Shown here one piece after another: positions 1 to 64,000 of a DNA stretch of 64,000 nucleotides. A program made the translations under genes and the position numbers. Numbering within the stretch: position 1 is the stretch's first letter; the number at the start of each line of letters is the position of its first letter. The notes under the pieces are model-generated. The model saw nothing but the letters and a program-made list of their open reading frames with translations. It did not search any database and was not told where the DNA came from. Where the stretch lies: the NCBI RefSeq assembly GCF_028858515.1, contig NZ_JAPJZJ010000002.1:310001-374000 (forward strand), written 5' to 3'. The stretch is from Aurantiacibacter sp. D1-12. Lineage in GTDB: Bacteria; Pseudomonadota; Alphaproteobacteria; Sphingomonadales; Sphingomonadaceae.

Positions 1-715
1 CTTCTCCCGCATCCTGCACCTGCGCAAAGTCGCGTACCCGGCGCAGAAGCCTTCCGGCGACACGCGGCGTACCGCGCGAACGGCGGGCAATCTCGCGCGC
101 GCCCGCGTCCGCCATCGCGATATCGAGAAGCCGCGCGCCGCGCCGCACGACTTCGGACAGCTCGCCCTCGGTGTAAAACACCAGCCGCACAGGGATGCCG
201 AAACGATCACGAAGCGGCGTGGTGAGCAGCCCCTGCCGCGTGGTTGCGCCGACCAGAGTAAACGGTGGCAAGTCGATCCGGACAGAGCGCGCGGATGGCC
301 CCTCCCCGATGATGATATCGAGCGCACGGTCCTCCATGGCCGGATAAAGCACTTCCTCGACTACCGGATTGAGCCGATGGATCTCGTCGATGAAAAGCAC
401 ATCATGCGGCTCAAGATTGGTGAGCAACGCGGCAAGATCACCCGCTTTGGCGATGACCGGACCCGAAGTAGCGCGAAAACCCACGCCCAGCTCCTTGGCG
501 ATAATCTGCGCAAGCGTCGTCTTGCCCAGCCCGGGCGGTCCGAAGAACAGCGTATGGTCCATCGCCTCGCCGCGCTTCCTGGCGGCCTCGATAAACACCC
601 GCAGGTTATCCCGCGCAGCCTCCTGCCCGATAAACTCGGTGAGCGACTTGGGCCGCAATGCGGCGTCAGGATCATCCGGCTGGCGATCAGGGGAATGGAT
701 GGGTTGGTCAGTCAT
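1..715 (-). CDS. ruvB: Holliday junction branch migration ATPase RuvB (partial)
   Basis: The 3' end lies beyond base 1; about 238 codons are present. RuvB is the hexameric AAA+ motor that, docked on RuvA, drives branch migration of Holliday junctions in the cytoplasm. Visible signatures are Walker A GPPGLGKT (residues 59-66), Walker B FIDEIHRL (108-115), the GATTR sensor motif (156-160) and the LRDRFG arginine-finger segment (about 168-173). The ATG at 715 overlaps the stop of the upstream unknown gene (ATGA), so it is probably translationally coupled to it. ruvA lies two genes upstream on the same strand; ruvC is not in the window. Identity is secure. Confidence 0.97.
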
Positions 716-1380
716 GCCGAAAGGTCGCCCCATTCGACCGCAGTATGTGCCCTCATGTATTGATCAGAATCTCGAACATCTTGATTTTCAATCATCCAGC
801 GCATGTCGGAAAGCCGTTCCTCGCGCTCTTCAGTGAGCACGCTCCATTTTTGCAGGAAAGCTTCGACTTCATCTGGTGAACTTCGATCAACCTCCCTCCA
901 CTCACTTGACGCTTCATCTCCGAGTTTGGTTGGCACCCTTCCTAAACCTAAAGCCGCATTTCCTGCATCTCTTATCGTTAGTCGCACGAAGTCCGAACGA
1001 GCTTCACTAAGGGCCACCTCATCGATGCCAATCTCAATCAGTGCGGCTTCTACTCGCTTCACACTTTGAAATATCCAATCATCACCAGAAGCGAAGCGCC
1101 CAGTATTCACACTTGCTGAATTAGCAGCCCTCGCTTGCACAACCGCCAACTGTTTCAAATTCTGCAACAGCTCCTCAGACTCCGATAGATTCCGTTCAAT
1201 TTTCGCTCGCAAAGGCCCAAAGGAGAACTCTACCAAGGATTCAAGTTTCCCTGAGATTGCCAGCAGAATGACCGCGGAAACGAACATGATCGACGCGGCT
1301 ATGTTGAACCAAGCGAGCGTTGTGACTGTGATCACAAAGATCACTCTGAATGTCCAAGTTCCAAACCGTTTCAAAGTCAT
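712..1380 (-). CDS. Unknown membrane-anchored protein inside the ruv operon
   Basis: 222 codons; I do not recognise a family. Two hydrophobic stretches near residues 11-25 and 27-43 suggest an N-terminal hairpin anchor, followed by a charged, probably helical and cytoplasmic region rich in Glu, Arg and Ser. The ATG at 1380 overlaps the stop of the DsrE-like gene by one base (TGATG); a TTG one codon earlier is less likely. Its 3' end overlaps the ruvB start. Base composition looks clearly more AT-rich than its neighbours, suggesting a recent insertion into the operon. No recombination role can be inferred beyond co-transcription. Confidence 0.75.
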
Positions 1381-1925
1381 CAAAACGGGTTCACCGTATA
1401 GCCACGCTGTTGCAGCAAGGCATGCGCTGTCATCGCCGACAACGCCATTTCCACACCGGGGATCAGGTCTTCGCGGGTTACGCCTTGGGCGGCGGCGCTT
1501 TGGCCGCAGACGATGAAGCGGACGCCTTTGTCCAGCATCTCGCGCACCATGTCGCCGCTGGGATTGGGCCCTTCCTCACCCTCTCGCGCCATAAGTGCTT
1601 CGTCATGCAACAGATCGAGAACCGCACCGCCATGCACCACCACCGCAGTATCGATCCGCGAGCGGTCGACGCCATTGGCGGCGTGCATGTTGATGAAGCG
1701 CGCGGCGCTTTCAAACCCACGATTGCGGCGCTCGGGCGAGCGTTGCACCACATCGAAGCTGTGGCGGAACGCGGTCGGCAAGGGGAAAGTCGCAATGCCC
1801 TCCACCGGCGCATGCGGCCCGAAGTCCTCGAATACCGGGCCGGTGGCAAAGCCCTCGGGCAAGTCCTGCGCGGTGGCGGGGATGGCAAAGGCGAGAACCG
1901 CAAGTGCAATCAGGTAACGCATCAT
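1380..1925 (-). CDS. Secreted DsrE-family protein
   Basis: 181 residues beginning with a clear signal peptide (MMRYLIALAVLAFAIPATAQ), so the product is probably periplasmic. The rest resembles the DsrE/DsrF-like fold: a hydrophobic strand before VVVHGGAVLDLL and a later strand carrying the single conserved cysteine in FIVCGQSAAAQGV, followed by a C-terminal helix. DsrE relatives take part in sulfur relay or bind small ligands; the actual role here is unknown. An SD-like GGAGA precedes the ATG, with a second in-frame ATG directly after it. It lies 8 bases downstream of ruvA and is part of the ruv operon. Confidence 0.8.
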   Translation of the reverse strand: MMRYLIALAVLAFAIPATAQDLPEGFATGPVFEDFGPHAPVEGIATFPLPTAFRHSFDVVQRSPERRNRGFESAARFINMHAANGVDRSRIDTAVVVHGGAVLDLLHDEALMAREGEEGPNPSGDMVREMLDKGVRFIVCGQSAAAQGVTREDLIPGVEMALSAMTAHALLQQRGYTVNPF

Positions 1926-1933
1926 CTTGTCTC

Positions 1934-2539
1934 CTATCCTGAAGCCTTCTTGAGTGCCACGCGGATCAAGTCTCCCTCGCTGGCGCCCTCGCCAAGTTCA
2001 TCTTGTGCTCGCGCCACTGCCTGAGCCGCCACGGCAGGCTTGAAGCCGAGGTTCTGCAGTGCGCTCACGGCATCGGCGCTTGCTCCCCCGGCGGGCGAGA
2101 CCGCAGCCGCACCGCCAACGCCTCCGCCGCCCGGCAATGCCCCTGCCTTATCCTTCAGCTCGTTGACGATCCGCCCGGCCAGCTTCGGGCCGACACCGTT
2201 AGCGCGCGCCACCGTCGCTGCATGCTGCGCCGCGCAGGCATCGCGCAGTTCGCCGGTCGAGAGCGCGGAGAGGATCGCGAGTGCCACCTTGGACCCTACG
2301 CCCTGCACCTGTGTCAGCAAGCGGAACCAATCGCGCTCACTGCTTTCGGCAAAACCGAGCAAGCGCATGTCGTTCTCGCTCACCTGCAGGTCGGTGTGGA
2401 CGGTGCAGGCTTCCCCCACTTCGCCCAATGCAGCGAGCGTCTTGGTCGAGCAGTGGACGAGGTAGCCCACGCCCTGCACATCGACGATGGCCCAGTCCTC
2501 GCCGGTTTCGTCGAGCCTTCCTGAGAGCTTTGCAATCAT
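1934..2539 (-). CDS. ruvA: Holliday junction DNA-binding protein RuvA
   Basis: 201 residues, the usual RuvA length. RuvA forms tetramers that hold the four-way junction open and recruit RuvB. The order is an N-terminal OB domain (MIAKLSGRL..., residues 1-62), two helix-hairpin-helix motifs ([14 protein letters not shown] near 78-91 and [13 protein letters not shown] near 111-124), a Gly/Ala-rich flexible linker and the C-terminal three-helix domain III (about 150-201). The open frame extends far upstream, but the ATG at 2539 gives the canonical MIAKLSG start. It is the first gene of ruvA-dsrE-unknown-ruvB. Upstream lies a dispersed repeat at 2611-2659. Confidence 0.96.
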
Positions 2540-2610
2540 GTTTTGTTCCTGCCCCACTCCAAGCTGTTGGTCCAGCCCTGCCGTGCGCTTGTCCGCGATT
2601 TGCGAGCACC

Positions 2611-2659
2611 GATTCCCAACAGGGGTGTGACAGGTGTGACAGTGTTCTGGAGAGAAAAA
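2611..2659. repeat. Dispersed intergenic repeat, copy A
   Basis: About 49 bases containing CCAAC, then GGTGTGACAGGTGTGAC, AGTGT, CTGG and a run of A. The same arrangement recurs at 58795-58842. Within it the unit GGTGTGAC is directly repeated. It sits about 72-120 bases upstream of the ruvA start, in the ruvA/aroC divergent gap, and reads in the same orientation relative to the downstream minus-strand gene as the second copy does to ftsH. Confidence 0.7.
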
Positions 2660-2812
2660 GCGGATGCGTCTGAAATCCGCAGAATTCTGCGGTTCGGCGG
2701 CGCAAAAGGGATCGTGACGGTGGCCATGCCCCATCCATGCAACACGAGCTTCGCTGTAGGAAAGTTTCGATACGCTCGACAGGGCCTCAAATGTCGTCTT
2801 AGAGAACACCCC

Positions 2813-3889
2813 ATGAGCTGGAACACATTCGGACGCGTCTTTCGCTTTACCACCTGGGGGGAAAGCCACGGGCCTGCATTGGGCGTGGTGGTGGACGGGT
2901 GCCCGCCGGGCATCGCGCTCTCCGAAGCCGACATCCAGCCCTTCCTCGATGCGCGCAAACCCGGGCAGAGCCGCTTCACCACCCAGCGGCGCGAGACGGA
3001 TGAGGTGCGCATCCTGTCAGGCGTGTTCGAAGGAAAGACCACCGGAACGCCGATCAGCCTGATGATCGAGAACACCGACCAGCGCAGCAAGGATTATTCC
3101 GAAGTCGCCAAGGCATACCGCCCCGGCCATGCGGACTACACTTACGACGCGAAATACGGTTTCCGCGACTATCGAGGAGGTGGCCGGTCGAGCGCGCGGG
3201 AAACGGCGGCGCGCGTTGCCGCAGGAGCGATTGCGCGGCTCGTCATCCCCGAGGTCACCATCACAGGCTGGACCGAAGCCGTGGGCCCGCACGCGATGGA
3301 CTACGCCAATTTCGACGCCGATCAAATCCGCGCCAACCCGTTCTTCTGCCCTGATGCCAAAGCGGCGGAGGCGTGGGAAGGCGTGATCGACGCGACGCGC
3401 AAGGCCGGCTCGTCACTCGGCGCAACCGTCGCCTGCGAGGCCAAGGGCGTTCCCGCCGGATGGGGTGCGCCGGTCTACGCCAAGCTCGACAGCGAAATCG
3501 CCGCCGCGATGATGACGATCAACGCCACCAAGGGCGTCGAAATCGGCGATGGCTTCGCCGCCGCGCGCGTTTCAGGCGAAGAGAATGCCGATGCCATGCG
3601 CCCCGGCACCGATGGCGAAGTGGCGTTTGCGGCAAACCATTCAGGCGGCACGGCGGGCGGCATCTCGACCGGCCAACCCGTCACCTGCCGCGTGGCCTTC
3701 AAGCCGACCAGCTCCATCCTGACTCCGGTTGAGACGATCACGCGTGAAGGCGAAGCGACCGAAATTCAGACCAAAGGCCGCCACGACCCATGTGTGGGCA
3801 TCCGCGGCGTGCCTGTTGTGGAAGCGATGATGGCGCTGGTGCTAGCCGACCAGAAACTGCTGCACCGTGCTCAAGTAGCGAAGCGGTAG
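2813..3889 (+). CDS. aroC: Chorismate synthase
   Basis: 358 residues, normal for the family. It converts 5-enolpyruvylshikimate-3-phosphate to chorismate, the last step of the shikimate pathway, using reduced FMN. Diagnostic motifs are GESHGPALG (16-24), [14 protein letters not shown] (near 103) and [17 protein letters not shown] (near 123), plus the C-terminal [17 protein letters not shown] block. The frame is open for 90 codons upstream through the intergenic repeat, but [10 protein letters not shown] at 2813 is the canonical start. It stands alone, divergent from the ruv operon. Confidence 0.97.
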
Positions 3890-3940
3890 CGCGACAAGAA
3901 GGCGCGCAGGTAGGCTAGCCGGTAGCGCAGAAGCGAAGCG

Positions 3941-4300
3941 TTACTCCGTTTCAGGCCGCGGTTGGCTATAGTCCACCGTGTGATCGCAGCTGCCGTCGTC
4001 TTCGCAGTCGTTGATACCGTCGCCATCGGCGTCCCACGTCGGGTGCATGCCTGCTGTCTCGCCTTCGAAATACTGGCAATAGGTCGCGCCGTATTGCGCC
4101 GGTTCCAGGCCAGCTGCCTCAGCTTCTTCGTTGCTGGCATAACGATTGCCGTTTTCGTCGCAGATATCGAGCGTTTCTTCGAGGACAACATCCTCTGTCG
4201 GCTCGACTGGTTCAACCTCCGGCGCCTCTGCCGCTTGCTCACAACCTGCCAGGGCAAGGGCAGCAACAGGCAATACAAACGCATGAAATAATTTCGTCAT
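3941..4300 (-). CDS. Small lipoprotein with an Asp-rich calcium-binding-like motif
   Basis: 119 residues. The N-terminus MTKLFHAFVLPVAALALAGC ends in a lipobox (LAGC, Cys20), so the product is a lipoprotein. After an acidic Glu/Pro/Val-rich linker it contains DADGDGINDCEDDGSCDH, which resembles the Asp/Gly loops of thrombospondin type 3 or EF-hand-like calcium motifs; the cysteine pattern may add a disulfide. No family name can be given. It lies 26 bases downstream of the TonB-like gene on the same strand, so the two may be co-transcribed. Function unknown. Confidence 0.8.
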   Translation of the reverse strand: MTKLFHAFVLPVAALALAGCEQAAEAPEVEPVEPTEDVVLEETLDICDENGNRYASNEEAEAAGLEPAQYGATYCQYFEGETAGMHPTWDADGDGINDCEDDGSCDHTVDYSQPRPETE

Positions 4301-4326
4301 TCAGTCTTCTCTCTTGAATTGGTGCC

Positions 4327-5091
4327 TCAATCAATCGCTTCGGGATAGAACAGTGCGCGCAGCCTGAAGCGGCGGTTGTAGAGGCGGTTGCCATCCTGGT
4401 CGTGCACGCGCACGAGGTAGACGTGCTGCGCCGCCAGTGCGGCCTCTCCAAAACCCTGTCCGCGCGGGCTCTCGCTCATCAGCCGGCAATCGCGCACCCG
4501 ATCATCGGGCAGAACCTCGCAGTTGAGGACTGCAAGGCCGCGTGTTCCGGTGGCGAGTGCCTGTTCGGGATAATATTCGCGAAGCCAGCTCATCCGCATT
4601 CCCGGGGCCCAGCTAACCCGCAGATTGGCTGGGGGAAGGGCCTGCTGCCCGCCTGCACCGTTGCCCCCGGGCCCTCCATTTCCGGCCCCATCTCCATCAG
4701 CGGACGATGATGCCATGCCTTCGCCAACCACGCGGGAGGGTGCCATCGGCACCAATTCGGTCGAGGCGACCTCCATATCGGTCACCACCAGGCGCATCGG
4801 CGTGACAAACACGGGTGATGCCGGCGCCGGAGGGGGCGGATCGCTCGGTTCGGCAACCCTGTCCGGAACAATGACAGCCGCCTGGGGTGGTGCGACAGTA
4901 GGCGGCGGAACTTCAACAAGTTCCAGTGGCGGATCTGTGGGCACGCGCTCATCAGATGAAACGCCAAGGCCAGCCATGATAAACAGCAGCAAGGCAGTCG
5001 CCAGAAGAAGCGCAGCGCCAAACATACGCAGATGCGGGCGCTCGTCACGAAGCACAAAGTATTGCGGATAGGTTGGATGAACCTTCGCCAT
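4327..5091 (-). CDS. TonB-family energy transducer-like protein
   Basis: 254 residues: a short cytoplasmic N-terminus, one membrane helix near residues 22-45, a long Pro/Val-rich periplasmic stretch (about 50-100), a Gly/Asn-rich linker and a C-terminal domain from about 155. That domain shows the TonB C-terminal pattern: YYPEQALATGTRGLAVLNCEV, then a DDRVRDC turn, SPRGQGFGEAAL and a closing strand. TonB proteins couple the ExbBD proton motor to outer-membrane receptors. No exbB or exbD is adjacent, so this may be an accessory or stand-alone member. The lipoprotein gene follows downstream. Confidence 0.78.
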   Translation of the reverse strand: MAKVHPTYPQYFVLRDERPHLRMFGAALLLATALLLFIMAGLGVSSDERVPTDPPLELVEVPPPTVAPPQAAVIVPDRVAEPSDPPPPAPASPVFVTPMRLVVTDMEVASTELVPMAPSRVVGEGMASSSADGDGAGNGGPGGNGAGGQQALPPANLRVSWAPGMRMSWLREYYPEQALATGTRGLAVLNCEVLPDDRVRDCRLMSESPRGQGFGEAALAAQHVYLVRVHDQDGNRLYNRRFRLRALFYPEAID

Positions 5092-5230
5092 TGCAGTGGT
5101 TTAGCAGGTTTTTCCGCCCGAGTCATATCTGCAATGGAACATGCCTAGGGCGGCATCGTTTGCAAGATAGGAGAATGCGCGCAGAAGCGGCTGGACGAGC
5201 CCAGAAAACGCCTCGTCGACAAAACACCAA

Positions 5231-5260
5231 AATCGATCATTGATTGCCAACTAATCGATT
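5231..5260. promoter_or_regulatory. Possible katG operator: AATCGAT direct repeat
   Basis: AATCGAT at 5231-5237 recurs as AATCGATT at 5253-5260, a 22-base period (two helical turns), about 82-111 bases upstream of the katG ATG. The surroundings are AT-rich compared with flanking coding DNA. Peroxide regulators of the OxyR/LysR type contact four sites at about 11-base spacing, so this is a candidate operator, but the sequence is not a textbook OxyR site. The rest of 5092-5341 holds only the katG leader, with SD GAGAGGA at about 5326. Confidence 0.35.
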
Positions 5261-5341
5261 GGACTAATTATGCGCCAAAGCCCATTCCCACCCCATCCTG
5301 CGGCCACTCGGCTGCGATTCGTTTAGAGAGGACTTCAAGTT

Positions 5342-7546
5342 ATGGACGCTAAGACTGGTTCAATTTCGGGTGGCTGCCCGTTCAGCGGCAACGGCGGCAC
5401 GCGCGATCTGCTCGGCCGCACAAACCGTGACTGGTGGCCCGATGCCCTGCAGCTCGACATTCTGACCCAGCAAGGCAAGTCGGCCGACCCGATGGATGAA
5501 GACTTCGACTATGCAGAAGCGTTCAACACCATCGACTATGCTGCGCTGAAAGCAGACCTGACCGCGCTGATGACCGACAGTCAGGACTGGTGGCCAGCGG
5601 ACTATGGCCACTACGGCCCGTTCTTCATCCGCATGGCATGGCACGCTGCAGGCACCTATCGCACCGGCGATGGACGCGGTGGTGCCTCCAGCGGTCAGCA
5701 GCGATTTGCACCGCTCAACTCCTGGCCCGATAACGGCAACCTGGACAAGGCACGTCGCCTGCTGTGGCCGATCAAGCAGAAGTACGGCAAGAACATCAGC
5801 TGGGCTGACCTGTTCATCCTGACCGGTAACGTCGCCATCGAAAGCATGGGCGGCCCGGTGTTTGGTTTTGGCGGCGGGCGTGCAGACGTCTTCGAACCGG
5901 AAACCGTGTACTGGGGCACCGAAGAACAGTGGGTCGATACCGGCGCTGAAACACGCATCATTCCTGACGAAGGCAAGGCGCTCGAAAACCCGCTCGCGGC
6001 GATCCAGATGGGTCTGATCTACGTCAATCCGGAAGGCCCGGGCGGCAATCCCGATCCGCTGCTTTCGGCACGTGACATGCGCGAAACCTTCAGCCGTATG
6101 GCGATGAATGACGAAGAAACCGTTGCTCTGACCGCCGGTGGTCATGCCTTCGGCAAGGCTCACGGTGCTGCTCCGGCAGACAGCTTTGGCGGCGCTCCGG
6201 AAGGTGAGCACCTGGCCCTGCAGGGCTTCGGCTGGCTGACCGACGAGGAAGAGATTGCCGCTGGCAATATCACGACCTCGGGCATTGAAGGTTCATGGTC
6301 GAACAACCCGACTTCGTGGAGCCACGACTATTTCCGCCTGCTATTCAAGTATGACTATGAGCTGACGGAAAGCCCCGCTGGCGCAAAGATGTGGACCCCG
6401 GTCAATCCAGAAGAAGCCGACATGGCACCTGACGCACGTGACCCGAACAAGAAGGTCCCGACCATCATGACCACCGCCGACATGGCGCTGAAAATGGATC
6501 CGGAATACCGCAAGATTTCGGAGCGCTTTCTGGAGAATCCTGAGCAGCTGGATGACGCATTCGCCCGCGCATGGTTCAAACTGTGCCACCGCGATATGGG
6601 TCCGAAGGCCTGCTACATGGGCCCGGAAGTCCCGGCAGAAGACCTGATCTGGCAGGATCCGGTGCCGGCTGGCTCGACGCCTTCCGATGCAGACGTTTCG
6701 GCGTTCAAGTCTGCCGTGCTCGATAGCGGCCTGACGGTCAGCGAGCTGGTGAAGGCAGCATGGGCTTCGGCCTCGACCTTCCGCAATTCGGACCGTCGTG
6801 GCGGCGCCAACGGTGCCCGCGTGCGCCTCGCTCCGCAGAACGGCTGGGCGGCGAACGATCCGGAAGAGCTGGGTAAGGTCCTCGCCAAACTGGACGAGCT
6901 GCGCGGTTCGCTCTCGATGGCCGATGCCATCGTGCTGGCGGGTGCGGCTGCGGTTGAAAAGGCAGCCAAGGATGGCGGCTTTGACGTGAGCGTCGATGTC
7001 ACCACCGGTCGCGGCGATGCGAGCGAAGAGCAGACCGATGCCGAAAGCTTCGAGCCGCTCGAACCGTTCGCTGACGGTTTCCGCAACTACCTGCGGACCA
7101 AGGCAAGCGTGAAGACCGAGGACATGCTGGTGGACAAGGCCCACCTGCTCGGCCTGTCCATCCCCGAGATGGCCGCACTGGTCGGCGGGATGCGTGTTCT
7201 GGGTGCCAACACCGGCAACACCAAGCACGGCGTCTTCACCGACAATGTAGGCACGCTCAGCAACGACTTCTTCGTGAACCTGCTCGGCATGGGTACGAAG
7301 TGGACAGTAGTCGACGAAAGCGGTGACGAGGAATTCGTCGGCAGCGATCGTACTTCGGGTGCCGAGAAGTATCGCGCCACACGCACCGATCTGGTGTTCG
7401 GCTCGAACTCGCAGCTGCGCGCGATCTCTGAAGTGTTTGCGGAAAACGGCGGCGAGCAGAAGTTCGTTGAAACCTTTATCCGTGCTTGGACGAAGGTCAT
7501 GGATGCAGACAGATTTGACATCGCCAACGCAAAGTATAACGGCTGA
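5342..7546 (+). CDS. katG: Catalase-peroxidase KatG
   Basis: 734 residues, full length for this bifunctional heme enzyme, which removes hydrogen peroxide by catalase and peroxidase activity. The distal triad Arg97-Trp100-His101 lies in [12 protein letters not shown]. Tyr227 ([12 protein letters not shown]) and Met253 (SRMAMND) complete the Met-Tyr-Trp adduct needed for catalase activity, and His268 in [12 protein letters not shown] is the proximal heme ligand. The C-terminal half is the usual catalytically inert duplicate domain ([12 protein letters not shown]...). An SD GAGAGGA precedes the ATG. It is monocistronic and ends at a strong terminator at 7616. No oxyR is adjacent. Confidence 0.97.
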
Positions 7547-7615
7547 CGTCATCGTCAGTTAAACTGACAAAAACCCGGAGAGCTTGCCCCCCAAGTTTTC
7601 TTCGGGTCGCTGGAA

Positions 7616-7648
7616 GGCCCCCGGCAGTTCGCTGTCGGGGGCCTTTTT
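7616..7648 (+). terminator. Intrinsic terminator of katG
   Basis: Twelve-base stem GGCCCCCGGCAG (7616-7627), TTCG tetraloop, CTGTCGGGGGCC (7632-7643, one G-U pair), then TTTTT. This very stable hairpin lies 69 bases after the katG stop. Confidence 0.92.
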
Positions 7649-7676
7649 CTACCACCGCCGGGAAGTGACACCGAAA

Positions 7677-8306
7677 ATGGATCGCGAAGTTTCACCTAGC
7701 CGCAACCAACGCCTTTGCGCTGCGCTGATCGCCCTTATCGCCCTTGGCAGCATTACCTTGCAATTCACGCTCAGGACGATGGACGGCCAAGAGTGGTCGG
7801 AAGCGAGCTGGGGAATGGCGCAATACTTCACCATACTCACCAACCTGCTGGTCGGTCTTAGTTTTGCGCTAATCGCATCGGGCCGCAAGCTTGGCACTGC
7901 ATACCTGTTGGCGCTTACCTCAGCCATTCTCGGCGTTGGACTGGTCTATCACATCGCGTTGGCACACCTGAACAATCCGGTCGGCTTGGGCATCTGGGCA
8001 GATCACGGCGTACATACTGCCGCGCCGGCTCTGACAATGATATGGTTCCTTGCCTTCACCCCTGAAGATGAGCTCGATTGGCGACATGTGCCATTGGCGA
8101 TGGTATGGCCCGTAGCCTACACCGCCTATGCTTTGCCCCGCGGAATGTGGGAAGGAACCTATCCCTACTTCTTCCTCGATGCGAACGAGCTGGGCATTGT
8201 CGAGATTATCGTCAACCTGATCGGGTTGTCGCTGTTCTTCATCTCGCTGGCAGCCTTTTTGGTCTTTGCAGTGCGGCTGCGCGGCGGCCGACTGTCGCCG
8301 GGCTAA
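7677..8306 (+). CDS. Pr6Pr-family integral membrane protein
   Basis: 209 residues with about six hydrophobic segments. Family-like features are FTILTNLLVGLSFAL in the second helix region, GLVYHIAL, ADHGVHTAAPALTMIWFL and the PYFFLDANELG loop before the last two helices; these match the Pr6Pr membrane family (related to FAR-17a/AIG1-like proteins), whose function is unproven. The ATG at 7677 is chosen because the upstream frame runs through the katG terminator. Its TAA overlaps the stop of the convergent LytTR gene (8303-8306). Confidence 0.78.
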   Translation: MDREVSPSRNQRLCAALIALIALGSITLQFTLRTMDGQEWSEASWGMAQYFTILTNLLVGLSFALIASGRKLGTAYLLALTSAILGVGLVYHIALAHLNNPVGLGIWADHGVHTAAPALTMIWFLAFTPEDELDWRHVPLAMVWPVAYTAYALPRGMWEGTYPYFFLDANELGIVEIIVNLIGLSLFFISLAAFLVFAVRLRGGRLSPG

Positions 8307-9106
8307 AACCAGCCCGCATCCTTCAGCGGCGTTACGTTCGCGCGACTGACCGGCGCCTCTACACCGTTATCGAGCACAAGGCGCACATTGCGACCCTCTC
8401 GTTTTACGTCGGCCACGGCAGCGCGTGCGACCCACCAGCTGCGGTGGACCTGCTCGCCTTCCAGCCCGTCCAGTTCGGCCACCGCATCGCGCATGCGCAT
8501 CAGCACAAGCTCGCTGCCGAGCGCGGTGTGCGCGCGGACATAGTGGTCTTCCATTTCCAGCGCGATCAGCTGGGTGCCCAGTTCAGGCGGCAGGCGATCG
8601 AGGAATGGCATGGCGGAACGTTGGGGCTCCACAACAGGCGGAGTTGGTGTCGAAGTGGCCCTCGCTACGGCGGCTTCTCTTTCTGCCAAGACACGCGGGC
8701 GCTGGATTAGGGTATTCACTAGAGTGATCAAGCCACCAATCATCACGACATAGAAATAGTGCGTCATTGCGAACTCAAGACCCGGCCATTTCCAGAACTC
8801 CGGATCACGCACGAGGACAAAGACCGCCACCGACATCGGTATCGAAGATACCAGCACGCCGACAATACGCAGGGACCAGGGCGGCAATTGCAGGCTCGGC
8901 GCAAGGCGTGTCGCTAAGGTGTCTATCGGCGCATAGAGAGCATAGCCGAGCCATGCAAAGCCAAGCCATACGACAAGCCGTAGCGGCAGCGGATCATTGA
9001 AACTGCCCATCGGGCCGATCAGCGCGAGCACAACGCCAATCACAGTCATCACCCCCAGGTCGGTGAGAATTCGCGCGGCGAGCGGTTTGGGTTGGGCAGC
9101 GTCCAT
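8303..9106 (-). CDS. Membrane-anchored LytTR-domain transcription regulator
   Basis: 267 residues from the ATG at 9106. The N-terminal half has about four membrane helices; a Pro/Thr-rich linker (near 140-155) leads to a C-terminal LytTR DNA-binding domain (about 165-263). Typical LytTR features are IALEMEDHYVRAHTALGSELVLMRMRDAV, the HRSWWVARAAV segment and a final VSRANVTPL strand. Such regulators respond to membrane signals and bind direct repeats. The divergent neighbour at 9265 is a DUF2306-like membrane protein, a likely partner or target. The 158-base gap holds an inverted repeat (9123-9220). Confidence 0.85.
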   Translation of the reverse strand: MDAAQPKPLAARILTDLGVMTVIGVVLALIGPMGSFNDPLPLRLVVWLGFAWLGYALYAPIDTLATRLAPSLQLPPWSLRIVGVLVSSIPMSVAVFVLVRDPEFWKWPGLEFAMTHYFYVVMIGGLITLVNTLIQRPRVLAEREAAVARATSTPTPPVVEPQRSAMPFLDRLPPELGTQLIALEMEDHYVRAHTALGSELVLMRMRDAVAELDGLEGEQVHRSWWVARAAVADVKREGRNVRLVLDNGVEAPVSRANVTPLKDAGWF

Positions 9107-9122
9107 CACACATGAAACTAAC

Positions 9123-9220
9123 GCCCGTTCGCGCTTCGTAAAGTGGCAATCAGGCGTAAATCCGCGCTTTTCACGAAGGCAAGCACCAGCACGCGCATGA
9201 CTCATTGCACGCGAACGGGC
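9123..9220. repeat. Inverted repeat in the LytTR / DUF2306 divergent promoter
   Basis: GCCCGTTCGCG (9123-9133) is perfectly inverted as CGCGAACGGGC (9210-9220), with 76 bases between the arms. A weaker inner pair, CTTCGTAAAG (from about 9135) and CTTTTCACGAAG (from about 9167), nests inside. Position between two divergent starts suggests regulator binding, possibly autoregulation by the LytTR protein; this is inference. Confidence 0.6.
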
Positions 9221-9264
9221 ATGCGGCAGACAGGCTCTCACGACATCCAGAGGGGAGACCTTTC

Positions 9265-9825
9265 ATGACCGGCACTACCGCAAATCCGCTGCAATATCTC
9301 AACCCGTATCACCGTCCCGCCGGTGCACTTGACCTCAATCCGCTAATCAAGGGCCTGGTGATTGTTTCCGGCACGCTGATGACGGCCATCTGCCTGATCG
9401 CCATTTCCCGCGCGGCACTCGGTCTTTCAGGCGACCTGCCGCATCTGCGTCACTTTGTGATCATGTTCCATGTGACTACGGTACTGCCCTGTGTGCCGCT
9501 CGGCCTCTACTTACTGCTCGCCCCAAAGGGCACAGCGATGCACAAGCAGCTGGGCAAATTGTGGGTGACGCTGATGGTGGTGACCGCAATCAGCACGGTT
9601 TTCATCCGCCCGAACATGGAGCTGACCTGGATCCATATCTTCGTGCCGCTGACGCTGCGCGCGTCCTACCTGATTATCGCGAAGGCACGCCGCGGCGATA
9701 TCAAGGAACACCGCAACGAAATCGTCGGCCTCTATCTCGGCGCGCTGATGATCCCCGGCGTCTGGGCTTTCGCCATCGAAGGCCGTCTGATGAACGCCAT
9801 GCTGTTTGGCTGGCAGGGGTATTAA
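9265..9825 (+). CDS. DUF2306-like membrane protein
   Basis: 186 residues with about five membrane segments. After a short soluble N-terminus come two helices, then MHKQLGKLWVTLMVVTAISTVFIRP, IHIFVPLTLRASYLI and the closing KARRGDIKEHRNEIVGLYLGALMIPG block. The HK..GK.W and H+..M.GLY signatures resemble the DUF2306 family of predicted membrane proteins of unknown function. The ATG at 9265 follows a GAGGGGAGA SD; the frame is open further upstream but crosses the divergent promoter. It is divergent to the LytTR regulator. Confidence 0.72.
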   Translation: MTGTTANPLQYLNPYHRPAGALDLNPLIKGLVIVSGTLMTAICLIAISRAALGLSGDLPHLRHFVIMFHVTTVLPCVPLGLYLLLAPKGTAMHKQLGKLWVTLMVVTAISTVFIRPNMELTWIHIFVPLTLRASYLIIAKARRGDIKEHRNEIVGLYLGALMIPGVWAFAIEGRLMNAMLFGWQGY

Positions 9826-9829
9826 AGCG

Positions 9830-10399
9830 CTAACGCCGCCGCTTGAGCACGATGTAGAGCGCACCTTCGCCCCCGTGGCGGCGGTGCGCTTTTCGTATCG
9901 CGGCGATGTCTGACGAATGCTGACCGGCGGCAAGCCAGTCGAGGATCTTCGCCCGGATTGCGCCTCGCCGTTCCCCCCGGTCTGCCGCATCGACCGGGCG
10001 CGGTTTTCCGGTGACGACCAGCACCAGCCGCGCATTCATTGCCTTGGCCTGTGTCAACCCGGCATCAAGCCGCCGGTAGGCCTGATCAAGATTGTGGCCG
10101 TGCAGGTCGAGCGTGAAATCGGGCTGCGTCTGCTCGCGCGACAAGCGTCGCTCCCAGTGGGAATCGAGACCCTGCGGCGCCCTAGTGGCGATCGGCTGCG
10201 ACGGAGACACAATGCGCGATACTTGCCGAACGGCTCCGGGTGTTGTTTGGCGCGTGGGCTTGATCACTTCGGCGGGCCTGCCACCGGCGATAGCTTTGGG
10301 TTGCGCGACCCGCTTGGGATGCAAAGGCTTCACCGTTCCTGCCACCTTCGCCCATAGCGCTGCCTCTTCGGGCGTCAGACCACGCGGTGTGTCGGTCAT
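9830..10399 (-). CDS. Smr/MutS2-type endonuclease-domain protein
   Basis: 189 residues. A basic, Pro-rich N-terminal region of about 85 residues precedes a C-terminal Smr domain (about 92-187) with the LDLHG motif (FTLDLHGHNLDQAYRRL), the ARLVLVVTGK strand and the closing GGEGALYIVLKRRR. Smr domains nick branched DNA or cleave RNA; stand-alone bacterial versions act in ribosome rescue or DNA repair in some species. The start overlaps the mltA stop by four bases, so it is translationally coupled to mltA. Confidence 0.9.
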   Translation of the reverse strand: MTDTPRGLTPEEAALWAKVAGTVKPLHPKRVAQPKAIAGGRPAEVIKPTRQTTPGAVRQVSRIVSPSQPIATRAPQGLDSHWERRLSREQTQPDFTLDLHGHNLDQAYRRLDAGLTQAKAMNARLVLVVTGKPRPVDAADRGERRGAIRAKILDWLAAGQHSSDIAAIRKAHRRHGGEGALYIVLKRRR

Positions 10400-11583
10400 C
10401 GGGAAAGGCGTTGCGCGGCGCTGCGGGGCAGGAGAATCATGGCGCTACCGCGACCGCTCATACCTCCGGCGATCTCGCGCGCCTCTTCGCCTGCCCCCCA
10501 GAAGGTGTCGAAGCGGTTAGGTCCGCGAATGGCGCCGCCCGTGTCCTGCGCGATCCAGATGCCGTCTGCTACGTCGCGGTCCAGATCGAGCAGTACGGGC
10601 GCGCCATAAGGCACGAACTTGGGATCAACCGCCACAGCCAGACGCGGGCGGACGGGCACGCCGATCGAGCCAATTGGCCCCTCTCCTGTCAGCTCACGGA
10701 AAAAGACCCAGCTTTCGTTGAGCCGCATCAGGTCAGCCCCGTCGCGCGGATTCTCACGGATATATTGCATGATACCCTGCATGGAAGCGGGATATTGCCC
10801 GGGACCATCGCCCAGCAGGCCACGCTCCCGCATCACTCCGCCGATGCCGGTGTAGGCATGGCCGTTCTGCCCGGCATAGCCGATCCGCATAACGTCTCCG
10901 GTGCGCGGATCGCGAATGCGGCCCGAGCCCTGGATTTGCAGGAAGAAGAATTCCACCGGGTCTGCGGCATAGGCGAGCACGTCGGCACTGCCATCCAGTG
11001 CGCCCTGCTCGATCTCGGCTCGGGTATAGTGCGGGACGCAGCGCCCATCCGGCATCCGCCGGCTCAGCGGCGCGCGGCCCGTCCGCTCGCTTTCGGGCAT
11101 ATCATCGCGCCAGCATCGTTCGAGATCGCGGGGCACGGCATAGACGGGCACGTCGCTGGCGGAGCGGCGCGTGCGGCTACCGAGGATCTCGGGTTCGAAA
11201 TAGCCTGTCGCAAAGGCCTCACCATTGCCCACGCGTACCGCCCTGAAATGGGTGAGGAAATAGTCCGTGATGTCATCGCGCGGCCAGGTTGATGCGGCGT
11301 TGCATACAACTTCCCAATCGCTTGTCCGCGTCAGGCCGGACACATCCTCGCGCGATGTAGCAACCGGGCATGACAGGCGGAAAGCATCGAAGGCGGCGAG
11401 CAACCGGGCATTGCCGAAGTCTCTTAGCGGCGGCGACGAAAGGTCGACCGCCCCCATCTCGGCAGCCGTTGCGCCCACAGGAGGCGGATGATCAATCGTC
11501 GACCCTTCGGGAATGAGCCGCGCACAGGCGGACAGCATTCCCAATGCAAATAACGGAAGAACAAGGCGGCGTAATTTTCTCAC
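10396..11583 (-). CDS. mltA: Membrane-bound lytic murein transglycosylase A
   Basis: 395 residues. The signal MRKLRRLVLPLFALGMLSAC ends in a lipobox (Cys20), giving an outer-membrane lipoprotein. MltA cleaves peptidoglycan glycan strands with formation of 1,6-anhydroMurNAc. Visible family signatures are GYFEPEILGSRTRR, YAADPVEFFFLQIQGSGRI, GYAGQNGHAYTGIG, and the 3D-type double-psi barrel segment AQDTGGAIRGPNRFDTFWG carrying the catalytic Asp region. It lies between the Tim44-like gene (12 bases upstream) and smr (overlapping downstream), forming a three-gene minus-strand operon. Confidence 0.95.
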   Translation of the reverse strand: MRKLRRLVLPLFALGMLSACARLIPEGSTIDHPPPVGATAAEMGAVDLSSPPLRDFGNARLLAAFDAFRLSCPVATSREDVSGLTRTSDWEVVCNAASTWPRDDITDYFLTHFRAVRVGNGEAFATGYFEPEILGSRTRRSASDVPVYAVPRDLERCWRDDMPESERTGRAPLSRRMPDGRCVPHYTRAEIEQGALDGSADVLAYAADPVEFFFLQIQGSGRIRDPRTGDVMRIGYAGQNGHAYTGIGGVMRERGLLGDGPGQYPASMQGIMQYIRENPRDGADLMRLNESWVFFRELTGEGPIGSIGVPVRPRLAVAVDPKFVPYGAPVLLDLDRDVADGIWIAQDTGGAIRGPNRFDTFWGAGEEAREIAGGMSGRGSAMILLPRSAAQRLSR

Positions 11584-11595
11584 GCCGTGTGGCTA

Positions 11596-12261
11596 TCAGC
11601 CTGCGTCGGTCTCGTCGAGCAGCCAGTTGGGGTCATCGCTGCGCGTATCGCGCATAAAGGTCCACACATCGCGGCTTTCGATTGCATCATCGAGCGAACC
11701 GGCGATGACGTTGCCATCCTTGTCGCGCGTGACGCTGGCGATATCGGCCACGAAACGCACCGCAATACGCGCGGTCTTGCCATCAAGCACGGCAGAATGG
11801 ATCGTCGTATCCTCGATCCGGATCAGACGATTGTCGAGCGTCAGCCCGTTGGCTTCGCGATCATCGATGGCCGCTACGAAACTGCTGTAGACATCATCGT
11901 CACACAGCTGCTGCAGCTCTTCCTTGTCGCCGCGCCAGAAAGCGTCGAGCACGACTTCGTAAGCGCCTTTCGCGCCTTCCATGAAGGGCAGGAGCTGAAA
12001 CTGGCGGTCCGCCGCAGAAATATCGCGCAGACCCGATTCAATCGCTGGTGAGAATGTGGCGAGCGGGCGATCCTGCCGCGGTGCTTCTGCAGCTGGCGCA
12101 GGCTGTTGCTGCTGAGCCTCTGCGTCTGCCTCTTGCTGCGCACGCTCCAACCGGGTGGCAATCATCTCTTCTTCATGCTCGGCCTTATTGCCCAGCACGG
12201 AATACAACCGCATCCCGAGGAATGCGGCGATCATGGCGAGGATGACGATTTCCCAAATCAC
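11596..12261 (-). CDS. Tim44/TimA-like inner-membrane protein
   Basis: 221 residues starting at a GTG (12261) preceded by AGGAAA. One N-terminal membrane helix (IWEIVILAMIAAFLGMRLY), a Glu/Gln/Ala-rich linker (about 30-70), and a C-terminal Tim44-like domain (about 85-218: PFMEGAKGAYEVVLDAFWRGD..., ending RDVWTFMRD and PNWLLDET). Bacterial TimA proteins share the mitochondrial Tim44 C-domain and face the periplasm or cytoplasm at the inner membrane. It is divergent from secB, which fits a loose export-related context. A longer open frame upstream is not supported. Confidence 0.88.
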   Translation of the reverse strand: MIWEIVILAMIAAFLGMRLYSVLGNKAEHEEEMIATRLERAQQEADAEAQQQQPAPAAEAPRQDRPLATFSPAIESGLRDISAADRQFQLLPFMEGAKGAYEVVLDAFWRGDKEELQQLCDDDVYSSFVAAIDDREANGLTLDNRLIRIEDTTIHSAVLDGKTARIAVRFVADIASVTRDKDGNVIAGSLDDAIESRDVWTFMRDTRSDDPNWLLDETDAG

Positions 12262-12513
12262 GAATAAATTTCCTAACTTCCCCTGCGAAAAACACGCGTC
12301 GCAGGACCGCAACCTTTGTGAACCAGATAGGTGGCAATAGCAAATAGACAACTGCGACTTAAGCCTTGCTGAAGCACGGGGGGACAATTTCCCTGCCCCC
12401 TTCGTAAGCGGCGTTGAATACTCGCCCCAAGGGTGATAGGCGCGCAGCCGCAATTTCAAGCGGTGCGCGCACCCATGCCGCACCTCAACCAGATAGAGTG
12501 AAAGAACAAGATC

Positions 12514-13065
12514 ATGGCCGATGAAGGCGACGTGCTGAAGAACCTGGACGACAACAATGCTGCCCCTGTCGGAAACGGCGCGGACAACCAGCCTGTGGCA
12601 GGCATTGTCTCGCAGTATGTGAAGGATCTCTCGGTCGAAAACCCGAAGGCTCCGGAAAGCTTCCAGTGGCGCGACAAGCCGGAAATGGACGTGCAGTTCA
12701 ATATCGGCGGCAAGAAGGTGAATGACGAGCTGACCGAAGTCGAGCTGAAGATCACCGCCACCAGCAAGACCGCGCAGGGCACCGCCTACATCGTAGATCT
12801 TGCCTATTGCGGCCTGGTTGGCATGCGCAACATGCCCGAAGAACAGCAACATGCCTTCATGTATGCAGAGGCTCCGCGCATCCTGTTCCCCTTCGCCCGC
12901 CGGGTGATTTCGGACGCTGTGCGCGATGCCGGTTTCACTCCGCTGATGCTCGATCCGATCGATTTCAACGGCCTCTACGTCCAGCAGCTACAGGCACAGC
13001 GTGCCGGTGAAGCTGCGGGTGGCGCAGCACCTGCCGCAGGTAATGCACCGGGCGGTGAAGGCTAA
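12514..13065 (+). CDS. secB: Protein-export chaperone SecB
   Basis: 183 residues. SecB is a tetrameric cytosolic chaperone that keeps precursors unfolded and delivers them to SecA. The core (about 28-160) contains VSQYVKDLSVENPKAP, VELKITA, VDLAYCGLVGM and the characteristic ILFPFARRVISDAVRDAGFTPL segment followed by PIDFNGLY. The acidic N-terminus and the Ala/Gly-rich tail are typical alphaproteobacterial extensions. It has its own leader (12262-12513 is the divergent gap with the Tim44-like gene, containing a G6...C5 hairpin near 12380-12405). murJ follows 28 bases downstream. Confidence 0.96.
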   Translation: MADEGDVLKNLDDNNAAPVGNGADNQPVAGIVSQYVKDLSVENPKAPESFQWRDKPEMDVQFNIGGKKVNDELTEVELKITATSKTAQGTAYIVDLAYCGLVGMRNMPEEQQHAFMYAEAPRILFPFARRVISDAVRDAGFTPLMLDPIDFNGLYVQQLQAQRAGEAAGGAAPAAGNAPGGEG

Positions 13066-13093
13066 GCGGCCTTACCACGGGGGCGGCTGAACG

Positions 13094-14677
13094 ATGAGCC
13101 TGCTCAAGAATGTCGGGACAATCGGCTCGCTGACCATGGTCAGCCGGGTGGCCGGCATGGTGCGCGAGATGATCTTCAGCCGCGTCCTCGGCGCGAATGA
13201 AGTCACCGACGCCTGGTTCCAGGCGCTCATCATTCCGAACGTGTTTCGCCGCCTGTTTGCCGAGGGCGCATTTTCGGCCGCCTTCGTGCCGATGTTCTCC
13301 AAGCGTCTGCATTCCGGAGAAGGCGGCGCGCAGGATATGGAGGCGGCGCGCACATTCTCGCAGGATGTGATCAGCGTTTTCGTACCCGTCCTGATTGCGC
13401 TGACAGCGATATTCGAGATCGCCATGCCGGGCGTGATCTGGCTGCTGGCAGACAAGCCTGTCAACCCGGCAAGCTTCGACTATTCGGTCGACTTCGCGCG
13501 GATCATGTTTCCGTACATCTTCCTTGTCAGCATTGTGACGCTGCTGACAGGCATGCTCAATTCGGTAAGCCGCTTCGGGCCCGGAGCGAGCTTCCCCATC
13601 ATCCTCAACCTCGTGCTGATTGGCACGCTGCTCTATGTCGAGACCACCGGTTCGGGGGTGGAGGCGATGGGCTATATAGTCGCCTGGGCCGTGCCTGCGG
13701 CGGGTGTGCTGCAGCTCGCGTGGCTTATCTACTGGGCGCACAAGGAGGGTTTCCGGCCGCGCTGGATCACTCGCCCCCGTCTGACACCGGAAGTGAAGCG
13801 CCTCGGCATCATCGCCTTGCCTGCCGCAATTGGCGGCGGCGCATATCAGATCAATACGCTGCTGCAGGTCTATTTCCTCAATCAGCTGGACGGCAGCAAC
13901 GTGAGCTGGATGAACTACGCCGACCGGCTGAACCAGCTTCCGCTCGGCATAATCGGCATTGCCCTCTCGACCGCGATCCTGCCGAGCCTGTCACGTTTCA
14001 TCGGTGCGAATGACACCAATGGCGCCGCGCGCATCCAGTCCAACGCGATCGAGCTGGGCATGTTGCTGACGATCCCCGCTGCAATTGCCCTGGCGATTTG
14101 CGCAGTGCCTTTCATCACGATCATTTTCGAGGGTGGACGCTTCACAGCCGAAGACGCAGCCATGTCCGGCGGCATTCTTGCAGTGCTGGTCATGGGGCTA
14201 CCCGCATATGTGCTGGTGAAAGTACTTGTGCCGAGCTTCTACGCACGGTCGGACACGCGAACGCCCGTCTATGCTGCCTTTGCAGCGCTGGCGGTATTCA
14301 TCGGGTTCAACCTGGCCTTCCTCCAGCGCTTTGGTGTGGAAGGAGTCGCGGCGGCTTCAGCTATTGGTGCCTGGCTTAACGCTGGCATCCTTTACGCCGT
14401 GCTTCGCCTGCGCGGATACTACCGTGCCGACTGGCCCCTGATCGGCCGGATCGCGCGCCAGTTGATTGCCGCTGCGGCGATGGGTGCCGCGCTCTATTAC
14501 ATGCAAGGATATCTAGCCGACTATTACTCCGCTGGCCTCTTCGCGCGGCTCGTGGCAGTAGGCGCACTCGTCGGCTGTGCCGCTCTCGTCTACTTTACCG
14601 TCGCCTTCGTGATCGGCGCGGTCAGACGGGAGCAGCTGAAAGCATTCACCAGGAAGAGAGAACCCGAAGCATCATGA
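13094..14677 (+). CDS. murJ: Lipid II flippase MurJ (MviN)
   Basis: 527 residues with about 14 membrane helices, the MOP-superfamily architecture. MurJ moves lipid II across the inner membrane for peptidoglycan synthesis. The N-terminus shows the family signature TMVSRVAGMVREMIFSRVLGA, NVFRRLFAEGAFSAAFVP; later GGGAYQINTLLQVYF, DRLNQLPLGIIGIALSTAILP and the FYARSDTRTPV loop are also typical. Its TGA overlaps the trpS ATG by four bases (ATGA), indicating translational coupling. Confidence 0.96.
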   Translation: MSLLKNVGTIGSLTMVSRVAGMVREMIFSRVLGANEVTDAWFQALIIPNVFRRLFAEGAFSAAFVPMFSKRLHSGEGGAQDMEAARTFSQDVISVFVPVLIALTAIFEIAMPGVIWLLADKPVNPASFDYSVDFARIMFPYIFLVSIVTLLTGMLNSVSRFGPGASFPIILNLVLIGTLLYVETTGSGVEAMGYIVAWAVPAAGVLQLAWLIYWAHKEGFRPRWITRPRLTPEVKRLGIIALPAAIGGGAYQINTLLQVYFLNQLDGSNVSWMNYADRLNQLPLGIIGIALSTAILPSLSRFIGANDTNGAARIQSNAIELGMLLTIPAAIALAICAVPFITIIFEGGRFTAEDAAMSGGILAVLVMGLPAYVLVKVLVPSFYARSDTRTPVYAAFAALAVFIGFNLAFLQRFGVEGVAAASAIGAWLNAGILYAVLRLRGYYRADWPLIGRIARQLIAAAAMGAALYYMQGYLADYYSAGLFARLVAVGALVGCAALVYFTVAFVIGAVRREQLKAFTRKREPEAS

Positions 14678-15702
14678 TCGTCGTTTCCGGCATCCAGCCC
14701 ACCGGCAAGCCGCATCTGGGCAATTACCTCGGCGCCATCCGCAACTACGTGAAGTTGCAGGACGAGGCGCATGCGAACGGCGGCCAGTGCCTTATCTTCC
14801 TTGCCGATCTGCACGCGCTCTCGATGCCGCACGATCCGGCTGATCTTCACGCCAGCACGCTGGAAATGGTCGCCACGCTTGTCGCCTGTGGGCTCGATCC
14901 GGCCAAGTGTGTGCTGTTCAACCAGGCTCAGGTTCCGCAGCACGCAGAGCTGCAATGGCTGCTGACCGGCACCGCGCGCATGGGTTGGCTCAACCGCATG
15001 ACGCAGTGGAAGGACAAGGCGGGCAAGAACCGAGAGGGCCAGTCGGTCGCTCTGTTCACCTATCCGGTGCTGCAGGCCGCTGACGTGCTGATCTATCAGG
15101 CAACGCACGTGCCCGTGGGTGAAGACCAGAAGCAGCATCTTGAGCTGGCGCGCGACATAGCGCAGAAGTTCAACAACGATTTCGCCAACGAAGACGCACC
15201 CGTGTTTACCCTGCCCGAGCCCTACATTCCGGAAGAGGCCGCGCGCATCATGTCCCTGCGCGATGGGTCGCGGAAGATGAGCAAGTCCGAACCTTCGGAC
15301 ATGAGCCGCATCAACCTGACGGATGATGCCGATACGATGGCGCAGAAGATCAAGAAGGCGAAGACCGATCCCGAACCGCTGCCCAGCGAAGTCGCGGGCC
15401 TCGCCGAACGCCCGGAAGCGCTGAACCTCGTCAGCATCTATGCTGCTCTCGCGGAGACTACACCCGATGCGGTGCTGGCAGAGTTCGGCGGTGAGGGCTT
15501 TGGCAAGTTCAAACCTGCGATGGCTGATCTGTGCGTGGCGAAGCTCGGCCCGATCCGCGATCGCTTTGTAGAGCTGAAGGAAGATCGCGAAGCGCTCGAC
15601 GCCATTCTGGCGCGCGGTGCCTTGCAAGCGCGCGAACTGGCCACACCAACACTCGATTCGGCCTACCAAGCGCTTGGTCTGGTGCGCGGACGCCCGGCCT
15701 AA
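14674..15702 (+). CDS. trpS: Tryptophanyl-tRNA synthetase
   Basis: 342 residues, a typical class Ic aaRS that charges tRNA-Trp in the cytoplasm. The HIGH-type motif is PTGKPHLGN (9-17) and the KMSKS motif is exact (residues 201-205, RKMSKSEPSD). GEDQKQHLELARDIA and TYPVLQAADVLIYQ are the tryptophan and ATP pocket segments. It is coupled to murJ upstream. A 9-base inverted repeat lies after its stop (15711-15773). Confidence 0.97.
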   Translation: MIVVSGIQPTGKPHLGNYLGAIRNYVKLQDEAHANGGQCLIFLADLHALSMPHDPADLHASTLEMVATLVACGLDPAKCVLFNQAQVPQHAELQWLLTGTARMGWLNRMTQWKDKAGKNREGQSVALFTYPVLQAADVLIYQATHVPVGEDQKQHLELARDIAQKFNNDFANEDAPVFTLPEPYIPEEAARIMSLRDGSRKMSKSEPSDMSRINLTDDADTMAQKIKKAKTDPEPLPSEVAGLAERPEALNLVSIYAALAETTPDAVLAEFGGEGFGKFKPAMADLCVAKLGPIRDRFVELKEDREALDAILARGALQARELATPTLDSAYQALGLVRGRPA

Positions 15703-15710
15703 GTCGCTCT

Positions 15711-15773
15711 GTGCTTTAGAAGACTTTACATAATACGGTTCAAGCGGGGTTCAGCACGCCCTTGCTAAAGCAC
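15711..15773. repeat. Inverted repeat downstream of trpS
   Basis: GTGCTTTAG (15711-15719) and CTAAAGCAC (15765-15773) are perfect inverted copies with 45 bases between. There is no U-tract, so it is not a standard terminator. It lies upstream of the DUF4136 lipoprotein gene and could be a regulatory dyad or chance. Confidence 0.4.
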
Positions 15774-15853
15774 GTTTCATCGTCAAGATTACTGCGTGCC
15801 GGGGACAGGCCGCATTGACCGATTCCCCGCGCGCTATGATTGAAAGGTTAGCT

Positions 15854-16546
15854 ATGGCTCGCACCTCATCCCTTACGCGCGGTTTCAAGCTCGCGACTAT
15901 TCCGGCGCTCGCGCTGATGGTTGCGGCCTGCGCCACGCCCTTCCGCGCGGACGTATCACGCTTTGAAAGCCAGCTTCCTGCACCGCAGGGGCAGAGCTTC
16001 TTCGTGGTCGCTGATGATCCTGCACTCGCAGGCGGTCTCGAGTTCGCTCTCTATGCGGACCAAGTAGAGGAAGAGATGGCGCAGCTCGGCTACGCGCAGG
16101 CAGCTTCTGCCGAGGACGCGAGCCTGCTGGTTCGTTTCGATTACGGCGTGGACAATGGCCGCGAGCGTGTCCGCTCCACCGGTTTCGGTCGCGATCCGTT
16201 TTTTAGCCCATGGCGTAGTTACGGTCGCCGAGTCTTCTACCGCGACCGCCGCGGGCGCACCCGCGTGGCCTATGTCCCGACGCGCCGCTGGGGCTATGGC
16301 TGGCATGACCCGTTCTTCGGCGGCCGCGATGTCGTAAGCTACACGGTATTCACAAGCGGCATCGATCTGAAGATTGATAACAACGCTACGGGTGAGCGCC
16401 TGTTCGAAGGCCAGGCACAGGCCCTCTCGCGCTCGAACAACCTGCAATACCTCGTGCCGAACCTGGTCGAAGCGATGTTCACCGACTTCCCGGGCAATTC
16501 GGGCGAGACGGTGCGCATCTCGATAGCGCCGGAAGATCGCGACTGA
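15854..16546 (+). CDS. DUF4136-type lipoprotein
   Basis: 230 residues from the ATG at 15854, giving the lipoprotein signal ARTSSLTRGFKLATIP...LMVAAC. The body matches the DUF4136 pattern: FESQLPAPQGQSFFVVAD, a strand with LEFALYADQVEEEMAQLGYAQA, a DASLLVRFDYG strand and a final [18 protein letters not shown]. The middle (about 95-155) is rich in Arg, Tyr and Phe. DUF4136 proteins are envelope lipoproteins of unknown function. A paralog with the same C-terminal FPGNSGET motif lies at 48277. An upstream ATG at 15836 is possible but gives a poorer signal sequence. Confidence 0.85.
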   Translation: MARTSSLTRGFKLATIPALALMVAACATPFRADVSRFESQLPAPQGQSFFVVADDPALAGGLEFALYADQVEEEMAQLGYAQAASAEDASLLVRFDYGVDNGRERVRSTGFGRDPFFSPWRSYGRRVFYRDRRGRTRVAYVPTRRWGYGWHDPFFGGRDVVSYTVFTSGIDLKIDNNATGERLFEGQAQALSRSNNLQYLVPNLVEAMFTDFPGNSGETVRISIAPEDRD

Positions 16547-16570
16547 TCGCAGGATCAATTAGGATAATGA

Positions 16571-16598
16571 AAAGGGCCTCCATCGCGGGGCCCTTTTT
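16571..16598. terminator. Bidirectional intrinsic terminator
   Basis: Stem AAAGGGCC (16571-16578) / GGCCCTTT (16589-16596) with a 10-base loop and T-rich tail TTTTTC on the plus strand and TTTTC on the minus strand. It serves the DUF4136 gene and the convergent dut operon. Confidence 0.85.
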
Positions 16599-16609
16599 CT
16601 TTGCCGACT

Positions 16610-17068
16610 CTAAAGCTTCCCGTGCCCGCCAGTCGAACCGAAGCCGCCTTCACCGCGGGCGGTGTCGCTGAGTTCGTCAACTTCTTCCCACGCCGCCAGC
16701 GTAACCGGAGCCAGCACCAGCTGCGCGATGCGGTCTCCGCGTTCGATGGCGAAATCGTCTTCGCCGTGGTTGATCAGGATCACCTTCAGCTCGCCGCGAT
16801 AGTCTGAATCGATGGTGCCCGGTGTGTTGGGCAAAGTAATGCCGTGCTTGAGCGCGAGGCCGGAGCGCGGGCGGACCTGCACTTCGTATCCATCGGGAAT
16901 GGCAATCGCGAAGCCGGTGGCGACGGCATAGCGCTGGCCGGGGCGGAGCGTCAGGCTTTCGGCGGCAACGACATCCATACCGGCAGCGCCCAGCGTTGCG
17001 TAAACGGGGAAATCGAGGCCGTGGCCGTGTGGCAGGCGCTTGATCTGCACCGGAACTTTATCAGGCAT
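16610..17068 (-). CDS. dut: Deoxyuridine triphosphate nucleotidohydrolase
   Basis: 152 residues, standard trimeric dUTPase length. It hydrolyses dUTP to dUMP and pyrophosphate, keeping uracil out of DNA and supplying dTMP synthesis. Motif 1 [11 protein letters not shown], motif 2 [11 protein letters not shown], motif 3 [16 protein letters not shown] with the catalytic Asp, motif 4 GDRIAQLVL and the C-terminal motif 5 [12 protein letters not shown] are all present. Its ATG overlaps the end of coaBC by eight bases, the conserved coaBC-dut coupling. Last gene of the ubiE operon. Confidence 0.97.
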
Positions 17069-18803
17069 CCTCAGTCAGTCTCTCGGCAATCTGGGTGACG
17101 AGCTTCATCGCTACGTCCTGCTTGGTCATTTCATCCCAGTGCTCGACCTTGTTCTCGCGCACAAGGTGGATCTGGTTGTCATCCCCGCCCATCACATCTT
17201 CTGAGACATCATTGGCGACGATCCAGTCCACACCCTTGCTCTTGCGCTTCTTGCGCGCGTTATCGACGACATCGTTGGTTTCAGCCGCAAAGCCGATCAG
17301 CAGCTCTGGCCGGTCGGTGCTGGCCGCAACGCCCGCCAAGATGTCAGGGTTTTCGGCAAGGATCAGTGCAGGCGGGGCAGAACCGCGTTTCTTGATTTTC
17401 TTGTCGATGTAGTCACGCGGTTTCCAGTCGGCGACTGCAGCCACCATGATCGCGACATCGGCGGGAAGCGCCTTCTTCACTGCATCCTGCATTTCCTGCG
17501 CGCTGCCGACATCAATCCGGTCAACGCCCAGCGGCGTGCGCAGATTGACCGGGCCGGAAACGAGTGTGACCTTGGCCCCTGCGGCAGCAGCAGCAGCGGC
17601 AATGGCATAACCCTGCTTGCCGCTCGAACGGTTGGCGAGATAGCGCACCGGATCAATCGGCTCATGCGTCGGGCCTGCGGTAACCAGAACGTGCTTGCCG
17701 TAGAGCGGACGCTTTTTGGGATCGTCATCAAAGGCTGGCTGGCCTTCGAGCGGATCGAATTCATCATGCGCCGGGCCAAGCCCGCTTTCGGACGGAGCAT
17801 CGACAGGGTTGGACGGTGCCCTGGCCATCGGCGCAACCGGTGCAGCAGCATCCTCGCCTTCAAACGGCTGCGGAGCGCTTTGCTTGGCGTTGACCTCGTG
17901 ATTGATCGCCTCGCGGTCGGTCGGCGGAGCCGCGCTCGCCTTGCCCTTCTTGGCGAAGAGATGTTCGGCGCCGGTCATATCGGGTTCGGGCAGCTCGGGT
18001 CCCGGAACCACGCCATCGGGCAGCTCCATATCGGCGAACTCTTCGTCGTCGAACTCGTCCTGCTCTTTCGCGGCAGCGCGCGGAATGATCGAGGACAGCA
18101 GACCGCCAAGGCCCATGCCTCCGCCGCCATCGCCCTCTTCTTCGTCGCCCAGCTCTTCATCGTTGCGGCGCGCCAGATAGGCGGCGATGTTACTGCTGGC
18201 AGCAGCCGCATCGAGCCCCAGCGCATCGGCAATTTCGAGGAACACGGCTTCGGGTTCAGGCAAGCGGCCGGGTCCGAATTCGCCGCAGGCCATGCTGCCC
18301 ATGTCGGGCTCCATCACCTTCACACCGCTATCGCGCAGTGTCTGCACGTTGCGCACGGTCGCTTCATGCTGCCACATCTTCACATTCATCGCCGGCACGG
18401 TCATCACCGGCGTATTCGTGGCGAGCAGCATGGTCGTGGCAAGATCATCGGCAATGCCCGCGGCCATCTTGGCAAGCAGGTCTGCCGTGGCGGGGCATAC
18501 GACAACAAGGTCAGCCTCCCGCGACAACTGGATGTGGCCGATCTCGGCCTCGTTTTTCAGGTCCCACAGTGTGGTAAAAACCTGATTGCCCGAAAGCGCA
18601 GCAAGCGACATCGGGGTGACGAATTGCGCCCCGCCCTCTGTCAGCACGCAGGACACATCGGCCCCGCCTTTCTTGATCAGGCGGACCAGTTCACAGCTCT
18701 TGTAAGCGGCAATGCCGCCACCCACGACAAGCAGGATGCGGGGATTGGTCGAGATGTCCTGTTCTCCGTCCTTGTTGATGCGCTGCTGGAGCACGGTTCT
18801 CAC
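17061..18803 (-). CDS. coaBC: Bifunctional CoaBC with a long acidic linker
   Basis: 580 residues against about 400 for usual CoaBC. The flavin-dependent CoaC half (about 20-195) decarboxylates 4'-phosphopantothenoylcysteine and shows PAMNVKMW (137-144) and [11 protein letters not shown] (170-180). The CoaB half (about 368-580) joins cysteine to 4'-phosphopantothenate and shows [20 protein letters not shown] (375-394), VAAVADWKP and the [11 protein letters not shown] segment. Between them, residues about 200-365 form an Asp/Glu/Pro/Ala-rich, probably disordered linker. The start is a GTG with a weak SD, so the exact N-terminus is uncertain. Coupled to dut. Confidence 0.95.
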
Positions 18804-18842
18804 CCGTTATGTAGTCCAAGCGAGCGCCATCGCAAATCTTGG

Positions 18843-19955
18843 TTAAGAATGCCTTTCGGATTTACCCCTTCCCGAGGCAAGTAAATCAGCAATTGCACGG
18901 GGGGCAAGAGCCAGTCCGGCGAGGTAAACGGGGAGCGTAAGCTGCACCCAGTAGAAGTTCTCCGGCCGGGCGAAGAGCGCCATTGCGGTGAAGAAGCCGC
19001 CAAACCACAGCGCAGCGAACAGGCCGAGGCGGTGCCCCATCCCGATCCACCCCATTAGCGGGAGGATAGCAATCGGCGCCGCGAGCCACGGCGGAAGGAC
19101 CAGTAGGATGGTCAGCAGAGAGAGCGCAGTGAGCGGCAGGATCGGCCCTGCGAGTGCGTCCCAACCTTGTGAGGCGACATCACCGGGCAGGCGCTGCGCC
19201 TCCACGCCGAGATAGTGCAGGTACATGCCAACCGCGAAGGTGATGAGCAGCGCGGCAACCGCCAGAGCCTCCTTCCAGCGCTTTTCAGCCACCGCGAAAG
19301 CCAGCCAGAGCAACACGAATGGTGCAGCAATTTCTCTGATAGCGAGAGCCATTGCGGCAAAAATGAGTGCAGGCCACCAGCGATCCGGGCGATAGATCGC
19401 GAGGGCGAGTGACAAAAGTAACCCCGCCACGACCTCATGGATCAGAGGCGCATCGGGAATGATCAGCCCTGCCCCGCCCAACAGCATCGCAATACCCGCA
19501 CCAACGCGTTCGGACGGAGCGACCTTGCCAGTAAGTTGCGCCATCAGCAGCAAGATTGCCGCGGGCAGCCCCAGCAGCAGCACGATGCCAAACGCGTCTC
19601 TCCCGATCCAAGAATGGAGCATGGCCAGCGTGGGCAAACGCACGGTGACGAATGGCTTGGTCGGATAGTTCCCCGCGCGCTGCTCATCCATCGCCGCAGC
19701 GTAGTAGTTCTCGCCCGCGATCACGCGATCCGAAATCCGTTCGTAGAGCGCGAGATCGCCGTCACCTTCTTCGAGGTCTTCATCGGCAATTTCGAGGATC
19801 TCGGTCGGCTCATCACCCGGGACCATGGAGAAACCGCTCCACGCCATCGCCGCTACCAGCAGTGCCAACACGGTGATCGCGACACCGCGTGGCAGATGGC
19901 GGAAGGGGCGCTCCAGCCCCGTCCACCAGCCAATCGGATCGCGCATTATGCTCAT
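18843..19955 (-). CDS. Polytopic membrane protein, paralog 1
   Basis: 370 residues from the ATG at 19955, which has an AAGG SD; the longer frame upstream is not used. About nine hydrophobic helices. After the first helix comes a soluble segment with DLALYERISDRVIAGENYYAAAMDEQRAGNYP..., then VRLPTLAML; later IHEVVAGLLLSLALAIYRPDRW, IREIAAPFVLLWLAF and a C-terminal PENFYWVQLTLPVYLAGLALAPRAI. The layout is reminiscent of GT-C glycosyltransferases (acidic first loop), but I cannot name the family. It is a clear paralog of the next gene upstream (19987-21108) and lies 39 bases before coaBC. Confidence 0.82.
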   Translation of the reverse strand: MSIMRDPIGWWTGLERPFRHLPRGVAITVLALLVAAMAWSGFSMVPGDEPTEILEIADEDLEEGDGDLALYERISDRVIAGENYYAAAMDEQRAGNYPTKPFVTVRLPTLAMLHSWIGRDAFGIVLLLGLPAAILLLMAQLTGKVAPSERVGAGIAMLLGGAGLIIPDAPLIHEVVAGLLLSLALAIYRPDRWWPALIFAAMALAIREIAAPFVLLWLAFAVAEKRWKEALAVAALLITFAVGMYLHYLGVEAQRLPGDVASQGWDALAGPILPLTALSLLTILLVLPPWLAAPIAILPLMGWIGMGHRLGLFAALWFGGFFTAMALFARPENFYWVQLTLPVYLAGLALAPRAIADLLASGRGKSERHS

Positions 19956-19986
19956 GGAGACCTTGTGAACCGCGACCAGCCCATCC

Positions 19987-21108
19987 TCAATGACCGCGCG
20001 CCGAATTCCACAGGCTGGCAAGCGCGCGCGGGACAAAGGCATAGCCGACGAACCACACCGGCATCACTATCAGCGCCCAGTAGAAGTTGTTGTCGCGCCC
20101 CGCGATCATGAAGAGAACTCCGTAGCCAAGGCAGAGCAGGAAGCCTGTCACCCCGAACCAACTGCGCCACGCGGCCCAGCCGAGCAGCGGGAGCAGAACC
20201 AGCGGGGCAGCCACGTAAGGCGGCAGCAAGTGCAGCGGGCTCGACAGTACGATGTTTGCCGTCCAGCCGCCGATGCCGCGCAGTGCCATCCATCCTGGCG
20301 ACGCGGGATCGGCTTCACTGGTCACGCCGGACACAGCGATCAGATGCGCGGTCAGCACTCCGGCAAACAGCAGAACAACGCCCAGCCAAGCTGCCGCTTC
20401 ACCACGGTTTCCACGCAACAAGGCGAGCCAGCCCATCAGCAGGATAAATGGCAGCGCCAGCTCGCGCACGGCCAGCGCCAGTATTCCTGCCAGCAACGCC
20501 CAGCCCCAGCGATCCGGTCGGTAAAGCCCGATCGAGAGCGCAATCAGCATACCCGCCCAGACTTCATGCAGAGCGAGATACTGCGGTTTGAAACCGCTCA
20601 CCGCACCGATGATCAGGAGCAGCAACAGGTATCGCAGACGCCCGGGACCGCCGGGCTCGTCCCGCAAGCGGAAATGCCATGCGACAATGGTCGCAATAGC
20701 CAGTGCCACCGCGAGGACAATCATCCCCCATTCGCCCAAAAGCGCGGTGACGTAGACGAGCGTCGGCAAGCGCACCGCCAGCCCGGGACGGACTGGAAAA
20801 TCACGCGCGCGCTGCTCTTCTACCGCGACTTCATAATAGCTCTCACCGGCTGCCACACGCTCTGCGATGGCATCATAGAGCTGGAGATCGGTGTCGCGTT
20901 CAGGGCCGTTCGTTGCACTCTCTTCGGCCAGGACTACGGGCTCGGCACTATTGGGCGATGTTACAGGAATGTCGGCCTGCGTATCGCGCGCGGTCAGCGC
21001 CGCCGCGACCAGTATGGCGAACGTCAGGACAAGCACCAGCATTGCGGCACCCGGCGCCCAATGCGCGAACCTGTCCCACTCCTTCGAACGTGACCTTAGC
21101 CCAACCAC
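19987..21108 (-). CDS. Polytopic membrane protein, paralog 2
   Basis: 373 residues, start GTG at 21108 overlapping the end of ubiB by 13 bases. The organisation matches its downstream neighbour: one helix, a soluble loop with DLQLYDAIAERVAAGESYYE, EEQRARDFPVRPG, VRLPTLVYV, then LHEVWAGMLIALSIGLYRPDRW, VRELALPFILLMGWLAL and a C-terminal NNFYWALIVMPVWFVGYAFVPRAL. The shared motifs show a tandem duplication. Possible GT-C-like membrane enzyme; function unknown. It sits in the ubiE-ubiB-coaBC-dut operon. Confidence 0.82.
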   Translation of the reverse strand: MVGLRSRSKEWDRFAHWAPGAAMLVLVLTFAILVAAALTARDTQADIPVTSPNSAEPVVLAEESATNGPERDTDLQLYDAIAERVAAGESYYEVAVEEQRARDFPVRPGLAVRLPTLVYVTALLGEWGMIVLAVALAIATIVAWHFRLRDEPGGPGRLRYLLLLLIIGAVSGFKPQYLALHEVWAGMLIALSIGLYRPDRWGWALLAGILALAVRELALPFILLMGWLALLRGNRGEAAAWLGVVLLFAGVLTAHLIAVSGVTSEADPASPGWMALRGIGGWTANIVLSSPLHLLPPYVAAPLVLLPLLGWAAWRSWFGVTGFLLCLGYGVLFMIAGRDNNFYWALIVMPVWFVGYAFVPRALASLWNSARGH

Positions 21109-22652
21109 CCTGTTTCAATGCCCCCGAAAACCAATGCGCCCCCGATAAGCGCCGCCAGAACATAGCCCAGCCAGCCGCGCCCTCTGCGTTCACGGCGTTC
21201 CCATATCAGCTCCACATCATCAAGCGGAGGCTGATCGGGAGCGCCACCTTTCGGGGGAAACTGCTCTTCCAGTCGGCGAACCAGCCTGGGAATGCGCAGG
21301 AGAGTTTCGCCATCCTCGCGAATGCGGTCGGCAATCGCGGCTTCAGGACCCAGCTCGTCACGCATCCAGTTGCGGACATAGGGAGCAGAGGTCTCCCACA
21401 TGTTGATCGCGGGATTGAGCTGGGTGGCGATCCCCTCGACCATCACCATGGTCTTTTGCAGCAGCAGCAGGTGCGGCTGGGTCTGCATGTCGAAATCGCG
21501 GGTGATGGCGAACAGCCCGTCGAGCATTTGGCCAACCGAAAGTTCGCTCACCGGCTTGCCGCGCATCGGTTCGCCGACCGCACGCAGCGCCGTCGCGAAT
21601 TCGCCGACATCATGATAGCTGGGCACATATTGCGCTTCGAAATGGATCTCGGCGACGCGTTTGTAATTGCCGGTGATGAGACCGTATAGGATCTCAGCCA
21701 GCCATTGGCGCGCCTGCGTGTTGATACGCCCCATGATCCCGAAATCGATGGCAACGATGGTGCCATCATCCTTCACGAACAAGTTCCCTTGGTGCATGTC
21801 CGCATGGAAGAACCCGCCAGCAATCGCCTGCGTCAGGAAAGCCAGCACAAGGCGATTGGCTAGTTCGGGCAGGTCGTGTCCGGCTTCAACGAGAGCTTCA
21901 CGATTTGAAATCTTCACGCCATCGACCCATTCGATGGTCATCACCCGGCCATTGGTGCGATCCCAGTCGATATCCGGGATATGATAGCCTTCGACACCGC
22001 GCATCGTTTCCGCCAGCTCGGATGCAGAGGCAGCCTCGCGCCGCAGGTCGAGCTCCCGATTGGTCCAACGCTTGAAATTGGCAATCGTCAACCGCGGGCG
22101 CAGGCGCGCGGCCTCTCCACCCATCGCTTCGACATGTGCGGCGGCCCATTCGTAGGTCGCGATGTCTTCCGCAAATTTCTCGCGAATGCCCGGGCGCAGC
22201 ACTTTGATGGCGACCTGCTTACCGTCCGTGGTGACTCCGCGATGCACCTGCGCGATGCTCGCCGCGCCTACCGGTTCGGGATCGACTTCGCTGAACAGCT
22301 CTTCGAGCGGCCTCTCGAAGCTGAGTTCAATCTGCTGCTTGATCTGCGCAAAAGGCACCGGCGGCAGATTGTCCTGCAGGCTGAGAAGGTTCTGCGCTGC
22401 CTCATCCCCGACAAGGTCAGGCCGCGTGGCTAGCGACTGGCCAAGCTTGATCGCTGCCGGACCGACCGCACGGAATGCGCCGGCATAGTCGGGTTCGGAT
22501 GGCTGGAATGTTCCAAACCGCGCAAGCCGGATCAGTCGCTTTACCGGCGCAGGCGTGTTGGGATCGCGCTCGATCCCGCGCAGCGCACCGTGCTTCGCCA
22601 GGGTCCGGCCCCATTTCAAGAGCCGCCAGATATGCGTTGAAGGGCGCGTCAC
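21096..22652 (-). CDS. ubiB: Ubiquinone biosynthesis kinase-like protein UbiB
   Basis: 518 residues of the ABC1/ADCK family needed for aerobic ubiquinone synthesis. The KxGQ motif reads AAIKLGQSLATRPD, followed by LSLQDNLPPVPF, the invariant Lys strand KQVAIKVLRPGI, the ExD/alpha-C segment, and HADMHQGNLFVKDDGTIVAIDFGIMGRI, the kinase-like catalytic and metal-binding loops. The C-terminus has a membrane helix (LGYVLAALIGGALVFGGI). Only three bases separate it from ubiE, so the two are co-transcribed. Confidence 0.96.
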   Translation of the reverse strand: MTRPSTHIWRLLKWGRTLAKHGALRGIERDPNTPAPVKRLIRLARFGTFQPSEPDYAGAFRAVGPAAIKLGQSLATRPDLVGDEAAQNLLSLQDNLPPVPFAQIKQQIELSFERPLEELFSEVDPEPVGAASIAQVHRGVTTDGKQVAIKVLRPGIREKFAEDIATYEWAAAHVEAMGGEAARLRPRLTIANFKRWTNRELDLRREAASASELAETMRGVEGYHIPDIDWDRTNGRVMTIEWVDGVKISNREALVEAGHDLPELANRLVLAFLTQAIAGGFFHADMHQGNLFVKDDGTIVAIDFGIMGRINTQARQWLAEILYGLITGNYKRVAEIHFEAQYVPSYHDVGEFATALRAVGEPMRGKPVSELSVGQMLDGLFAITRDFDMQTQPHLLLLQKTMVMVEGIATQLNPAINMWETSAPYVRNWMRDELGPEAAIADRIREDGETLLRIPRLVRRLEEQFPPKGGAPDQPPLDDVELIWERRERRGRGWLGYVLAALIGGALVFGGIETGWLG

Positions 22653-22655
22653 GCG

Positions 22656-23387
22656 TTAAATCTTCCAGCCCGAATGGATGTTCACCGCGCCGCCCAAGAT
22701 CTGCTCTACCTTCGTGTGCGCGAAACCGGCACTCTTGATCATTGCCTCAAACTTGGCAGGTTTCGGGAAGCGGCGAATGCTCTCGGCAAGGTAGCGATAG
22801 CTGTCCTCGTCGTTCGCGATTGCCTTGCCGATCTGCGGCATCAGCTTGTGCGAATAGAGATCGTAGACTTCTTTGAAGCCGCTCCATTCGGTGCTGCTGA
22901 ATTCCATGCAGAAGAACCGTCCGCCGAATTTCAGCACGCGATGTGCTTCCTGCAATGCCTTGTCGATGTAGGTTACGTTCCGGATGCCAAACACGATGGT
23001 GTAGGCATCAAACTGGCGATCAGGATAGCTCAGCTCTTCGGCATTCTGGCACGACCATGACAAGCCATCAATTCCACGATCCATCGCGCGCTCGATACCA
23101 ACGTCGAGCATGTCCTGATTGATATCGGCAACCACGATTTCCGCGCCGTGCTCTGCCATGCGGAAAGCGATATCACCCGTGCCACCAGCCATATCGAGAA
23201 TCGCCTCGCCTCGCTGCGGCTTAACGCGGCGCACGAACTGGTCCTTCCACAACCGGTGCATACCCCCCGACATGGCATCATTCATGATGTCATACTTGCT
23301 CGCGACATTGGAAAAGACACCGCCAACGCGCTGTGTCTTCTCTTCGGGGGCTACGTCTTCGTAGCCAAAGGACACCGTATCACTCAT
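22656..23387 (-). CDS. ubiE: Ubiquinone/menaquinone methyltransferase UbiE
   Basis: 243 residues from MSDTVSFGYED (ATG 23387); the longer frame upstream overlaps mutM leader sequence. SAM-dependent C-methylase of ubiquinone synthesis. Class I methyltransferase motif I is ILDMAGGTGDIAF, followed by the AEIVVADINQDML acidic strand, and the two UbiE signatures: YDIMNDAMSGGMHRLWKD and FGIRNVTYIDKALQEAHRVL. First gene of the six-gene minus-strand operon, divergent from mutM across 56 bases. Confidence 0.96.
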   Translation of the reverse strand: MSDTVSFGYEDVAPEEKTQRVGGVFSNVASKYDIMNDAMSGGMHRLWKDQFVRRVKPQRGEAILDMAGGTGDIAFRMAEHGAEIVVADINQDMLDVGIERAMDRGIDGLSWSCQNAEELSYPDRQFDAYTIVFGIRNVTYIDKALQEAHRVLKFGGRFFCMEFSSTEWSGFKEVYDLYSHKLMPQIGKAIANDEDSYRYLAESIRRFPKPAKFEAMIKSAGFAHTKVEQILGGAVNIHSGWKI

Positions 23388-23443
23388 GGCGGTCCACTTA
23401 GTGGCAATTGTGCCCAAGGCAAAGGGTGTTAAAGGCTGTAGCC

Positions 23444-24259
23444 ATGCCGGAACTTCCAGAAGTCGAGACAACCGTGCGCGGACTGGAGCGCTTTATGGAG
23501 GGCGAGCGTATTACCCGCGTACAGCTCAACCGTCCCGATATGCGCTTTCCCTTTCCGCAAGGGCTGGTGCAATCGCTTACCGGAGCGCGGGTCAGCAGCC
23601 TTGGTCGCCGCGCCAAATACGGCCTTATCCATACCGACCGGGAGAGCACCCTGATTTTCCATCTCGGCATGAGCGGCCGCTGGCGGATCGATCCGGGGAC
23701 GGACGACAAGCACGATCACCTTGTCATAGAGACCGCGCAGAACCGCTTCGCGCTCAACGATCCTCGCCGCTTTGGCTATGTCGATCTGGTCGATACGCCT
23801 GCCCTAGATCAGTGGCCTGCCTTCGCAGCGATGGGACCTGAGCCTTTGGGCGATGCGTTTACCGTGGATCACCTGCGCGCCGCCATCAAAGGCCGCAAGC
23901 AGGCGATCAAACTGCTGCTGCTCGACCAGCACGTGGTGGCAGGCCTAGGCAATATATATGTGTGCGAGGCGCTGTTCCGGGCTGGCATTCATCCACGCAA
24001 GGCCGGTGGCCGGGTTTACAAGCCGGCGCTCGAGAAGCTGGTGCCTGCCATCAAGCAGGTGCTCGAGCAATCCATCGTCGATGGCGGCTCATCACTTCGA
24101 GATTACGCGCGACCCGATGGCGAGCTCGGTTACTTCGCCACGCGCTTTCAGGTCTATGGCCACGAAGGAGAGCCATGCGTACGCGGCGATGGCGGTGTGA
24201 TCAGGCGGATCGTGCAGGGTGGGCGAAGCACGTGGTTTTGCCCTGTTTGCCAAACGTAG
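23444..24259 (+). CDS. mutM: Formamidopyrimidine-DNA glycosylase MutM
   Basis: 271 residues. A bifunctional glycosylase/AP lyase that removes 8-oxoguanine and formamidopyrimidines. Start MPELPEVET at 23444 exposes the catalytic Pro2 and Glu3. Other signatures are HLGMSGRWR, DPRRFGYVDLV, the helix-two-turn-helix KLLLLDQHVVAGLGNIYVCEAL and the C-terminal zinc-finger hairpin. The finger has Cys245, Cys266 and Cys269, but where a second cysteine is usual after Cys245 the sequence reads CVRGDGG, so one zinc ligand appears replaced (Asp or Gly). The rest is intact. Confidence 0.95.
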   Translation: MPELPEVETTVRGLERFMEGERITRVQLNRPDMRFPFPQGLVQSLTGARVSSLGRRAKYGLIHTDRESTLIFHLGMSGRWRIDPGTDDKHDHLVIETAQNRFALNDPRRFGYVDLVDTPALDQWPAFAAMGPEPLGDAFTVDHLRAAIKGRKQAIKLLLLDQHVVAGLGNIYVCEALFRAGIHPRKAGGRVYKPALEKLVPAIKQVLEQSIVDGGSSLRDYARPDGELGYFATRFQVYGHEGEPCVRGDGGVIRRIVQGGRSTWFCPVCQT

Positions 24260-24266
24260 CGAATCC

Positions 24267-24295
24267 TTGACCTATCCCACTCACCCCATTATGTG
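24267..24295 (+). promoter_or_regulatory. Candidate rpsT promoter
   Basis: TTGACC (24267-24272), 17-base spacer, TATGTG (24290-24295), about 93 bases before the rpsT ATG. The intervening leader contains a small hairpin GACGC-TTTT-GCGTC (24309-24322). The -10 is a weak match, so this is a candidate only. Confidence 0.45.
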
Positions 24296-24387
24296 CGCCC
24301 GCGATCAGACGCTTTTGCGTCCAACTACCGATTCTAACGAGACAATGGACCGGCCGTTCGCGGACGGCTGAGAAACAGGATTTTTAC

Positions 24388-24648
24388 ATGGCCAATACGC
24401 CGCAAGCCAAGAAGCGCATTCGTCGCAACAACAAGCGCGCCGAGATCAACGGTGCCCGCAAGAGCCGCATCCGTGGCTTCGTGAAGAAGGTCGAGACGGC
24501 CTGCACCGATGGCGACAAGAAGGCTGCGCAGGAAGCCCTGCTGGCTGCACAGCCGGAGATCGCTCGCGGTGTTGCACGCGGCGTGATGCACAAGAACACT
24601 GCGGCTCGTAAAATGAGCCGTCTGAGCAAGCGAGTCGCTGCTCTCTGA
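24388..24648 (+). CDS. rpsT: 30S ribosomal protein S20
   Basis: 86 residues, highly basic, starting [20 protein letters not shown], the standard bS20 N-terminus, with [21 protein letters not shown] at the end. S20 binds 16S rRNA early in 30S assembly. It stands alone between mutM and dnaA with its own leader and terminator; the rpsT-dnaA neighbourhood is common in alphaproteobacteria. Confidence 0.97.
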
Positions 24649-24709
24649 TTCGCAGATCGGGTCGCCAAATACGCTGACCCGACCTCGAAAAACGGAACGA
24701 ATTCGGAAC

Positions 24710-24740
24710 GAGGCCCGGCTTATCCCCGGGCCTCTTTTTT
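24710..24740 (+). terminator. Intrinsic terminator of rpsT
   Basis: Stem GAGGCCCGG (24710-24718) / CCGGGCCTC (24726-24734) with a 7-base loop and six T. It lies about 60 bases after the rpsT stop and isolates it from dnaA. Confidence 0.92.
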
Positions 24741-25166
24741 GTGCAGCCGCGAAGTGCAGCTATAGCTCGCGACGAGAATGGCGGAAATCCTACGATTCGC
24801 AGAACTGTCACATGGTTCTTGCGTAAAACCAATTACTTGAACGGAAGTCTGCGGGTTTGCGGCGAGTCAAGAACCAAAATTTTAATAAATTCGTCATCAT
24901 ACCCTTGTGCCAATCCGCAGGACGTTCATAACAGGGTTGTGGACGCGATTCATCAGTGCGCGGCCATCAAACATTGAGACATCGACCGGGGGCATCCTGT
25001 GACCATATGACGGTTCGCGGGAGGGGGGAAGTTTTGCCTTCAATCGGTGAGAGGATGGGGCTGCCTAACAAGGCAAAAATTAAGGGATTGGGTTCAGGCG
25101 ATGATTGTGATGGGACCGCACAGCGGCCGGTCAGCAGCGACCAAACAAGAGGCATCAGAGGACAAT
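24741..25166 (+). promoter_or_regulatory. Long dnaA upstream region
   Basis: 426 bases without a convincing gene. It has an AT-rich stretch (AATTTTAATAAATTC near 24877-24891), a 9-base inverted repeat TGGTTCTTG (24813-24821) / CAAGAACCA (24868-24876), and TGTGGACGC near 24938, a poor DnaA-box match (6 of 9). The dnaA promoter must lie here, but I cannot place a confident -35/-10. The open frame upstream of the dnaA ATG shows no conserved sequence. Confidence 0.4.
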
Positions 25167-26570
25167 ATGGAAGATCAAGAAGCAGTGGACCTGGCAGCCG
25201 ATTGGTCAGACATCAGCCAGGGCCTCCGCAAGGATCTTGGTCACCAGCTTTTCACGCAGTGGATCAAGCCGATCCAGCTCGGCAAGATCGACAAGGAAAC
25301 GGGCACGCTGCAGCTTTTCCTGCCGACCGAGTTTTCTGCCAACTGGGTACGCGATCGCTATCATGATCGTCTGTCGCTCGCTTGGAAGATTGCCCGCGGT
25401 GAAGTGCGCCACGTAAAAATCGAAGTGCACCCGGGCCGCCGCAAGATTGCCGATTTCAGCCTGCGCGGGGACGATGGCTTTGGCCACCGCGCGGCAAACG
25501 ATGCAACGCTGGCGATGGAATCCATTGGCGATGACGGCTTCACCAGCTCGGTCGGTCTCGACCCGAGCCAAACCTTCGCCGCATTCGTAACCGGCAGCAC
25601 CAACGTGCTCGCCAAGAATGCTGCGGAGCGTATGGCCAAGGCCGAGAAGCCGCAGTTCAGCCCGCTCTATCTCAAGGCCGCCACCGGCCAGGGCAAGACA
25701 CACTTGCTGCACGCCATCGGCCACAGCTACCTGCAGGCCTTCCCGCGGGCGCGCATCTTCTACTGCTCGGCAGAGCGCTTCATGGTCGAGTTTGTCCAGG
25801 CGCTGAAGTCGAACGAGATGATCGAATTCAAGGCTCGCCTGCGCGCTTTCGACCTGCTGCTGGTGGACGATATCCAGTTCATCATCGGCAAGGCCGCCGC
25901 ACAGGAAGAGCTGCTCTACACGATCGACGCGCTGCTGGCTGAGGGCAAGCGCCTCGTGTTTGCCGCCGACCGCGCACCGCAGGCTCTCGACGGTGTCGAA
26001 CCGCGCCTGCTTTCACGCCTGTCGATGGGCCTGGTGGCAGACATCCAGCCCGCCGATATCGAGCTGCGCCGGGCGATCCTCGAATCGAAGCTCACCCGCT
26101 TTGCTCCGCTGGAAGTGCCCGAAGACGTGATCGACTTCCTCGCCCGCACCGTCAGCCGCAATGTGCGTGAACTGGTGGGCGGCCTGAACAAGCTGATCGC
26201 CTATGCCCAACTGACGGGGCAGGAAGTATCGTTACAGCTCGCCGAAGAGCAGTTAACCGATATCCTGTCGGCCAATCGCCGCCGTATCACGATCGACGAG
26301 ATCCAGCGCACGGTTTGCCAGTTCTACCGCATCGACCGCAGCGAGATGAGCAGCAAGCGCCGTGCGCGTGCCGTGGTTCGTCCGCGCCAGGTGGCGATGT
26401 ATCTGGCGAAGGTCCTAACCCCGCGCAGTTATCCCGAAATCGGGCGTAAGTTCGGTGGCCGCGATCACTCGACCGTGATCCACGCCGTGCGCCTGATCGA
26501 AGACCTGCGCGAGCGCGATGCCGATATGGACGGCGATGTGCGCAGCCTGTTGAGACAGCTCGAAAGCTGA
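25167..26570 (+). CDS. dnaA: Chromosomal replication initiator DnaA
   Basis: 467 residues from the ATG at 25167 (SD AGAGGA). The order is domain I (about 10-90, LGHQLFTQWIKPIQ...), a short variable domain II, AAA+ domain III with Walker A GQGKTHLLHA (174-183) and Walker B LLLVDDIQFI (230-239), and domain IV with the DnaA-box helix-turn-helix ending GGRDHSTVIHAVRLIEDL. It binds DnaA boxes and opens oriC. Near-match boxes directly downstream (26685-26705) could indicate autoregulation or an origin-like site. Confidence 0.97.
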   Translation: MEDQEAVDLAADWSDISQGLRKDLGHQLFTQWIKPIQLGKIDKETGTLQLFLPTEFSANWVRDRYHDRLSLAWKIARGEVRHVKIEVHPGRRKIADFSLRGDDGFGHRAANDATLAMESIGDDGFTSSVGLDPSQTFAAFVTGSTNVLAKNAAERMAKAEKPQFSPLYLKAATGQGKTHLLHAIGHSYLQAFPRARIFYCSAERFMVEFVQALKSNEMIEFKARLRAFDLLLVDDIQFIIGKAAAQEELLYTIDALLAEGKRLVFAADRAPQALDGVEPRLLSRLSMGLVADIQPADIELRRAILESKLTRFAPLEVPEDVIDFLARTVSRNVRELVGGLNKLIAYAQLTGQEVSLQLAEEQLTDILSANRRRITIDEIQRTVCQFYRIDRSEMSSKRRARAVVRPRQVAMYLAKVLTPRSYPEIGRKFGGRDHSTVIHAVRLIEDLRERDADMDGDVRSLLRQLES

Positions 26571-26684
26571 ATGGACAAGCTACCGGTGGCGCGGATCGAA
26601 CCGCGTCGCCGGACCACAACCCACCAACATGATTTGCACGGGATAGTCACAGGCTATGCCCGAAGTTCACAGTATGTGCACCGC

Positions 26685-26705
26685 CTTTCCACATAGTTGT
26701 CCACG
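26685..26705 (+). promoter_or_regulatory. Two tandem DnaA-box-like 9-mers
   Basis: CTTTCCACA (26685-26693) and TTGTCCACG (26697-26705) each match the TTATCCACA consensus at 7 of 9 positions and lie in the 173-base gap after dnaA. Two near-matches in a row beside dnaA are suggestive, but neither is a strict box. Confidence 0.3.
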
Positions 26706-26743
26706 CACTGGTCCTGAGCGATAATTGGGACTAGACGCGCTGC

Positions 26744-27529
26744 ATGAGCGATCATCCACACCCGCTATCTGAAGAGCGCCTCGCCCGGTTTGCGCGGCAT
26801 ATCGTGTTGCCAGAACTTGGCGGTGCCGGACAGATGGCCTTGGCCCGAAGCCATGTCGCGATAATCGGCCTCGGGGGAATCGGTGCGCCGGTCCTGCAGT
26901 ATCTGGCGGGCGCAGGCATCGGACGCTTCACGCTGGTCGATGATGGCGATGTCGAGGCGAGCAACCTGCAGCGCCAGACGATCTACACCACGCGCGATAT
27001 CGGTCACGGCAAGGCCGTCTCCGCGCGCCGCTGGCTCGCCAACTTTGACGATAAGCTGAGCGTTGAAATTCACGACAAGCGGATTGATGCAAGCAATGCG
27101 CAATCGCTGATTGCAGGGGCCGATCTGGTGATCGACGGGACCGACAATTTCGCTACCCGTCTTGCGGTTTCCGATGCCTGCGTTGCCGCGCGCATCCCCT
27201 TGCTTTCGGCTGCTGTCGGCCGCTTTCAGGGCCAAGTGGCCGCCTTTCAGGGCCATCTCGAAAGCGAGCCCTGCTACCGATGCTTCGTCGGCGATGCGTT
27301 CGACGCGGAAGATTGCGACACCTGCGCCGAAGACGGCATTCTGGGTGCAATGGTCGGCTGGGTCGGCACTTTCGCCGCGATGCAGGCAGTCCGCATCTTG
27401 GTGAGCAATGTGAGCAGCATGGGCGATCCCGGGTGGGGCAAGCTCCACCTGATGGACGGCATGAAACCCGGCATGCGGCCGATCACGATTGCTAAGGACC
27501 CGGTGTGTCGGGAATGCTCAGGCGGCTGA
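26744..27529 (+). CDS. MoeB/ThiF-family E1-like adenylyltransferase
   Basis: 261 residues. It should adenylate the C-terminus of a ubiquitin-like sulfur carrier (MoaD or ThiS). Visible are the start region RFARHIVLPELGGAGQ, the Rossmann loop IIGLGGIGAPVLQYLAGAGIG (about 40-60), the NLQRQ motif, DNFATRLAVSD, and two zinc CxxC pairs (CYRC and C-terminal CREC). CDTCAEDGILGAMVGWVG matches the MoeB segment with the conserved cysteine. MoeB and ThiF cannot be told apart here, as no moa or thi gene is adjacent. Confidence 0.9.
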   Translation: MSDHPHPLSEERLARFARHIVLPELGGAGQMALARSHVAIIGLGGIGAPVLQYLAGAGIGRFTLVDDGDVEASNLQRQTIYTTRDIGHGKAVSARRWLANFDDKLSVEIHDKRIDASNAQSLIAGADLVIDGTDNFATRLAVSDACVAARIPLLSAAVGRFQGQVAAFQGHLESEPCYRCFVGDAFDAEDCDTCAEDGILGAMVGWVGTFAAMQAVRILVSNVSSMGDPGWGKLHLMDGMKPGMRPITIAKDPVCRECSGG

Positions 27530-28525
27530 AACCCATTCCCAAATCCTGGCCCACACTTCCGGCGCAATGGAAACCGATTGCGCAGGATTGGCCGGATCGC
27601 GAGTGCGCATGAAATGGTCAGCTTCGGGGTAAACCCAGTAATCCAAATTCGTCCGTCCATTTGCTGCAAACATGATGGCAGCAAAATCGGTATTCATGAT
27701 CGGCGCGGCCCTGTCTGCACCACCCTGTACAAGTAGCAACGGGATATCCAGAGCGAGCATGTCATCGATGGCGGCGTATGGACCAAAGCTAGACCATCGA
27801 CGGTTGGCCTCGCCATAAAAGCCGGGCGTGATCGAAGTTGGATCGGCATGCACCGAAGCAATCTCTCCCAAGATGTCTTCAACATTGCTCTGCGCTTCTT
27901 CACGGGTGATCTCGCCACGCTCGGCCATCAGTCTCTGCTCGAGCACAAAATCGAAATACTGCGGCAAGGCGAGACCGCCCCAGCCCACAGCTTTGTCGGC
28001 ATTAACGAGGCGAGCTAGCGCGAAGACGTATTGCGCACCTTCGGAACCACCAATCACAATCACGCGATCAAATCGATCCGGGTAAGCACGCTTCGCCTGG
28101 GCTATTGCAAAAGCACTACGCTCCACAAGATTATGAAGTTCGATGCCTGCCCGATAATCCGGCGAGTCCAGTTGCACGGGGCGCCCGCGCTCTTCATCGA
28201 AGATCATGTCGGCTAAGAATGGCAGGCCCGGTTTATCGATCAGCATGAAGTGTGCATCTTCACGGAACGCGAACAGTTCCCGTGGAAACGAATACCCGGC
28301 ACTGCCATCGTCGAAACTCTGGAAATGCGGGAATGCGCCGGAACCAGGCAACCAGACAACTAGATCCCCACGTGTTTCGACGTTGGCATTGTCGAGATGC
28401 CAAGTCACCTCACCCATCGCAGGATCCCGTGCGCTGAAATGGTCGAAATCGTCAGCAGTGATAGCCTCGGTTGCCTGTACCGGATGGGAAAGCAACAGCG
28501 CCGCAAGCACCAGAAAAAGCCGCAT
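27518..28525 (-). CDS. Secreted alpha/beta hydrolase
   Basis: 335 residues from MRLFLVLAALLLSHPVQA (ATG 28525), a signal peptide pointing to the periplasm. An alpha/beta hydrolase core is seen: nucleophile elbow VIVIGGSEGAQYVF with Ser in GGSEGA, a later strand IPLLLVQGGADRAAP that likely supplies the acid, and EADHFM near the C-terminus for His. Base composition is a little lower in GC than its neighbours. The substrate cannot be told. The 3' end overlaps the convergent E1-like gene by 12 bases. Confidence 0.82.
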   Translation of the reverse strand: MRLFLVLAALLLSHPVQATEAITADDFDHFSARDPAMGEVTWHLDNANVETRGDLVVWLPGSGAFPHFQSFDDGSAGYSFPRELFAFREDAHFMLIDKPGLPFLADMIFDEERGRPVQLDSPDYRAGIELHNLVERSAFAIAQAKRAYPDRFDRVIVIGGSEGAQYVFALARLVNADKAVGWGGLALPQYFDFVLEQRLMAERGEITREEAQSNVEDILGEIASVHADPTSITPGFYGEANRRWSSFGPYAAIDDMLALDIPLLLVQGGADRAAPIMNTDFAAIMFAANGRTNLDYWVYPEADHFMRTRDPANPAQSVSIAPEVWARIWEWVSAA

Positions 28526-28605
28526 AATACCTCTCTTCCTACGGTTATGGCCGCAGTCAGTATTAGATGCCCCGCCGCTTGCTCTGCCTTGACCCTGCAT
28601 GTCGG

Positions 28606-29301
28606 TCAATCGATTACTTCCCCCACCCACTCGGGCACCAGTTCGCTCGCTGGGCCGAGCCGTGTCTCATCGAAGAAATGCGAGCCTGCGCTGCGCTCCA
28701 GATTGAGTTCCAGCGTCCGTGCACCTGCGCGATTCGCTTCCTGCACAAAACCCGCCGCGGGATAGACTGCGCCGCTGGTACCGATGCTGACGAACAGGTC
28801 GCAGCGGGAAATGGCTTCAAAGATCCGCTCCATCTCATAGGGCATTTCGCCGAACCACACGATGTCGGGACGCATCGCCACTTCGCCACATACGGGGCAG
28901 GCAGGGCCATCACGTAAAGTACCGGTCCAGTAATGGCGCGCATCGCAGCTCTGACACCAAACGCTCAGCCCCTCGCCGTGCATATGCAGCACGCGTTTCG
29001 CTCCGCACCGCTCATGCAGATCATCTATGTTCTGCGTGACGAGTAGCAGTTCGCCATCCCAACTGGCATCCAGCCGCGCCAGTGCCTCATGCGCGGGATT
29101 GGGCTGTGCGGCGAGAATGTTCGCGCGCCGCTCGTCATAGAAGCGCTGGACGAGATCGGGATCGCGGGCAAAACCTTCGGGCGTGGCGACTTCCTCTACC
29201 GGGTGATTTTCCCACAGACCGTCCTCCGCGCGGAAGGTCTTGAGGCCGCTTTCGGCAGAAATTCCGGCTCCTGTCAGGATCACGATATTGTTGGTGTTCA
29301 C
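28606..29301 (-). CDS. cobB: NAD-dependent protein deacylase (sirtuin) CobB
   Basis: 231 residues. Sirtuin motifs: ILTGAGISAESGLKTFR (NAD-binding), TQNIDDLHERCG with the N-I-D motif, the catalytic His in VLHMHGE, a zinc finger of four cysteines (WCQSC ... ACPVC) and VSIGTSGAVYPAAGF. The FYDERR segment carries the Tyr and Arg typical of CobB/SIRT5-like enzymes that accept acidic acyl groups. It removes acetyl or succinyl groups from lysines using NAD. Divergent from dapB, with a palindromic repeat between them. Confidence 0.95.
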   Translation of the reverse strand: MNTNNIVILTGAGISAESGLKTFRAEDGLWENHPVEEVATPEGFARDPDLVQRFYDERRANILAAQPNPAHEALARLDASWDGELLLVTQNIDDLHERCGAKRVLHMHGEGLSVWCQSCDARHYWTGTLRDGPACPVCGEVAMRPDIVWFGEMPYEMERIFEAISRCDLFVSIGTSGAVYPAAGFVQEANRAGARTLELNLERSAGSHFFDETRLGPASELVPEWVGEVID

Positions 29302-29318
29302 GCGCGACCTCTCTTGTC

Positions 29319-29408
29319 GTCACCCTGAACTTGTTTCAGGGTCCATCTCTCAGATTGTGCAGACTTGTGTGTGAGGCACGACGGATGCTGAAACAAGTTC
29401 GGCATGAC
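29319..29408. repeat. REP-like imperfect palindrome between cobB and dapB
   Basis: Arm 1 starts GTCACCCTGAACTTGTTTCA (29319) and continues to about 29344; arm 2 runs 29383-29408 and contains GCTGAAACAAGTTC near its start and GGCATGAC at its end. The arms pair over about 26 bases with a few mismatches, leaving a 38-base loop. The form recalls the dispersed intergenic palindromes common in sphingomonad genomes; only one copy is present here. Confidence 0.7.
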
Positions 29409-29425
29409 AGGATAGCGAGGTTGAT

Positions 29426-30154
29426 TTGGCGAGAATCGGGATCATCGGCAGCGAAGGACGCATGGGGTTGGCGATTGCTTCCGTGCTTGAGGACAGCGAG
29501 CACACCATGGCAGGCGGCGTTGATCGCGACGAGCAAGCCTTCGACCTCGCCAAGCAAAGCGATGTCCTGGTCGATTTTTCCGCGCCAGGTGCACTTTCCG
29601 CGAACCTTCAGGCCGCATGCGACGCAGGTGTACCCCTGTTGATCGGCACAACCGGGCTGGTAGACTCGCACCACGAAGCAATCAATGAAGCCGGAAAAGA
29701 CATTCCAGTACTGCAGACCGGCAACACCTCGCTTGGCGTTACATTACTCGCACATCTCGTGAAGGAGGCCGCCGCCCGGCTCAGCGATGACTGGGATATC
29801 GAGGTGCTGGAGATGCACCACCGGATGAAAGTCGATGCTCCATCGGGCACCGCACTTTTGTTGGGTGAAGCCGCAGCAAAAGCACGCAACGTCGAGCTTT
29901 CGGCGAACAGCGAAAGCGGGCGCGACGGGCACACCGGGGCACGCGAGCGTGGGGCCATCGGCTTTGCTGCCCTGCGCGGCGGGACCGTTGCCGGAGATCA
30001 TAGTGTCATCTTTGCCGGGGAGCAGGAGCGCATCACGCTGTCACACTCGGCGGAGAACCGCATGATCTTTGCCCGCGGCGCTGTTCGTGGAGCGGCATGG
30101 CTCATTGGGCGAGAAGCTGGACGATACACCATGGAAGATGTGCTTGGGATTTGA
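29426..30154 (+). CDS. dapB: 4-hydroxy-tetrahydrodipicolinate reductase
   Basis: 242 residues. It reduces the product of DapA to tetrahydrodipicolinate in the lysine/diaminopimelate pathway. The N-terminal Rossmann segment is ARIGIIGSEGRMGLAI; the catalytic and substrate loop LEMHHRMKVDAPSGTALLLG and the RGGTVAGDHSVIFAG segment are diagnostic. The start is a TTG at 29426, preceded by GCGAGG; no better ATG exists that keeps the conserved GSEGRMG fold start. dapE, also of this pathway, lies at 34540. Confidence 0.95.
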   Translation: MARIGIIGSEGRMGLAIASVLEDSEHTMAGGVDRDEQAFDLAKQSDVLVDFSAPGALSANLQAACDAGVPLLIGTTGLVDSHHEAINEAGKDIPVLQTGNTSLGVTLLAHLVKEAAARLSDDWDIEVLEMHHRMKVDAPSGTALLLGEAAAKARNVELSANSESGRDGHTGARERGAIGFAALRGGTVAGDHSVIFAGEQERITLSHSAENRMIFARGAVRGAAWLIGREAGRYTMEDVLGI

Positions 30155-30184
30155 CGGGGCAAATCCTTTGGAAGGGATAACAGG

Positions 30185-31363
30185 ATGACATTCGATCCGG
30201 CGGCCGCGACGCAGGCCTATATCGATACGCTCAGCGCAGAAGAACTGGCGCTGGCAAGAGACTATACGACGGGTAATCACTGGCTAATTCTTGGGGGGCT
30301 ACTGGTTTCCGCACTGGTGACATGGCTGATTGTCAGAAGTGGTGTGCTGGACAAGGTTGCCGCCTATCCCAAAGAAGGAAGGCGCCTGTTGCAGACCTTT
30401 CTGGTCGCTGTTGTCTTTCTTATCGTCAGCTCGCTAATCGCGCTTCCGTGGGACATATACACCGAATGGTGGCGCGAGACACAGTATGGCCGGACCAGCC
30501 AACCGCTGGGCGATTTCTTGGCTCAGGGCGCTATTTCACTGGTCATGGGCGCTGTAGTCGGCGGACTGTTCCTGCTCGGCATCTATACGCTGCTTCGCCT
30601 GGCCGGCCGAATGTGGTGGGCATGGGGCGGCGCATTCCTGGCGGTTATCACAGCTTTCATGTTGCTGATTTCTCCGTCGGTTATCGAGCCGATCTTCAAC
30701 GATTACGAACCGATCCCTGAAGGCGAAGTGCACGATGCGGTGATGGAACTGGCGGCCGATGCAGGCGTGCCGGAAGATCGCGTTTTCATGTTCGACGGTT
30801 CGCGCCAGTCAAACAATTTCACTGCCAATGTCTCGGGCGTCGGCAGCACCGCACGGATCGCCATTTCCGACGTTGCGATGGGTGAAGCTTCGCTCGACGA
30901 GGTAAAAGCCGTGACCGGACATGAAATCGGCCATTACGTATTGGGCCATATCTGGCGCACCGTTTTGGTCATCAGCCTGCTGGCGATGGCAGTACTGTTC
31001 CTTACCGCTCGAGCCTATCCGTGGTTTGCCCGTCTGTTCGGTACCGATGCAGAGATAGCCGATCCGCGCAGCATGCCGGTTTTCATCTTCGTGATCGGTC
31101 TGTTCTCCGCGCTCTCGCAGCCGGCGATGAACACGCTTACCCGCGTGGGTGAGACCGAGGCGGATGCCTATTCGATGGAGCATGTCGGCCTGCCCGATGC
31201 CATGGCCAGCGCGCTGATCAAGACCGCCGAATATCGCTACCCTCTCGCGGGGCCGGTTGAAGAAACTCTCTTCTACACCCACCCCACGGTCGAGAACCGC
31301 GTGCGTGCGGCAATGGACTGGAAGGCAGCCAACCCGGACCGCGATCAGGGCGCTGCCGAGTGA
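30185..31363 (+). CDS. M48-family zinc metallopeptidase, Ste24/CAAX-protease-like
   Basis: 392 residues with about six membrane helices. The zinc motif HEIGH lies in KAVTGHEIGHYVLGHIWR, and the third ligand Glu is in TRVGETEADAYSMEH, both typical of M48. The N-terminal half (LLRLAGRMWWAWGG...) and the SNNFTANVSGVGSTARIAISD segment match the Ste24/CAAX-type subfamily rather than short HtpX. These integral proteases take part in membrane protein quality control. nth begins ten bases after its stop, so the two are co-transcribed. Confidence 0.93.
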   Translation: MTFDPAAATQAYIDTLSAEELALARDYTTGNHWLILGGLLVSALVTWLIVRSGVLDKVAAYPKEGRRLLQTFLVAVVFLIVSSLIALPWDIYTEWWRETQYGRTSQPLGDFLAQGAISLVMGAVVGGLFLLGIYTLLRLAGRMWWAWGGAFLAVITAFMLLISPSVIEPIFNDYEPIPEGEVHDAVMELAADAGVPEDRVFMFDGSRQSNNFTANVSGVGSTARIAISDVAMGEASLDEVKAVTGHEIGHYVLGHIWRTVLVISLLAMAVLFLTARAYPWFARLFGTDAEIADPRSMPVFIFVIGLFSALSQPAMNTLTRVGETEADAYSMEHVGLPDAMASALIKTAEYRYPLAGPVEETLFYTHPTVENRVRAAMDWKAANPDRDQGAAE

Positions 31364-31373
31364 TCCGGGAACG

Positions 31374-32027
31374 ATGACCAAAGACCAGATCTTCGAATTT
31401 TTCCGGCGTCTTGCAGAAGACAATCCGGAACCGGAGACCGAGCTGGAATATGGCAATGCCTACCAGCTCGTGGTCGCGGTCGCGCTATCCGCGCAGGCAA
31501 CAGACGTTGGTGTGAACAAGGCGACGCGTGCGCTGTTCGCCAAGGTCGAAACGCCGCAGCAGATGCTCGACATGGGGCTGGAGGAGCTGACCGGACACAT
31601 CAAGACGATCGGCCTGTTCAATTCCAAGGCGAAGAACGTCATCGCGCTCAGTCAGCTTCTTGTCGACGAATATGGCGGCGAGGTCCCCGACACGCGCGAG
31701 GATCTCGTCCGCCTGCCCGGCGTGGGTCGCAAGACCGCCAACGTCGTGCTCAACTGCTGGTTTAAACAAGAAACCTTTGCGGTCGATACGCATATCCTGC
31801 GTGTCGGTAACCGGACGGGGCTAGCGAAGGGTAAGACGCCCGAGCAGGTCGAAGCAAAGCTGGAAAAGCGCGTCCCCCAGCCCTTTCGCCTGCATGCCCA
31901 TCACTGGCTGATCCTGCACGGCCGCTACACCTGCAAGGCACGAACGCCCGAATGCTGGCGGTGTGATCTGGTGGACCTGTGCAGCTTCAGGAAAAAGGTA
32001 CTGGAAAAGCCCAAGGGCCGAAAATGA
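31374..32027 (+). CDS. nth: Endonuclease III
   Basis: 217 residues from MTKDQIFEFF (31374). A DNA glycosylase/AP lyase for oxidised pyrimidines. The helix-hairpin-helix LPGVGRKTANVVL carries the catalytic Lys, the catalytic Asp is in VDTHILRVGNR, and the 4Fe-4S cluster ligands C-x6-C-x2-C-x5-C (CKARTPECWRCDLVDLC) are complete. It follows the M48 protease directly. The open frame upstream overlaps that gene and is not the start. Confidence 0.97.
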   Translation: MTKDQIFEFFRRLAEDNPEPETELEYGNAYQLVVAVALSAQATDVGVNKATRALFAKVETPQQMLDMGLEELTGHIKTIGLFNSKAKNVIALSQLLVDEYGGEVPDTREDLVRLPGVGRKTANVVLNCWFKQETFAVDTHILRVGNRTGLAKGKTPEQVEAKLEKRVPQPFRLHAHHWLILHGRYTCKARTPECWRCDLVDLCSFRKKVLEKPKGRK

Positions 32028-32087
32028 GCATGCGCCTTCGTTTATACCCTTAGGCACACATTAAACATCCTGCGATAGTCTGGCAGG

Positions 32088-33266
32088 ATGTCGGGTGCAT
32101 CTGCCTTCTTTATACTGATCCCAGCAATGTATTTGCTGTTTACCGTGGCGCTCGCGATCATGGCTATGGTCGACAAGCGTCTGGTAACCGCGCGCTGGGC
32201 TGCGCTGGGCTTCTTCGTGGCATTCACATCCATCTCGGTGGACGGCTATCGCGAACCCGGCGGGGACACCTGGGTTTCCTGGTTTACCGTAGCAACACAT
32301 TTCTTGCCGCTGTTGATCATGGTGCAGGCATTCCTGACACGCCACGGCAGAAATGCGCCCAGATGGGTCGTTGCGTTTGCCGGTTTCAGCTGCATTTACG
32401 TGATGCCCGATATGCCGTGGGAGCCCGAAAACTGGTTTCGCGGTGTCTATGTGCAGGCCACATGCATGCTGATTATCGCGTCCGGCCTGCCGTTCCTGTG
32501 GCGCAAGAAGACGCAATCGAAGGTCGACATCTTCGTCTTCTTCGCGATGTTCGGGGCCTCGATGTCATATCTGGCGCGTGCAATCGTCATCTATGCCAGG
32601 CCCATAGGGGAAACCCGGGAAGAGGCTCTCGCCTTCTATGAAGGGCTGAACATTATCTTCCATTCTGCCAGCGCGCTGATGGGAATGACTATGGGCATTG
32701 TGCTGATGATGACGATTGGCTTTGACATGCTCATGGGCCGTACGAAAGAAGTCGAGATCGACCCGCTGACCAAGACCGGAAATCGCCGCAAGCTGGATCG
32801 CCGGATCACGGATGACAGTAACGGCAAGAACCCCGTCGGTGCCGTGCTGGTGATCGATCTCGATCATTTCAAACGGGTCAACGATCTGTTTGGGCACGAT
32901 GCCGGCGATGATGTTCTGCATGCAGTGGGGTCTCGTCTGACATTAATGTTCAAGGGCATTGGTACTGTCTGCCGAACAGGCGGAGAAGAATTCGTGATCC
33001 TGATCAGGCAAGGCAGTGCCGATAGTGCATCTGCGCTGGCACTTACCGTGCGCAGCGCGATTGCGAGCCTCGAATTTGACGGCGTGCTGGCCGGATACGC
33101 GCTGACTGCCAGCGTGGGATTTCATCGCCGCACCAGGTCACAAAGCCTAGCCGCGGCAATCCGGCTGGCTGATCAGGCAGTCTATTGCGCCAAGAAGAAT
33201 GGGCGCAATCGTGTGGTTGGCGCCATCAACGAGAATGGTCTGAACGTGCTTCGCGCCGTGGCGTAA
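32088..33266 (+). CDS. Membrane diguanylate cyclase (GGDEF)
   Basis: 392 residues. The N-terminal 200 residues hold about six membrane helices of no named sensor family; the GGDEF domain follows (about 220-385). DPLTKTGNRRKLDRRI starts it, DLDHFKRVNDLFGHDAGDDVL carries the metal and substrate residues, and the signature is GGEEF (CRTGGEEFVIL), an active variant. It should make c-di-GMP from GTP. The gene has its own leader and ends 3 bases before the convergent symporter. A predicted phosphodiesterase is 3.3 kb downstream. Confidence 0.93.
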   Translation: MSGASAFFILIPAMYLLFTVALAIMAMVDKRLVTARWAALGFFVAFTSISVDGYREPGGDTWVSWFTVATHFLPLLIMVQAFLTRHGRNAPRWVVAFAGFSCIYVMPDMPWEPENWFRGVYVQATCMLIIASGLPFLWRKKTQSKVDIFVFFAMFGASMSYLARAIVIYARPIGETREEALAFYEGLNIIFHSASALMGMTMGIVLMMTIGFDMLMGRTKEVEIDPLTKTGNRRKLDRRITDDSNGKNPVGAVLVIDLDHFKRVNDLFGHDAGDDVLHAVGSRLTLMFKGIGTVCRTGGEEFVILIRQGSADSASALALTVRSAIASLEFDGVLAGYALTASVGFHRRTRSQSLAAAIRLADQAVYCAKKNGRNRVVGAINENGLNVLRAVA

Positions 33267-33269
33267 GCC

Positions 33270-34517
33270 TCAGATGTCATCCGCGCTGATCATTTCCTCG
33301 CGGTCGATCTCGTCCAACATGCTTGCCACGGTAGTTGCTACGGCGGCATCGCCCGAGACATTCGTTGTCGTGCGCATCATGTCCATGATCCGGTCTACAC
33401 CCGCCACAAAGGCAATCGTTTCAAGCGGTACTCCAACCGCGCCGAACACCAGAGCCATCATGATCAGGCCCGCTCCCGGAATGCCCGCTGCACCGATAGC
33501 GCCCAACGTCGCCAGGATCGAGATAAGGAAATACTGGCCCCAGCTCAGATCAACGCCGAAGATCGAGGCGCCGAACAGCGTGGCAAGCCCCAGATACATG
33601 GCGGTGCCATTCATATTTATGGTCGCACCCAGCGAAATCACGAAGGCCGCAATCGAATTGGGGATGCCCAGATTGCGCTCGGCACAACGCAACGTCACCG
33701 GCAGCGTCGCATTGGAACTGGCCGTGGAATAGCTGACCGCGATAGCGTCCACGATGCCGCGGAAGTAATCAATTGGCGGGAGTTTGGCGATGAACTTGAT
33801 CATCGACGAATACATGACAAGGATGATCAGCAGACAGCCGGTGTAATTGAGGATCACGAGCCAGCTGAGAGCCTTCAACGCATCGACGCCCAGTGTACCC
33901 GCCACCCAGGCCATCAGCGCAAAGACGCCGAACGGGGTCAGCTCCATGACGATCATCGTCACTTTCTGCATGATGATCGCGCCGCTATCGAAGATCTTCT
34001 TGACCGGCTCGCCCTCTTCCTTCGCCATCAGAATGCCGATGCCGAGTAGCAGCGAGAACACGATAAGCGGCAGCACCGCCACGTCGGCCATCACTTGCAC
34101 CGGGCTTTCCGGCACGATCGACAGGACCATGTCGACAGCGGTGGTCTCGTTTGGCTGTGGCGTAGGGACGTCAGGTGTGCCGAGCTGTTCCTTGCTCGGG
34201 AAAAGGCCAAGGTTGACCGCGCCCGTACCCAGCGCCAGGCCGAGCCAAACCGCAATCTGTCCGGTCACCACGAAGAGGATAATCGCGCGGCCACCCACCG
34301 CACCAAGCTTGCGCAGATCACCGATCGCAGCGACGCCGGCGACAAGGCTGAAGAATATCAGCGGGACGACCAGCATCTTGATCGCCTTGATAAAGAAATC
34401 GCCGATCCACTTGATGCTTTCAGCCTCAGGCCCCCAGAACAGGCCAAGCGCCACACCAAGGATCAGCGCGCCAATCACACGCTGCCACAGCGGAATTGCA
34501 AACCAGGTCTTGAACAT
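33270..34517 (-). CDS. Dicarboxylate/amino acid:cation symporter (DAACS family)
   Basis: 415 residues, about eight helices plus re-entrant loops. The family signatures are the serine-rich loop SYSTASSNATLPVTLRCAE, ATINMNGTAMYLGLATLF (the NMxGT motif) and VPLETIAFVAGVDRIMDMMRTTTNVSGD, which bind substrate and Na+ or H+. It imports glutamate, aspartate or C4-dicarboxylates across the inner membrane; the substrate cannot be set from sequence. It starts 23 bases ... gene order downstream of dapE is by strand only, with a gap of 22 bases. Confidence 0.94.
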   Translation of the reverse strand: MFKTWFAIPLWQRVIGALILGVALGLFWGPEAESIKWIGDFFIKAIKMLVVPLIFFSLVAGVAAIGDLRKLGAVGGRAIILFVVTGQIAVWLGLALGTGAVNLGLFPSKEQLGTPDVPTPQPNETTAVDMVLSIVPESPVQVMADVAVLPLIVFSLLLGIGILMAKEEGEPVKKIFDSGAIIMQKVTMIVMELTPFGVFALMAWVAGTLGVDALKALSWLVILNYTGCLLIILVMYSSMIKFIAKLPPIDYFRGIVDAIAVSYSTASSNATLPVTLRCAERNLGIPNSIAAFVISLGATINMNGTAMYLGLATLFGASIFGVDLSWGQYFLISILATLGAIGAAGIPGAGLIMMALVFGAVGVPLETIAFVAGVDRIMDMMRTTTNVSGDAAVATTVASMLDEIDREEMISADDI

Positions 34518-34539
34518 GGGTGAGCGCCCTCTCTTCGGC

Positions 34540-35682
34540 TTAATCCTGTCCCAACGCGGTCTTCGCCACGCTTGTATAAATACGGCTTAGCGCATGCAGG
34601 TCTGCAATGGCCACAGCTTCGTCGGTCTTGTGCATGGTTGCATTGACAAGACCGAATTCGATGACCGGCGCCAGATCCTTGAGGAATCGCGCGTCCGAAG
34701 TGCCGCCCGTGGTCGAGCGTTCGGGGTCCACCCCCGTCTCTGCGTGCACGGCAGCAGCAATCATGTCTGAGAATTCGCCCGGTGGCGTCAGGAACGGCTC
34801 GCCGCTGATAATCGGCTTGGCCTGCCCGCCATGTTTCTCCGCAACTGCGGTGACCTGCTCAGCCAGGCTTGCGCCCGAGTGCTGATCGTTGAAGCGGATT
34901 GAAATGCGCGCGCTGGCCTTGCCCGGAATGACATTGTGCGCCTTGTTGGGCACGTTGATCTCGGTGATCTCGAGGTTGCTCGGCTGAAACCAGTCGGTCC
35001 CTTCATCGAGCACCAATGCATCAAGCTCCGCGAGGATAGCCACCAGCTTGGGCAGCGGATTGTCGGCAAGGTGCGGATAGGCAACATGGCCCTGCGTGCC
35101 ATCGACTTCGATCCACACATTGACCGAACCGCGCCGCCCGATCTTCATCATATCGCCCAGCCGGTTGACGCTCGTCGGCTCGCCCACAAGGATCAGATCA
35201 GGAGTCTCTCCCACTTCGCGCATATGATCAATCAGTGCGCGGGTGCCGTGGAGCGCGGGCCCTTCTTCATCACCGGTAATGATAAAACTGATCGTTCCGG
35301 CATCTTGCGGAATGTCTGCCACAGCGGAAACCATGCAGGCGATTGCACCCTTCATATCGACCGCGCCGCGGCCGTAGAGCAGGTCGCCGCGCACTTCAGG
35401 CGCGAAGGCTTCGCTCGACCAGCCCTCGCCCGGAGGAACCACATCGAGATGTCCGGCAAAAGCGAAATGCTTCGATCCTTGGGGGCCTCGACGAATGGCG
35501 AAGAGATTCTCGACCGCTTCCTCGTCCGAACCCTCCGGCCCGTCACCGCGGGTGAAGCGGTGGACATCAAAACCCATGGGCGTCAGCATTTCTTCCAGCA
35601 TCGCGAACACGGGCCCTCGCGCCGGTGTCACGCTTTCACATGCCATCAGATGCCGGGCGTTGGCGAGAGGGTCTGCGCTCAC
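34540..35682 (-). CDS. dapE: Succinyl-diaminopimelate desuccinylase
   Basis: 380 residues, M20-type zinc hydrolase that removes succinate from N-succinyl-LL-diaminopimelate in lysine and cell-wall synthesis. Metal ligands and catalytic residues are seen in FAGHLDVVPPGEGW, YGRGAVDMKGAIACM, ITGDEEGPALHGT and the later STTGGTSDARFL segment. The C-terminal HKTDEAV block carries the final His. The GST gene upstream overlaps its start by four bases, so they are coupled. Confidence 0.95.
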   Translation of the reverse strand: MSADPLANARHLMACESVTPARGPVFAMLEEMLTPMGFDVHRFTRGDGPEGSDEEAVENLFAIRRGPQGSKHFAFAGHLDVVPPGEGWSSEAFAPEVRGDLLYGRGAVDMKGAIACMVSAVADIPQDAGTISFIITGDEEGPALHGTRALIDHMREVGETPDLILVGEPTSVNRLGDMMKIGRRGSVNVWIEVDGTQGHVAYPHLADNPLPKLVAILAELDALVLDEGTDWFQPSNLEITEINVPNKAHNVIPGKASARISIRFNDQHSGASLAEQVTAVAEKHGGQAKPIISGEPFLTPPGEFSDMIAAAVHAETGVDPERSTTGGTSDARFLKDLAPVIEFGLVNATMHKTDEAVAIADLHALSRIYTSVAKTALGQD

Positions 35683-36356
35683 GCGCCTTTGCCCTGCTTG
35701 TCACCCACTTCGAATTGCGAAATCGTCCAGTCCTCTTCCTGAGCCGCGGCAACCCATTGCTGCATCCAGTCATGCTCCCAGACGGCCTGCATATAGGCCT
35801 GCGCGAAGCCGGGCACACCGATCCCGTAAGTAAGAAATCGGCTGACGATCGGGGCATAGAAAATATCGGCCGCACTGAAAGTGCCAAACAGGAACGGGCC
35901 ACCCTGGCCAAAGCGTGCGCGCGCCTCTGCCCACAGGCCGAGGATACGTACGATATCGGCCTTGGTTTCCTCGGCCAATTCCACGCGGGCCTGAGCGCGG
36001 ATATTCATCGGGCAATTGCGGCGCAGCGACATGTACGAGGAGTGCATTTCGGCCACCATCGCGCGCGCCATACCGCGTGCACCATCATCCTTGGGCCAGA
36101 AGCGGTCACGCCCGACCTTGTCTCCCAGATAGTCCAGGATGGCGAGACTATCCCACACCACGACATCGCCGTCCCACAGGACCGGGACCTTGCCGGCAGA
36201 AGGCTGGAATTCGCCCTGCTCCGCCTTCATCGCATCCCAGTCCTCACCGTAAAGCGGGACAGTCAGTTCCTCGAAATGCAGGCCGCTCTGCTTCATGGCG
36301 AGCCAGCCGCGCAGCGACCAGCTCGAGTAATTCTTGTTGCCGACGATCAGCTTCAT
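35679..36356 (-). CDS. Glutathione S-transferase family protein
   Basis: 225 residues. The N-terminal thioredoxin-like domain starts KLIVGNKNYSSWSLRGWLAM with a candidate catalytic Ser, followed by the GKVPVLWDGD cis-Pro turn and DSLAILDYLGDKV (glutathione-binding Ser). The C-terminal helical domain includes FGTFSAADIFYAPIVSRFLTYG. This N-terminus matches the GST subgroup with YSSWS near the start. Substrate unknown. It overlaps dapE downstream. Confidence 0.9.
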   Translation of the reverse strand: MKLIVGNKNYSSWSLRGWLAMKQSGLHFEELTVPLYGEDWDAMKAEQGEFQPSAGKVPVLWDGDVVVWDSLAILDYLGDKVGRDRFWPKDDGARGMARAMVAEMHSSYMSLRRNCPMNIRAQARVELAEETKADIVRILGLWAEARARFGQGGPFLFGTFSAADIFYAPIVSRFLTYGIGVPGFAQAYMQAVWEHDWMQQWVAAAQEEDWTISQFEVGDKQGKGA

Positions 36357-36573
36357 AGTGTGCCTCTGCCCTGTTGTGGCGAGGCGTAACGGTTAAGAGT
36401 TTGGCTGTCTATGCTGAACAAGGCAGGTTTGGGGCTGCACGAAACACGGTGTGCATGGCGCCAACGGCCATACTTTCGTTCAGACATGTAAACGATCTTC
36501 CCGCTTTGTTAACCATCTTGTGCGATGAGCAGAGGGTCGCATCACGCGATACGGGTATAGATGAAGGTGATAA

Positions 36574-38883
36574 GTGGTCGGAACCAAACCGACAGTTAAG
36601 GCGAAAGCCCTGCGTTTCGAACGCCTTAGGCATGCTCTCTGGGCAGGTGCGATCACGCTCGTTTTTGCCTTGATGCAATTTTTTCAGCCTGTCGATCAGA
36701 TGATCTGGGTCACGCAGAATCTGACTTTCAAAGAACCGGCGTCAGGCGAAGTCGCCTATATCTACTCGGAACGCAGCATTGCCGATCCAGACTTTCCGGA
36801 GCGACGCGAAGAACTCGCAAAACTTATCGAAAGCCTCGATCAAGCCGGTGCAAGAGCGATATATATTGATGGGGTCTTCACCGACCCCTCGACTGAAGCG
36901 GCCGACAGCGCTCTCAACACAGCACTTCGTGATTTGAGTGGGAGGGCATTCCTAACATATCGCTTGCGACCAACAGTCACCGGAGAAACCGAAAGCGTTC
37001 GGACTATCGATGTAATCCGTAGCGGAGTACCGGAAGTTGGTGCAGACCCCGGTGCCAATTTCCTCGGCTACATCTGGGAGAGTAGCTACGACATCGAAAC
37101 GCCCGATGGGGAAATGCCCTCGATTGCAGCCCATATCGCAGACACTGATGGGGGTAATGCCGACATATTTCCGGTAAATTACTCCTTCGATCTCGACAGC
37201 ATTCCGTCGATGGAACTTTCACAGGCCAGCAGGCCGAACGTCGATCTCTCCCGCTTCGAGGGCACATCTGTGGTTATCGGCCTTTCACGTGTGGAAGGTT
37301 ATCATATTCCCGGTGTCAGGGACGTGCCACCGGTTCTTGCTCCCGTTTTCGCAGCAGAGTCACTGATGGCTGGTCACACGCGATTTGTGCATGGTGGCCT
37401 GACCGCGTTCGTGCTTGGTCTGCTGGTTATTCTCGCTGGTCGACTGCGGGACAAGAAGATGCGCAGGACAGCATATGCCTTTACCGCGATTACGCTTGTT
37501 GGCTTCGCCGCGACCGCAGGTATCTTGGGTTGGCGCGTCGGCGTTTTCGACGCTGTCGCCTTCTGCGCCATCTTTGCCATCTTCAGACTCCGCTCGGTAT
37601 GGAAAGACTCATTCGCGCTGGTCGATCTGGAAACAAACCTTCCAAGTTTCGCGGCTCTCGAAGCCGATAAAGAGGTGGCCGAAAGCGTGCCCGCCATCAT
37701 TGTCGCCAAGATCCATCGGTTCGAGCAGGTGCGCCGGTCGCTACCGAAGGAACTGCATGCCGAGTACATCATGAGGATCACGGGCCGCCTGAAAGCGGCC
37801 ACGCAAGACGCGACGATCTATCTTGGCCAAGGCCATCTGATTGCCTGGACAATGAAGGAGAAAGACCCGGCCTTGCTGCAAGAGCATCTTGAAGGCTTGC
37901 GCGCATTGTTCTCCGCACCGTTGCTTGTTGCCGATCAACAAGTGGACGTTGGCATTTCATTCGGCGTCGATATTTCACCCAGCCCCAATGTTGCGCGACG
38001 CCTCGCATCTGCTGTGGACGTAGCAGAGAAAACCAATGAGACTTACGATCCGATCATCATCGCCGATACCGCTTCGGATGAGGACCTGATCTGGAACATC
38101 TCGCTCCAGGCCCGCATCGATGCCGCGCTTGAAAATGGCGAAATCTATCTTGCCTACCAACCCAAGGTAATGGTGCAGACCGGCGAGATTATCGGTGTAG
38201 AGGCACTGGTCCGCTGGAAAGACCCTGTGAAAGGTCATATCCCACCAGACAACTTCATCCGCCAGTGCGAGACCGCCGGGCGAATGACACACCTGACCCG
38301 TTTCGTGCTCGAAGAGGCATGCAAGGCCGGCAATGCGTTTGAAGATCGCGGATTGAGCCTACCGATCGCTGTCAATATCTCGGCCACGCTCGTGCACGAG
38401 CGTGGCATCGTACAGATGGTTTCCGAAGTGCTCGACAAGACCGGTTTTGATCCGCGCCGTCTGACGCTGGAGATCACGGAGACCTATCGTATTTCGAATA
38501 TTGACCGGGCGGCAGACATCCTCGGAGAACTCGACAGGCTCGGCCCGAAGATCTCGATGGACGATTTTGGCGTGGGTGCGGCCAGCCTCGAAGCGCTGCT
38601 CCGTCTGCCATTCTCCGAACTCAAGATTGACCGGACCTTTGTCTCGCAAATGACCAGCAATCCAAAGGCAGCTGGCATCGTCCGTTCCATCCTGCAGATG
38701 GGTAAGGACTTGCGAATCATCGTTGTTGCTGAAGGGGTTGAAGACGCCGGAACGTTAACGCTTTTGCGCGATTCGGGGTGCCTTGTTGCCCAGGGATTCG
38801 GTATTTCCCGCCCTGTCGATTTCGAGAGAATCACGCAATTTCAACAAGATGGTGGAAGCGATATCCTAAGGGATATGGTTTAA
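36574..38883 (+). CDS. CHASE2 - degenerate GGDEF - EAL c-di-GMP phosphodiesterase
   Basis: 769 residues, start GTG at 36574 with SD GAAGGTGA. Order: N-terminal helix (about 25-42), periplasmic CHASE2-like sensor (about 50-265, with ARAIYIDGVF and the VVIGLSRVEGYHIPG segment), three helices (about 270-340), a GGDEF-like region lacking the signature (GQGHLIAWTM in its place), and an EAL domain (about 500-755). The EAL catalytic set is complete: VEALVRW, VNISA, LEITE, MDDFGVG, ELKIDRTF, AEGVED. It should hydrolyse c-di-GMP. The 217-base leader has TTAACC near 36510. The peptide cassettes follow. Confidence 0.92.
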   Translation: MVGTKPTVKAKALRFERLRHALWAGAITLVFALMQFFQPVDQMIWVTQNLTFKEPASGEVAYIYSERSIADPDFPERREELAKLIESLDQAGARAIYIDGVFTDPSTEAADSALNTALRDLSGRAFLTYRLRPTVTGETESVRTIDVIRSGVPEVGADPGANFLGYIWESSYDIETPDGEMPSIAAHIADTDGGNADIFPVNYSFDLDSIPSMELSQASRPNVDLSRFEGTSVVIGLSRVEGYHIPGVRDVPPVLAPVFAAESLMAGHTRFVHGGLTAFVLGLLVILAGRLRDKKMRRTAYAFTAITLVGFAATAGILGWRVGVFDAVAFCAIFAIFRLRSVWKDSFALVDLETNLPSFAALEADKEVAESVPAIIVAKIHRFEQVRRSLPKELHAEYIMRITGRLKAATQDATIYLGQGHLIAWTMKEKDPALLQEHLEGLRALFSAPLLVADQQVDVGISFGVDISPSPNVARRLASAVDVAEKTNETYDPIIIADTASDEDLIWNISLQARIDAALENGEIYLAYQPKVMVQTGEIIGVEALVRWKDPVKGHIPPDNFIRQCETAGRMTHLTRFVLEEACKAGNAFEDRGLSLPIAVNISATLVHERGIVQMVSEVLDKTGFDPRRLTLEITETYRISNIDRAADILGELDRLGPKISMDDFGVGAASLEALLRLPFSELKIDRTFVSQMTSNPKAAGIVRSILQMGKDLRIIVVAEGVEDAGTLTLLRDSGCLVAQGFGISRPVDFERITQFQQDGGSDILRDMV

Positions 38884-38917
38884 ACTTTACAAATGAGCTT
38901 GGTTAACGCATTGTGAT
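38884..38917 (+). promoter_or_regulatory. Conserved block upstream of micro-ORF 1
   Basis: ACTTTACAA (38884-38892), nine bases, then GTTAACG (38902-38908). The same two blocks with identical spacing precede micro-ORF 2 at 39079-39103. TTTACA could be a -35; the -10 at 17 bases (CATTGT) is weak. The ACTTTACAA block begins within two bases of the upstream stop codon. Confidence 0.45.
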
Positions 38918-38940
38918 CCTGTTGTAACAGGAGAGTCGCA

Positions 38941-38991
38941 ATGGGTAGAAGCATTTGGGACTGGCTTTTTGGTCGTGGTTCACGCGACTGA
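38941..38991 (+). CDS. Micro-ORF 1, 16-residue Trp-rich peptide
   Basis: Sixteen codons: MGRSIWDWLFGRGSRD. SD AGGAGAG lies 6 bases upstream of the ATG, and a 5-base hairpin (CCTGT 38918-38922 / ACAGG 38927-38931) overlaps the SD. An intrinsic terminator follows at 39012. The peptide shares I-W-D-W-L-F-x-R-G-[ST]-R with micro-ORF 2, while the DNA differs at third positions (CTT TTT / TTA TTC), suggesting the amino acids are conserved. I do not recognise a family. Its Trp content recalls leader peptides, but no trp gene lies downstream; a small membrane-active or regulatory peptide is another option. Confidence 0.55.
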   Translation: MGRSIWDWLFGRGSRD

Positions 38992-39011
38992 AGACATTAG
39001 TCGAATAACGG

Positions 39012-39038
39012 AAAAGGGTGCCTCTGGCGCCCTTTTTT
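39012..39038 (+). terminator. Terminator of micro-ORF 1
   Basis: AAAAGGGTGCC (39012-39022), loop TCT, GGCGCCC then six T (39026-39038); one U-G pair. The stem is almost the same as that of the second cassette. Confidence 0.9.
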
Positions 39039-39078
39039 GTGCCATTTTTGGACAGCGCGATTCCGCAACAGGGTTACC

Positions 39079-39103
39079 ACTTTACAACGAAACGCGATTA
39101 ACG
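39079..39103 (+). promoter_or_regulatory. Conserved block upstream of micro-ORF 2
   Basis: ACTTTACAA (39079-39087), nine bases, ATTAACG (39097-39103): the same pattern and spacing, and the same 40-base distance from the block to the ATG, as for micro-ORF 1. The copies diverge elsewhere, so these blocks look selected. Confidence 0.45.
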
Positions 39104-39112
39104 ATTTCTTGC

Positions 39113-39131
39113 CTCTCCACAAAATGGAGAG
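39113..39131 (+). promoter_or_regulatory. Hairpin sequestering the SD of micro-ORF 2
   Basis: CTCTCCA (39113-39119), loop CAAAA, TGGAGAG (39125-39131). The 3' arm is the Shine-Dalgarno for the ATG at 39136, so folding would hide it from the ribosome; this could be a translational switch. Confidence 0.6.
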
Positions 39132-39135
39132 AACA

Positions 39136-39177
39136 ATGCGTATCTGGGACTGGTTATTCCATCGCGGCACTCGTTGA
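39136..39177 (+). CDS. Micro-ORF 2, 13-residue Trp-rich peptide
   Basis: Thirteen codons: MRIWDWLFHRGTR. SD GGAGAG is 4 bases upstream of the ATG but lies inside a 7-base hairpin. A terminator follows at 39204. The peptide is a second version of micro-ORF 1 with the same Ile-Trp-Asp-Trp-Leu-Phe core and R-G-[ST]-R end. It is followed only by the convergent yihA operon, so it is not a leader for a downstream gene. Function unknown. Confidence 0.55.
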   Translation: MRIWDWLFHRGTR

Positions 39178-39203
39178 GTGCCGGGGCTGAAAACCACAAA
39201 AAC

Positions 39204-39230
39204 AAAAGGGTGCCGAAAGCACCCTTTTTT
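39204..39230. terminator. Terminator of micro-ORF 2, probably bidirectional
   Basis: AAAAGGGTGC (39204-39213), loop CGAAA, GCACCC and six T. On the minus strand the tract TTTTGTTTTT after the stem would also stop the yihA operon, whose last stop is at 39253. Confidence 0.9.
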
Positions 39231-39252
39231 ATGTCTGGAATATTGAGCCTGA

Positions 39253-39894
39253 TCAGATTCGCACATCGCGCAGCAAAGCTGCGCGTAGTTCGTCCAGCCC
39301 CATGCCCTTCTCGGAACTGGTCACGTGAATATGCGGGAAAGCGGCGGCGTGCTTGCGCGCTTCCTCGGCAACCTTGGCTGTAACCCGCTCAAGCTCACTT
39401 GCCTTGATCTTGTCCGCTTTGGTCAGCACGACGCGGTAGCCCACAGCCGCCTCGTCCAGCATTTGCATCATGTCGCGGTCTGAATCTTTCAGGCCGTGGC
39501 GGCTGTCGACCAGAACCATAGTGCGCTTCAGCGGCACCCGCCCGCGCAGGAAGGTCTTCACCAGATTGCGCCACTTCTCGACAACCTTAACGGGCGCCTT
39601 GGCGAAACCATAACCTGGCATGTCCACCAGCCGGAACTGGGTCGGCTCCCCCACCTCAAAGAAGTTCAATTCCTGCGTGCGACCCGGCGTCACCGATGTG
39701 CGAGCAATCGCCTTGCGGCCGGTAAGCGCGTTGATGAGAGAGCTTTTGCCGACGTTGGACCGCCCACAAAAAGCGACCTCCGGAAAATCCGGATCGGGAA
39801 TGAATTTGAGCTGCGGTGCAGACAGCAGAAAGTCCACGCGGCCTGAGAACAGGCGGCGCGCTTCTTCTGCCAGCGCCTTGTCTTCATCGGTCAT
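39253..39894 (-). CDS. yihA: Ribosome-biogenesis GTPase YihA/EngB
   Basis: 213 residues. An essential GTPase for 50S assembly. G1 is FCGRSNVGKSSLINAL, G2 TSVTPGRTQELNFF, G3 LVDMPGYGFA, G4 VLTKADKI and the G5-like VTSSEKGMG; KAPVKVVEKW after G3 is typical of EngB. Last gene of the rpmH-rnpA-yidD-yidC-yihA cluster on the minus strand, 31 bases after yidC. Confidence 0.96.
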   Translation of the reverse strand: MTDEDKALAEEARRLFSGRVDFLLSAPQLKFIPDPDFPEVAFCGRSNVGKSSLINALTGRKAIARTSVTPGRTQELNFFEVGEPTQFRLVDMPGYGFAKAPVKVVEKWRNLVKTFLRGRVPLKRTMVLVDSRHGLKDSDRDMMQMLDEAAVGYRVVLTKADKIKASELERVTAKVAEEARKHAAAFPHIHVTSSEKGMGLDELRAALLRDVRI

Positions 39895-39925
39895 CGCACA
39901 TGTCCTTCAGGCGTCAGGCCAGGCC

Positions 39926-41680
39926 TCAAGCCTTCTCGGCCTTCTCCCGTTCCGCCGCGCGTGCCTTTTCTTCCTTGTCCTTCAGCATGGCAGCCTTGAG
40001 CTGCGGATTGCGCGAGTAGAGGAATTTCTGCTGCGCGAGCGTCAGCACGTTATTGGCGATCCAGTAGATCAGCAGGCCGGCGGCGAATGGTGCCATAACG
40101 AACATCAGCACCCACGGCATGATCATGAATATCTGCTGCTGCATCGGATCCATCGCGGCCGGGTTCAGCTTGAACTGCAGCCACATGGTGAAGCCGAGCA
40201 GTACCGCCAGCACGCCGATGGCAAGGAAGCCGGGAGGCGTGAAGTCGAGCAAGCCGAACAGGTTCAGGATCGTCGCCGGATCGGGCGCAGACAGATCCTT
40301 GATCCAGCCAAAGAACGGCTCGTGCCGCATTTCGATGGCCAGCATCAGCACCTTGTACAGCGCGAAGAAGATCGGGATCTGGATAAAGATCGGCAGACAG
40401 CCAGCCAGCGGATTGACCTTCTCTTCCTTATAGAGCTTGGCCATCTGTTGCTGCAGTTCCTGCTTGTCGTCCTTGTAGCGTTCCTGCAGCGCCTTCATCT
40501 TCGGCTGCACCGCGCGCATCTGCGCCATGCTGGTGAACTGCTTCTGCGCCACCGGGAACAGGATCAGGCGGATCGCCAAGGTTAGACAGATGATCGCGAG
40601 GCCGAAATTGCCGACCAGGCCGAACAGGAAGATCAGCACCTGCCACATCGGCCAGGCGATCCAGCGGAACCAGCCCCAATCGATAGCCAGGTTGAAACGC
40701 TCGACACCTTGCGCTTCGTATTGCGAGAGAACCGCGCTTTCCTTGGCACCTGCGAACAGGCGCGTGGTACGCGTGACACTCTGGCCCGCACCGACATTCA
40801 CCGGCTCGTAAATCAGGTCCGCACGATAGGTCCCATTCCCGGCAGAACGGAAGGTACCGGCCGCGCTCTGGCCTTCTTCGGTGATGAGCGCTGACATCCA
40901 GTAGATGTCGGTAAAGCCGATCCAGTCGGTCGCGCCGCCCATCTCGACGGGCCCCTCTTCCAGAACATCCTCATAGTCCCAGTCGAAATTCACGCCGTCA
41001 GCGTTGGCAGCAATGGGACCGGCATGGACGGTAAAGGTGCTCGGGCTCGCATTCGCGCTGTCGCGGTTGACGAAAGCATAGGGGCGCAGCGCCACCGATC
41101 CCTCGCCACTATTGGTAACGCCTTGCGTGACGGTGAGCATATAGTGCTCGTCAATCTCGTACCGCAACGTGAACTGTTGCCCATTACCATTGTCCCAGCC
41201 AAGCGTGACCGGCGTTTCCTGCGTCAGCTGATCACCATCGGCGAGGGTCCACACGGTATCGGCATCAGGCACTGATACGCCCTCGCCCACCCAGCCGAAC
41301 TGCGCGAAATGCTGCGCATCGGTTCCAGCCGGGGAGAACATTCGGACATTGTCGCTGTCTTCATCCACCGTTTCACGGTGAGTCTTCAGGTCGATATCGT
41401 CGACGCGTGCACCAACCGGGTTGATCGATCCGTGGATTTCCGGTGCGTCGATGACAATCCGATCTGTGCTCGCCAGCGCGATGTCGATGTCGATGACTTC
41501 GGCGGGGGCATCTCCGGCAACAGCGGGAGCAGCCACATTGGCGGCAGGTGTGTCCGCACTGCTGGCGACTTCGCTCGGCGCGTCCGTTTCCGGATAGAAA
41601 GTGCGCATAGTAAAGTCCCAGCCAAAAAGCAGGACCGCGCTCAGCACTACGGCGAGAATCAGATTACGCTGGTTGTCCAA
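39926..41680 (-). CDS. yidC: Membrane protein insertase YidC
   Basis: 584 residues. N-terminal helix (NLILAVVLSAVLLFGWDF), a large periplasmic domain (about 60-345), then the 60 kDa/Oxa1 core with five helices (about 360-565: WPMWQVLIFLFGLVGNFGLAII..., the charged hairpin QPKMKALQERYKDDKQELQQ, and NPLAGCLPIFIQIPIFFALYKVL). The C-terminal tail is rich in Lys and Glu. It inserts inner-membrane proteins with or without Sec. yidD lies six bases upstream, in the expected order. Confidence 0.97.
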   Translation of the reverse strand: MDNQRNLILAVVLSAVLLFGWDFTMRTFYPETDAPSEVASSADTPAANVAAPAVAGDAPAEVIDIDIALASTDRIVIDAPEIHGSINPVGARVDDIDLKTHRETVDEDSDNVRMFSPAGTDAQHFAQFGWVGEGVSVPDADTVWTLADGDQLTQETPVTLGWDNGNGQQFTLRYEIDEHYMLTVTQGVTNSGEGSVALRPYAFVNRDSANASPSTFTVHAGPIAANADGVNFDWDYEDVLEEGPVEMGGATDWIGFTDIYWMSALITEEGQSAAGTFRSAGNGTYRADLIYEPVNVGAGQSVTRTTRLFAGAKESAVLSQYEAQGVERFNLAIDWGWFRWIAWPMWQVLIFLFGLVGNFGLAIICLTLAIRLILFPVAQKQFTSMAQMRAVQPKMKALQERYKDDKQELQQQMAKLYKEEKVNPLAGCLPIFIQIPIFFALYKVLMLAIEMRHEPFFGWIKDLSAPDPATILNLFGLLDFTPPGFLAIGVLAVLLGFTMWLQFKLNPAAMDPMQQQIFMIMPWVLMFVMAPFAAGLLIYWIANNVLTLAQQKFLYSRNPQLKAAMLKDKEEKARAAEREKAEKA

Positions 41681-41686
41681 GATGAA

Positions 41687-41944
41687 TTATCCGTCGCGAC
41701 TATCAGTTTCAGGGAGCGTGGCGGCGCTGCGGGCCGGCGGAACCGGATCGTGGCCATGTCCCCCCCAAGGGTTGCAGCGCAATAACCGCTTCGTGGCCAT
41801 CCATCCACCCCTGATTGTGCCATGCGTTTCGAGAGCCTCGATCGCATAGGCGCTACAGCTCGGCTGGTATCGGCACGTGGGGGGCAAAATACGACTGGGG
41901 CCCAGTTGCCAGGCCCGTGCGATCAGGATGAGAACTCGCTTCAT
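41687..41944 (-). CDS. yidD: Membrane protein insertion efficiency factor YidD
   Basis: 85 residues. The family core is RYQPSCSAYAIEALETHGTI with its conserved cysteines, preceded by the amphipathic helix LIARAWQLGPSRILPPTC and followed by RLLRCNPWGGHGHDPVP. It assists YidC. Its start overlaps rnpA by four bases and its end is six bases from yidC. Confidence 0.95.
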   Translation of the reverse strand: MKRVLILIARAWQLGPSRILPPTCRYQPSCSAYAIEALETHGTIRGGWMATKRLLRCNPWGGHGHDPVPPARSAATLPETDSRDG

Positions 41945-42312
41945 TTGCGGTTGCCCCTGCGCGGACGGCGGGGCTTGTCACCCTTGCCTTCGCGCGCACG
42001 CTCGAGAGCAATGGCTAGCTCTTCCCGAAGCTGGCCGAAATCGCGCTCGATCCCGCCTTCGCGGCCGATCAACACATGATCGTGATCGGGCAAGCCATAA
42101 TCGGGTAATGCTTCGCGCAGCAGGTCGCGAAAACGCCGCTTCATGCGGTTGCGCACCACGGCGTTGCCGATCTTCTTGGTCACGGTGATGCCATAACGCG
42201 TACCCTCACCACCGTTCGGACGCGCAAGCAGAACGAAGCCCGGGCGCGCAACACGCAACCCGCGATTCGCCGCGAGAAAGTCCGCGCGTTTGGTGAGGAC
42301 CTTGGGGGTCAT
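41941..42312 (-). CDS. rnpA: Ribonuclease P protein component
   Basis: 123 residues from MTPKVLTKRADFLAANRG (ATG 42312). The protein subunit of RNase P, which matures tRNA 5' ends. The RNR motif region KKIGNAVVRNRMKRRFRDLLRE is clear; the C-terminus is very basic (KPRRPRRGNRK). The frame is open upstream, but the conserved start is at 42312. It is separated from rpmH by a 264-base region with several hairpins. Confidence 0.95.
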   Translation of the reverse strand: MTPKVLTKRADFLAANRGLRVARPGFVLLARPNGGEGTRYGITVTKKIGNAVVRNRMKRRFRDLLREALPDYGLPDHDHVLIGREGGIERDFGQLREELAIALERAREGKGDKPRRPRRGNRK

Positions 42313-42343
42313 GGGTGTTATGTAGGTGGTGATGTTTGTTTTG

Positions 42344-42365
42344 CGAACCCGCCTCCGCGGGTTCG
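42344..42365. repeat. Perfect GC hairpin upstream of rnpA
   Basis: CGAACCCGC (42344-42352), loop CTCC, GCGGGTTCG (42357-42365). It lies 32-53 bases upstream of the rnpA start on the minus strand. Further stems are at 42392-42406, 42503-42515, 42513-42529 and 42535-42552. Confidence 0.7.
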
Positions 42366-42467
42366 TCCTCGCTAGATGCGCAGGCAAGCTGCGCCCGCTG
42401 CGGGCGAGCAGTCGCCCTTGCCCTCGGCTAGTCGCCGAGCGAGCTCCGCGACAGGATTTCTAGCTGG

Positions 42468-42496
42468 CAAAAGAAACGGGCCCCGAATGGGACCCG
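42468..42496 (-). terminator. Intrinsic terminator of rpmH
   Basis: Read on the minus strand: CGGGTCCC, loop ATTC-like, GGGGCCCG (one G-U pair), then TTTCTTTT. It lies about 80 bases after the rpmH stop and before rnpA, so it likely lowers rnpA expression relative to rpmH. Confidence 0.7.
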
Positions 42497-42576
42497 CAAG
42501 CGCGACTGCGCGTCGGCCGGTTAGGCCGAGCCAAGCGAGCCGAACGGCTCGCGCCCGGCGCTTGAGGGCCTAAGAA

Positions 42577-42711
42577 TCAGGCGCAGAGGTTCTTGCGACC
42601 GCGACGACGGCGGTTACGCAGGACCTTACGGCCACCGGGGGTAGCCTTGCGGGCGAAGAAACCGTGACGACGAGCGCGCACAAGGTTGCTCGGCTGGAAA
42701 GTGCGCTTCAT
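42577..42711 (-). CDS. rpmH: 50S ribosomal protein L34
   Basis: 44 residues: [20 protein letters not shown] at the start and [11 protein letters not shown] at the end, the exact bL34 pattern. A structural protein of the large subunit. First gene of the rpmH-rnpA-yidD-yidC cluster; start ATG at 42711 has AGGTAATTCGCC upstream as the SD region. In many bacteria this cluster lies beside dnaA and oriC; here dnaA is about 16 kb away. Confidence 0.97.
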
Positions 42712-42793
42712 GGCGAATTACCTTCAAATCTGAACAAAAAGGGCCGCCAAGCCCTGACGAATCTGGGGGCGACCGCAAACAATGGTGGGGCGC

Positions 42794-43591
42794 TTACTGA
42801 AGGACGGGATTCAAGTCAACATATGCGAGGCGGGGAAATACGTCTTCCGCCTCGATAACCGGTGCAGGCGACTTAGCCACATCCTCAGACGTTTCAACCG
42901 GTGTATCGATCATACCCGATTCGTTCACCCAGGCCTGCATTTCCTCGCCGCTCATCCAGAGCGCCTGTTCGAACGGAACCGAATTGGTCATGGCGTAGAA
43001 GGCGCGCGCTTGCTCTTCGCCCATGCCCATTTCGGCATAGTAATCGAGGTAACGGCGATGCTCGGGCGCGTGCATCGGATAGTCCTCTGCGCCGCGGCCA
43101 TATTCATCAAGCCAACCGTGAACGGCGAAAGTCGAATCGGCATCAATCTCGCGCGTCACACCCGCAAGGAAGAGCTCGACCGCGCCCGAACGGACCGACC
43201 CGCCTTCGGGAACGCGCGTCGCAATGCCATTCTCGCGCACCATGCGGGCGACGCGGAAGTTGGCCAGGTCGTCATGCGTGCCAGGAGCTTCCACAAACTC
43301 GAGCACTTCAATTCCGGGATGTGCGGCCAGCATCGCTGAAAACTGCGCCGGGGCGCGGCTGTCTGTGATGTCCACCAGTGCCACCGTATTGGCATCAAGC
43401 ACACGAAACGGACCGTAAGCGGCGATCGCCTGTGTCTCGGCTGCTTCATGCTCAGGAGAGACGAAGCGTGAAGCCGGGACTTCCTCCACCCATTCCTCGA
43501 CCACAACATAGTCCTGCGCCGCAACCGGTGCTGCGCAGAGCGCAGCCAGCGGGGCGAGAAGCGAGGTCAGAAAAGGTAAACGGCGGGTCAT
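42794..43591 (-). CDS. Secreted ClpP-like protein (COG3904-like)
   Basis: 265 residues from ATG 43591 (AGGTGG SD; GTG at 43597 is the alternative). A signal peptide ends at VAAQD, so it is periplasmic. The middle resembles COG3904 ClpP/crotonase-fold proteins: a strand HPGIEVLEFVEAPGTHDD, ARMVRENGIATRVPEGGSVRSGAVELFLAG with a possible nucleophilic Ser, and the FAVHGWLDE strand. The C-terminal half (YYAEMGMGEEQARAFYAM..., LWMSGEEMQAW) is helical. Whether it is an active protease is not clear: the usual GGS motif is altered to GTHDD. Confidence 0.7.
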   Translation of the reverse strand: MTRRLPFLTSLLAPLAALCAAPVAAQDYVVVEEWVEEVPASRFVSPEHEAAETQAIAAYGPFRVLDANTVALVDITDSRAPAQFSAMLAAHPGIEVLEFVEAPGTHDDLANFRVARMVRENGIATRVPEGGSVRSGAVELFLAGVTREIDADSTFAVHGWLDEYGRGAEDYPMHAPEHRRYLDYYAEMGMGEEQARAFYAMTNSVPFEQALWMSGEEMQAWVNESGMIDTPVETSEDVAKSPAPVIEAEDVFPRLAYVDLNPVLQ

Positions 43592-43718
43592 GGCCACCTA
43601 AGTGGCAAGCCGATACTGCGCAAATCCGAATATACGGGGTTGCTCGCAAATTAACTATAGCTGGTCTCGACACTCCGCCCGATTACGCTATCACATTCAA
43701 ACAAGGGGGATTTCCATA

Positions 43719-45215
43719 TTGGTTTCGATGGTCAGCACAGTTGCCTATCTGGGGCTGGAGGCACGTAGCGTAGAGGTGCAATGTTCGCTCGCGCCGGGCA
43801 TGCCCAAGTTCAATATCGTAGGGCTGGCTGACAAGGCGGTGGGTGAGAGCAAGGAGCGGGTGCGCGCGGCACTGTCCGCAATGGGCCTCTCGCTTCCGCC
43901 CAAGCGGATCACTGTGAACCTCTCTCCAGCCGACTTGCCCAAGGAGGGATCGCATTACGATTTGCCGATCGCGCTGGCACTGCTTTCTGCAATGGGCGTG
44001 GTCGATGCCGAGGCGATGAGCGAGTGGGTCGCGGTTGGGGAACTGGCGCTCGACGGGCGCATTGCGGCCTCACCTGGTGTTTTGCTGGCAGCGCTCCATG
44101 CGAGCGAGCAGGAAATGGGCCTCATTTGCCCGAAGGAGCAAGGTCCCGAAGCGCGCTGGGCAAGCGACATCCGCGTGTGCGCTGCACCTGATCTTACCAG
44201 CCTGCTCAACCACCTGCGCGGCAATTCGCAGCTGCCCGGACCAGAAGCCGGCGAAGTGGAAGAAGCGGCTCCGGGGCCAGATCTGAAGCAGGTGAAGGGT
44301 CAGGAGAGCGCCAAGCGCGCGCTCGAAATCGCCGCTGCGGGCGGGCACAATCTGCTGATGAACGGGCCCCCGGGTGCGGGCAAATCGCTGCTCGCTTCGT
44401 GCCTTCCGGGTATCCTTCCACCGATGACGCCAGCCGAGGCACTGGAAGCGAGCATGGTCGCCTCGGTTGCTGGCGCGCTTGAAGGCGGGCGCATCAGTCG
44501 CACGCGCCCGTTCCGCGCGCCGCACCATTCGGCGAGCATGGCGGCACTGACGGGCGGCGGATTGAAGGTGAAGCCCGGTGAAGTCAGCATGGCGCACCTT
44601 GGCGTCCTGTTCCTTGACGAGCTTCCCGAGTTCCAGCGTGCCGTACTCGATTCACTGCGCCAGCCGCTGGAAACCGGCAAAGTCGATGTCGCGCGCGCCA
44701 ATGCCCATGTCAGCTATCCTGCCCGCGTCCAGCTGATCGCGGCGATGAACCCGTGCCGCTGCGGGCACCTGGGTGATGCAGCCCTCGCCTGCTCACGTGC
44801 ACCCAAATGCGCCGCCGATTACCAGAGCAAGGTCAGCGGCCCGATGCTCGACCGGATAGATATGCACGTGGAGGTCGACCCCGTTTCCGCCGCCGATCTT
44901 GCCCTGCCCCCTCCTGCCGAAGGCAGTGCCGAGGTCGCCGCTCGCGTGGCCGCAGCGCGCGAACTGCAAACCGCGCGCGGCGTGCGTTCCAATGCAGAGC
45001 TTGAAGGCGATGCACTTGAGCAATTCGCGGGGCCGGACGAAGCAGGAAGAACGCTATTGATGCAGGCCGCCGAAGCGATGCGCCTGTCTGCGCGAGGCTA
45101 CACCCGCATGCTACGCGTCGCTCGCACGATTGCCGACTTGGCAGGATCAGACGGAGTGGGACGTGTGCATGTTGCAGAGGCGCTCAGCTACCGAAGGCAA
45201 CCGCCTCGGGCCTAG
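43719..45215 (+). CDS. comM: ComM/YifB-family AAA+ Mg-chelatase-like ATPase
   Basis: 498 residues from a TTG at 43719, chosen because AGGGGGA lies 8 bases before it; ATG 43728 is nine bases later. N-terminal ChlI-like domain (LEARSVEVQCSLAPGMPKFNIVGL), AAA+ core with Walker A MNGPPGAGKSLLA and Walker B GVLFLDELPEF, a zinc-type CRCGHLGD...C...C segment, and the C-terminal Mg_chelatase_C domain (SARGYTRMLRVARTIADLAG). ComM is a branch-migration helicase for integration of DNA taken up by transformation. It stands alone; stops overlap with the convergent HxlR gene. Confidence 0.95.
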   Translation: MVSMVSTVAYLGLEARSVEVQCSLAPGMPKFNIVGLADKAVGESKERVRAALSAMGLSLPPKRITVNLSPADLPKEGSHYDLPIALALLSAMGVVDAEAMSEWVAVGELALDGRIAASPGVLLAALHASEQEMGLICPKEQGPEARWASDIRVCAAPDLTSLLNHLRGNSQLPGPEAGEVEEAAPGPDLKQVKGQESAKRALEIAAAGGHNLLMNGPPGAGKSLLASCLPGILPPMTPAEALEASMVASVAGALEGGRISRTRPFRAPHHSASMAALTGGGLKVKPGEVSMAHLGVLFLDELPEFQRAVLDSLRQPLETGKVDVARANAHVSYPARVQLIAAMNPCRCGHLGDAALACSRAPKCAADYQSKVSGPMLDRIDMHVEVDPVSAADLALPPPAEGSAEVAARVAAARELQTARGVRSNAELEGDALEQFAGPDEAGRTLLMQAAEAMRLSARGYTRMLRVARTIADLAGSDGVGRVHVAEALSYRRQPPRA

Positions 45216-45709
45216 GCATCTTCCTTAGTATAGGCATGTGAATGCCGATCAACCGGCGTGCCGATCTTGTCCGGCATTTGCCAGCCTAGCTCATGCCAGC
45301 CCAGCTCGCGATCGTCGTGCGCGCGCACGCCGATCTGCTTGACCGGTTGCCCGTCGCGGCAATCAACCAGGACAAGATCGCGATTGCAGGTGTCCGAATA
45401 GGTTTCGCCCCACTGCCGTAGTGCGAGCATAGCCGGGAGCAGACCCAGTCCCTTTTCTGTCAGGCGGTATTCCACTTTCCGACGGTCGGTTTCACACGGC
45501 GTCCTTTCGAGTACGCCGTTTTCCACGAGCTTTCCGAGACGATTGGAGAGGATGTTGCGGGCGATCCCCAGCTCCTCTGAGAACTCTTCAAAGTGATACA
45601 ACCCGTTGAACGCGGCGCGCAGGATGAGGAACGACCAGCGTTCGCCCATCACTTCTAGCGCATGCGAAAGGCCGCAGCCGAGTTCGCCCAGTGGTTCTCT
45701 TATGCCCAT
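45212..45709 (-). CDS. HxlR-family transcription regulator
   Basis: 165 residues from MGIREPLGELGCG (ATG 45709). The winged-helix HxlR signature is seen: CGLSHALEVMGERWSFLILRAAFNG, FEEFSEELGIARNILSNRL, LVENGVLERTP, and RKVEYRLTEKGLGLLPAM. HxlR proteins sense reactive electrophiles or other signals, some through a conserved Cys near the N-terminus; Cys12 here is in that place. Divergent from the CC_3452-like gene, with a direct repeat in between. Confidence 0.92.
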   Translation of the reverse strand: MGIREPLGELGCGLSHALEVMGERWSFLILRAAFNGLYHFEEFSEELGIARNILSNRLGKLVENGVLERTPCETDRRKVEYRLTEKGLGLLPAMLALRQWGETYSDTCNRDLVLVDCRDGQPVKQIGVRAHDDRELGWHELGWQMPDKIGTPVDRHSHAYTKEDA

Positions 45710-45775
45710 ACAATCATCTCTGTCCCTCTTCTCTCCTACAGGGATTTGCGGGATTGCCAAAAAATTTCGCAAATA

Positions 45776-45839
45776 TGGTTGCGAATCGAAACTTAACGTT
45801 ATAGGTGGCAAATCACAACTGGTTGTCAAATGAAACTTA
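45776..45839. repeat. 20-base direct repeat in the HxlR divergent promoter
   Basis: TGGTTGCGAATCGAAACTTA (45776-45795) and TGGTTGTCAAATGAAACTTA (45820-45839) match at 16 of 20 bases, 44 bases apart (about four turns). The second overlaps a palindrome ACAAC-TG-GTTGT (45815-45826). This is a likely operator pair, with HxlR the obvious candidate binder. Confidence 0.6.
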
Positions 45840-45866
45840 TGGCCTTGTGAAAAAGGAGCCCCCCAA

Positions 45867-46181
45867 ATGTCCCGTATTGCTTCCATGACCCTCGCCGCCC
45901 TCCTCCCGCTTGCAGGCCTTGCTGCACCAACCGCGCTGCAAGCCACCAGCTATGACGGTCACTACTTTAGCGCACAGCTCGTCGAACCGACTGACGAAGC
46001 AACCGCTATTGCCGGCGGCGTTGTGTTCCGTTGCGAAGGCGAAACCTGCACCGGCCCGCGCAGTGGCGACCGTCCGCTGCGTGTCTGCACAGATCTCCGC
46101 CGCGAAGTCGGCCAGATCGCCAGCTTTGAAGTGCGCGGAGAGCCCGTTTCGGCATCGCTGCTCGAGCGCTGCAACGGCTAA
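45867..46181 (+). CDS. Secreted small protein of CC_3452 type
   Basis: 104 residues. Signal peptide (SRIASMTLAALLPLAGLA), then YFSAQLVEPTDEATAIAGGVVFRCEGETC, SGDRPLRVCTDLRREVGQIASFEV and a C-terminal ERCNG. The four cysteines are typical of a small periplasmic family seen in Caulobacter and sphingomonads (CC_3452-like); function unknown. A strong SD AAAAGGAG precedes the ATG. It is divergent from the HxlR regulator and has its own terminator. Confidence 0.82.
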   Translation: MSRIASMTLAALLPLAGLAAPTALQATSYDGHYFSAQLVEPTDEATAIAGGVVFRCEGETCTGPRSGDRPLRVCTDLRREVGQIASFEVRGEPVSASLLERCNG

Positions 46182-46230
46182 CCAATTCTCGACCCTGCCA
46201 CCCCCTCTCCATCTCGGGTGGCACATCATT

Positions 46231-46262
46231 GCCCCGGCACCGCTTGGTGCCGGGGCCTTTTT
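46231..46262 (+). terminator. Intrinsic terminator of the CC_3452-like gene
   Basis: GCCCCGGCACC (46231-46241), loop GCTT, GGTGCCGGGGC (46246-46256), then CTTTTT. An 11-base perfect stem. Confidence 0.93.
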
Positions 46263-46268
46263 GTGAGG

Positions 46269-46889
46269 TCAGACGAGGAAGCCGTGCGCGATCAGGTCGG
46301 CTTCGAGGATTTCCGCACTGGTGAAGACATGTCCCTGCCAGCCGCGCACGGTCGCAGCAGCGATGTTCTCTGCCTTGTCATCGATAAAGATCAGCCGCTC
46401 AGGCGGAATGCCGAAGCGCTTCTCGGCAATCGCATAGATTTCCGGGTCCGGCTTTGCGACTTTCTCGGTGCCGGACACAACGATGTCCGTGAAAAGATCA
46501 AAGATCGGTTCGGTAGGCCGGAACATGCCCCAGAACTCGTGCCCGAAATTCGTCAGACCGAAGATAGGAACGCCGGCAGCATGAAGACGTCTGACAATGT
46601 CGTGTGTGCCAACAACCGGCCCGGGCACCGTCTCGTTAAACCGCGTCGCATAGGCACGAATATGATCAGCGTAGTCAGGGAATTCGGCGATCCGCTCTGG
46701 CACCATGTCAGCGAGAGGGCGACCTTCGTCATGCTGGTGGTGCCACTGCTCGCTCACCACGTGGGTGACGAACCATTCGAGCTCTTCGGGGTCGGAAATC
46801 AGCTTGCCGAACAGCGTGCGCAGATCCCACTGGATCAGCACGCGGCCTACATCGAAGACAACGGCGGTAACTTTCGGGGCTTCAGACAT
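46269..46889 (-). CDS. HAD-superfamily hydrolase (subfamily IA)
   Basis: 206 residues. Motif I is VVFDVGRVLIQW (nucleophile Asp, with Gly-Arg where DxDxT would have the second Asp; the DVGGVL/DVGRVL variant is common in this group), motif II GLTNFG, motif III KVAKPDPEIYAI, and motif IV IFIDDKAENI. Likely a phosphatase or haloacid-dehalogenase-like enzyme of unknown substrate. Its start lies directly beside the rpmJ terminator, and the only SD-like G-run is in that hairpin. Confidence 0.9.
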   Translation of the reverse strand: MSEAPKVTAVVFDVGRVLIQWDLRTLFGKLISDPEELEWFVTHVVSEQWHHQHDEGRPLADMVPERIAEFPDYADHIRAYATRFNETVPGPVVGTHDIVRRLHAAGVPIFGLTNFGHEFWGMFRPTEPIFDLFTDIVVSGTEKVAKPDPEIYAIAEKRFGIPPERLIFIDDKAENIAAATVRGWQGHVFTSAEILEADLIAHGFLV

Positions 46890-46891
46890 GC

Positions 46892-46919
46892 AAAAAGCCC
46901 CCGCGCTGGCGGAGGCTTT
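46892..46919 (-). terminator. Terminator between rpmJ and the HAD gene
   Basis: On the minus strand: GCCTCCGC, loop CAGC, GCGGGGGC (one G-U pair), then TTTTT and, two bases later, the HAD start codon. The position is unusual: the terminator forms the immediate upstream region of the next gene. Confidence 0.8.
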
Positions 46920-46961
46920 GCAAAAGACCGTTGCCGCGCAAGTGCAGCGGCACGGCGCCGG

Positions 46962-47087
46962 TTAGCCCTGGCGGGCTTTGAAGCGACGGTTGGTCTTGTT
47001 GATCACATAGGTGCGGCCACGGCGACGAATCACGCGGCAGTCACGGTGACGGTTCTTCAGCGACTTGAGGCTGTTACGGATCTTCAT
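46962..47087 (-). CDS. rpmJ: 50S ribosomal protein L36, variant type
   Basis: 41 residues: [20 protein letters not shown], then [21 protein letters not shown]. This is the longer L36 type (YkgO-like) with a single cysteine, which lacks the zinc CxxC..C..H set of the classic form; it is the usual L36 in alphaproteobacteria. A structural part of the 50S subunit. It is monocistronic, with a strong terminator. Confidence 0.95.
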
Positions 47088-47175
47088 GGTCTTTTCCCGA
47101 AAATATTACGGCACCGGAGATAAGCCCCGATGCCGGAAAATCTAGGCGCGCCGATAAGGGGCAGTGCCGTTTAAG

Positions 47176-48186
47176 TCAACTATTACCGCGAATTTCGGCC
47201 AGTTTTTGCTCCCAGGCGAGTGCATGGGTCACGATTTGCTCCAGATCCGCGTTTTTTGGCTTCCACGGCAGGGTCGCTTTGATCCGCGATGGGTCCGAAA
47301 TCAGCGAATCGGGATCGCCGGCACGGCGCGGGGCCATCACGCGATTGATCTGCATGTTGGTCACCCGGTCCACTGCGTCTAGCACCTCAAGCACCGAGAA
47401 GCCGCGACCATAGCCGCAGTTCATCGTCATCGAAGTATCGGGATTGGCGATCAGTTCTTCCAGCGCCAGCACGTGTGCTGCGGCCAAATCGCTGACGTGG
47501 ATATAGTCGCGCACGCCGGTGCCATCGGGCGTATCGTAGTCGGTGCCGAACACGGACACGCTCTCTCGCTGACCAAGTGCGGCCTCGACGGCCACCTTGA
47601 TCAGGTGCGTTGCGCCAGCAGTCGATTGGCCGCTGCGTGCCTGCGGATCGGCACCTGCAACGTTAAAGTAGCGCAGCGCGCAGTAGTTCATGTCATGCGC
47701 CGCCGCGACGTCCGACAGCATCTGCTCGGTCATCAGCTTGGACCAGCCATATGGGTTGATCGGTGCCTTGGGCGTATCTTCGCGCACGGGCGATTCTTCG
47801 GGAATGCCGTAGGTCGCCGCCGTGCTTGAGAAGATGAAATGCGGCACGCCCGCTTTCACCACTGCTTCAACCAGTGCACGGCTCTTCACCGTGTTGTTGT
47901 GATAGTACTTGAGCGGATCCTCAACGCTTTCGGGCACGATGATCGAACCGGCAAAATGCATAACCGCTTGCGTTCCCTGTTCGGCGAAGATCCGCGCGAG
48001 CAGGTCTGCATCCTCGATATCGCCTTCATAAAGGGGCACCCCATCGGGAATGGCGAACTTGAAACCGGTTGAAAGGTTGTCGATCACGGCCACAGGCCAG
48101 CCGCCGTCCAGCAGAGCGAGGACAGCGTGGCTGCCGATATATCCGGCGCCGCCGGTGACGAGGACGGGAGGTTTCTCAGTGCTCAT
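47176..48186 (-). CDS. galE: UDP-glucose 4-epimerase
   Basis: 336 residues from MSTEKPPVLVTGGAGYIGSH (ATG 48186). An extended short-chain dehydrogenase that interconverts UDP-glucose and UDP-galactose for surface polysaccharides. GGAGYIGS binds NAD, the catalytic pair is in YGWSKLMTEQM (YxxxK) with Ser in FSSTAATYG, and CALRYFNVAGADP and GTDYDTPDGTGVRDYIHVSDLA are GalE signatures. No other sugar genes are nearby. Divergent from the second DUF4136 lipoprotein. Confidence 0.95.
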   Translation of the reverse strand: MSTEKPPVLVTGGAGYIGSHAVLALLDGGWPVAVIDNLSTGFKFAIPDGVPLYEGDIEDADLLARIFAEQGTQAVMHFAGSIIVPESVEDPLKYYHNNTVKSRALVEAVVKAGVPHFIFSSTAATYGIPEESPVREDTPKAPINPYGWSKLMTEQMLSDVAAAHDMNYCALRYFNVAGADPQARSGQSTAGATHLIKVAVEAALGQRESVSVFGTDYDTPDGTGVRDYIHVSDLAAAHVLALEELIANPDTSMTMNCGYGRGFSVLEVLDAVDRVTNMQINRVMAPRRAGDPDSLISDPSRIKATLPWKPKNADLEQIVTHALAWEQKLAEIRGNS

Positions 48187-48276
48187 GGCCTGCGCGCCTA
48201 GCATGAAAGGGTTTCCGAACAATGTCACAATTGGCAAAGATTAGGCTCTTTGAGCGGCTTGGTGCATAATACTGCC

Positions 48277-48876
48277 ATGAAAAAACCAGCCCTCCTCCTC
48301 GCCGCATGTGCGCTGACCGCCGGTTGTGCCGCGCCTGCCTATGTCTCACCCGTCCAGGTAACACGCTTTGTTAGCGAAACGCCTGCCGTTCTCGGCCAGG
48401 GCACCGTCCAGATCATGGCCGCACCGGGGCTTGATGCCGACTCACTCGAATTCGCAGTCTATGCCGATGCCGTGCGGCAGGAACTGCAAGCGCTTGGCTA
48501 CAGTGTCGTCGACGAAGGTGGGGCGCAGACCGCAATGATCGCAATCGAAAGCGGGGTTCTGGCTGCGGAAAGCCGCCGTGGGCCGGTGAGCGTGGGTGCT
48601 GGAGGGTCGACCGGCCGTTATGGTTCGGGCGTTGGTGTCGGCGTCGGCATCAACCTCGGCAGTCTCTCCGGCCCGCCCCCCGAGCGAATCGAGCGGGAGA
48701 TCTTTGTTGCGCTACAAAGTAACGAATTGACCACAAATCTGTGGGAAGGACGCGCCACTATGGTAGCAACGACAAATAGTGACTATGCAGCGGACGCTGC
48801 GGCCGCCGCTCGCATGGCGGATGCGCTATTTGCCGGTTTCCCGGGTAACTCCGGCGAAACAATAGAGATAGAATAA
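48277..48876 (+). CDS. DUF4136-type lipoprotein, second copy
   Basis: 199 residues from ATG 48277. Lipobox: [17 protein letters not shown]. The DUF4136 pattern is seen: [40 protein letters not shown], a Gly-rich middle ([20 protein letters not shown]) and a C-terminal [17 protein letters not shown]. It is a paralog of 15854-16546, sharing the EFA.YAD.V..E...LGY and FPGNSGET segments. The M14 peptidase begins ten bases after its stop, so the two may be co-transcribed. Confidence 0.85.
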
Positions 48877-48886
48877 ACGGGACTTC

Positions 48887-50026
48887 ATGAGCCAGACAGA
48901 CATTGCCATCGATGCCGCTTTCGACAGCGGTGCCATCGAAGTTGTTTCCATTGACGGTGCCACTGCGCGCCTGCGCATCAAGAAAGACCGCAAGAGCGAA
49001 TTTGCCCAGTGGTTCCACTTTCGCGTGTCCGGTGCGGGCGGGCGCGAACTGACGCTGGTATTCGAAGGAATGAAGGAAACGGCCTATCCGGAAGGATGGC
49101 CCGGCTACCGCGCGTGCTTCACCGAAGATCGCGACTACTGGGGCCGCGCCGACACCGAATATGATGCCGACAAGGGTGAGATGACGGTGCGTTACGCCCC
49201 CGGATCGGACATGGTCTGGTTCGCCTATTTCCCGCCCTATTCGATGGAGCGACATCACGATCTGGTAGCCGAAGCTGCCGGAGCAGAAGGCGTATCCTAT
49301 CGCCGCCTTGGCCAGACGTTTGACGGCCGCCCGATCGATTGCCTCGAAATGGGTGAAGGCGAAACACAGGTGTGGATCTATGGTCGCCAGCATCCCGGTG
49401 AAACGCAGGCTGAATGGTGGATGGAAGGGGCGCTTGAAGTGCTCACCGATCCGAATGACGTTATCGGGCGAGCGCTGCGTGCCAAATGCAGCCTGCATGT
49501 AGTTCCCAACTGCAATCCTGATGGGAGCGCGCGTGGCCACCTTCGTACCAATGCCGAAGGTGTGAACCTGAACCGCGAATGGGACAACCCGACCCCCGAA
49601 CGTTCACCGGAAGTGCTCGCCATCCGCAACGCGATGGATGAAAGTGGCGTCGATTTCGCAATGGACGTGCACGGTGATGAAGCAATCCCTGCAGTGTTCC
49701 TTGCGGCCTACGAAGGTATCCCGAGCTGGACCGATGAACACGGCGAGCAGTTCTACCGTTACGAGCGCTTGCTTGATCGCCGTTGCCCCGATTTCCAGAC
49801 TGTCAAAGGCTACCCCAAGTCAGCCCCCGGCACCGCCACCATGAGCGTCAGTACCAATCAGGTTGCCGAACGCTTCAAGGCAACAGCGATGACGCTGGAA
49901 ATGCCGTACAAGGATAACGACGACTGGCCCGATCCCGAACAGGGCTGGAGCACCGAGCGCTGCAAGCTGCTCGCGCGCGATTGCCTTGGCGCACTGGTCG
50001 AATGGCTGGACGGTCGCGACGCCTGA
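48887..50026 (+). CDS. M14-family zinc carboxypeptidase (cytosolic CCP/AGBL-like)
   Basis: 379 residues, no signal peptide. An N-terminal beta-sandwich (about 1-120, [19 protein letters not shown]) precedes the carboxypeptidase domain, the arrangement of cytosolic carboxypeptidases. Zinc ligands are in [12 protein letters not shown] (HxxE) and MDVHGDE (His); the substrate Arg region is NLNREWDNP, and the catalytic Glu is in MTLEMPYKD. Bacterial members are thought to trim C-terminal residues from peptides; substrate unknown. Confidence 0.92.
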
Positions 50027-50032
50027 CCCGCT

Positions 50033-50731
50033 CTAGTTCTGCACCACCACCCAGCGCATCGGCTCTCCATTGGCGGGGTTGGTGAGTCTGGTGTTGGCTG
50101 TCCATAGCGTCCACGGTCGCCCGGCGTAGTCCGGCTCAAGCCAATCTTTCTCCAGCCACAGATTGCGCTCAATCCGGGTGGCGATTCCATATTGCCGCTC
50201 GAACGCTTCGGTGATCTTGAGCACGACAGGCTGGCCTGCATGGCCTTCGACCTGATTGATGAACGTCGTCAGCTCGCTTTCCAATGCCGCTTCCAGCACC
50301 GGATCACCGCATTCGCTGGCGGGTTTGGAAAGACTGATAACAGGCGGCATCAGGGATGAATCGCGCGGCACGATGGTGACGAAATTGGCAGCCTGCTCTT
50401 CCGCCGGAATGCACGGGTCATAAGCATGCACCGCGCCGTGCGGAATATCGGTTTCACCCAGCGCCGCCAGATTGCGACCAAAGATCGCATCGCGCCCGTC
50501 CGCACCGCTGCTCGCTTCAAGATAGACGAAATCGGCGCGGGCGGTGCGCAGGGCAGAAACATCGACCGGACCTTCGCCCTCGCCCATCACCACACCTTGC
50601 ACCGGATAGTCCGCGCGGGCCGGCGCCCAGTTCTTGGTTTGCCACCAGATAGCCACGCCCACCGCGACCAGCGCGAGGAACAGCAACGCTTCGATCCAGA
50701 AACGCAGGACAGATTTTTTCTTCTTACCCAT
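50033..50731 (-). CDS. GH25-lysozyme-like protein, probably catalytically degenerate
   Basis: 232 residues with an N-terminal membrane helix (about 10-30). The body follows the GH25 barrel: a first strand ending PVDVSAL, ADFVYLEASSGADGRD (FVYIKATEG in the family), GAVHAYDPC and QAANFV. The catalytic acids seem lost: the first-strand GxDVS Asp is replaced (GVVMGEG) and the usual LDxE strand reads MPPVISLSKP. The C-terminus ends RWVVVQN, similar to the family's final strand. It may bind rather than cut peptidoglycan. Confidence 0.72.
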   Translation of the reverse strand: MGKKKKSVLRFWIEALLFLALVAVGVAIWWQTKNWAPARADYPVQGVVMGEGEGPVDVSALRTARADFVYLEASSGADGRDAIFGRNLAALGETDIPHGAVHAYDPCIPAEEQAANFVTIVPRDSSLMPPVISLSKPASECGDPVLEAALESELTTFINQVEGHAGQPVVLKITEAFERQYGIATRIERNLWLEKDWLEPDYAGRPWTLWTANTRLTNPANGEPMRWVVVQN

Positions 50732-50779
50732 GAGGCAACCCTGCCCGCATCCCTCTTTTGTGCTTGCGCTGCCCTAACA

Positions 50780-51271
50780 TCAGGCCCGGATATGCAGCAC
50801 GCAAATTAGTGTAAAGAGCCGCCGCGCGGTTTCAAAATCGGTCTCTACCTTGTTTTCGAGTGCATCCTGCAGCTGGCGCGTGGCGCGATCATGGATCGCC
50901 CGGCGTGCCATGTCGATCGTTTCAATCTCCTGCGCGGAAGCACGGCGAAGTGCCTTGTAGTAGCTGTCGCAAATAGCGAAGTAATCACGAACCACGCGGC
51001 GCATACGCGAAAGACCAAGGCCGATCGTTCCCGCAGCATTGCCCGCACGGTCGGTCAGGTGCAGCGCGAGCATTCCATCGATGATCGCAAGGTGCACCAG
51101 CCACGGGCCTTCATGGCCTGCGTCTATAGCACGTAAGGGACGAAAGAGGTTGTCCTCCACCAGATCGCGCAGTGCCACTTCGCGTTCCTTCTCGATGTCC
51201 TCATTACGCGCGATGACGGTCGCTTCATCAAGCGTGATTCGATCAATCCGGTCATCTTCGCTGTAGGACAT
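50780..51271 (-). CDS. UPF0262 family protein
   Basis: 163 residues from MSYSEDDRIDRITLDEATV (ATG 51271). The pattern matches the alphaproteobacterial UPF0262 family: DEATVIARNEDIEKEREVAL, DLVEDNLFRP, LSRMRRVVRDYFAICDSYYKA, IETIDMARRAIHDRATRQL and a C-terminal DFETARRLFTLICVLHIRA. No function is known; it is cytoplasmic. The frame is open upstream toward dnaB, with no conserved sequence there. Divergent from dnaB. Confidence 0.9.
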   Translation of the reverse strand: MSYSEDDRIDRITLDEATVIARNEDIEKEREVALRDLVEDNLFRPLRAIDAGHEGPWLVHLAIIDGMLALHLTDRAGNAAGTIGLGLSRMRRVVRDYFAICDSYYKALRRASAQEIETIDMARRAIHDRATRQLQDALENKVETDFETARRLFTLICVLHIRA

Positions 51272-51421
51272 TGCCCCACTTTCTTGGCCAGCCCCGTGCC
51301 ATATTGCAATTGCGAAACGGGGGGCCGTGGCAATAGTCCCCGCTTTCCACAGGCTCCGCGATGAAATTGCCACGCTTCGCCGCTTGCCAGCATGGCCGGG
51401 CACCCGCATGTAGGGGCCACA

Positions 51422-52942
51422 ATGTCAGACGAAGATCTCCTTATCCGCCAGGACGCCAAGCCGGGCGATGATGCGCCCAAGACCAATGCCATGCCCGCCA
51501 ACTTGGAGGCGGAGGCCGCATTTATCGGCGCAGTGCTGATCGACAATGGCGTGCTGGAAGAGCTGCCGGTGGAGCTGCAACCGCAGCATTTCTACGCGCC
51601 CGTGCACCAGCGCATTTTCGACCGCGTATTGGTAGGCGTGGAAAAACAGATGGTCGTCACTCCGGTGACGCTGAAGCCCTATTTCGAGAAGGATGAGGGG
51701 CTCAAGGAACTGGGCGGCACCGCCTATCTCGCGCAGCTGACCGCGGATGGTCAGGGCCTGCTCGCTCCGCGTGAACTAGCACAACAGATTTATGACCTCG
51801 CGCTACTACGCGAACTGGTCGGCGTGGGCCGCGAACTGGTCGAAGGCGCGCTCGATACGTCAGAAGATGTCGCGCCATCGAAGCAGATCGAAAATGCCGA
51901 GGCGCGGCTGTTCTCGGTCGCTGAAGGCGCGACCACCGACAAGGGCGGCACCAGCTTCCGTAGTGCGTCGATGGAAGCCATCCGCATGGTCGAAGCGGCG
52001 ATGAATTCGGGCGGAGGTCTGTCGGGCAAGACGACGGGTCTGGAACTGATCGACAACAAGACCGCCGGCCTGCACAATTCCGACTTGATCATCCTCGCCG
52101 GACGTCCGGGCATGGGCAAGAGCTCGCTCGCCATGAACATCGCCTTCAACTGCGCGGAAGAACATCTGAAGTGGGAGCGCGATGGCGGCCCGCACAATTA
52201 CGGCGCACCGGCGGCCTTCTTCAGCCTGGAAATGAGCGCCGATCAGCTCGCGACGCGAATTCTCGCCGAGCAGGCAGAGGTTTCCTCCGAAGCGCTGCGT
52301 TCGGGCAAGCTCAACCGTGACGAGTTCCAGAAACTCTCCTACGCCGCGCAAAAGCTCTCCGAGCTGCCACTCTATATCGACGATACGCCCGCGCTCACCA
52401 TTTCCGCGCTGCGCACCCGCGCACGGCGCCTAAAACGGCGGCACGATATCGGCCTGATCGTGGTCGACTACCTGCAACTGCTGCAGGGATCGGGCCGCGC
52501 GAGCGACAATCGCGTGAACGAAATCTCGGAAATCAGCCGTGGCCTGAAGACGCTCGCCAAGGAACTGCAGGTTCCAGTGATCGCGCTCTCGCAGCTAAGC
52601 CGTGCGGTGGAGCAACGCGAAGACAAACGCCCGATGCTCTCCGACCTGCGCGAATCGGGCTCTATCGAGCAGGACGCCGACATGGTGTGGTTCATCTTCC
52701 GCGCAGAATACTACCACGAGGCGCTGCGCCCCGACATGCCCAGCGAAACATCGTCCGAGGCCGATCAGGAGAAGTACCGCGTCTGGGAAGACCGCTTCCT
52801 CGAGCTGAAGAACCGCGCGACGCTGATCGTCGCCAAGCAGCGCCACGGCTCCACCGGCAATGTCCCGCTGCATTTCCAGAGCGAGTTCACCAAGTTCACC
52901 TCGCCCAATCTGAAGGACTATTCGGACTACGGGTTCGAGTAG
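51422..52942 (+). CDS. dnaB: Replicative DNA helicase DnaB
   Basis: 506 residues from MSDEDLLIRQ (51422). N-terminal DnaB_N domain (about 30-135, NLEAEAAFIGAVLIDNGVLEEL), linker, and RecA-like DnaB_C domain: Walker A ILAGRPGMGKSSLAMN, FFSLEMSADQLATRIL, Walker B LIVVDYLQLL, ALSQLSRAVEQREDKRP and SIEQDADMVWFIFR. It unwinds the replication fork ahead of the polymerase. It is monocistronic; no intein is present. Confidence 0.97.
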   Translation: MSDEDLLIRQDAKPGDDAPKTNAMPANLEAEAAFIGAVLIDNGVLEELPVELQPQHFYAPVHQRIFDRVLVGVEKQMVVTPVTLKPYFEKDEGLKELGGTAYLAQLTADGQGLLAPRELAQQIYDLALLRELVGVGRELVEGALDTSEDVAPSKQIENAEARLFSVAEGATTDKGGTSFRSASMEAIRMVEAAMNSGGGLSGKTTGLELIDNKTAGLHNSDLIILAGRPGMGKSSLAMNIAFNCAEEHLKWERDGGPHNYGAPAAFFSLEMSADQLATRILAEQAEVSSEALRSGKLNRDEFQKLSYAAQKLSELPLYIDDTPALTISALRTRARRLKRRHDIGLIVVDYLQLLQGSGRASDNRVNEISEISRGLKTLAKELQVPVIALSQLSRAVEQREDKRPMLSDLRESGSIEQDADMVWFIFRAEYYHEALRPDMPSETSSEADQEKYRVWEDRFLELKNRATLIVAKQRHGSTGNVPLHFQSEFTKFTSPNLKDYSDYGFE

Positions 52943-52949
52943 GCGTGCC

Positions 52950-54122
52950 TTACGGATTGAGTCGGCGCGTTACGGTGTAATCGAGCAGGTACACCAGGCT
53001 CCAGCTAAGCCACCACTTGAAGAGCGCCCAAGGGTTAGAGCGTTTGCGATGGAGTTGCGGCGTTATCTCTTCGGACGCATCGCGCAGCTCCGCAATATAG
53101 CAGCGCATTCGATCCGCCAGTTCCTCATCTTCCACCCGGATCATCATTTCCAGATTGATACGGATAGAGCGATGATCGAAATTGGCACTGCCAAAGTAGG
53201 TGAATTCGTCCACCACCAACAGCTTCATATGCAGCTTGCAGGGCTGAAACTCGAAGATCCGCGCCCCTGCTTTCAGCAGCTTTCGGTAAAGAGCACGCGA
53301 TGCGCCAATGGTTGCGCCATTGTCTGACTTGGCCGCCATCACGAGGTTGACCTTGCCACGATCGGCTACCTTGCGGATCAGGCGCCTGTAGCTGAGCGGG
53401 GGCGAGAAATAGGCCATCACCATGTCGAGGCGGCGAGCGCGATTGAAATCGCGCTTGATGTACTGTTCCCAACCGCTGGGAATGCGCGTTGGCCCGCCCA
53501 CCAGCAGCCGCACGCGAGCGTCACCCGGGTCCCACTCGCGCACCATGCTGCGCACCGCGCGGTACTGCGCATTCGGGTCATGCGCCCACCCAGAGATCTG
53601 CGCGAACCAATCGCGCAGGCGCGCCACCACAGGGCCTTGCACAATCACACCGAGGTCCGCCCAACCGTTCTCTTCGGGTGGCTTGAAGTAGTGGTCTGAT
53701 ACGTTGAAACCGCCGACAATTGCGGTCTCATCATCGATGATGCACATCTTCTGGTGGTTTCGGATCAGATAGCGCGTGTTCCAGCGCGGATTGAAGAAGG
53801 CGAAGCGGCCGCCGGCGTCTATGATTGGCGCGAAGAAATCGTCTCCGGCATCGGTGCCGAAGCGGTCCACGACCAGATCGACATCGACCCCGCGTTCTGC
53901 CGCGCGGACAATGGCATCGCGCACGGGGCCACCGGCCTCGTCATCCTGGAACATGTAGTAGAAGATCTCGAGCCGGTGCCTGGCCTCCTCTATCGAGGCG
54001 AGCAGCGCCTGATACCGCTGCCCGCCATCGGGCATGAAGGTGAACACGTGGCCTTGCGTTTCATGGGTGAAGACCGCGGGGAAATCGTGGGCGCAAGGAT
54101 CGGGTTCGGCATACATCGGCAC
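52950..54122 (-). CDS. Phospholipase D-family cardiolipin synthase-like protein
   Basis: 390 residues. Two HKD motifs are complete: [21 protein letters not shown] (variant N in place of upstream positions) and [22 protein letters not shown]. Neighbouring segments ([30 protein letters not shown]) match the cardiolipin synthase group. There is no N-terminal membrane pair as in ClsA, but a C-terminal hydrophobic stretch ([19 protein letters not shown]) may anchor it. It probably makes cardiolipin or another phospholipid. It converges on dnaB. Confidence 0.9.
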
Positions 54123-54247
54123 TGTCTTTGGCGGCCTTCGTTAGCGAGGGCAAGCTCGCTTACGCCCCGTGTAATTTCCTTGACCAGAGCGGCGCTTCGC
54201 CCTATCTGCAGCGCTTTCCGGCAACACCAGAATCATCGGAGTGCCCT

Positions 54248-54592
54248 ATGGCGCGCGTTACCGTCGAAGATTGCGTCGACAAAGTTCCTAACCGTTTTGA
54301 CCTCGTCCTGCTTGCTGCACAGCGTGCGCGTGAAGTATCGGGCGGCGCTGAAATTACCCTCGATCGTGACCGGGACAAGAACCCCGTTGTGGCTCTTCGC
54401 GAGATTGCCGAACAGACAATCAAGCCAAAGCATCTGCAAGAATCGCTAGTCCAGTCGCTGCAGCAAATCCTGCCGGACGATGAGGACGAAGCCGATGATG
54501 TCGGCTCGCTGAGCCAGTCGGCAGAAGCCATGCGCCTGTCCGCTGCTGCGCCGACGCGTTCGACCTCAATCGGTGCCGATTACGACGGCTGA
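54248..54592 (+). CDS. rpoZ: RNA polymerase omega subunit
   Basis: 114 residues from [20 protein letters not shown] (ATG 54248), the omega signature, with [13 protein letters not shown] and [20 protein letters not shown]. The C-terminal third is an acidic tail. It helps assemble and stabilise RNA polymerase. It has its own leader and a terminator at 54614. No spoT or gmk is adjacent. Confidence 0.95.
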
Positions 54593-54613
54593 GCCATTTG
54601 CAGACATTGCACT

Positions 54614-54645
54614 AAAAGGGCCGCGCCGCAGGGTGCGGCCCTTTT
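54614..54645. terminator. Bidirectional terminator after rpoZ
   Basis: AAAAGGGCCGC (54614-54624), 10-base loop, GCGGCCCTTTT (54635-54645). Eleven-base perfect stem with T-rich tails on both strands; serves rpoZ and the convergent hydroxylase gene. Confidence 0.9.
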
Positions 54646-54649
54646 CGTA

Positions 54650-55450
54650 TCAGCGCTTCACGAATGGCAGCCAAAGGCTGAAACCGAGCTGCGCAGTGCG
54701 GGTATCACGCCATTCTTCCAGCCCGATCTCCATTTGCCGCTGTGGCTGCGATGCCTCCGCCGTATAGGTGTCAAACAGCCGATCCCATAGTGACAGCGCG
54801 GTGCCGTAATTGCTGTTCGTCTCCGTCACTCGCGGGGAATGGTGGATGCGGTGCATGGTAGGCGTAACCAGCAGTGTCCGCACCGCCCGGTCGAGCCGCG
54901 GCGGAAGCGCAAGGTTGCTGTGCGTGATCAGAGTCGCGACCGCAAAGCCCACCTCGAACACGGCGACTACCAATGCCGGAGCGCCCAGCGCGATGACCAC
55001 GCAAACCTTCCAGACCATCGAGAGCACGATCTCGAACGGATGGAAGCGGGCAGCCGTGCTCACGTCGAAGTCGATATCGCTGTGATGCACGCGGTGCATG
55101 CGCCAAAGCAGGGGAATGCGGTGCGTGACGACATGTTGCAGCCACAAGGCAAAGTCGAGCGCGAGCAGTGTGACAACAAAGACCAGCCAACCGGGCAAAG
55201 TCACGAGGTTGAACAGGCCCCAGCCATTTTCCGCCGCCAGCATCGCAGCACCCACCATCGCGATCGGCAACAGTAGCCGAACAGCGAGTGTGTCCAGCGC
55301 GAACAAGGCGATGTTTGTGAACCAGCGCGCGCTCTTCGATTGACTTGCACGGCGGAATGGCGCGGCGAGCTCCAGCACAGCAAGGAGTGTGAAGACCCCA
55401 GCCATAACAGCCAGCCCGGCAAGCGGCGCGATGGGAGCAGCGGTGTGCAT
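54650..55450 (-). CDS. Sterol desaturase/fatty acid hydroxylase family protein
   Basis: 266 residues from MHTAAPIAPL (ATG 55450). About four membrane helices and the di-iron histidine boxes of the family: HVVTH, HRVHH (WRMHRVHHSD) and HRIHH (MHRIHHSPRVTE), with a further H in ITHSNLAL. Such membrane enzymes hydroxylate or desaturate lipids, sterols or carotenoids. The substrate is unknown and no carotenoid gene is nearby. The longer frame upstream (MECSPARQ) is less likely. Confidence 0.9.
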   Translation of the reverse strand: MHTAAPIAPLAGLAVMAGVFTLLAVLELAAPFRRASQSKSARWFTNIALFALDTLAVRLLLPIAMVGAAMLAAENGWGLFNLVTLPGWLVFVVTLLALDFALWLQHVVTHRIPLLWRMHRVHHSDIDFDVSTAARFHPFEIVLSMVWKVCVVIALGAPALVVAVFEVGFAVATLITHSNLALPPRLDRAVRTLLVTPTMHRIHHSPRVTETNSNYGTALSLWDRLFDTYTAEASQPQRQMEIGLEEWRDTRTAQLGFSLWLPFVKR

Positions 55451-55559
55451 CGCCGCTATTTGGCGCGCAGGGCTGCACTCCACAAGTCCTTCTCGTGTGC
55501 ACGATTGCCTCTCTCCCGCTCGCGCCTATACTGGGCCCTCGCGCCAACAGGGGGTCATA

Positions 55560-56669
55560 ATGAGCGACATAATCGGCGGGCTTGGATCGGTGGCGGAAGG
55601 CGGCCTGTTCAGCCGAGCGCTCGAGCCGAGCTCCGGTGCCAAGGATGCCCATCCCGACCAACCCGATGAATGCCTCAACTGCGGCACGCCTCTGACCGGC
55701 GCCTACTGCCAGGCTTGCGGGCAGCGCGGGCATCTCCACCGCACGATCGGCGGCTTTGTTCACGATCTTTTGCACGGCGCGCTGCATCTCGATGGCAAGC
55801 TGTGGCGCACGCTGCCGATGCTGATCTTCCGCCCGGGTCGCCTTACCCGCCGCTATATTGATGGCAAACGTGCGCGCTTTGTTTCCCCGATGGCGCTGTT
55901 CCTGTTCAGTGTGTTTCTGATGTTCGCGGTGTTTCAGGTTGTCGGCATCACGGCACCTACCGAATTCAATCCAGAGCAGCCTGCCCAGCAAACTATCGAG
56001 CAAGCGCGCGACCAACTGACTGTCCTTCAGGAGCAGGTGGAACAGCCGGAATTGACGGAGGCAGAACGGCAAGAGTTGACGGACCAGATTACCGCGCTCG
56101 AAACTGCTATCGAAGCAGGCGGGCAGTTGGTCCCTGCGGAAGGCGGCCTCACCACATCACAGGACGAAGACGGCACATTCCGCGCCGATTTGAGCGAGGA
56201 TGGCAACACACGCATGACGATGAATGCCACCGGGATCGACACGATAGATGAACTGCTGGTCAACAAGTGGAACGATAATCCCGGCCTGATGCTCTACAAG
56301 CTACAGGCCAATGCCTATAAGTTCAGTTGGCTGCTGATCCCGATTTCGATCCCCTTCGTGTGGTTGCTGTTCTTCTGGAAGCGCCGCTTCAAGGCCTATG
56401 ATCACGCGATATTCGTAACCTACTCGCTCAGCTTTATGACGCTGCTTTTTGTGACGCTTTCGGTGCTTGGAGTTATCGGAGTTCCTGTAGCTGTGCTGGT
56501 TATCAGCGGCCTGTTGATCCCGATCCTGCATATCTACAAGCAGCTGAAATACACCTATGAGCTGTCACGTTGGGGCGCGTTCTGGCGCACATTCACGCTC
56601 ACCAATCTGATCGTGTTCATCGTCGTCATGATCTTTGTCTGGCTGCTCTTCCTGCTCGGTGCATTCTGA
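55560..56669 (+). CDS. DUF3667 membrane protein with zinc ribbon
   Basis: 369 residues from MSDIIGGLG (ATG 55560). Cysteine pairs CLNCGTPLTGAYCQACGQ (near 38-55) form a likely zinc ribbon, followed by LHRTIGGFVHDLLHGALHLDGKLWRTLPMLIFRPGRL, the DUF3667 signature. Five to six membrane helices follow, with a long soluble insert between the first and second (Glu/Gln-rich, probably coiled coil, about 145-250). No function is known. It ends at a terminator before the convergent ftsH. Confidence 0.85.
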   Translation: MSDIIGGLGSVAEGGLFSRALEPSSGAKDAHPDQPDECLNCGTPLTGAYCQACGQRGHLHRTIGGFVHDLLHGALHLDGKLWRTLPMLIFRPGRLTRRYIDGKRARFVSPMALFLFSVFLMFAVFQVVGITAPTEFNPEQPAQQTIEQARDQLTVLQEQVEQPELTEAERQELTDQITALETAIEAGGQLVPAEGGLTTSQDEDGTFRADLSEDGNTRMTMNATGIDTIDELLVNKWNDNPGLMLYKLQANAYKFSWLLIPISIPFVWLLFFWKRRFKAYDHAIFVTYSLSFMTLLFVTLSVLGVIGVPVAVLVISGLLIPILHIYKQLKYTYELSRWGAFWRTFTLTNLIVFIVVMIFVWLLFLLGAF

Positions 56670-56681
56670 CAGTGCCATAAC

Positions 56682-56715
56682 AAAAGGGCAGCGCATCGCT
56701 GCACCGCCCTTTTTG
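56682..56715. terminator. Terminator between the DUF3667 gene and ftsH
   Basis: AAAAGGGC (56682-56689) and GCCCTTTTT (56706-56714), with inner GCAGCG-type pairing in the loop. It can act on both strands. Confidence 0.8.
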
Positions 56716-56742
56716 TCTCGGTCTAAGCTGTAGGAAAGCGCT

Positions 56743-58686
<1,944 letters not shown>

Positions 58687-58794
58687 GCTCAGGGCATCCT
58701 TTCGTGGAGCCAATGTAGGCTTGGCCGTGTGAATGACAAGATAACGGCACGCTCCTCTTTTGCAGGCGTTTTCCGATCACTGTGAACGGTGTTC

Positions 58795-58842
58795 CCGATC
58801 CAACAGGGTGTGACAGGTGTGACAGTGTCCTGGGCGCAAAAA
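58795..58842. repeat. Dispersed intergenic repeat, copy B
   Basis: Second copy of the 2611-2659 element: CCAACAGGGTGTGACAGG, then TGTGACAGTGT, CTGG and an A-run. It lies about 109-156 bases upstream of the ftsH start, in the same relative orientation as copy A to ruvA. Confidence 0.7.
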
Positions 58843-59005
58843 TCGCAGGCGCAAATTTCACCGTTATTCCAGTGTTCTAAGTGACGAATGAGCATCGTTA
58901 CGATCATCTCCGCAAGGCTGCCGGATGCCGCTGCCTGTAGGAAAGCCATTTCCCCTCTCACCGCCTTTAGAGCGTCAAGCATCCCAATCCTTTTGACAAG
59001 GTCGC

Positions 59006-59034
59006 TTGACATTTTGCGAATCGATGTCTAGGTT
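59006..59034 (+). promoter_or_regulatory. Candidate promoter of the XRE/membrane operon
   Basis: TTGACA (59006-59011), 17-base spacer, TAGGTT (59029-59034), 29 bases before the first ATG at 59063. The -35 is consensus; the -10 matches 3 of 6. The SD AAGGGAG follows. Confidence 0.6.
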
Positions 59035-59062
59035 CCTTTACATCAATTCAAGGGAGCTTGAC

Positions 59063-59257
59063 ATGAGTGACATTCAAAACGCGCTGGTCTGGGGCGCTGC
59101 GATTATCGTTTTTGCGCTGCTGGCCGTGTCAGGCCCGATCGAAAGCGATGTTGCCCAGACAATGTTGATCATTTTGCCAGTGCTGGCGTGGAGCACGCTG
59201 GGCGCAAAGCGCAGTTGCCTGCCCTGCCCGCTGGCCCGAACCGGAGAAAAATCATGA
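59063..59257 (+). CDS. Small two-helix membrane protein
   Basis: 64 residues from MSDIQNALVWGAAIIVFALL (ATG 59063, SD AAGGGAG). Two hydrophobic segments (about 8-22 and 32-47) with a short GPIESD turn, then a basic tail with two cysteines. The first 50 residues resemble the N-terminus of the 198-residue protein encoded at 59676 (both: hydrophobic, G-[PA]-IE turn, hydrophobic). The stop overlaps the next start, so it is coupled. No named family. Confidence 0.75.
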   Translation: MSDIQNALVWGAAIIVFALLAVSGPIESDVAQTMLIILPVLAWSTLGAKRSCLPCPLARTGEKS

Positions 59258-59679
59258 GCTTTGCCAAACGCACCAAGCCGGAAAAGATGCGCTATCTTGT
59301 CCGTATTGCGGTGGCGATGGTGATCTATTTGGGATCGCTTTTTGCAGCCGAAATACTGATCGAAGATCGCGGGATGACAGGGCCGCTGGCATATATGCTG
59401 GCAGCCCTGCCCGGGCTTTCCTTCGCCGCCATTTTCTGGATTTTCGTTCGCCTGATCGTGGAGGAGCGGGACGAGTTCTTCCGCATGCTCTACGTGCGCC
59501 AGATCCTGGTCGCGACAGGCCTCGCGCTGACTGCAGCGGCGGTCTGGGGCTTTCTGGAGACCTATATGCCCGTGCCGCACGTGCGCGCCTTCTGGTGGCC
59601 CACCATCTGGTGTTTCGGCCTGGGTATCGGAGCGATCTACAACAAGATCACGATGGGCACTTTCGGGGAGTGTGCATGA
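59254..59679 (+). CDS. Membrane protein with WGFLET motif, paralog of downstream gene
   Basis: 141 residues from MSFAKRTKPEK (ATG 59254), four membrane helices. The sequence FVRLIVEERDEFFRM, then AAVWGFLETYMPVPHVRAF and WCFGLGIG is closely mirrored in the next gene (VRYLQEEHDEYLRL, GTGWGFLETFDLVPHIWAW, WAIGLGIG). So this protein matches the C-terminal two thirds of the 198-residue protein. Function unknown. It overlaps both neighbours by four bases. Confidence 0.8.
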   Translation: MSFAKRTKPEKMRYLVRIAVAMVIYLGSLFAAEILIEDRGMTGPLAYMLAALPGLSFAAIFWIFVRLIVEERDEFFRMLYVRQILVATGLALTAAAVWGFLETYMPVPHVRAFWWPTIWCFGLGIGAIYNKITMGTFGECA

Positions 59680-60272
59680 TGACAGAAGCTGTTCAATCAA
59701 CCGCCAAACCCGGCGTCTGGGCCGGCCTGTTCTGCACCAACATGGCGCTGATATTCGTGCTCTCCATCACAGGAGCCATCGAGCATCCGGTGCCGATGAT
59801 CCTGCTGGCGTGCAACATGGTTCTGCTCATCCCGCTCGTGAAATCCGCGAGCAGGGCGCAGGAAGAAAAGGGCGCGGTTTCCAAAGCCATGCGCGCCTAC
59901 AACCGCCGCTTTCTCACTTTCAGCTTCATTTACATGGTGGTGATGCTGGGTGCGGCTTTTGCCGCGGGCAAACTCGCCGAAGGATCGCCCGCCATGTGGG
60001 TGCTCGCCGTGCTGCCGATGCTCCCTGCTTTCGGAATGATCTGGGCGATGGTGCGATACCTGCAGGAAGAGCATGACGAGTATCTGCGCCTGCGCGCGGT
60101 CAACGCATCGATGGTCGGGCTTGGTCTTGTTCTGGTACTCGGCACCGGGTGGGGCTTTCTCGAAACCTTCGACCTTGTCCCGCACATATGGGCATGGTGG
60201 GTCTTCCCCGCCTGGGCGATTGGCCTCGGCATCGGCATGGCGCTGCCCGAACGCGGTGGAGAGGTCTCGTGA
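59676..60272 (+). CDS. Membrane protein, fused-type paralog
   Basis: 198 residues from ATG 59676 (or the next codon). About six helices. Residues 1-55 resemble the 64-residue protein and 56-198 the 141-residue protein encoded just upstream, so it looks like a fused form of that pair. Conserved parts are the acidic EEHDEYL loop and WGFLETFDLVPH. It is coupled to the XRE gene (GTGA overlap). Confidence 0.8.
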   Translation: MMTEAVQSTAKPGVWAGLFCTNMALIFVLSITGAIEHPVPMILLACNMVLLIPLVKSASRAQEEKGAVSKAMRAYNRRFLTFSFIYMVVMLGAAFAAGKLAEGSPAMWVLAVLPMLPAFGMIWAMVRYLQEEHDEYLRLRAVNASMVGLGLVLVLGTGWGFLETFDLVPHIWAWWVFPAWAIGLGIGMALPERGGEVS

Positions 60273-60484
60273 AGAACCGCCTGCGTGTACTGCGCGCGGA
60301 GCGGGAATGGAGCCAGCAGGATCTGGCCGACCGTCTCGATGTCTCTCGCCAGAGCGTGAATGCCATCGAGACGGGCAAGTACGATCCGTCTCTGCCACTG
60401 GCTTTCAAGCTCGCCGATATTTTCGGCCTCGCCATCGAAGATATTTTCCTGCGCGAGGAAGAGCAGCAGGCCGCTGCCGAATAG
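60269..60484 (+). CDS. XRE-family transcription regulator
   Basis: 71 residues from GTG 60269 (SD GGAGAGG). A single Cro/C1 helix-turn-helix: LRVLRAEREWSQQDLADRLDVSRQSVNAIETGKYDPSLPLAFKLADIFGLAIEDIF, a typical short YgzD/Xre stand-alone regulator. It is the last gene of the four-gene operon and probably controls it through a site near 59006. Such regulators commonly sit beside one or two small membrane proteins in bacteria. Confidence 0.92.
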   Translation: MKNRLRVLRAEREWSQQDLADRLDVSRQSVNAIETGKYDPSLPLAFKLADIFGLAIEDIFLREEEQQAAAE

Positions 60485-60507
60485 CCGGTTAACCAAAGGA
60501 AAAAGTG

Positions 60508-61434
60508 ATGATGATGTTTGGATTCCGCCGTGGGCGGGCACGCCCGATCTTTGCCCTTTTCCTGAGCATCCTGATGCTTGGCATAGGTCTGCTCTGGAGC
60601 ATGTCCGCTGAGGCTCAGAGCGATTTCGAGCCGACCCGTTTCAGCGTCGAAGTTCAGGGCACCGGGCCAGACGTGATCCTCATTCCCGGGCTCTCGACCA
60701 CTCGCGAAGTGTGGCGACCGCATCTCGAAGTGCTCGATGGCCACCGTGTGCATCTGCTGCAGGTACGCGGCTTTGGTGAGGATGCAGGCGTGAATGCCGA
60801 GGGTCCAATCATGGATGGTCTCGTTGCCGAGTTGGCGCAATACATCGAAGCCAAAGGTCTCGATCAGCCCGCCATTGTCGGCCATTCGATGGGTGGTTTC
60901 ATTGCGATGAAGCTGGGCGCTCAGCACCCAGACTTGCCGGGCAAGATTATGATCGTCGACAGTCTGCCGTGGTTCGCCGTGATCCTTGTCCCTGTGGGTT
61001 CGGAACCGGAGCTGGCGCAAGTCGAGCAACAAGCTGAAATGGCGCGCGCGATGCTGCTTTCGATGCATGGACGGGATGTACCTGAAAATGCCAATGACGG
61101 CCTGCTGTCGAGCTACACAACCAATCCGGCCAACCTGCAGACGCTGCGCGATTTGACCGGTGATGCCGATCCGCGCGTAACGGGGCAACTGGTCTACGAG
61201 TTGATGCTCGGCGACATGCGGCAGGGCATTGCCAATATCACCACGCCCGTGACCGTGATCGTGCCACATCGGCCAGGTTTCATGACACCGGAGACCATCC
61301 GTGATTTCTACGCCCGGCAATATGCCGCGCTTCCTGCTGCAGAACTCGTCCTGATCGAACAGGCAGCGCATTTTGTGATGGTGGACCAGCCCGAGGCTTT
61401 TGACGCTGCGGTGAGGACGTTTCTGGCAGATTAG
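60508..61434 (+). CDS. Secreted or membrane-anchored alpha/beta hydrolase
   Basis: 308 residues from ATG 60508 (AAAGGA SD; a run of four possible start codons). N-terminal signal or anchor (about 12-35, ending SAEAQ). Alpha/beta hydrolase fold: oxyanion-hole strand VILIPGLSTTREVW, nucleophile elbow IVGHSMGGFIAMKL (Ser), VTVIVPHRPG and IEQAAHFVMVDQPEAF with the catalytic His. It resembles the hydrolase family near lactonases and esterases. Its stop overlaps the convergent gene. Confidence 0.88.
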   Translation: MMMFGFRRGRARPIFALFLSILMLGIGLLWSMSAEAQSDFEPTRFSVEVQGTGPDVILIPGLSTTREVWRPHLEVLDGHRVHLLQVRGFGEDAGVNAEGPIMDGLVAELAQYIEAKGLDQPAIVGHSMGGFIAMKLGAQHPDLPGKIMIVDSLPWFAVILVPVGSEPELAQVEQQAEMARAMLLSMHGRDVPENANDGLLSSYTTNPANLQTLRDLTGDADPRVTGQLVYELMLGDMRQGIANITTPVTVIVPHRPGFMTPETIRDFYARQYAALPAAELVLIEQAAHFVMVDQPEAFDAAVRTFLAD

Positions 61435-62417
61435 AACAACGAGTGCCTGGCGGGGATTTCTATTCCCGCCTGTTCGGCGATCATACCGAGCCACTGCTGC
61501 ACCTGCCCGATTTCCTGTTCGAGCGCCGGAGCCATCGCGACCTCTTCCTCGCTAAAATCACCACCCAGCTTGGCGTGCTTCAGGAACAGCGGCCCGTCCA
61601 CCACCGCTTCGACCGCCTGCGGATCATAAACCAGACCCGCCAGCTCCAGCACGGCCTCCACGGTATCGGCGCGGTCCAGGGCGAAGCGATCGCCATCCAG
61701 CACACGCAGTCTTTCCCCTTCCGCGCTTGCCAATAACATCGTGTAAAACCGCTGCGAGAGGAACCACGCGAGGCCCGCCGCCTGCAAGTCGGTCATACTG
61801 AACTGCTCACGCGCATCCATGCCCAGATCCATCCCGGCATAGCCCATAACTTCAAGATAGAGCTGACGCCCCCAGCGCCGCCCCATCAGCGCGCGCTTGT
61901 CGACGCTTTTCAGGAAGCTGGTGAGCGGGTTGGTCATCAGCACCGCTTTCGCATCGGGCCGAGCGGAGAGCAGCGCGGGGAGCAGCATATTGGCATGGTT
62001 GGTGGGTTTGACGAAGACCGCCTCCCCCTCTCCCCAAGGACGTGAAAGAAGATTGCACACCGGCTTCACCAGGTCCTTCGCGGCATCGCCCGCTCCGGCG
62101 AGCTGTGCAAGAATGCCGGGTTCGGCCATGCCCAAACTTACACCCGCAATGTTCATCGCGCGTGCCAGCAGGGTCGATCGGCAGAAGGCGGTGTGGAAGA
62201 TGAAGTGCACGGGGCCGGTCGCGGGTGTCATCGCGCGGACCTGATCAAATGGCACCCACTCGGCCCCGTCAGCCCCATCCGGCTTCACGTCGGCGAGGAA
62301 ACCGCTTTGCGTGAAGACTTCGCGCGAAACCTTTACGAACAACATCTTCCCGTCCGCCATATCCAGCGAATGCGGTAGCCATGCGGGATCGGCGGCGATA
62401 TGGGCGGCGTTAGTCAT
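61431..62417 (-). CDS. Sulfotransferase-like P-loop protein
   Basis: 328 residues. The strand-loop VHFIFHTAFCRSTLLARAMNIA resembles the 5'-PSB loop of sulfotransferases (Ser-Thr-Leu after a Cys-Arg turn), and KAVLMTNPLTSFLKSVDKR resembles the 3'-PB strand. The C-terminal part has QQWLGMI. The enzyme family is not certain. It is divergent from manA, with a 95-base gap. It may sulfate a lipid or polysaccharide, which is only inference. Confidence 0.6.
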   Translation of the reverse strand: MTNAAHIAADPAWLPHSLDMADGKMLFVKVSREVFTQSGFLADVKPDGADGAEWVPFDQVRAMTPATGPVHFIFHTAFCRSTLLARAMNIAGVSLGMAEPGILAQLAGAGDAAKDLVKPVCNLLSRPWGEGEAVFVKPTNHANMLLPALLSARPDAKAVLMTNPLTSFLKSVDKRALMGRRWGRQLYLEVMGYAGMDLGMDAREQFSMTDLQAAGLAWFLSQRFYTMLLASAEGERLRVLDGDRFALDRADTVEAVLELAGLVYDPQAVEAVVDGPLFLKHAKLGGDFSEEEVAMAPALEQEIGQVQQWLGMIAEQAGIEIPARHSLF

Positions 62418-62512
62418 CGCAGGCCGCTATCGCCCAGCCTTTGGGCAAATTGCAACATATGTGCGATATCGCCGTGTCGACCGGAATACTGAAACAGAGT
62501 TTGAAAGAGCCC

Positions 62513-63316
62513 ATGATCCTTCCCACCCGCACCGTAGAGAAAGTCTGGGGCATGGACGTGCTGCCCGCGCCTTTTGTCGCGCCGGAGGGCAAACGTATCG
62601 GTGAGATCTGGTTCGAGCCGCCCGAACAATTGCCCGAACTGCTCGTCAAATATCTGTTCACCAGCGAGAAGCTTTCGGTCCAGTGTCACCCTGACGATGC
62701 TCAGGCTGAAGCTGCCGGGCTCGGCCGCAACGGCAAGGAAGAATGCTGGCTGGTTGTCGCTGCCGAGCCTGGCGCAACACTGGGCATCGGGTTTGATGCG
62801 GAAATTTCGAGCGACGAGATGCGCGCCTCCGCGCTTGACGGGACTATCGAAAACAAGTTGACCTGGCACGAGGTGCAGGCGGGCGACTTTTTCTACATCC
62901 CGGCGAACACCGTCCACGCGATTGGCCCGGGCTGCTCGATCATCGAAATCCAGCAGAACTGCGACATCACCTATCGCCTCTACGATTACGGCCGCCCGCG
63001 CGAATTGCATCTGGACGAAGGCATGGCGGTAGCAATCGGTGAACCCTATCCCGAAGAGCTGTACAAGCGTTTGCCTGCCAGCGGCCATGCAAGCCTTGTC
63101 GACGGGCCGCACTTTATGCTCGATCTTGTCGACGGCGTGGCGGATGACGGATTGCTCTATGCCTATTCGGGCAAGCTGCTGGTCGTACCACTATCGGGCG
63201 ATGTTCTGGTCGAAGGTGACGTGGTGAAACCCGGTGAATGTGCCTATGCACCGAGCCTGGCCAGCGTCACTTTCGCTCCGCAGGGCAAGGCGCTGGTGAC
63301 AGCGCCGCTCGCTTAA
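62513..63316 (+). CDS. manA: Class I mannose-6-phosphate isomerase
   Basis: 267 residues from MILPTRTVEKVWG (ATG 62513). A cupin-type zinc isomerase linking fructose-6-phosphate and mannose-6-phosphate, for GDP-mannose and polysaccharides. Zinc ligands are in LSVQCHPDD, EECWLVV and PANTVHAIGPG, and IEIQQNCDITYRLYDYGR is the family signature. It is shorter than E. coli ManA (about 390), as in many alphaproteobacterial forms. The stop overlaps the convergent gdhA stop. Confidence 0.92.
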   Translation: MILPTRTVEKVWGMDVLPAPFVAPEGKRIGEIWFEPPEQLPELLVKYLFTSEKLSVQCHPDDAQAEAAGLGRNGKEECWLVVAAEPGATLGIGFDAEISSDEMRASALDGTIENKLTWHEVQAGDFFYIPANTVHAIGPGCSIIEIQQNCDITYRLYDYGRPRELHLDEGMAVAIGEPYPEELYKRLPASGHASLVDGPHFMLDLVDGVADDGLLYAYSGKLLVVPLSGDVLVEGDVVKPGECAYAPSLASVTFAPQGKALVTAPLA

Positions 63317-64000
63317 ACCACCCCGAACGCCAACATCGCATCGGCCACCTTCTTGAAGCCCGCGATATTCGCGCCCTTCACATAGTCGACATAGCCCTCA
63401 CCCTGATCGCCATATTCAACACATTTGCCGTGGATGCCTTCCATCAGCTCGGTGAGCATTTCGCCCAGCCGCTCGTGATTCCAGCTGATGCGTTCGGAAT
63501 TCTGGCTCATTTCAAGGCCTGATACGGCAACGCCTCCGGCATTTGCGGCCTTGCCCGGACCGTACATGATCTTGGCATCGTGGAACACGTGCACGCCTTC
63601 CAGCGTGGTCGGCATGTTCGCGCCTTCGGATACCGCCATCACGCCGTTATCGACCAGCGCCTTTGCCTCGTCTTCGTTGAGCTCGTTCTGCGTCGCGCAG
63701 GGGAGCGCGAGGTCGCATTCCACACCCCACGGGCGCTCGCCCTCGTGATATGTCGCACTCGAAAACTCGTCGGCATATTCGCTGACCCGGCCACGCTTTA
63801 CGGTCTTGAGATGCTTCACCCAGTCGATCTTCTCCTGATCGATGCCATCGGGATCATGGATGAACCCGCCGCTGTCCGACAGCGTGAGGACCTTGCCGCC
63901 GAGCTGGGTGATCTTCTCCGCCGCATGCGTCGCGACGTTGCCGGAGCCGGAGATGACCGCGGTGTGCCCCTCCACGTCCATGTCTTTGTGCTTGAGCATG
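63313..64000 (-). CDS. gdhA: NADP-specific glutamate dehydrogenase (partial)
   Basis: The 5' end lies beyond the right edge; about 229 C-terminal codons are present. It makes glutamate from 2-oxoglutarate and ammonium. The Rossmann loop VISGSGNVATHAAEKI, then DSGGFIHDPDGID, CDLALPCATQNEL, VSEGANMPTT and GPGKAANAGGVAVSGLEMSQN are all diagnostic of hexameric GDH. The C-terminus ends ANIAGFKKVADAMLAFG, the normal end. Any start or regulator lies outside the window. Confidence 0.96.
   Translation of the reverse strand, partial: MLKHKDMDVEGHTAVISGSGNVATHAAEKITQLGGKVLTLSDSGGFIHDPDGIDQEKIDWVKHLKTVKRGRVSEYADEFSSATYHEGERPWGVECDLALPCATQNELNEDEAKALVDNGVMAVSEGANMPTTLEGVHVFHDAKIMYGPGKAANAGGVAVSGLEMSQNSERISWNHERLGEMLTELMEGIHGKCVEYGDQGEGYVDYVKGANIAGFKKVADAMLAFGVV

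What the first reader, a model, noticed from the sequence alone, without database searches (positions are those of the whole stretch)
38884..39230. Duplicated micro-peptide cassettes with a conserved IWDWLFxRGxR core
Seen: two head-to-tail units, each made of ACTTTACAA, nine bases, [GA]TTAACG, a hairpin over the Shine-Dalgarno, an ATG exactly 40 bases from the start of the TTAACG block context, an ORF of 16 or 13 codons (MGRSIWDWLFGRGSRD, MRIWDWLFHRGTR), and an AAAAGGGTGC...CCC-T6 terminator. Codons differ at third positions while the amino acids are kept, which argues for selected peptides rather than chance. Each unit is self-contained. Gene finders would skip both. Possible roles: small membrane-active peptides, a type I toxin-like module, signalling peptides, or dual-function sRNAs. 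They follow directly on a c-di-GMP phosphodiesterase gene.
Basis: seen in the sequence. Interest (0 to 1): 0.82.

Follow-up and report, generated by a model that had tools for sequence, protein, structure and literature searches.

The report
Tiny protein paired with c-di-GMP phosphodiesterase
Two tiny genes, each coding for a peptide of only 13 or 16 amino acids, belong to a conserved, apparently unnamed family that sits right behind one particular signalling-enzyme gene in sphingomonad bacteria, which suggests a very small partner or regulator of that enzyme.

Summary
Both cassettes exist as described, and homologues occur across Sphingomonadaceae. A model hit 81 of 397 family genomes; of 71 examined, 59 lie directly behind a CHASE2-EAL c-di-GMP phosphodiesterase (PDE) gene and 12 are tatA. 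80 distinct cassettes share a promoter-like block, a hairpin over the Shine-Dalgarno (75 of 80 more stable than 90% of shuffles), a core [IF]-W-x-W-[LI]-F with a coding signature, and a terminator (78 of 80). Among 30 EAL proteins picked without regard to the cassette, the 15 in the PDE clade have a short companion ORF (14 by a uniform rule, 1 by eye, longer forms such as GFWDWLLGGGW); the 15 outside have none of this kind. Eight longer forms match no Pfam or NCBIfam model, and two motif searches of the paper library found no relevant paper. Best reading: a translation-gated micro-mRNA, probably CtrA-controlled, encoding a dedicated small partner of this PDE. The gene family is well supported; the partner role is inferred. 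Side-by-side duplication was seen only in this genome. Toxin, attenuator and TatA readings are not supported.

The parts
36574..38883 (+). CHASE2 - degenerate GGDEF - EAL c-di-GMP phosphodiesterase gene (start codon uncertain); the constant upstream neighbour of the family
   Evidence: Pfam EAL 2e-61 and CHASE2 3.2e-7; catalytic EAL motifs present in the alignment to 5m3c; clade of carriers
38877..38914 (+). Unit 1 promoter-like block: GGTTTA, TTTACA (-35-like, 38886-38891), GGTTAACG, CATTGT (-10-like, 38909-38914)
   Evidence: sequence; logo over 73 of the 80 cassettes; unique in own genome. Promoter role inferred
38909..38943 (+). Unit 1 hairpin covering the Shine-Dalgarno (AGGAGA 38929-38934)
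   Evidence: MFE -15.2 kcal/mol against shuffle mean -6.4
38941..38991 (+). Micro-ORF 1, MGRSIWDWLFGRGSRD (16 codons + stop)
   Evidence: core conserved in 80 cassettes
39012..39038 (+). Unit 1 intrinsic terminator
39072..39109 (+). Unit 2 promoter-like block: GGTTA, TTTACA (39081-39086), GATTAACG, ATTTCT (39104-39109)
   Evidence: kept although it is not behind a PDE stop codon
39113..39131 (+). Unit 2 hairpin covering the Shine-Dalgarno, stem sequence different from unit 1
   Evidence: MFE -10.3 against shuffle mean -4.2, SD fully paired
39136..39177 (+). Micro-ORF 2, MRIWDWLFHRGTR (13 codons + stop)
39204..39230 (+). Unit 2 intrinsic terminator
39253..39894 (-). Convergent GTPase gene (EngB/YihA-like by reading); beside the cassette only in the window's genus, so not a fixed partner
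   Evidence: Pfam MMR_HSR1; found in 11 of 12 own-genus loci and 0 of 46 other PDE-linked loci within 1.5 kb

Best explanation
Each unit is a stand-alone micro-gene: its own promoter-like block, a short leader folded into a hairpin that hides the Shine-Dalgarno, an ORF of 10-18 codons in most cases (14-41 in other branches) with the core [IF]-W-[D/E]-W-[LI]-[FL], and an intrinsic terminator. Shown: anatomy, conservation, coding signature, and association with one clade of CHASE2-EAL c-di-GMP phosphodiesterases. Inferred: the block is a promoter controlled by CtrA (half-site TTAACCAT, reverse complement ATGGTTAA); the hairpin keeps translation low or conditional; the peptide acts in trans as a small partner of the neighbouring membrane PDE, tuning its activity, location or stability. 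The CtrA/c-di-GMP circuit would then contain a conditionally made mini-subunit. In this genome the unit has been duplicated in tandem.
For: Linkage: 58 of 70 fetched R1 hits have the PDE directly upstream, and the 12 without are tatA-like, 6 of them tested by Pfam; L010 is a further true case. PDE stop to TTTAC is 2-7 nt in the 14 of 17 genes that could be measured (window value recounted). The downstream gene changes. Of 30 EAL proteins taken without regard to the cassette, 15 fall in the clade of carriers (SH-aLRT 100); 14 of these 15 have an SD-led aromatic short ORF of the family by one rule and L162 has one by eye, against 0 of 15 outside. CtrA half-site 7-mers lie in 10 of the 15 clade leaders and 0 of the 15 others; 10 copies against 0.17 expected in 14 leaders. 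Peptide: second Trp in 79 and first in 77 of 80; in 48 [IF]WDW[LI][FL] forms mean differences at codon positions 1/2/3 are 1.11/0/2.03. Hairpin: 75 of 80, SD core paired in 74 of 80 with flanking pairs of all types, 12 of 14 longer forms. CtrA gene in the genome; half-site definition in a passage of PMC3692519.
Against: No transcript, ribosome or protein data. Contact with the PDE rests on genetic linkage alone; shared regulation or an RNA role would give linkage too. The ATGGTTWA repeats are 24 nt apart, not the TTAA-N7-TTAA full site. The tandem spacing is not enriched in the genome (3 hits, one of them the cassette, against 2 in the reversed controls; 0 hits for tandem TTAACCAT). 5 of 15 divergent leaders lack a half-site 7-mer. 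The -10-like hexamer is weak. In 3 of 47 carrier rows (L064, L162, L171) the W-x-W core is degraded; scoring L064 and L162 as non-carriers would add losses to the tree. 32 of the 47 carrier rows were found through the cassette, so only the other 15 test the association.
Confidence: 0.5

Rival explanations
1. The peptide is real and co-regulated with the PDE but acts elsewhere in the c-di-GMP/CtrA programme (for example on another membrane or polar protein); adjacency reflects a shared regulon.
For: CtrA-type half-sites lie in the cassette, and TTTGTTAACCAT lies upstream of the PDE in the window and exactly in 4 of 10 other loci whose upstream DNA was held. The unit has its own block and terminator.
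Against: Carriers keep it at exactly this place while the next gene changes; a regulon member could sit anywhere.
Confidence: 0.25
2. Dual-function or structural RNA: the RNA (SD hairpin plus terminator hairpin), possibly a 3'-end-derived sRNA of the PDE gene, is the main agent and the ORF is secondary.
For: Short terminator-bounded unit with a strongly conserved 5' hairpin.
Against: Stems change sequence while staying paired, which fits internal pairing more than a fixed target-pairing seed. The codon pattern shows selection on amino acids. ORF length and N-terminus change but the core stays. No Rfam family reached its gathering score.
Confidence: 0.15
3. Leader peptide or attenuator: ribosome pausing at the Trp codons controls the terminator and a downstream gene.
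For: Two Trp codons in a tiny ORF followed by a terminator.
Against: The next gene is convergent here and is not the same across genera. Longer forms have up to 41 codons.
Confidence: 0.03
4. Type I toxin-like membrane-active peptide.
For: Small peptide behind a sequestered SD and before a terminator, as in several type I toxin mRNAs (recalled).
Against: By reading, the 10-17 aa forms have mostly an acidic residue inside the core and no long hydrophobic stretch; they sit at a fixed site behind a PDE. No antisense gene was looked for.
Confidence: 0.04

Closest known systems
Spot 42 / SpfP (15-aa protein in a dual-function sRNA; one passage seen in PMC12119635)
   Same: Peptide of the same size class in a short RNA
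   Different: Spot 42 also acts by base pairing; here the conserved parts are the peptide core and a self-folding SD hairpin, and the gene is tied to a PDE clade in Sphingomonadaceae
VcdRP/VcdP dual-function RNA of Vibrio cholerae (29 aa; abstract start seen in a search listing only, PMC8672173)
   Same: Small protein from a short RNA
   Different: Different host; sequence not compared; no PDE link mentioned in the part seen
Trans-acting leader peptide peTrpL of Sinorhizobium (recalled, not looked up)
   Same: Alphaproteobacterial, very short, Trp-rich
   Different: No trp operon or fixed downstream gene here; terminator-bounded unit of its own
TatA N-terminus (MGxxSIWHWL...), PF02416
   Same: MG-x-SIW-x-WL string; brought in as false hits of the model
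   Different: 71-85 aa, no PDE neighbour within 1.5 kb

Membership tests
Dual-function sRNA | Short transcript with own promoter and terminator | tested here: inconclusive
   Block and terminator conserved in sequence; no transcript data
Dual-function sRNA | Conserved base-pairing seed for other mRNAs | tested here: inconclusive
   Stem sequences vary with compensation; no target search was run
Dual-function sRNA | Small ORF under protein-level selection | tested here: met
   Codon positions and W-x-W conservation
Type I toxin-antitoxin | Hydrophobic membrane-spanning toxin peptide | tested here: not met
   By reading the 80 peptides: 75 are 10-18 aa with a W-x-W core; no hydropathy program was run
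Type I toxin-antitoxin | Antisense RNA antitoxin | not tested
   No antisense analysis was made
Leader peptide / attenuator | Conserved co-directional regulated gene downstream | tested here: not met
   Convergent GTPase here, kept in 11 of 12 own-genus loci and 0 of 46 others
TatA | PF02416 match | tested here: not met
   8 longer forms gave no Pfam match up to E 1 (forms under 20 aa cannot be scanned); 6 of 6 tatA false hits tested do match
CtrA regulon | CtrA half-site TTAACCAT at the promoter | tested here: met
   ATGGTTAA in the 73-cassette logo; half-site 7-mer in 10 of 15 clade leaders against 0 of 15 outside
CtrA regulon | Full site TTAA-N7-TTAA | tested here: not met
   Repeats lie 24 nt apart
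CtrA regulon | CtrA binding or CtrA-dependent transcription | not testable with these tools
   Needs ChIP or EMSA

The most novel reading that the evidence does not exclude
A clade-locked micro-protein (down to 10 aa, W-x-W core) is a dedicated subunit or modulator of one c-di-GMP phosphodiesterase subfamily, made from its own CtrA-controlled micro-mRNA whose start site is gated by an RNA hairpin. It would be an undescribed layer of c-di-GMP control and among the smallest conserved protein regulators known to me.
Probability: 0.4. Interest if true: 0.85.

Novelty: new variant of a known kind. Interest (0 to 1): 0.72.

Why it matters
Proteins of 10-17 residues are below the usual reach of gene finders, and few are known (to my recollection) to be conserved across a bacterial family. 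This one has a neighbour of known chemistry, a c-di-GMP phosphodiesterase, and a strict association with it, so its role can be tested directly. If it modulates the enzyme, it adds micro-proteins to the control of c-di-GMP, a central switch between motile and sessile life and part of the CtrA cell-cycle circuit in Alphaproteobacteria.

Tried and rejected
One search looked for files under wrong names and was repeated. The pattern was off by one base; one search is the corrected one. The 12 fetched R1 hits without the PDE are tatA-like, not unlinked copies. L009 is an IWDWLF inside a longer frame. Attenuation of a fixed downstream gene was rejected because the neighbour changes. A set of promoters with the same tandem half-sites was not found in the genome. 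Rfam gave only two sub-threshold matches. A PDE search of 289 class-level genomes gave 3 with a match at E <= 1e-60, all in the same family. An R2 search of 246 order-level genomes gave 40 with a match, all in the same family; the weak ones there were not examined.

Rows dropped before counts: 10 of the 81 R1 hit genomes (E 0.002-0.01) were never fetched. L064 was left out of the 80 cassettes (no recognisable core). 15 of the 36 named sphingomonad records were left out because they repeat sequences already held. The logo used 73 and model R2 70 of the 80. L162 dropped out of the leader test, so n = 14 there. In one search unit 1 was read as unit 2 and L028 lost its first codon; both were corrected before any count. 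The distance printed for the window is one too low because I passed a position by hand; 2 nt is right. In one search, 32 of the 58 PDE-linked R1 loci were chosen by hand for spread; L162, L165 and L171 were called carriers by eye because the pattern missed them. One search repeats the labelling of the 30 unselected EAL loci with one looser rule: it finds L165 and L171, still misses L162, and lists two unrelated short ORFs outside the clade (L172, L185). The 80 cassettes are related, so counts over them are not independent trials. Shuffles are mononucleotide shuffles of the 5' arm only.

Full report
CHECK. Both cassettes exist as described. The core pattern occurs only twice in the 2.57-Mb genome, both times here, and so does TTTACNAN9RTTAA. 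Between the copies three of six core codons differ, all synonymously, and the two SD hairpins use different stems.

HOMOLOGUES. An exact codon-degenerate IWDWLF pattern found 9 of 397 genomes of the family. Eight cassettes (two of the window, six of relatives) gave a sequence model, R1. It hit 81 of 397 genomes, including 12 of 12 of the window's genus. I fetched 70 of these: 58 have the CHASE2-EAL gene directly upstream. The other 12 carry a TatA-like frame, and the 6 that were tested match PF02416. L010 is a further true case. Ten weak hits were not fetched. A scan of named genomes gave 66 records. In 36 of them, 35 titled as sphingomonads (Aurantiacibacter, Alteraurantiacibacter, Qipengyuania, Erythrobacter, Altererythrobacter, Allopontixanthobacter, Pelagerythrobacter, Citromicrobium or unclassified) and one as an alphaproteobacterium, the match is a short ATG-started ORF. 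Of these, 32 carry the exact upstream block and four are cut off or variant. Of the 30 other records none has the block and 14 have an in-frame ATG.

ANATOMY. In 73 of the 80 cassettes, chosen by the presence of TTTA at its start, the logo reads ATGGTTWA-n3-C-TTTACA-AAC-n4-ATGGTTAAC-G-n-A. TTTACA, 17 nt and a weak -10-like hexamer with A in 88% would make a promoter; this is inference. The block starts 2-3 nt after the PDE stop in 13 and 7 nt in one of 14 measured genes; three more could not be measured. Unit 2 of the window, which is not behind the PDE stop, keeps its own block, so the unit is self-contained. The leader folds the SD into a hairpin: mean minimum free energy -11.7 against -5.3 kcal/mol for shuffles of the 5' arm, with 75 of 80 in the lowest 10%. 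In 74 of 80 at least three of the four SD core bases are paired, and flanking pairs occur as C-G, U-A, A-U and G-C. A terminator follows in 78 of 80, against 6% of shuffles.

PEPTIDE. Lengths are 10-18 aa in 75 of 80; the other five are 20, 25, 31, 38 and 41 aa. The first aromatic is W in 77 and Y in 3, the second W in 79 and Y in 1. The middle residue is D in 58 and E in 11 of 80. In 48 forms [IF]WDW[LI][FL] codon position 2 never differs and position 3 differs most.

WIDER FAMILY. The PDE was sought in 60 family genomes taken from genera without an R1 hit or as non-hit members of their genus; 57 had some EAL hit at E <= 1e-40. Thirty of these EAL loci were read. In 15 a short ORF of 14-34 aa of the same kind follows the PDE, e.g. 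MAKRTKQPVRGFWDWLLGGGWSN and MKTTKTVRPAPTKGFWDWVMGGGWKNG (12 by pattern and three by eye). A single looser rule finds 14 of the 15 (not L162) and none of this kind in the other 15. Of 14 leaders tested, 12 fold more stably than 90% of shuffles, and together they hold 10 CtrA half-site 7-mers against 0.17 expected. Within 200 nt of the PDE stop, 10 of the 15 carriers and 0 of the 15 non-carriers have such a 7-mer. None of the 8 longer peptides tested matched Pfam or NCBIfam at E <= 1.

TREE. 62 EAL proteins were used: 32 of the 58 R1-found carriers, the 15 new carriers, and 15 without. The 47 carriers form one side of a branch with SH-aLRT 100; the label needs one change as I set it. The 32 were found through the cassette, so the test of association is the 15 against 15. 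Three of the 47 (L064, L162, L171) have a degraded core. In the class-level sample of 289 genomes the three genomes with a PDE match at E <= 1e-60 belong to the same family.

THE ENZYME. Pfam gives EAL (2e-61) and CHASE2. Catalytic motifs (EALVRW, LEITET, DDFG, LKID, AEGVE) align with a solved EAL protein, 5m3c, and the GGDEF site is degenerate (LGQGH). An active phosphodiesterase is likely.

REGULATION. ATGGTTAA is the reverse complement of the CtrA half-site TTAACCAT (passage in PMC3692519; passages on promoter architecture in PMC6180460 and PMC11264516). The genome has CtrA (NF045991, 424.9 bits against a cut-off of 350). TTTGTTAACCAT lies upstream of the PDE in the window (36505-36516) and in L089, L105, L107 and L120; L094 has a one-base variant, and five other loci whose upstream DNA was held do not show it. 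Against CtrA: the spacing is not that of the full site, and no other promoter with the tandem arrangement stood out in the genome.

MECHANISM. Shown: a conserved gene unit, a coding signature, an SD hairpin, and clade-wide linkage to one PDE. Inferred: CtrA control, translational gating, action on the PDE. I favour a PDE partner because the linkage survives changes of the other neighbour and one clade holds the carriers. Co-regulation without contact and an RNA role remain open.

NOVELTY. Full-text searches for 'wdwlf' (one unrelated nursing paper) and 'fwdwl' (none) gave nothing relevant. Listings for CHASE2/EAL/Sphingomonadales, small proteins in Alphaproteobacteria, Erythrobacter with small RNA and CtrA (none), CtrA with Sphingomonas and c-di-GMP with sORF (none) showed no description of this family; I saw passages of PMC9756655 only. 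Most subscription papers are not held. I file it as a new variant of a known kind (small proteins and dual-function RNAs), of unusual size and with an unusually strict partner.

Noticed in passing
L067-L070, L072-L075, L077, L079, L081, L082: Sphingomonad TatA N-termini (MGxxSIWHWL...FGKGRF) resemble the micro-peptide with the helix cut out; perhaps convergence of interfacial aromatic residues, but unexplained.
   Followed up: partly
window 36505-36516; L089, L105, L107, L120 (variant in L094): TTTGTTAACCAT (CtrA half-site) upstream of the PDE gene, suggesting that PDE and micro-gene share a regulator; absent from L102, L121, L122, L143 and L146.
   Followed up: partly
L064 and L162: Short ORF at the right place but the W-x-W core is lost (by eye: a GTG-started VIDLIAIALGSRRGS frame; MWIIEALFGTGRRR): natural cases for asking whether the PDE changed too.
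   Followed up: no
L066, L071, L078: Related genomes carry forms of 31-41 aa with a basic N-terminal arm (MSNRK...) before the same core.
   Followed up: partly
G141:C38:4-47; L083 and L125 (one MAG): A second, partial cassette match at a contig end in G141, and two contigs of one MAG with the same peptide: duplication or assembly artefact.
   Followed up: no
window 39253-42387, minus strand: GTPase (engB-like), yidC-like, yidD-like and rnpA-like ORFs follow (names from reading; only the first was checked by Pfam): an arrangement often seen near replication origins (recalled).
   Followed up: no
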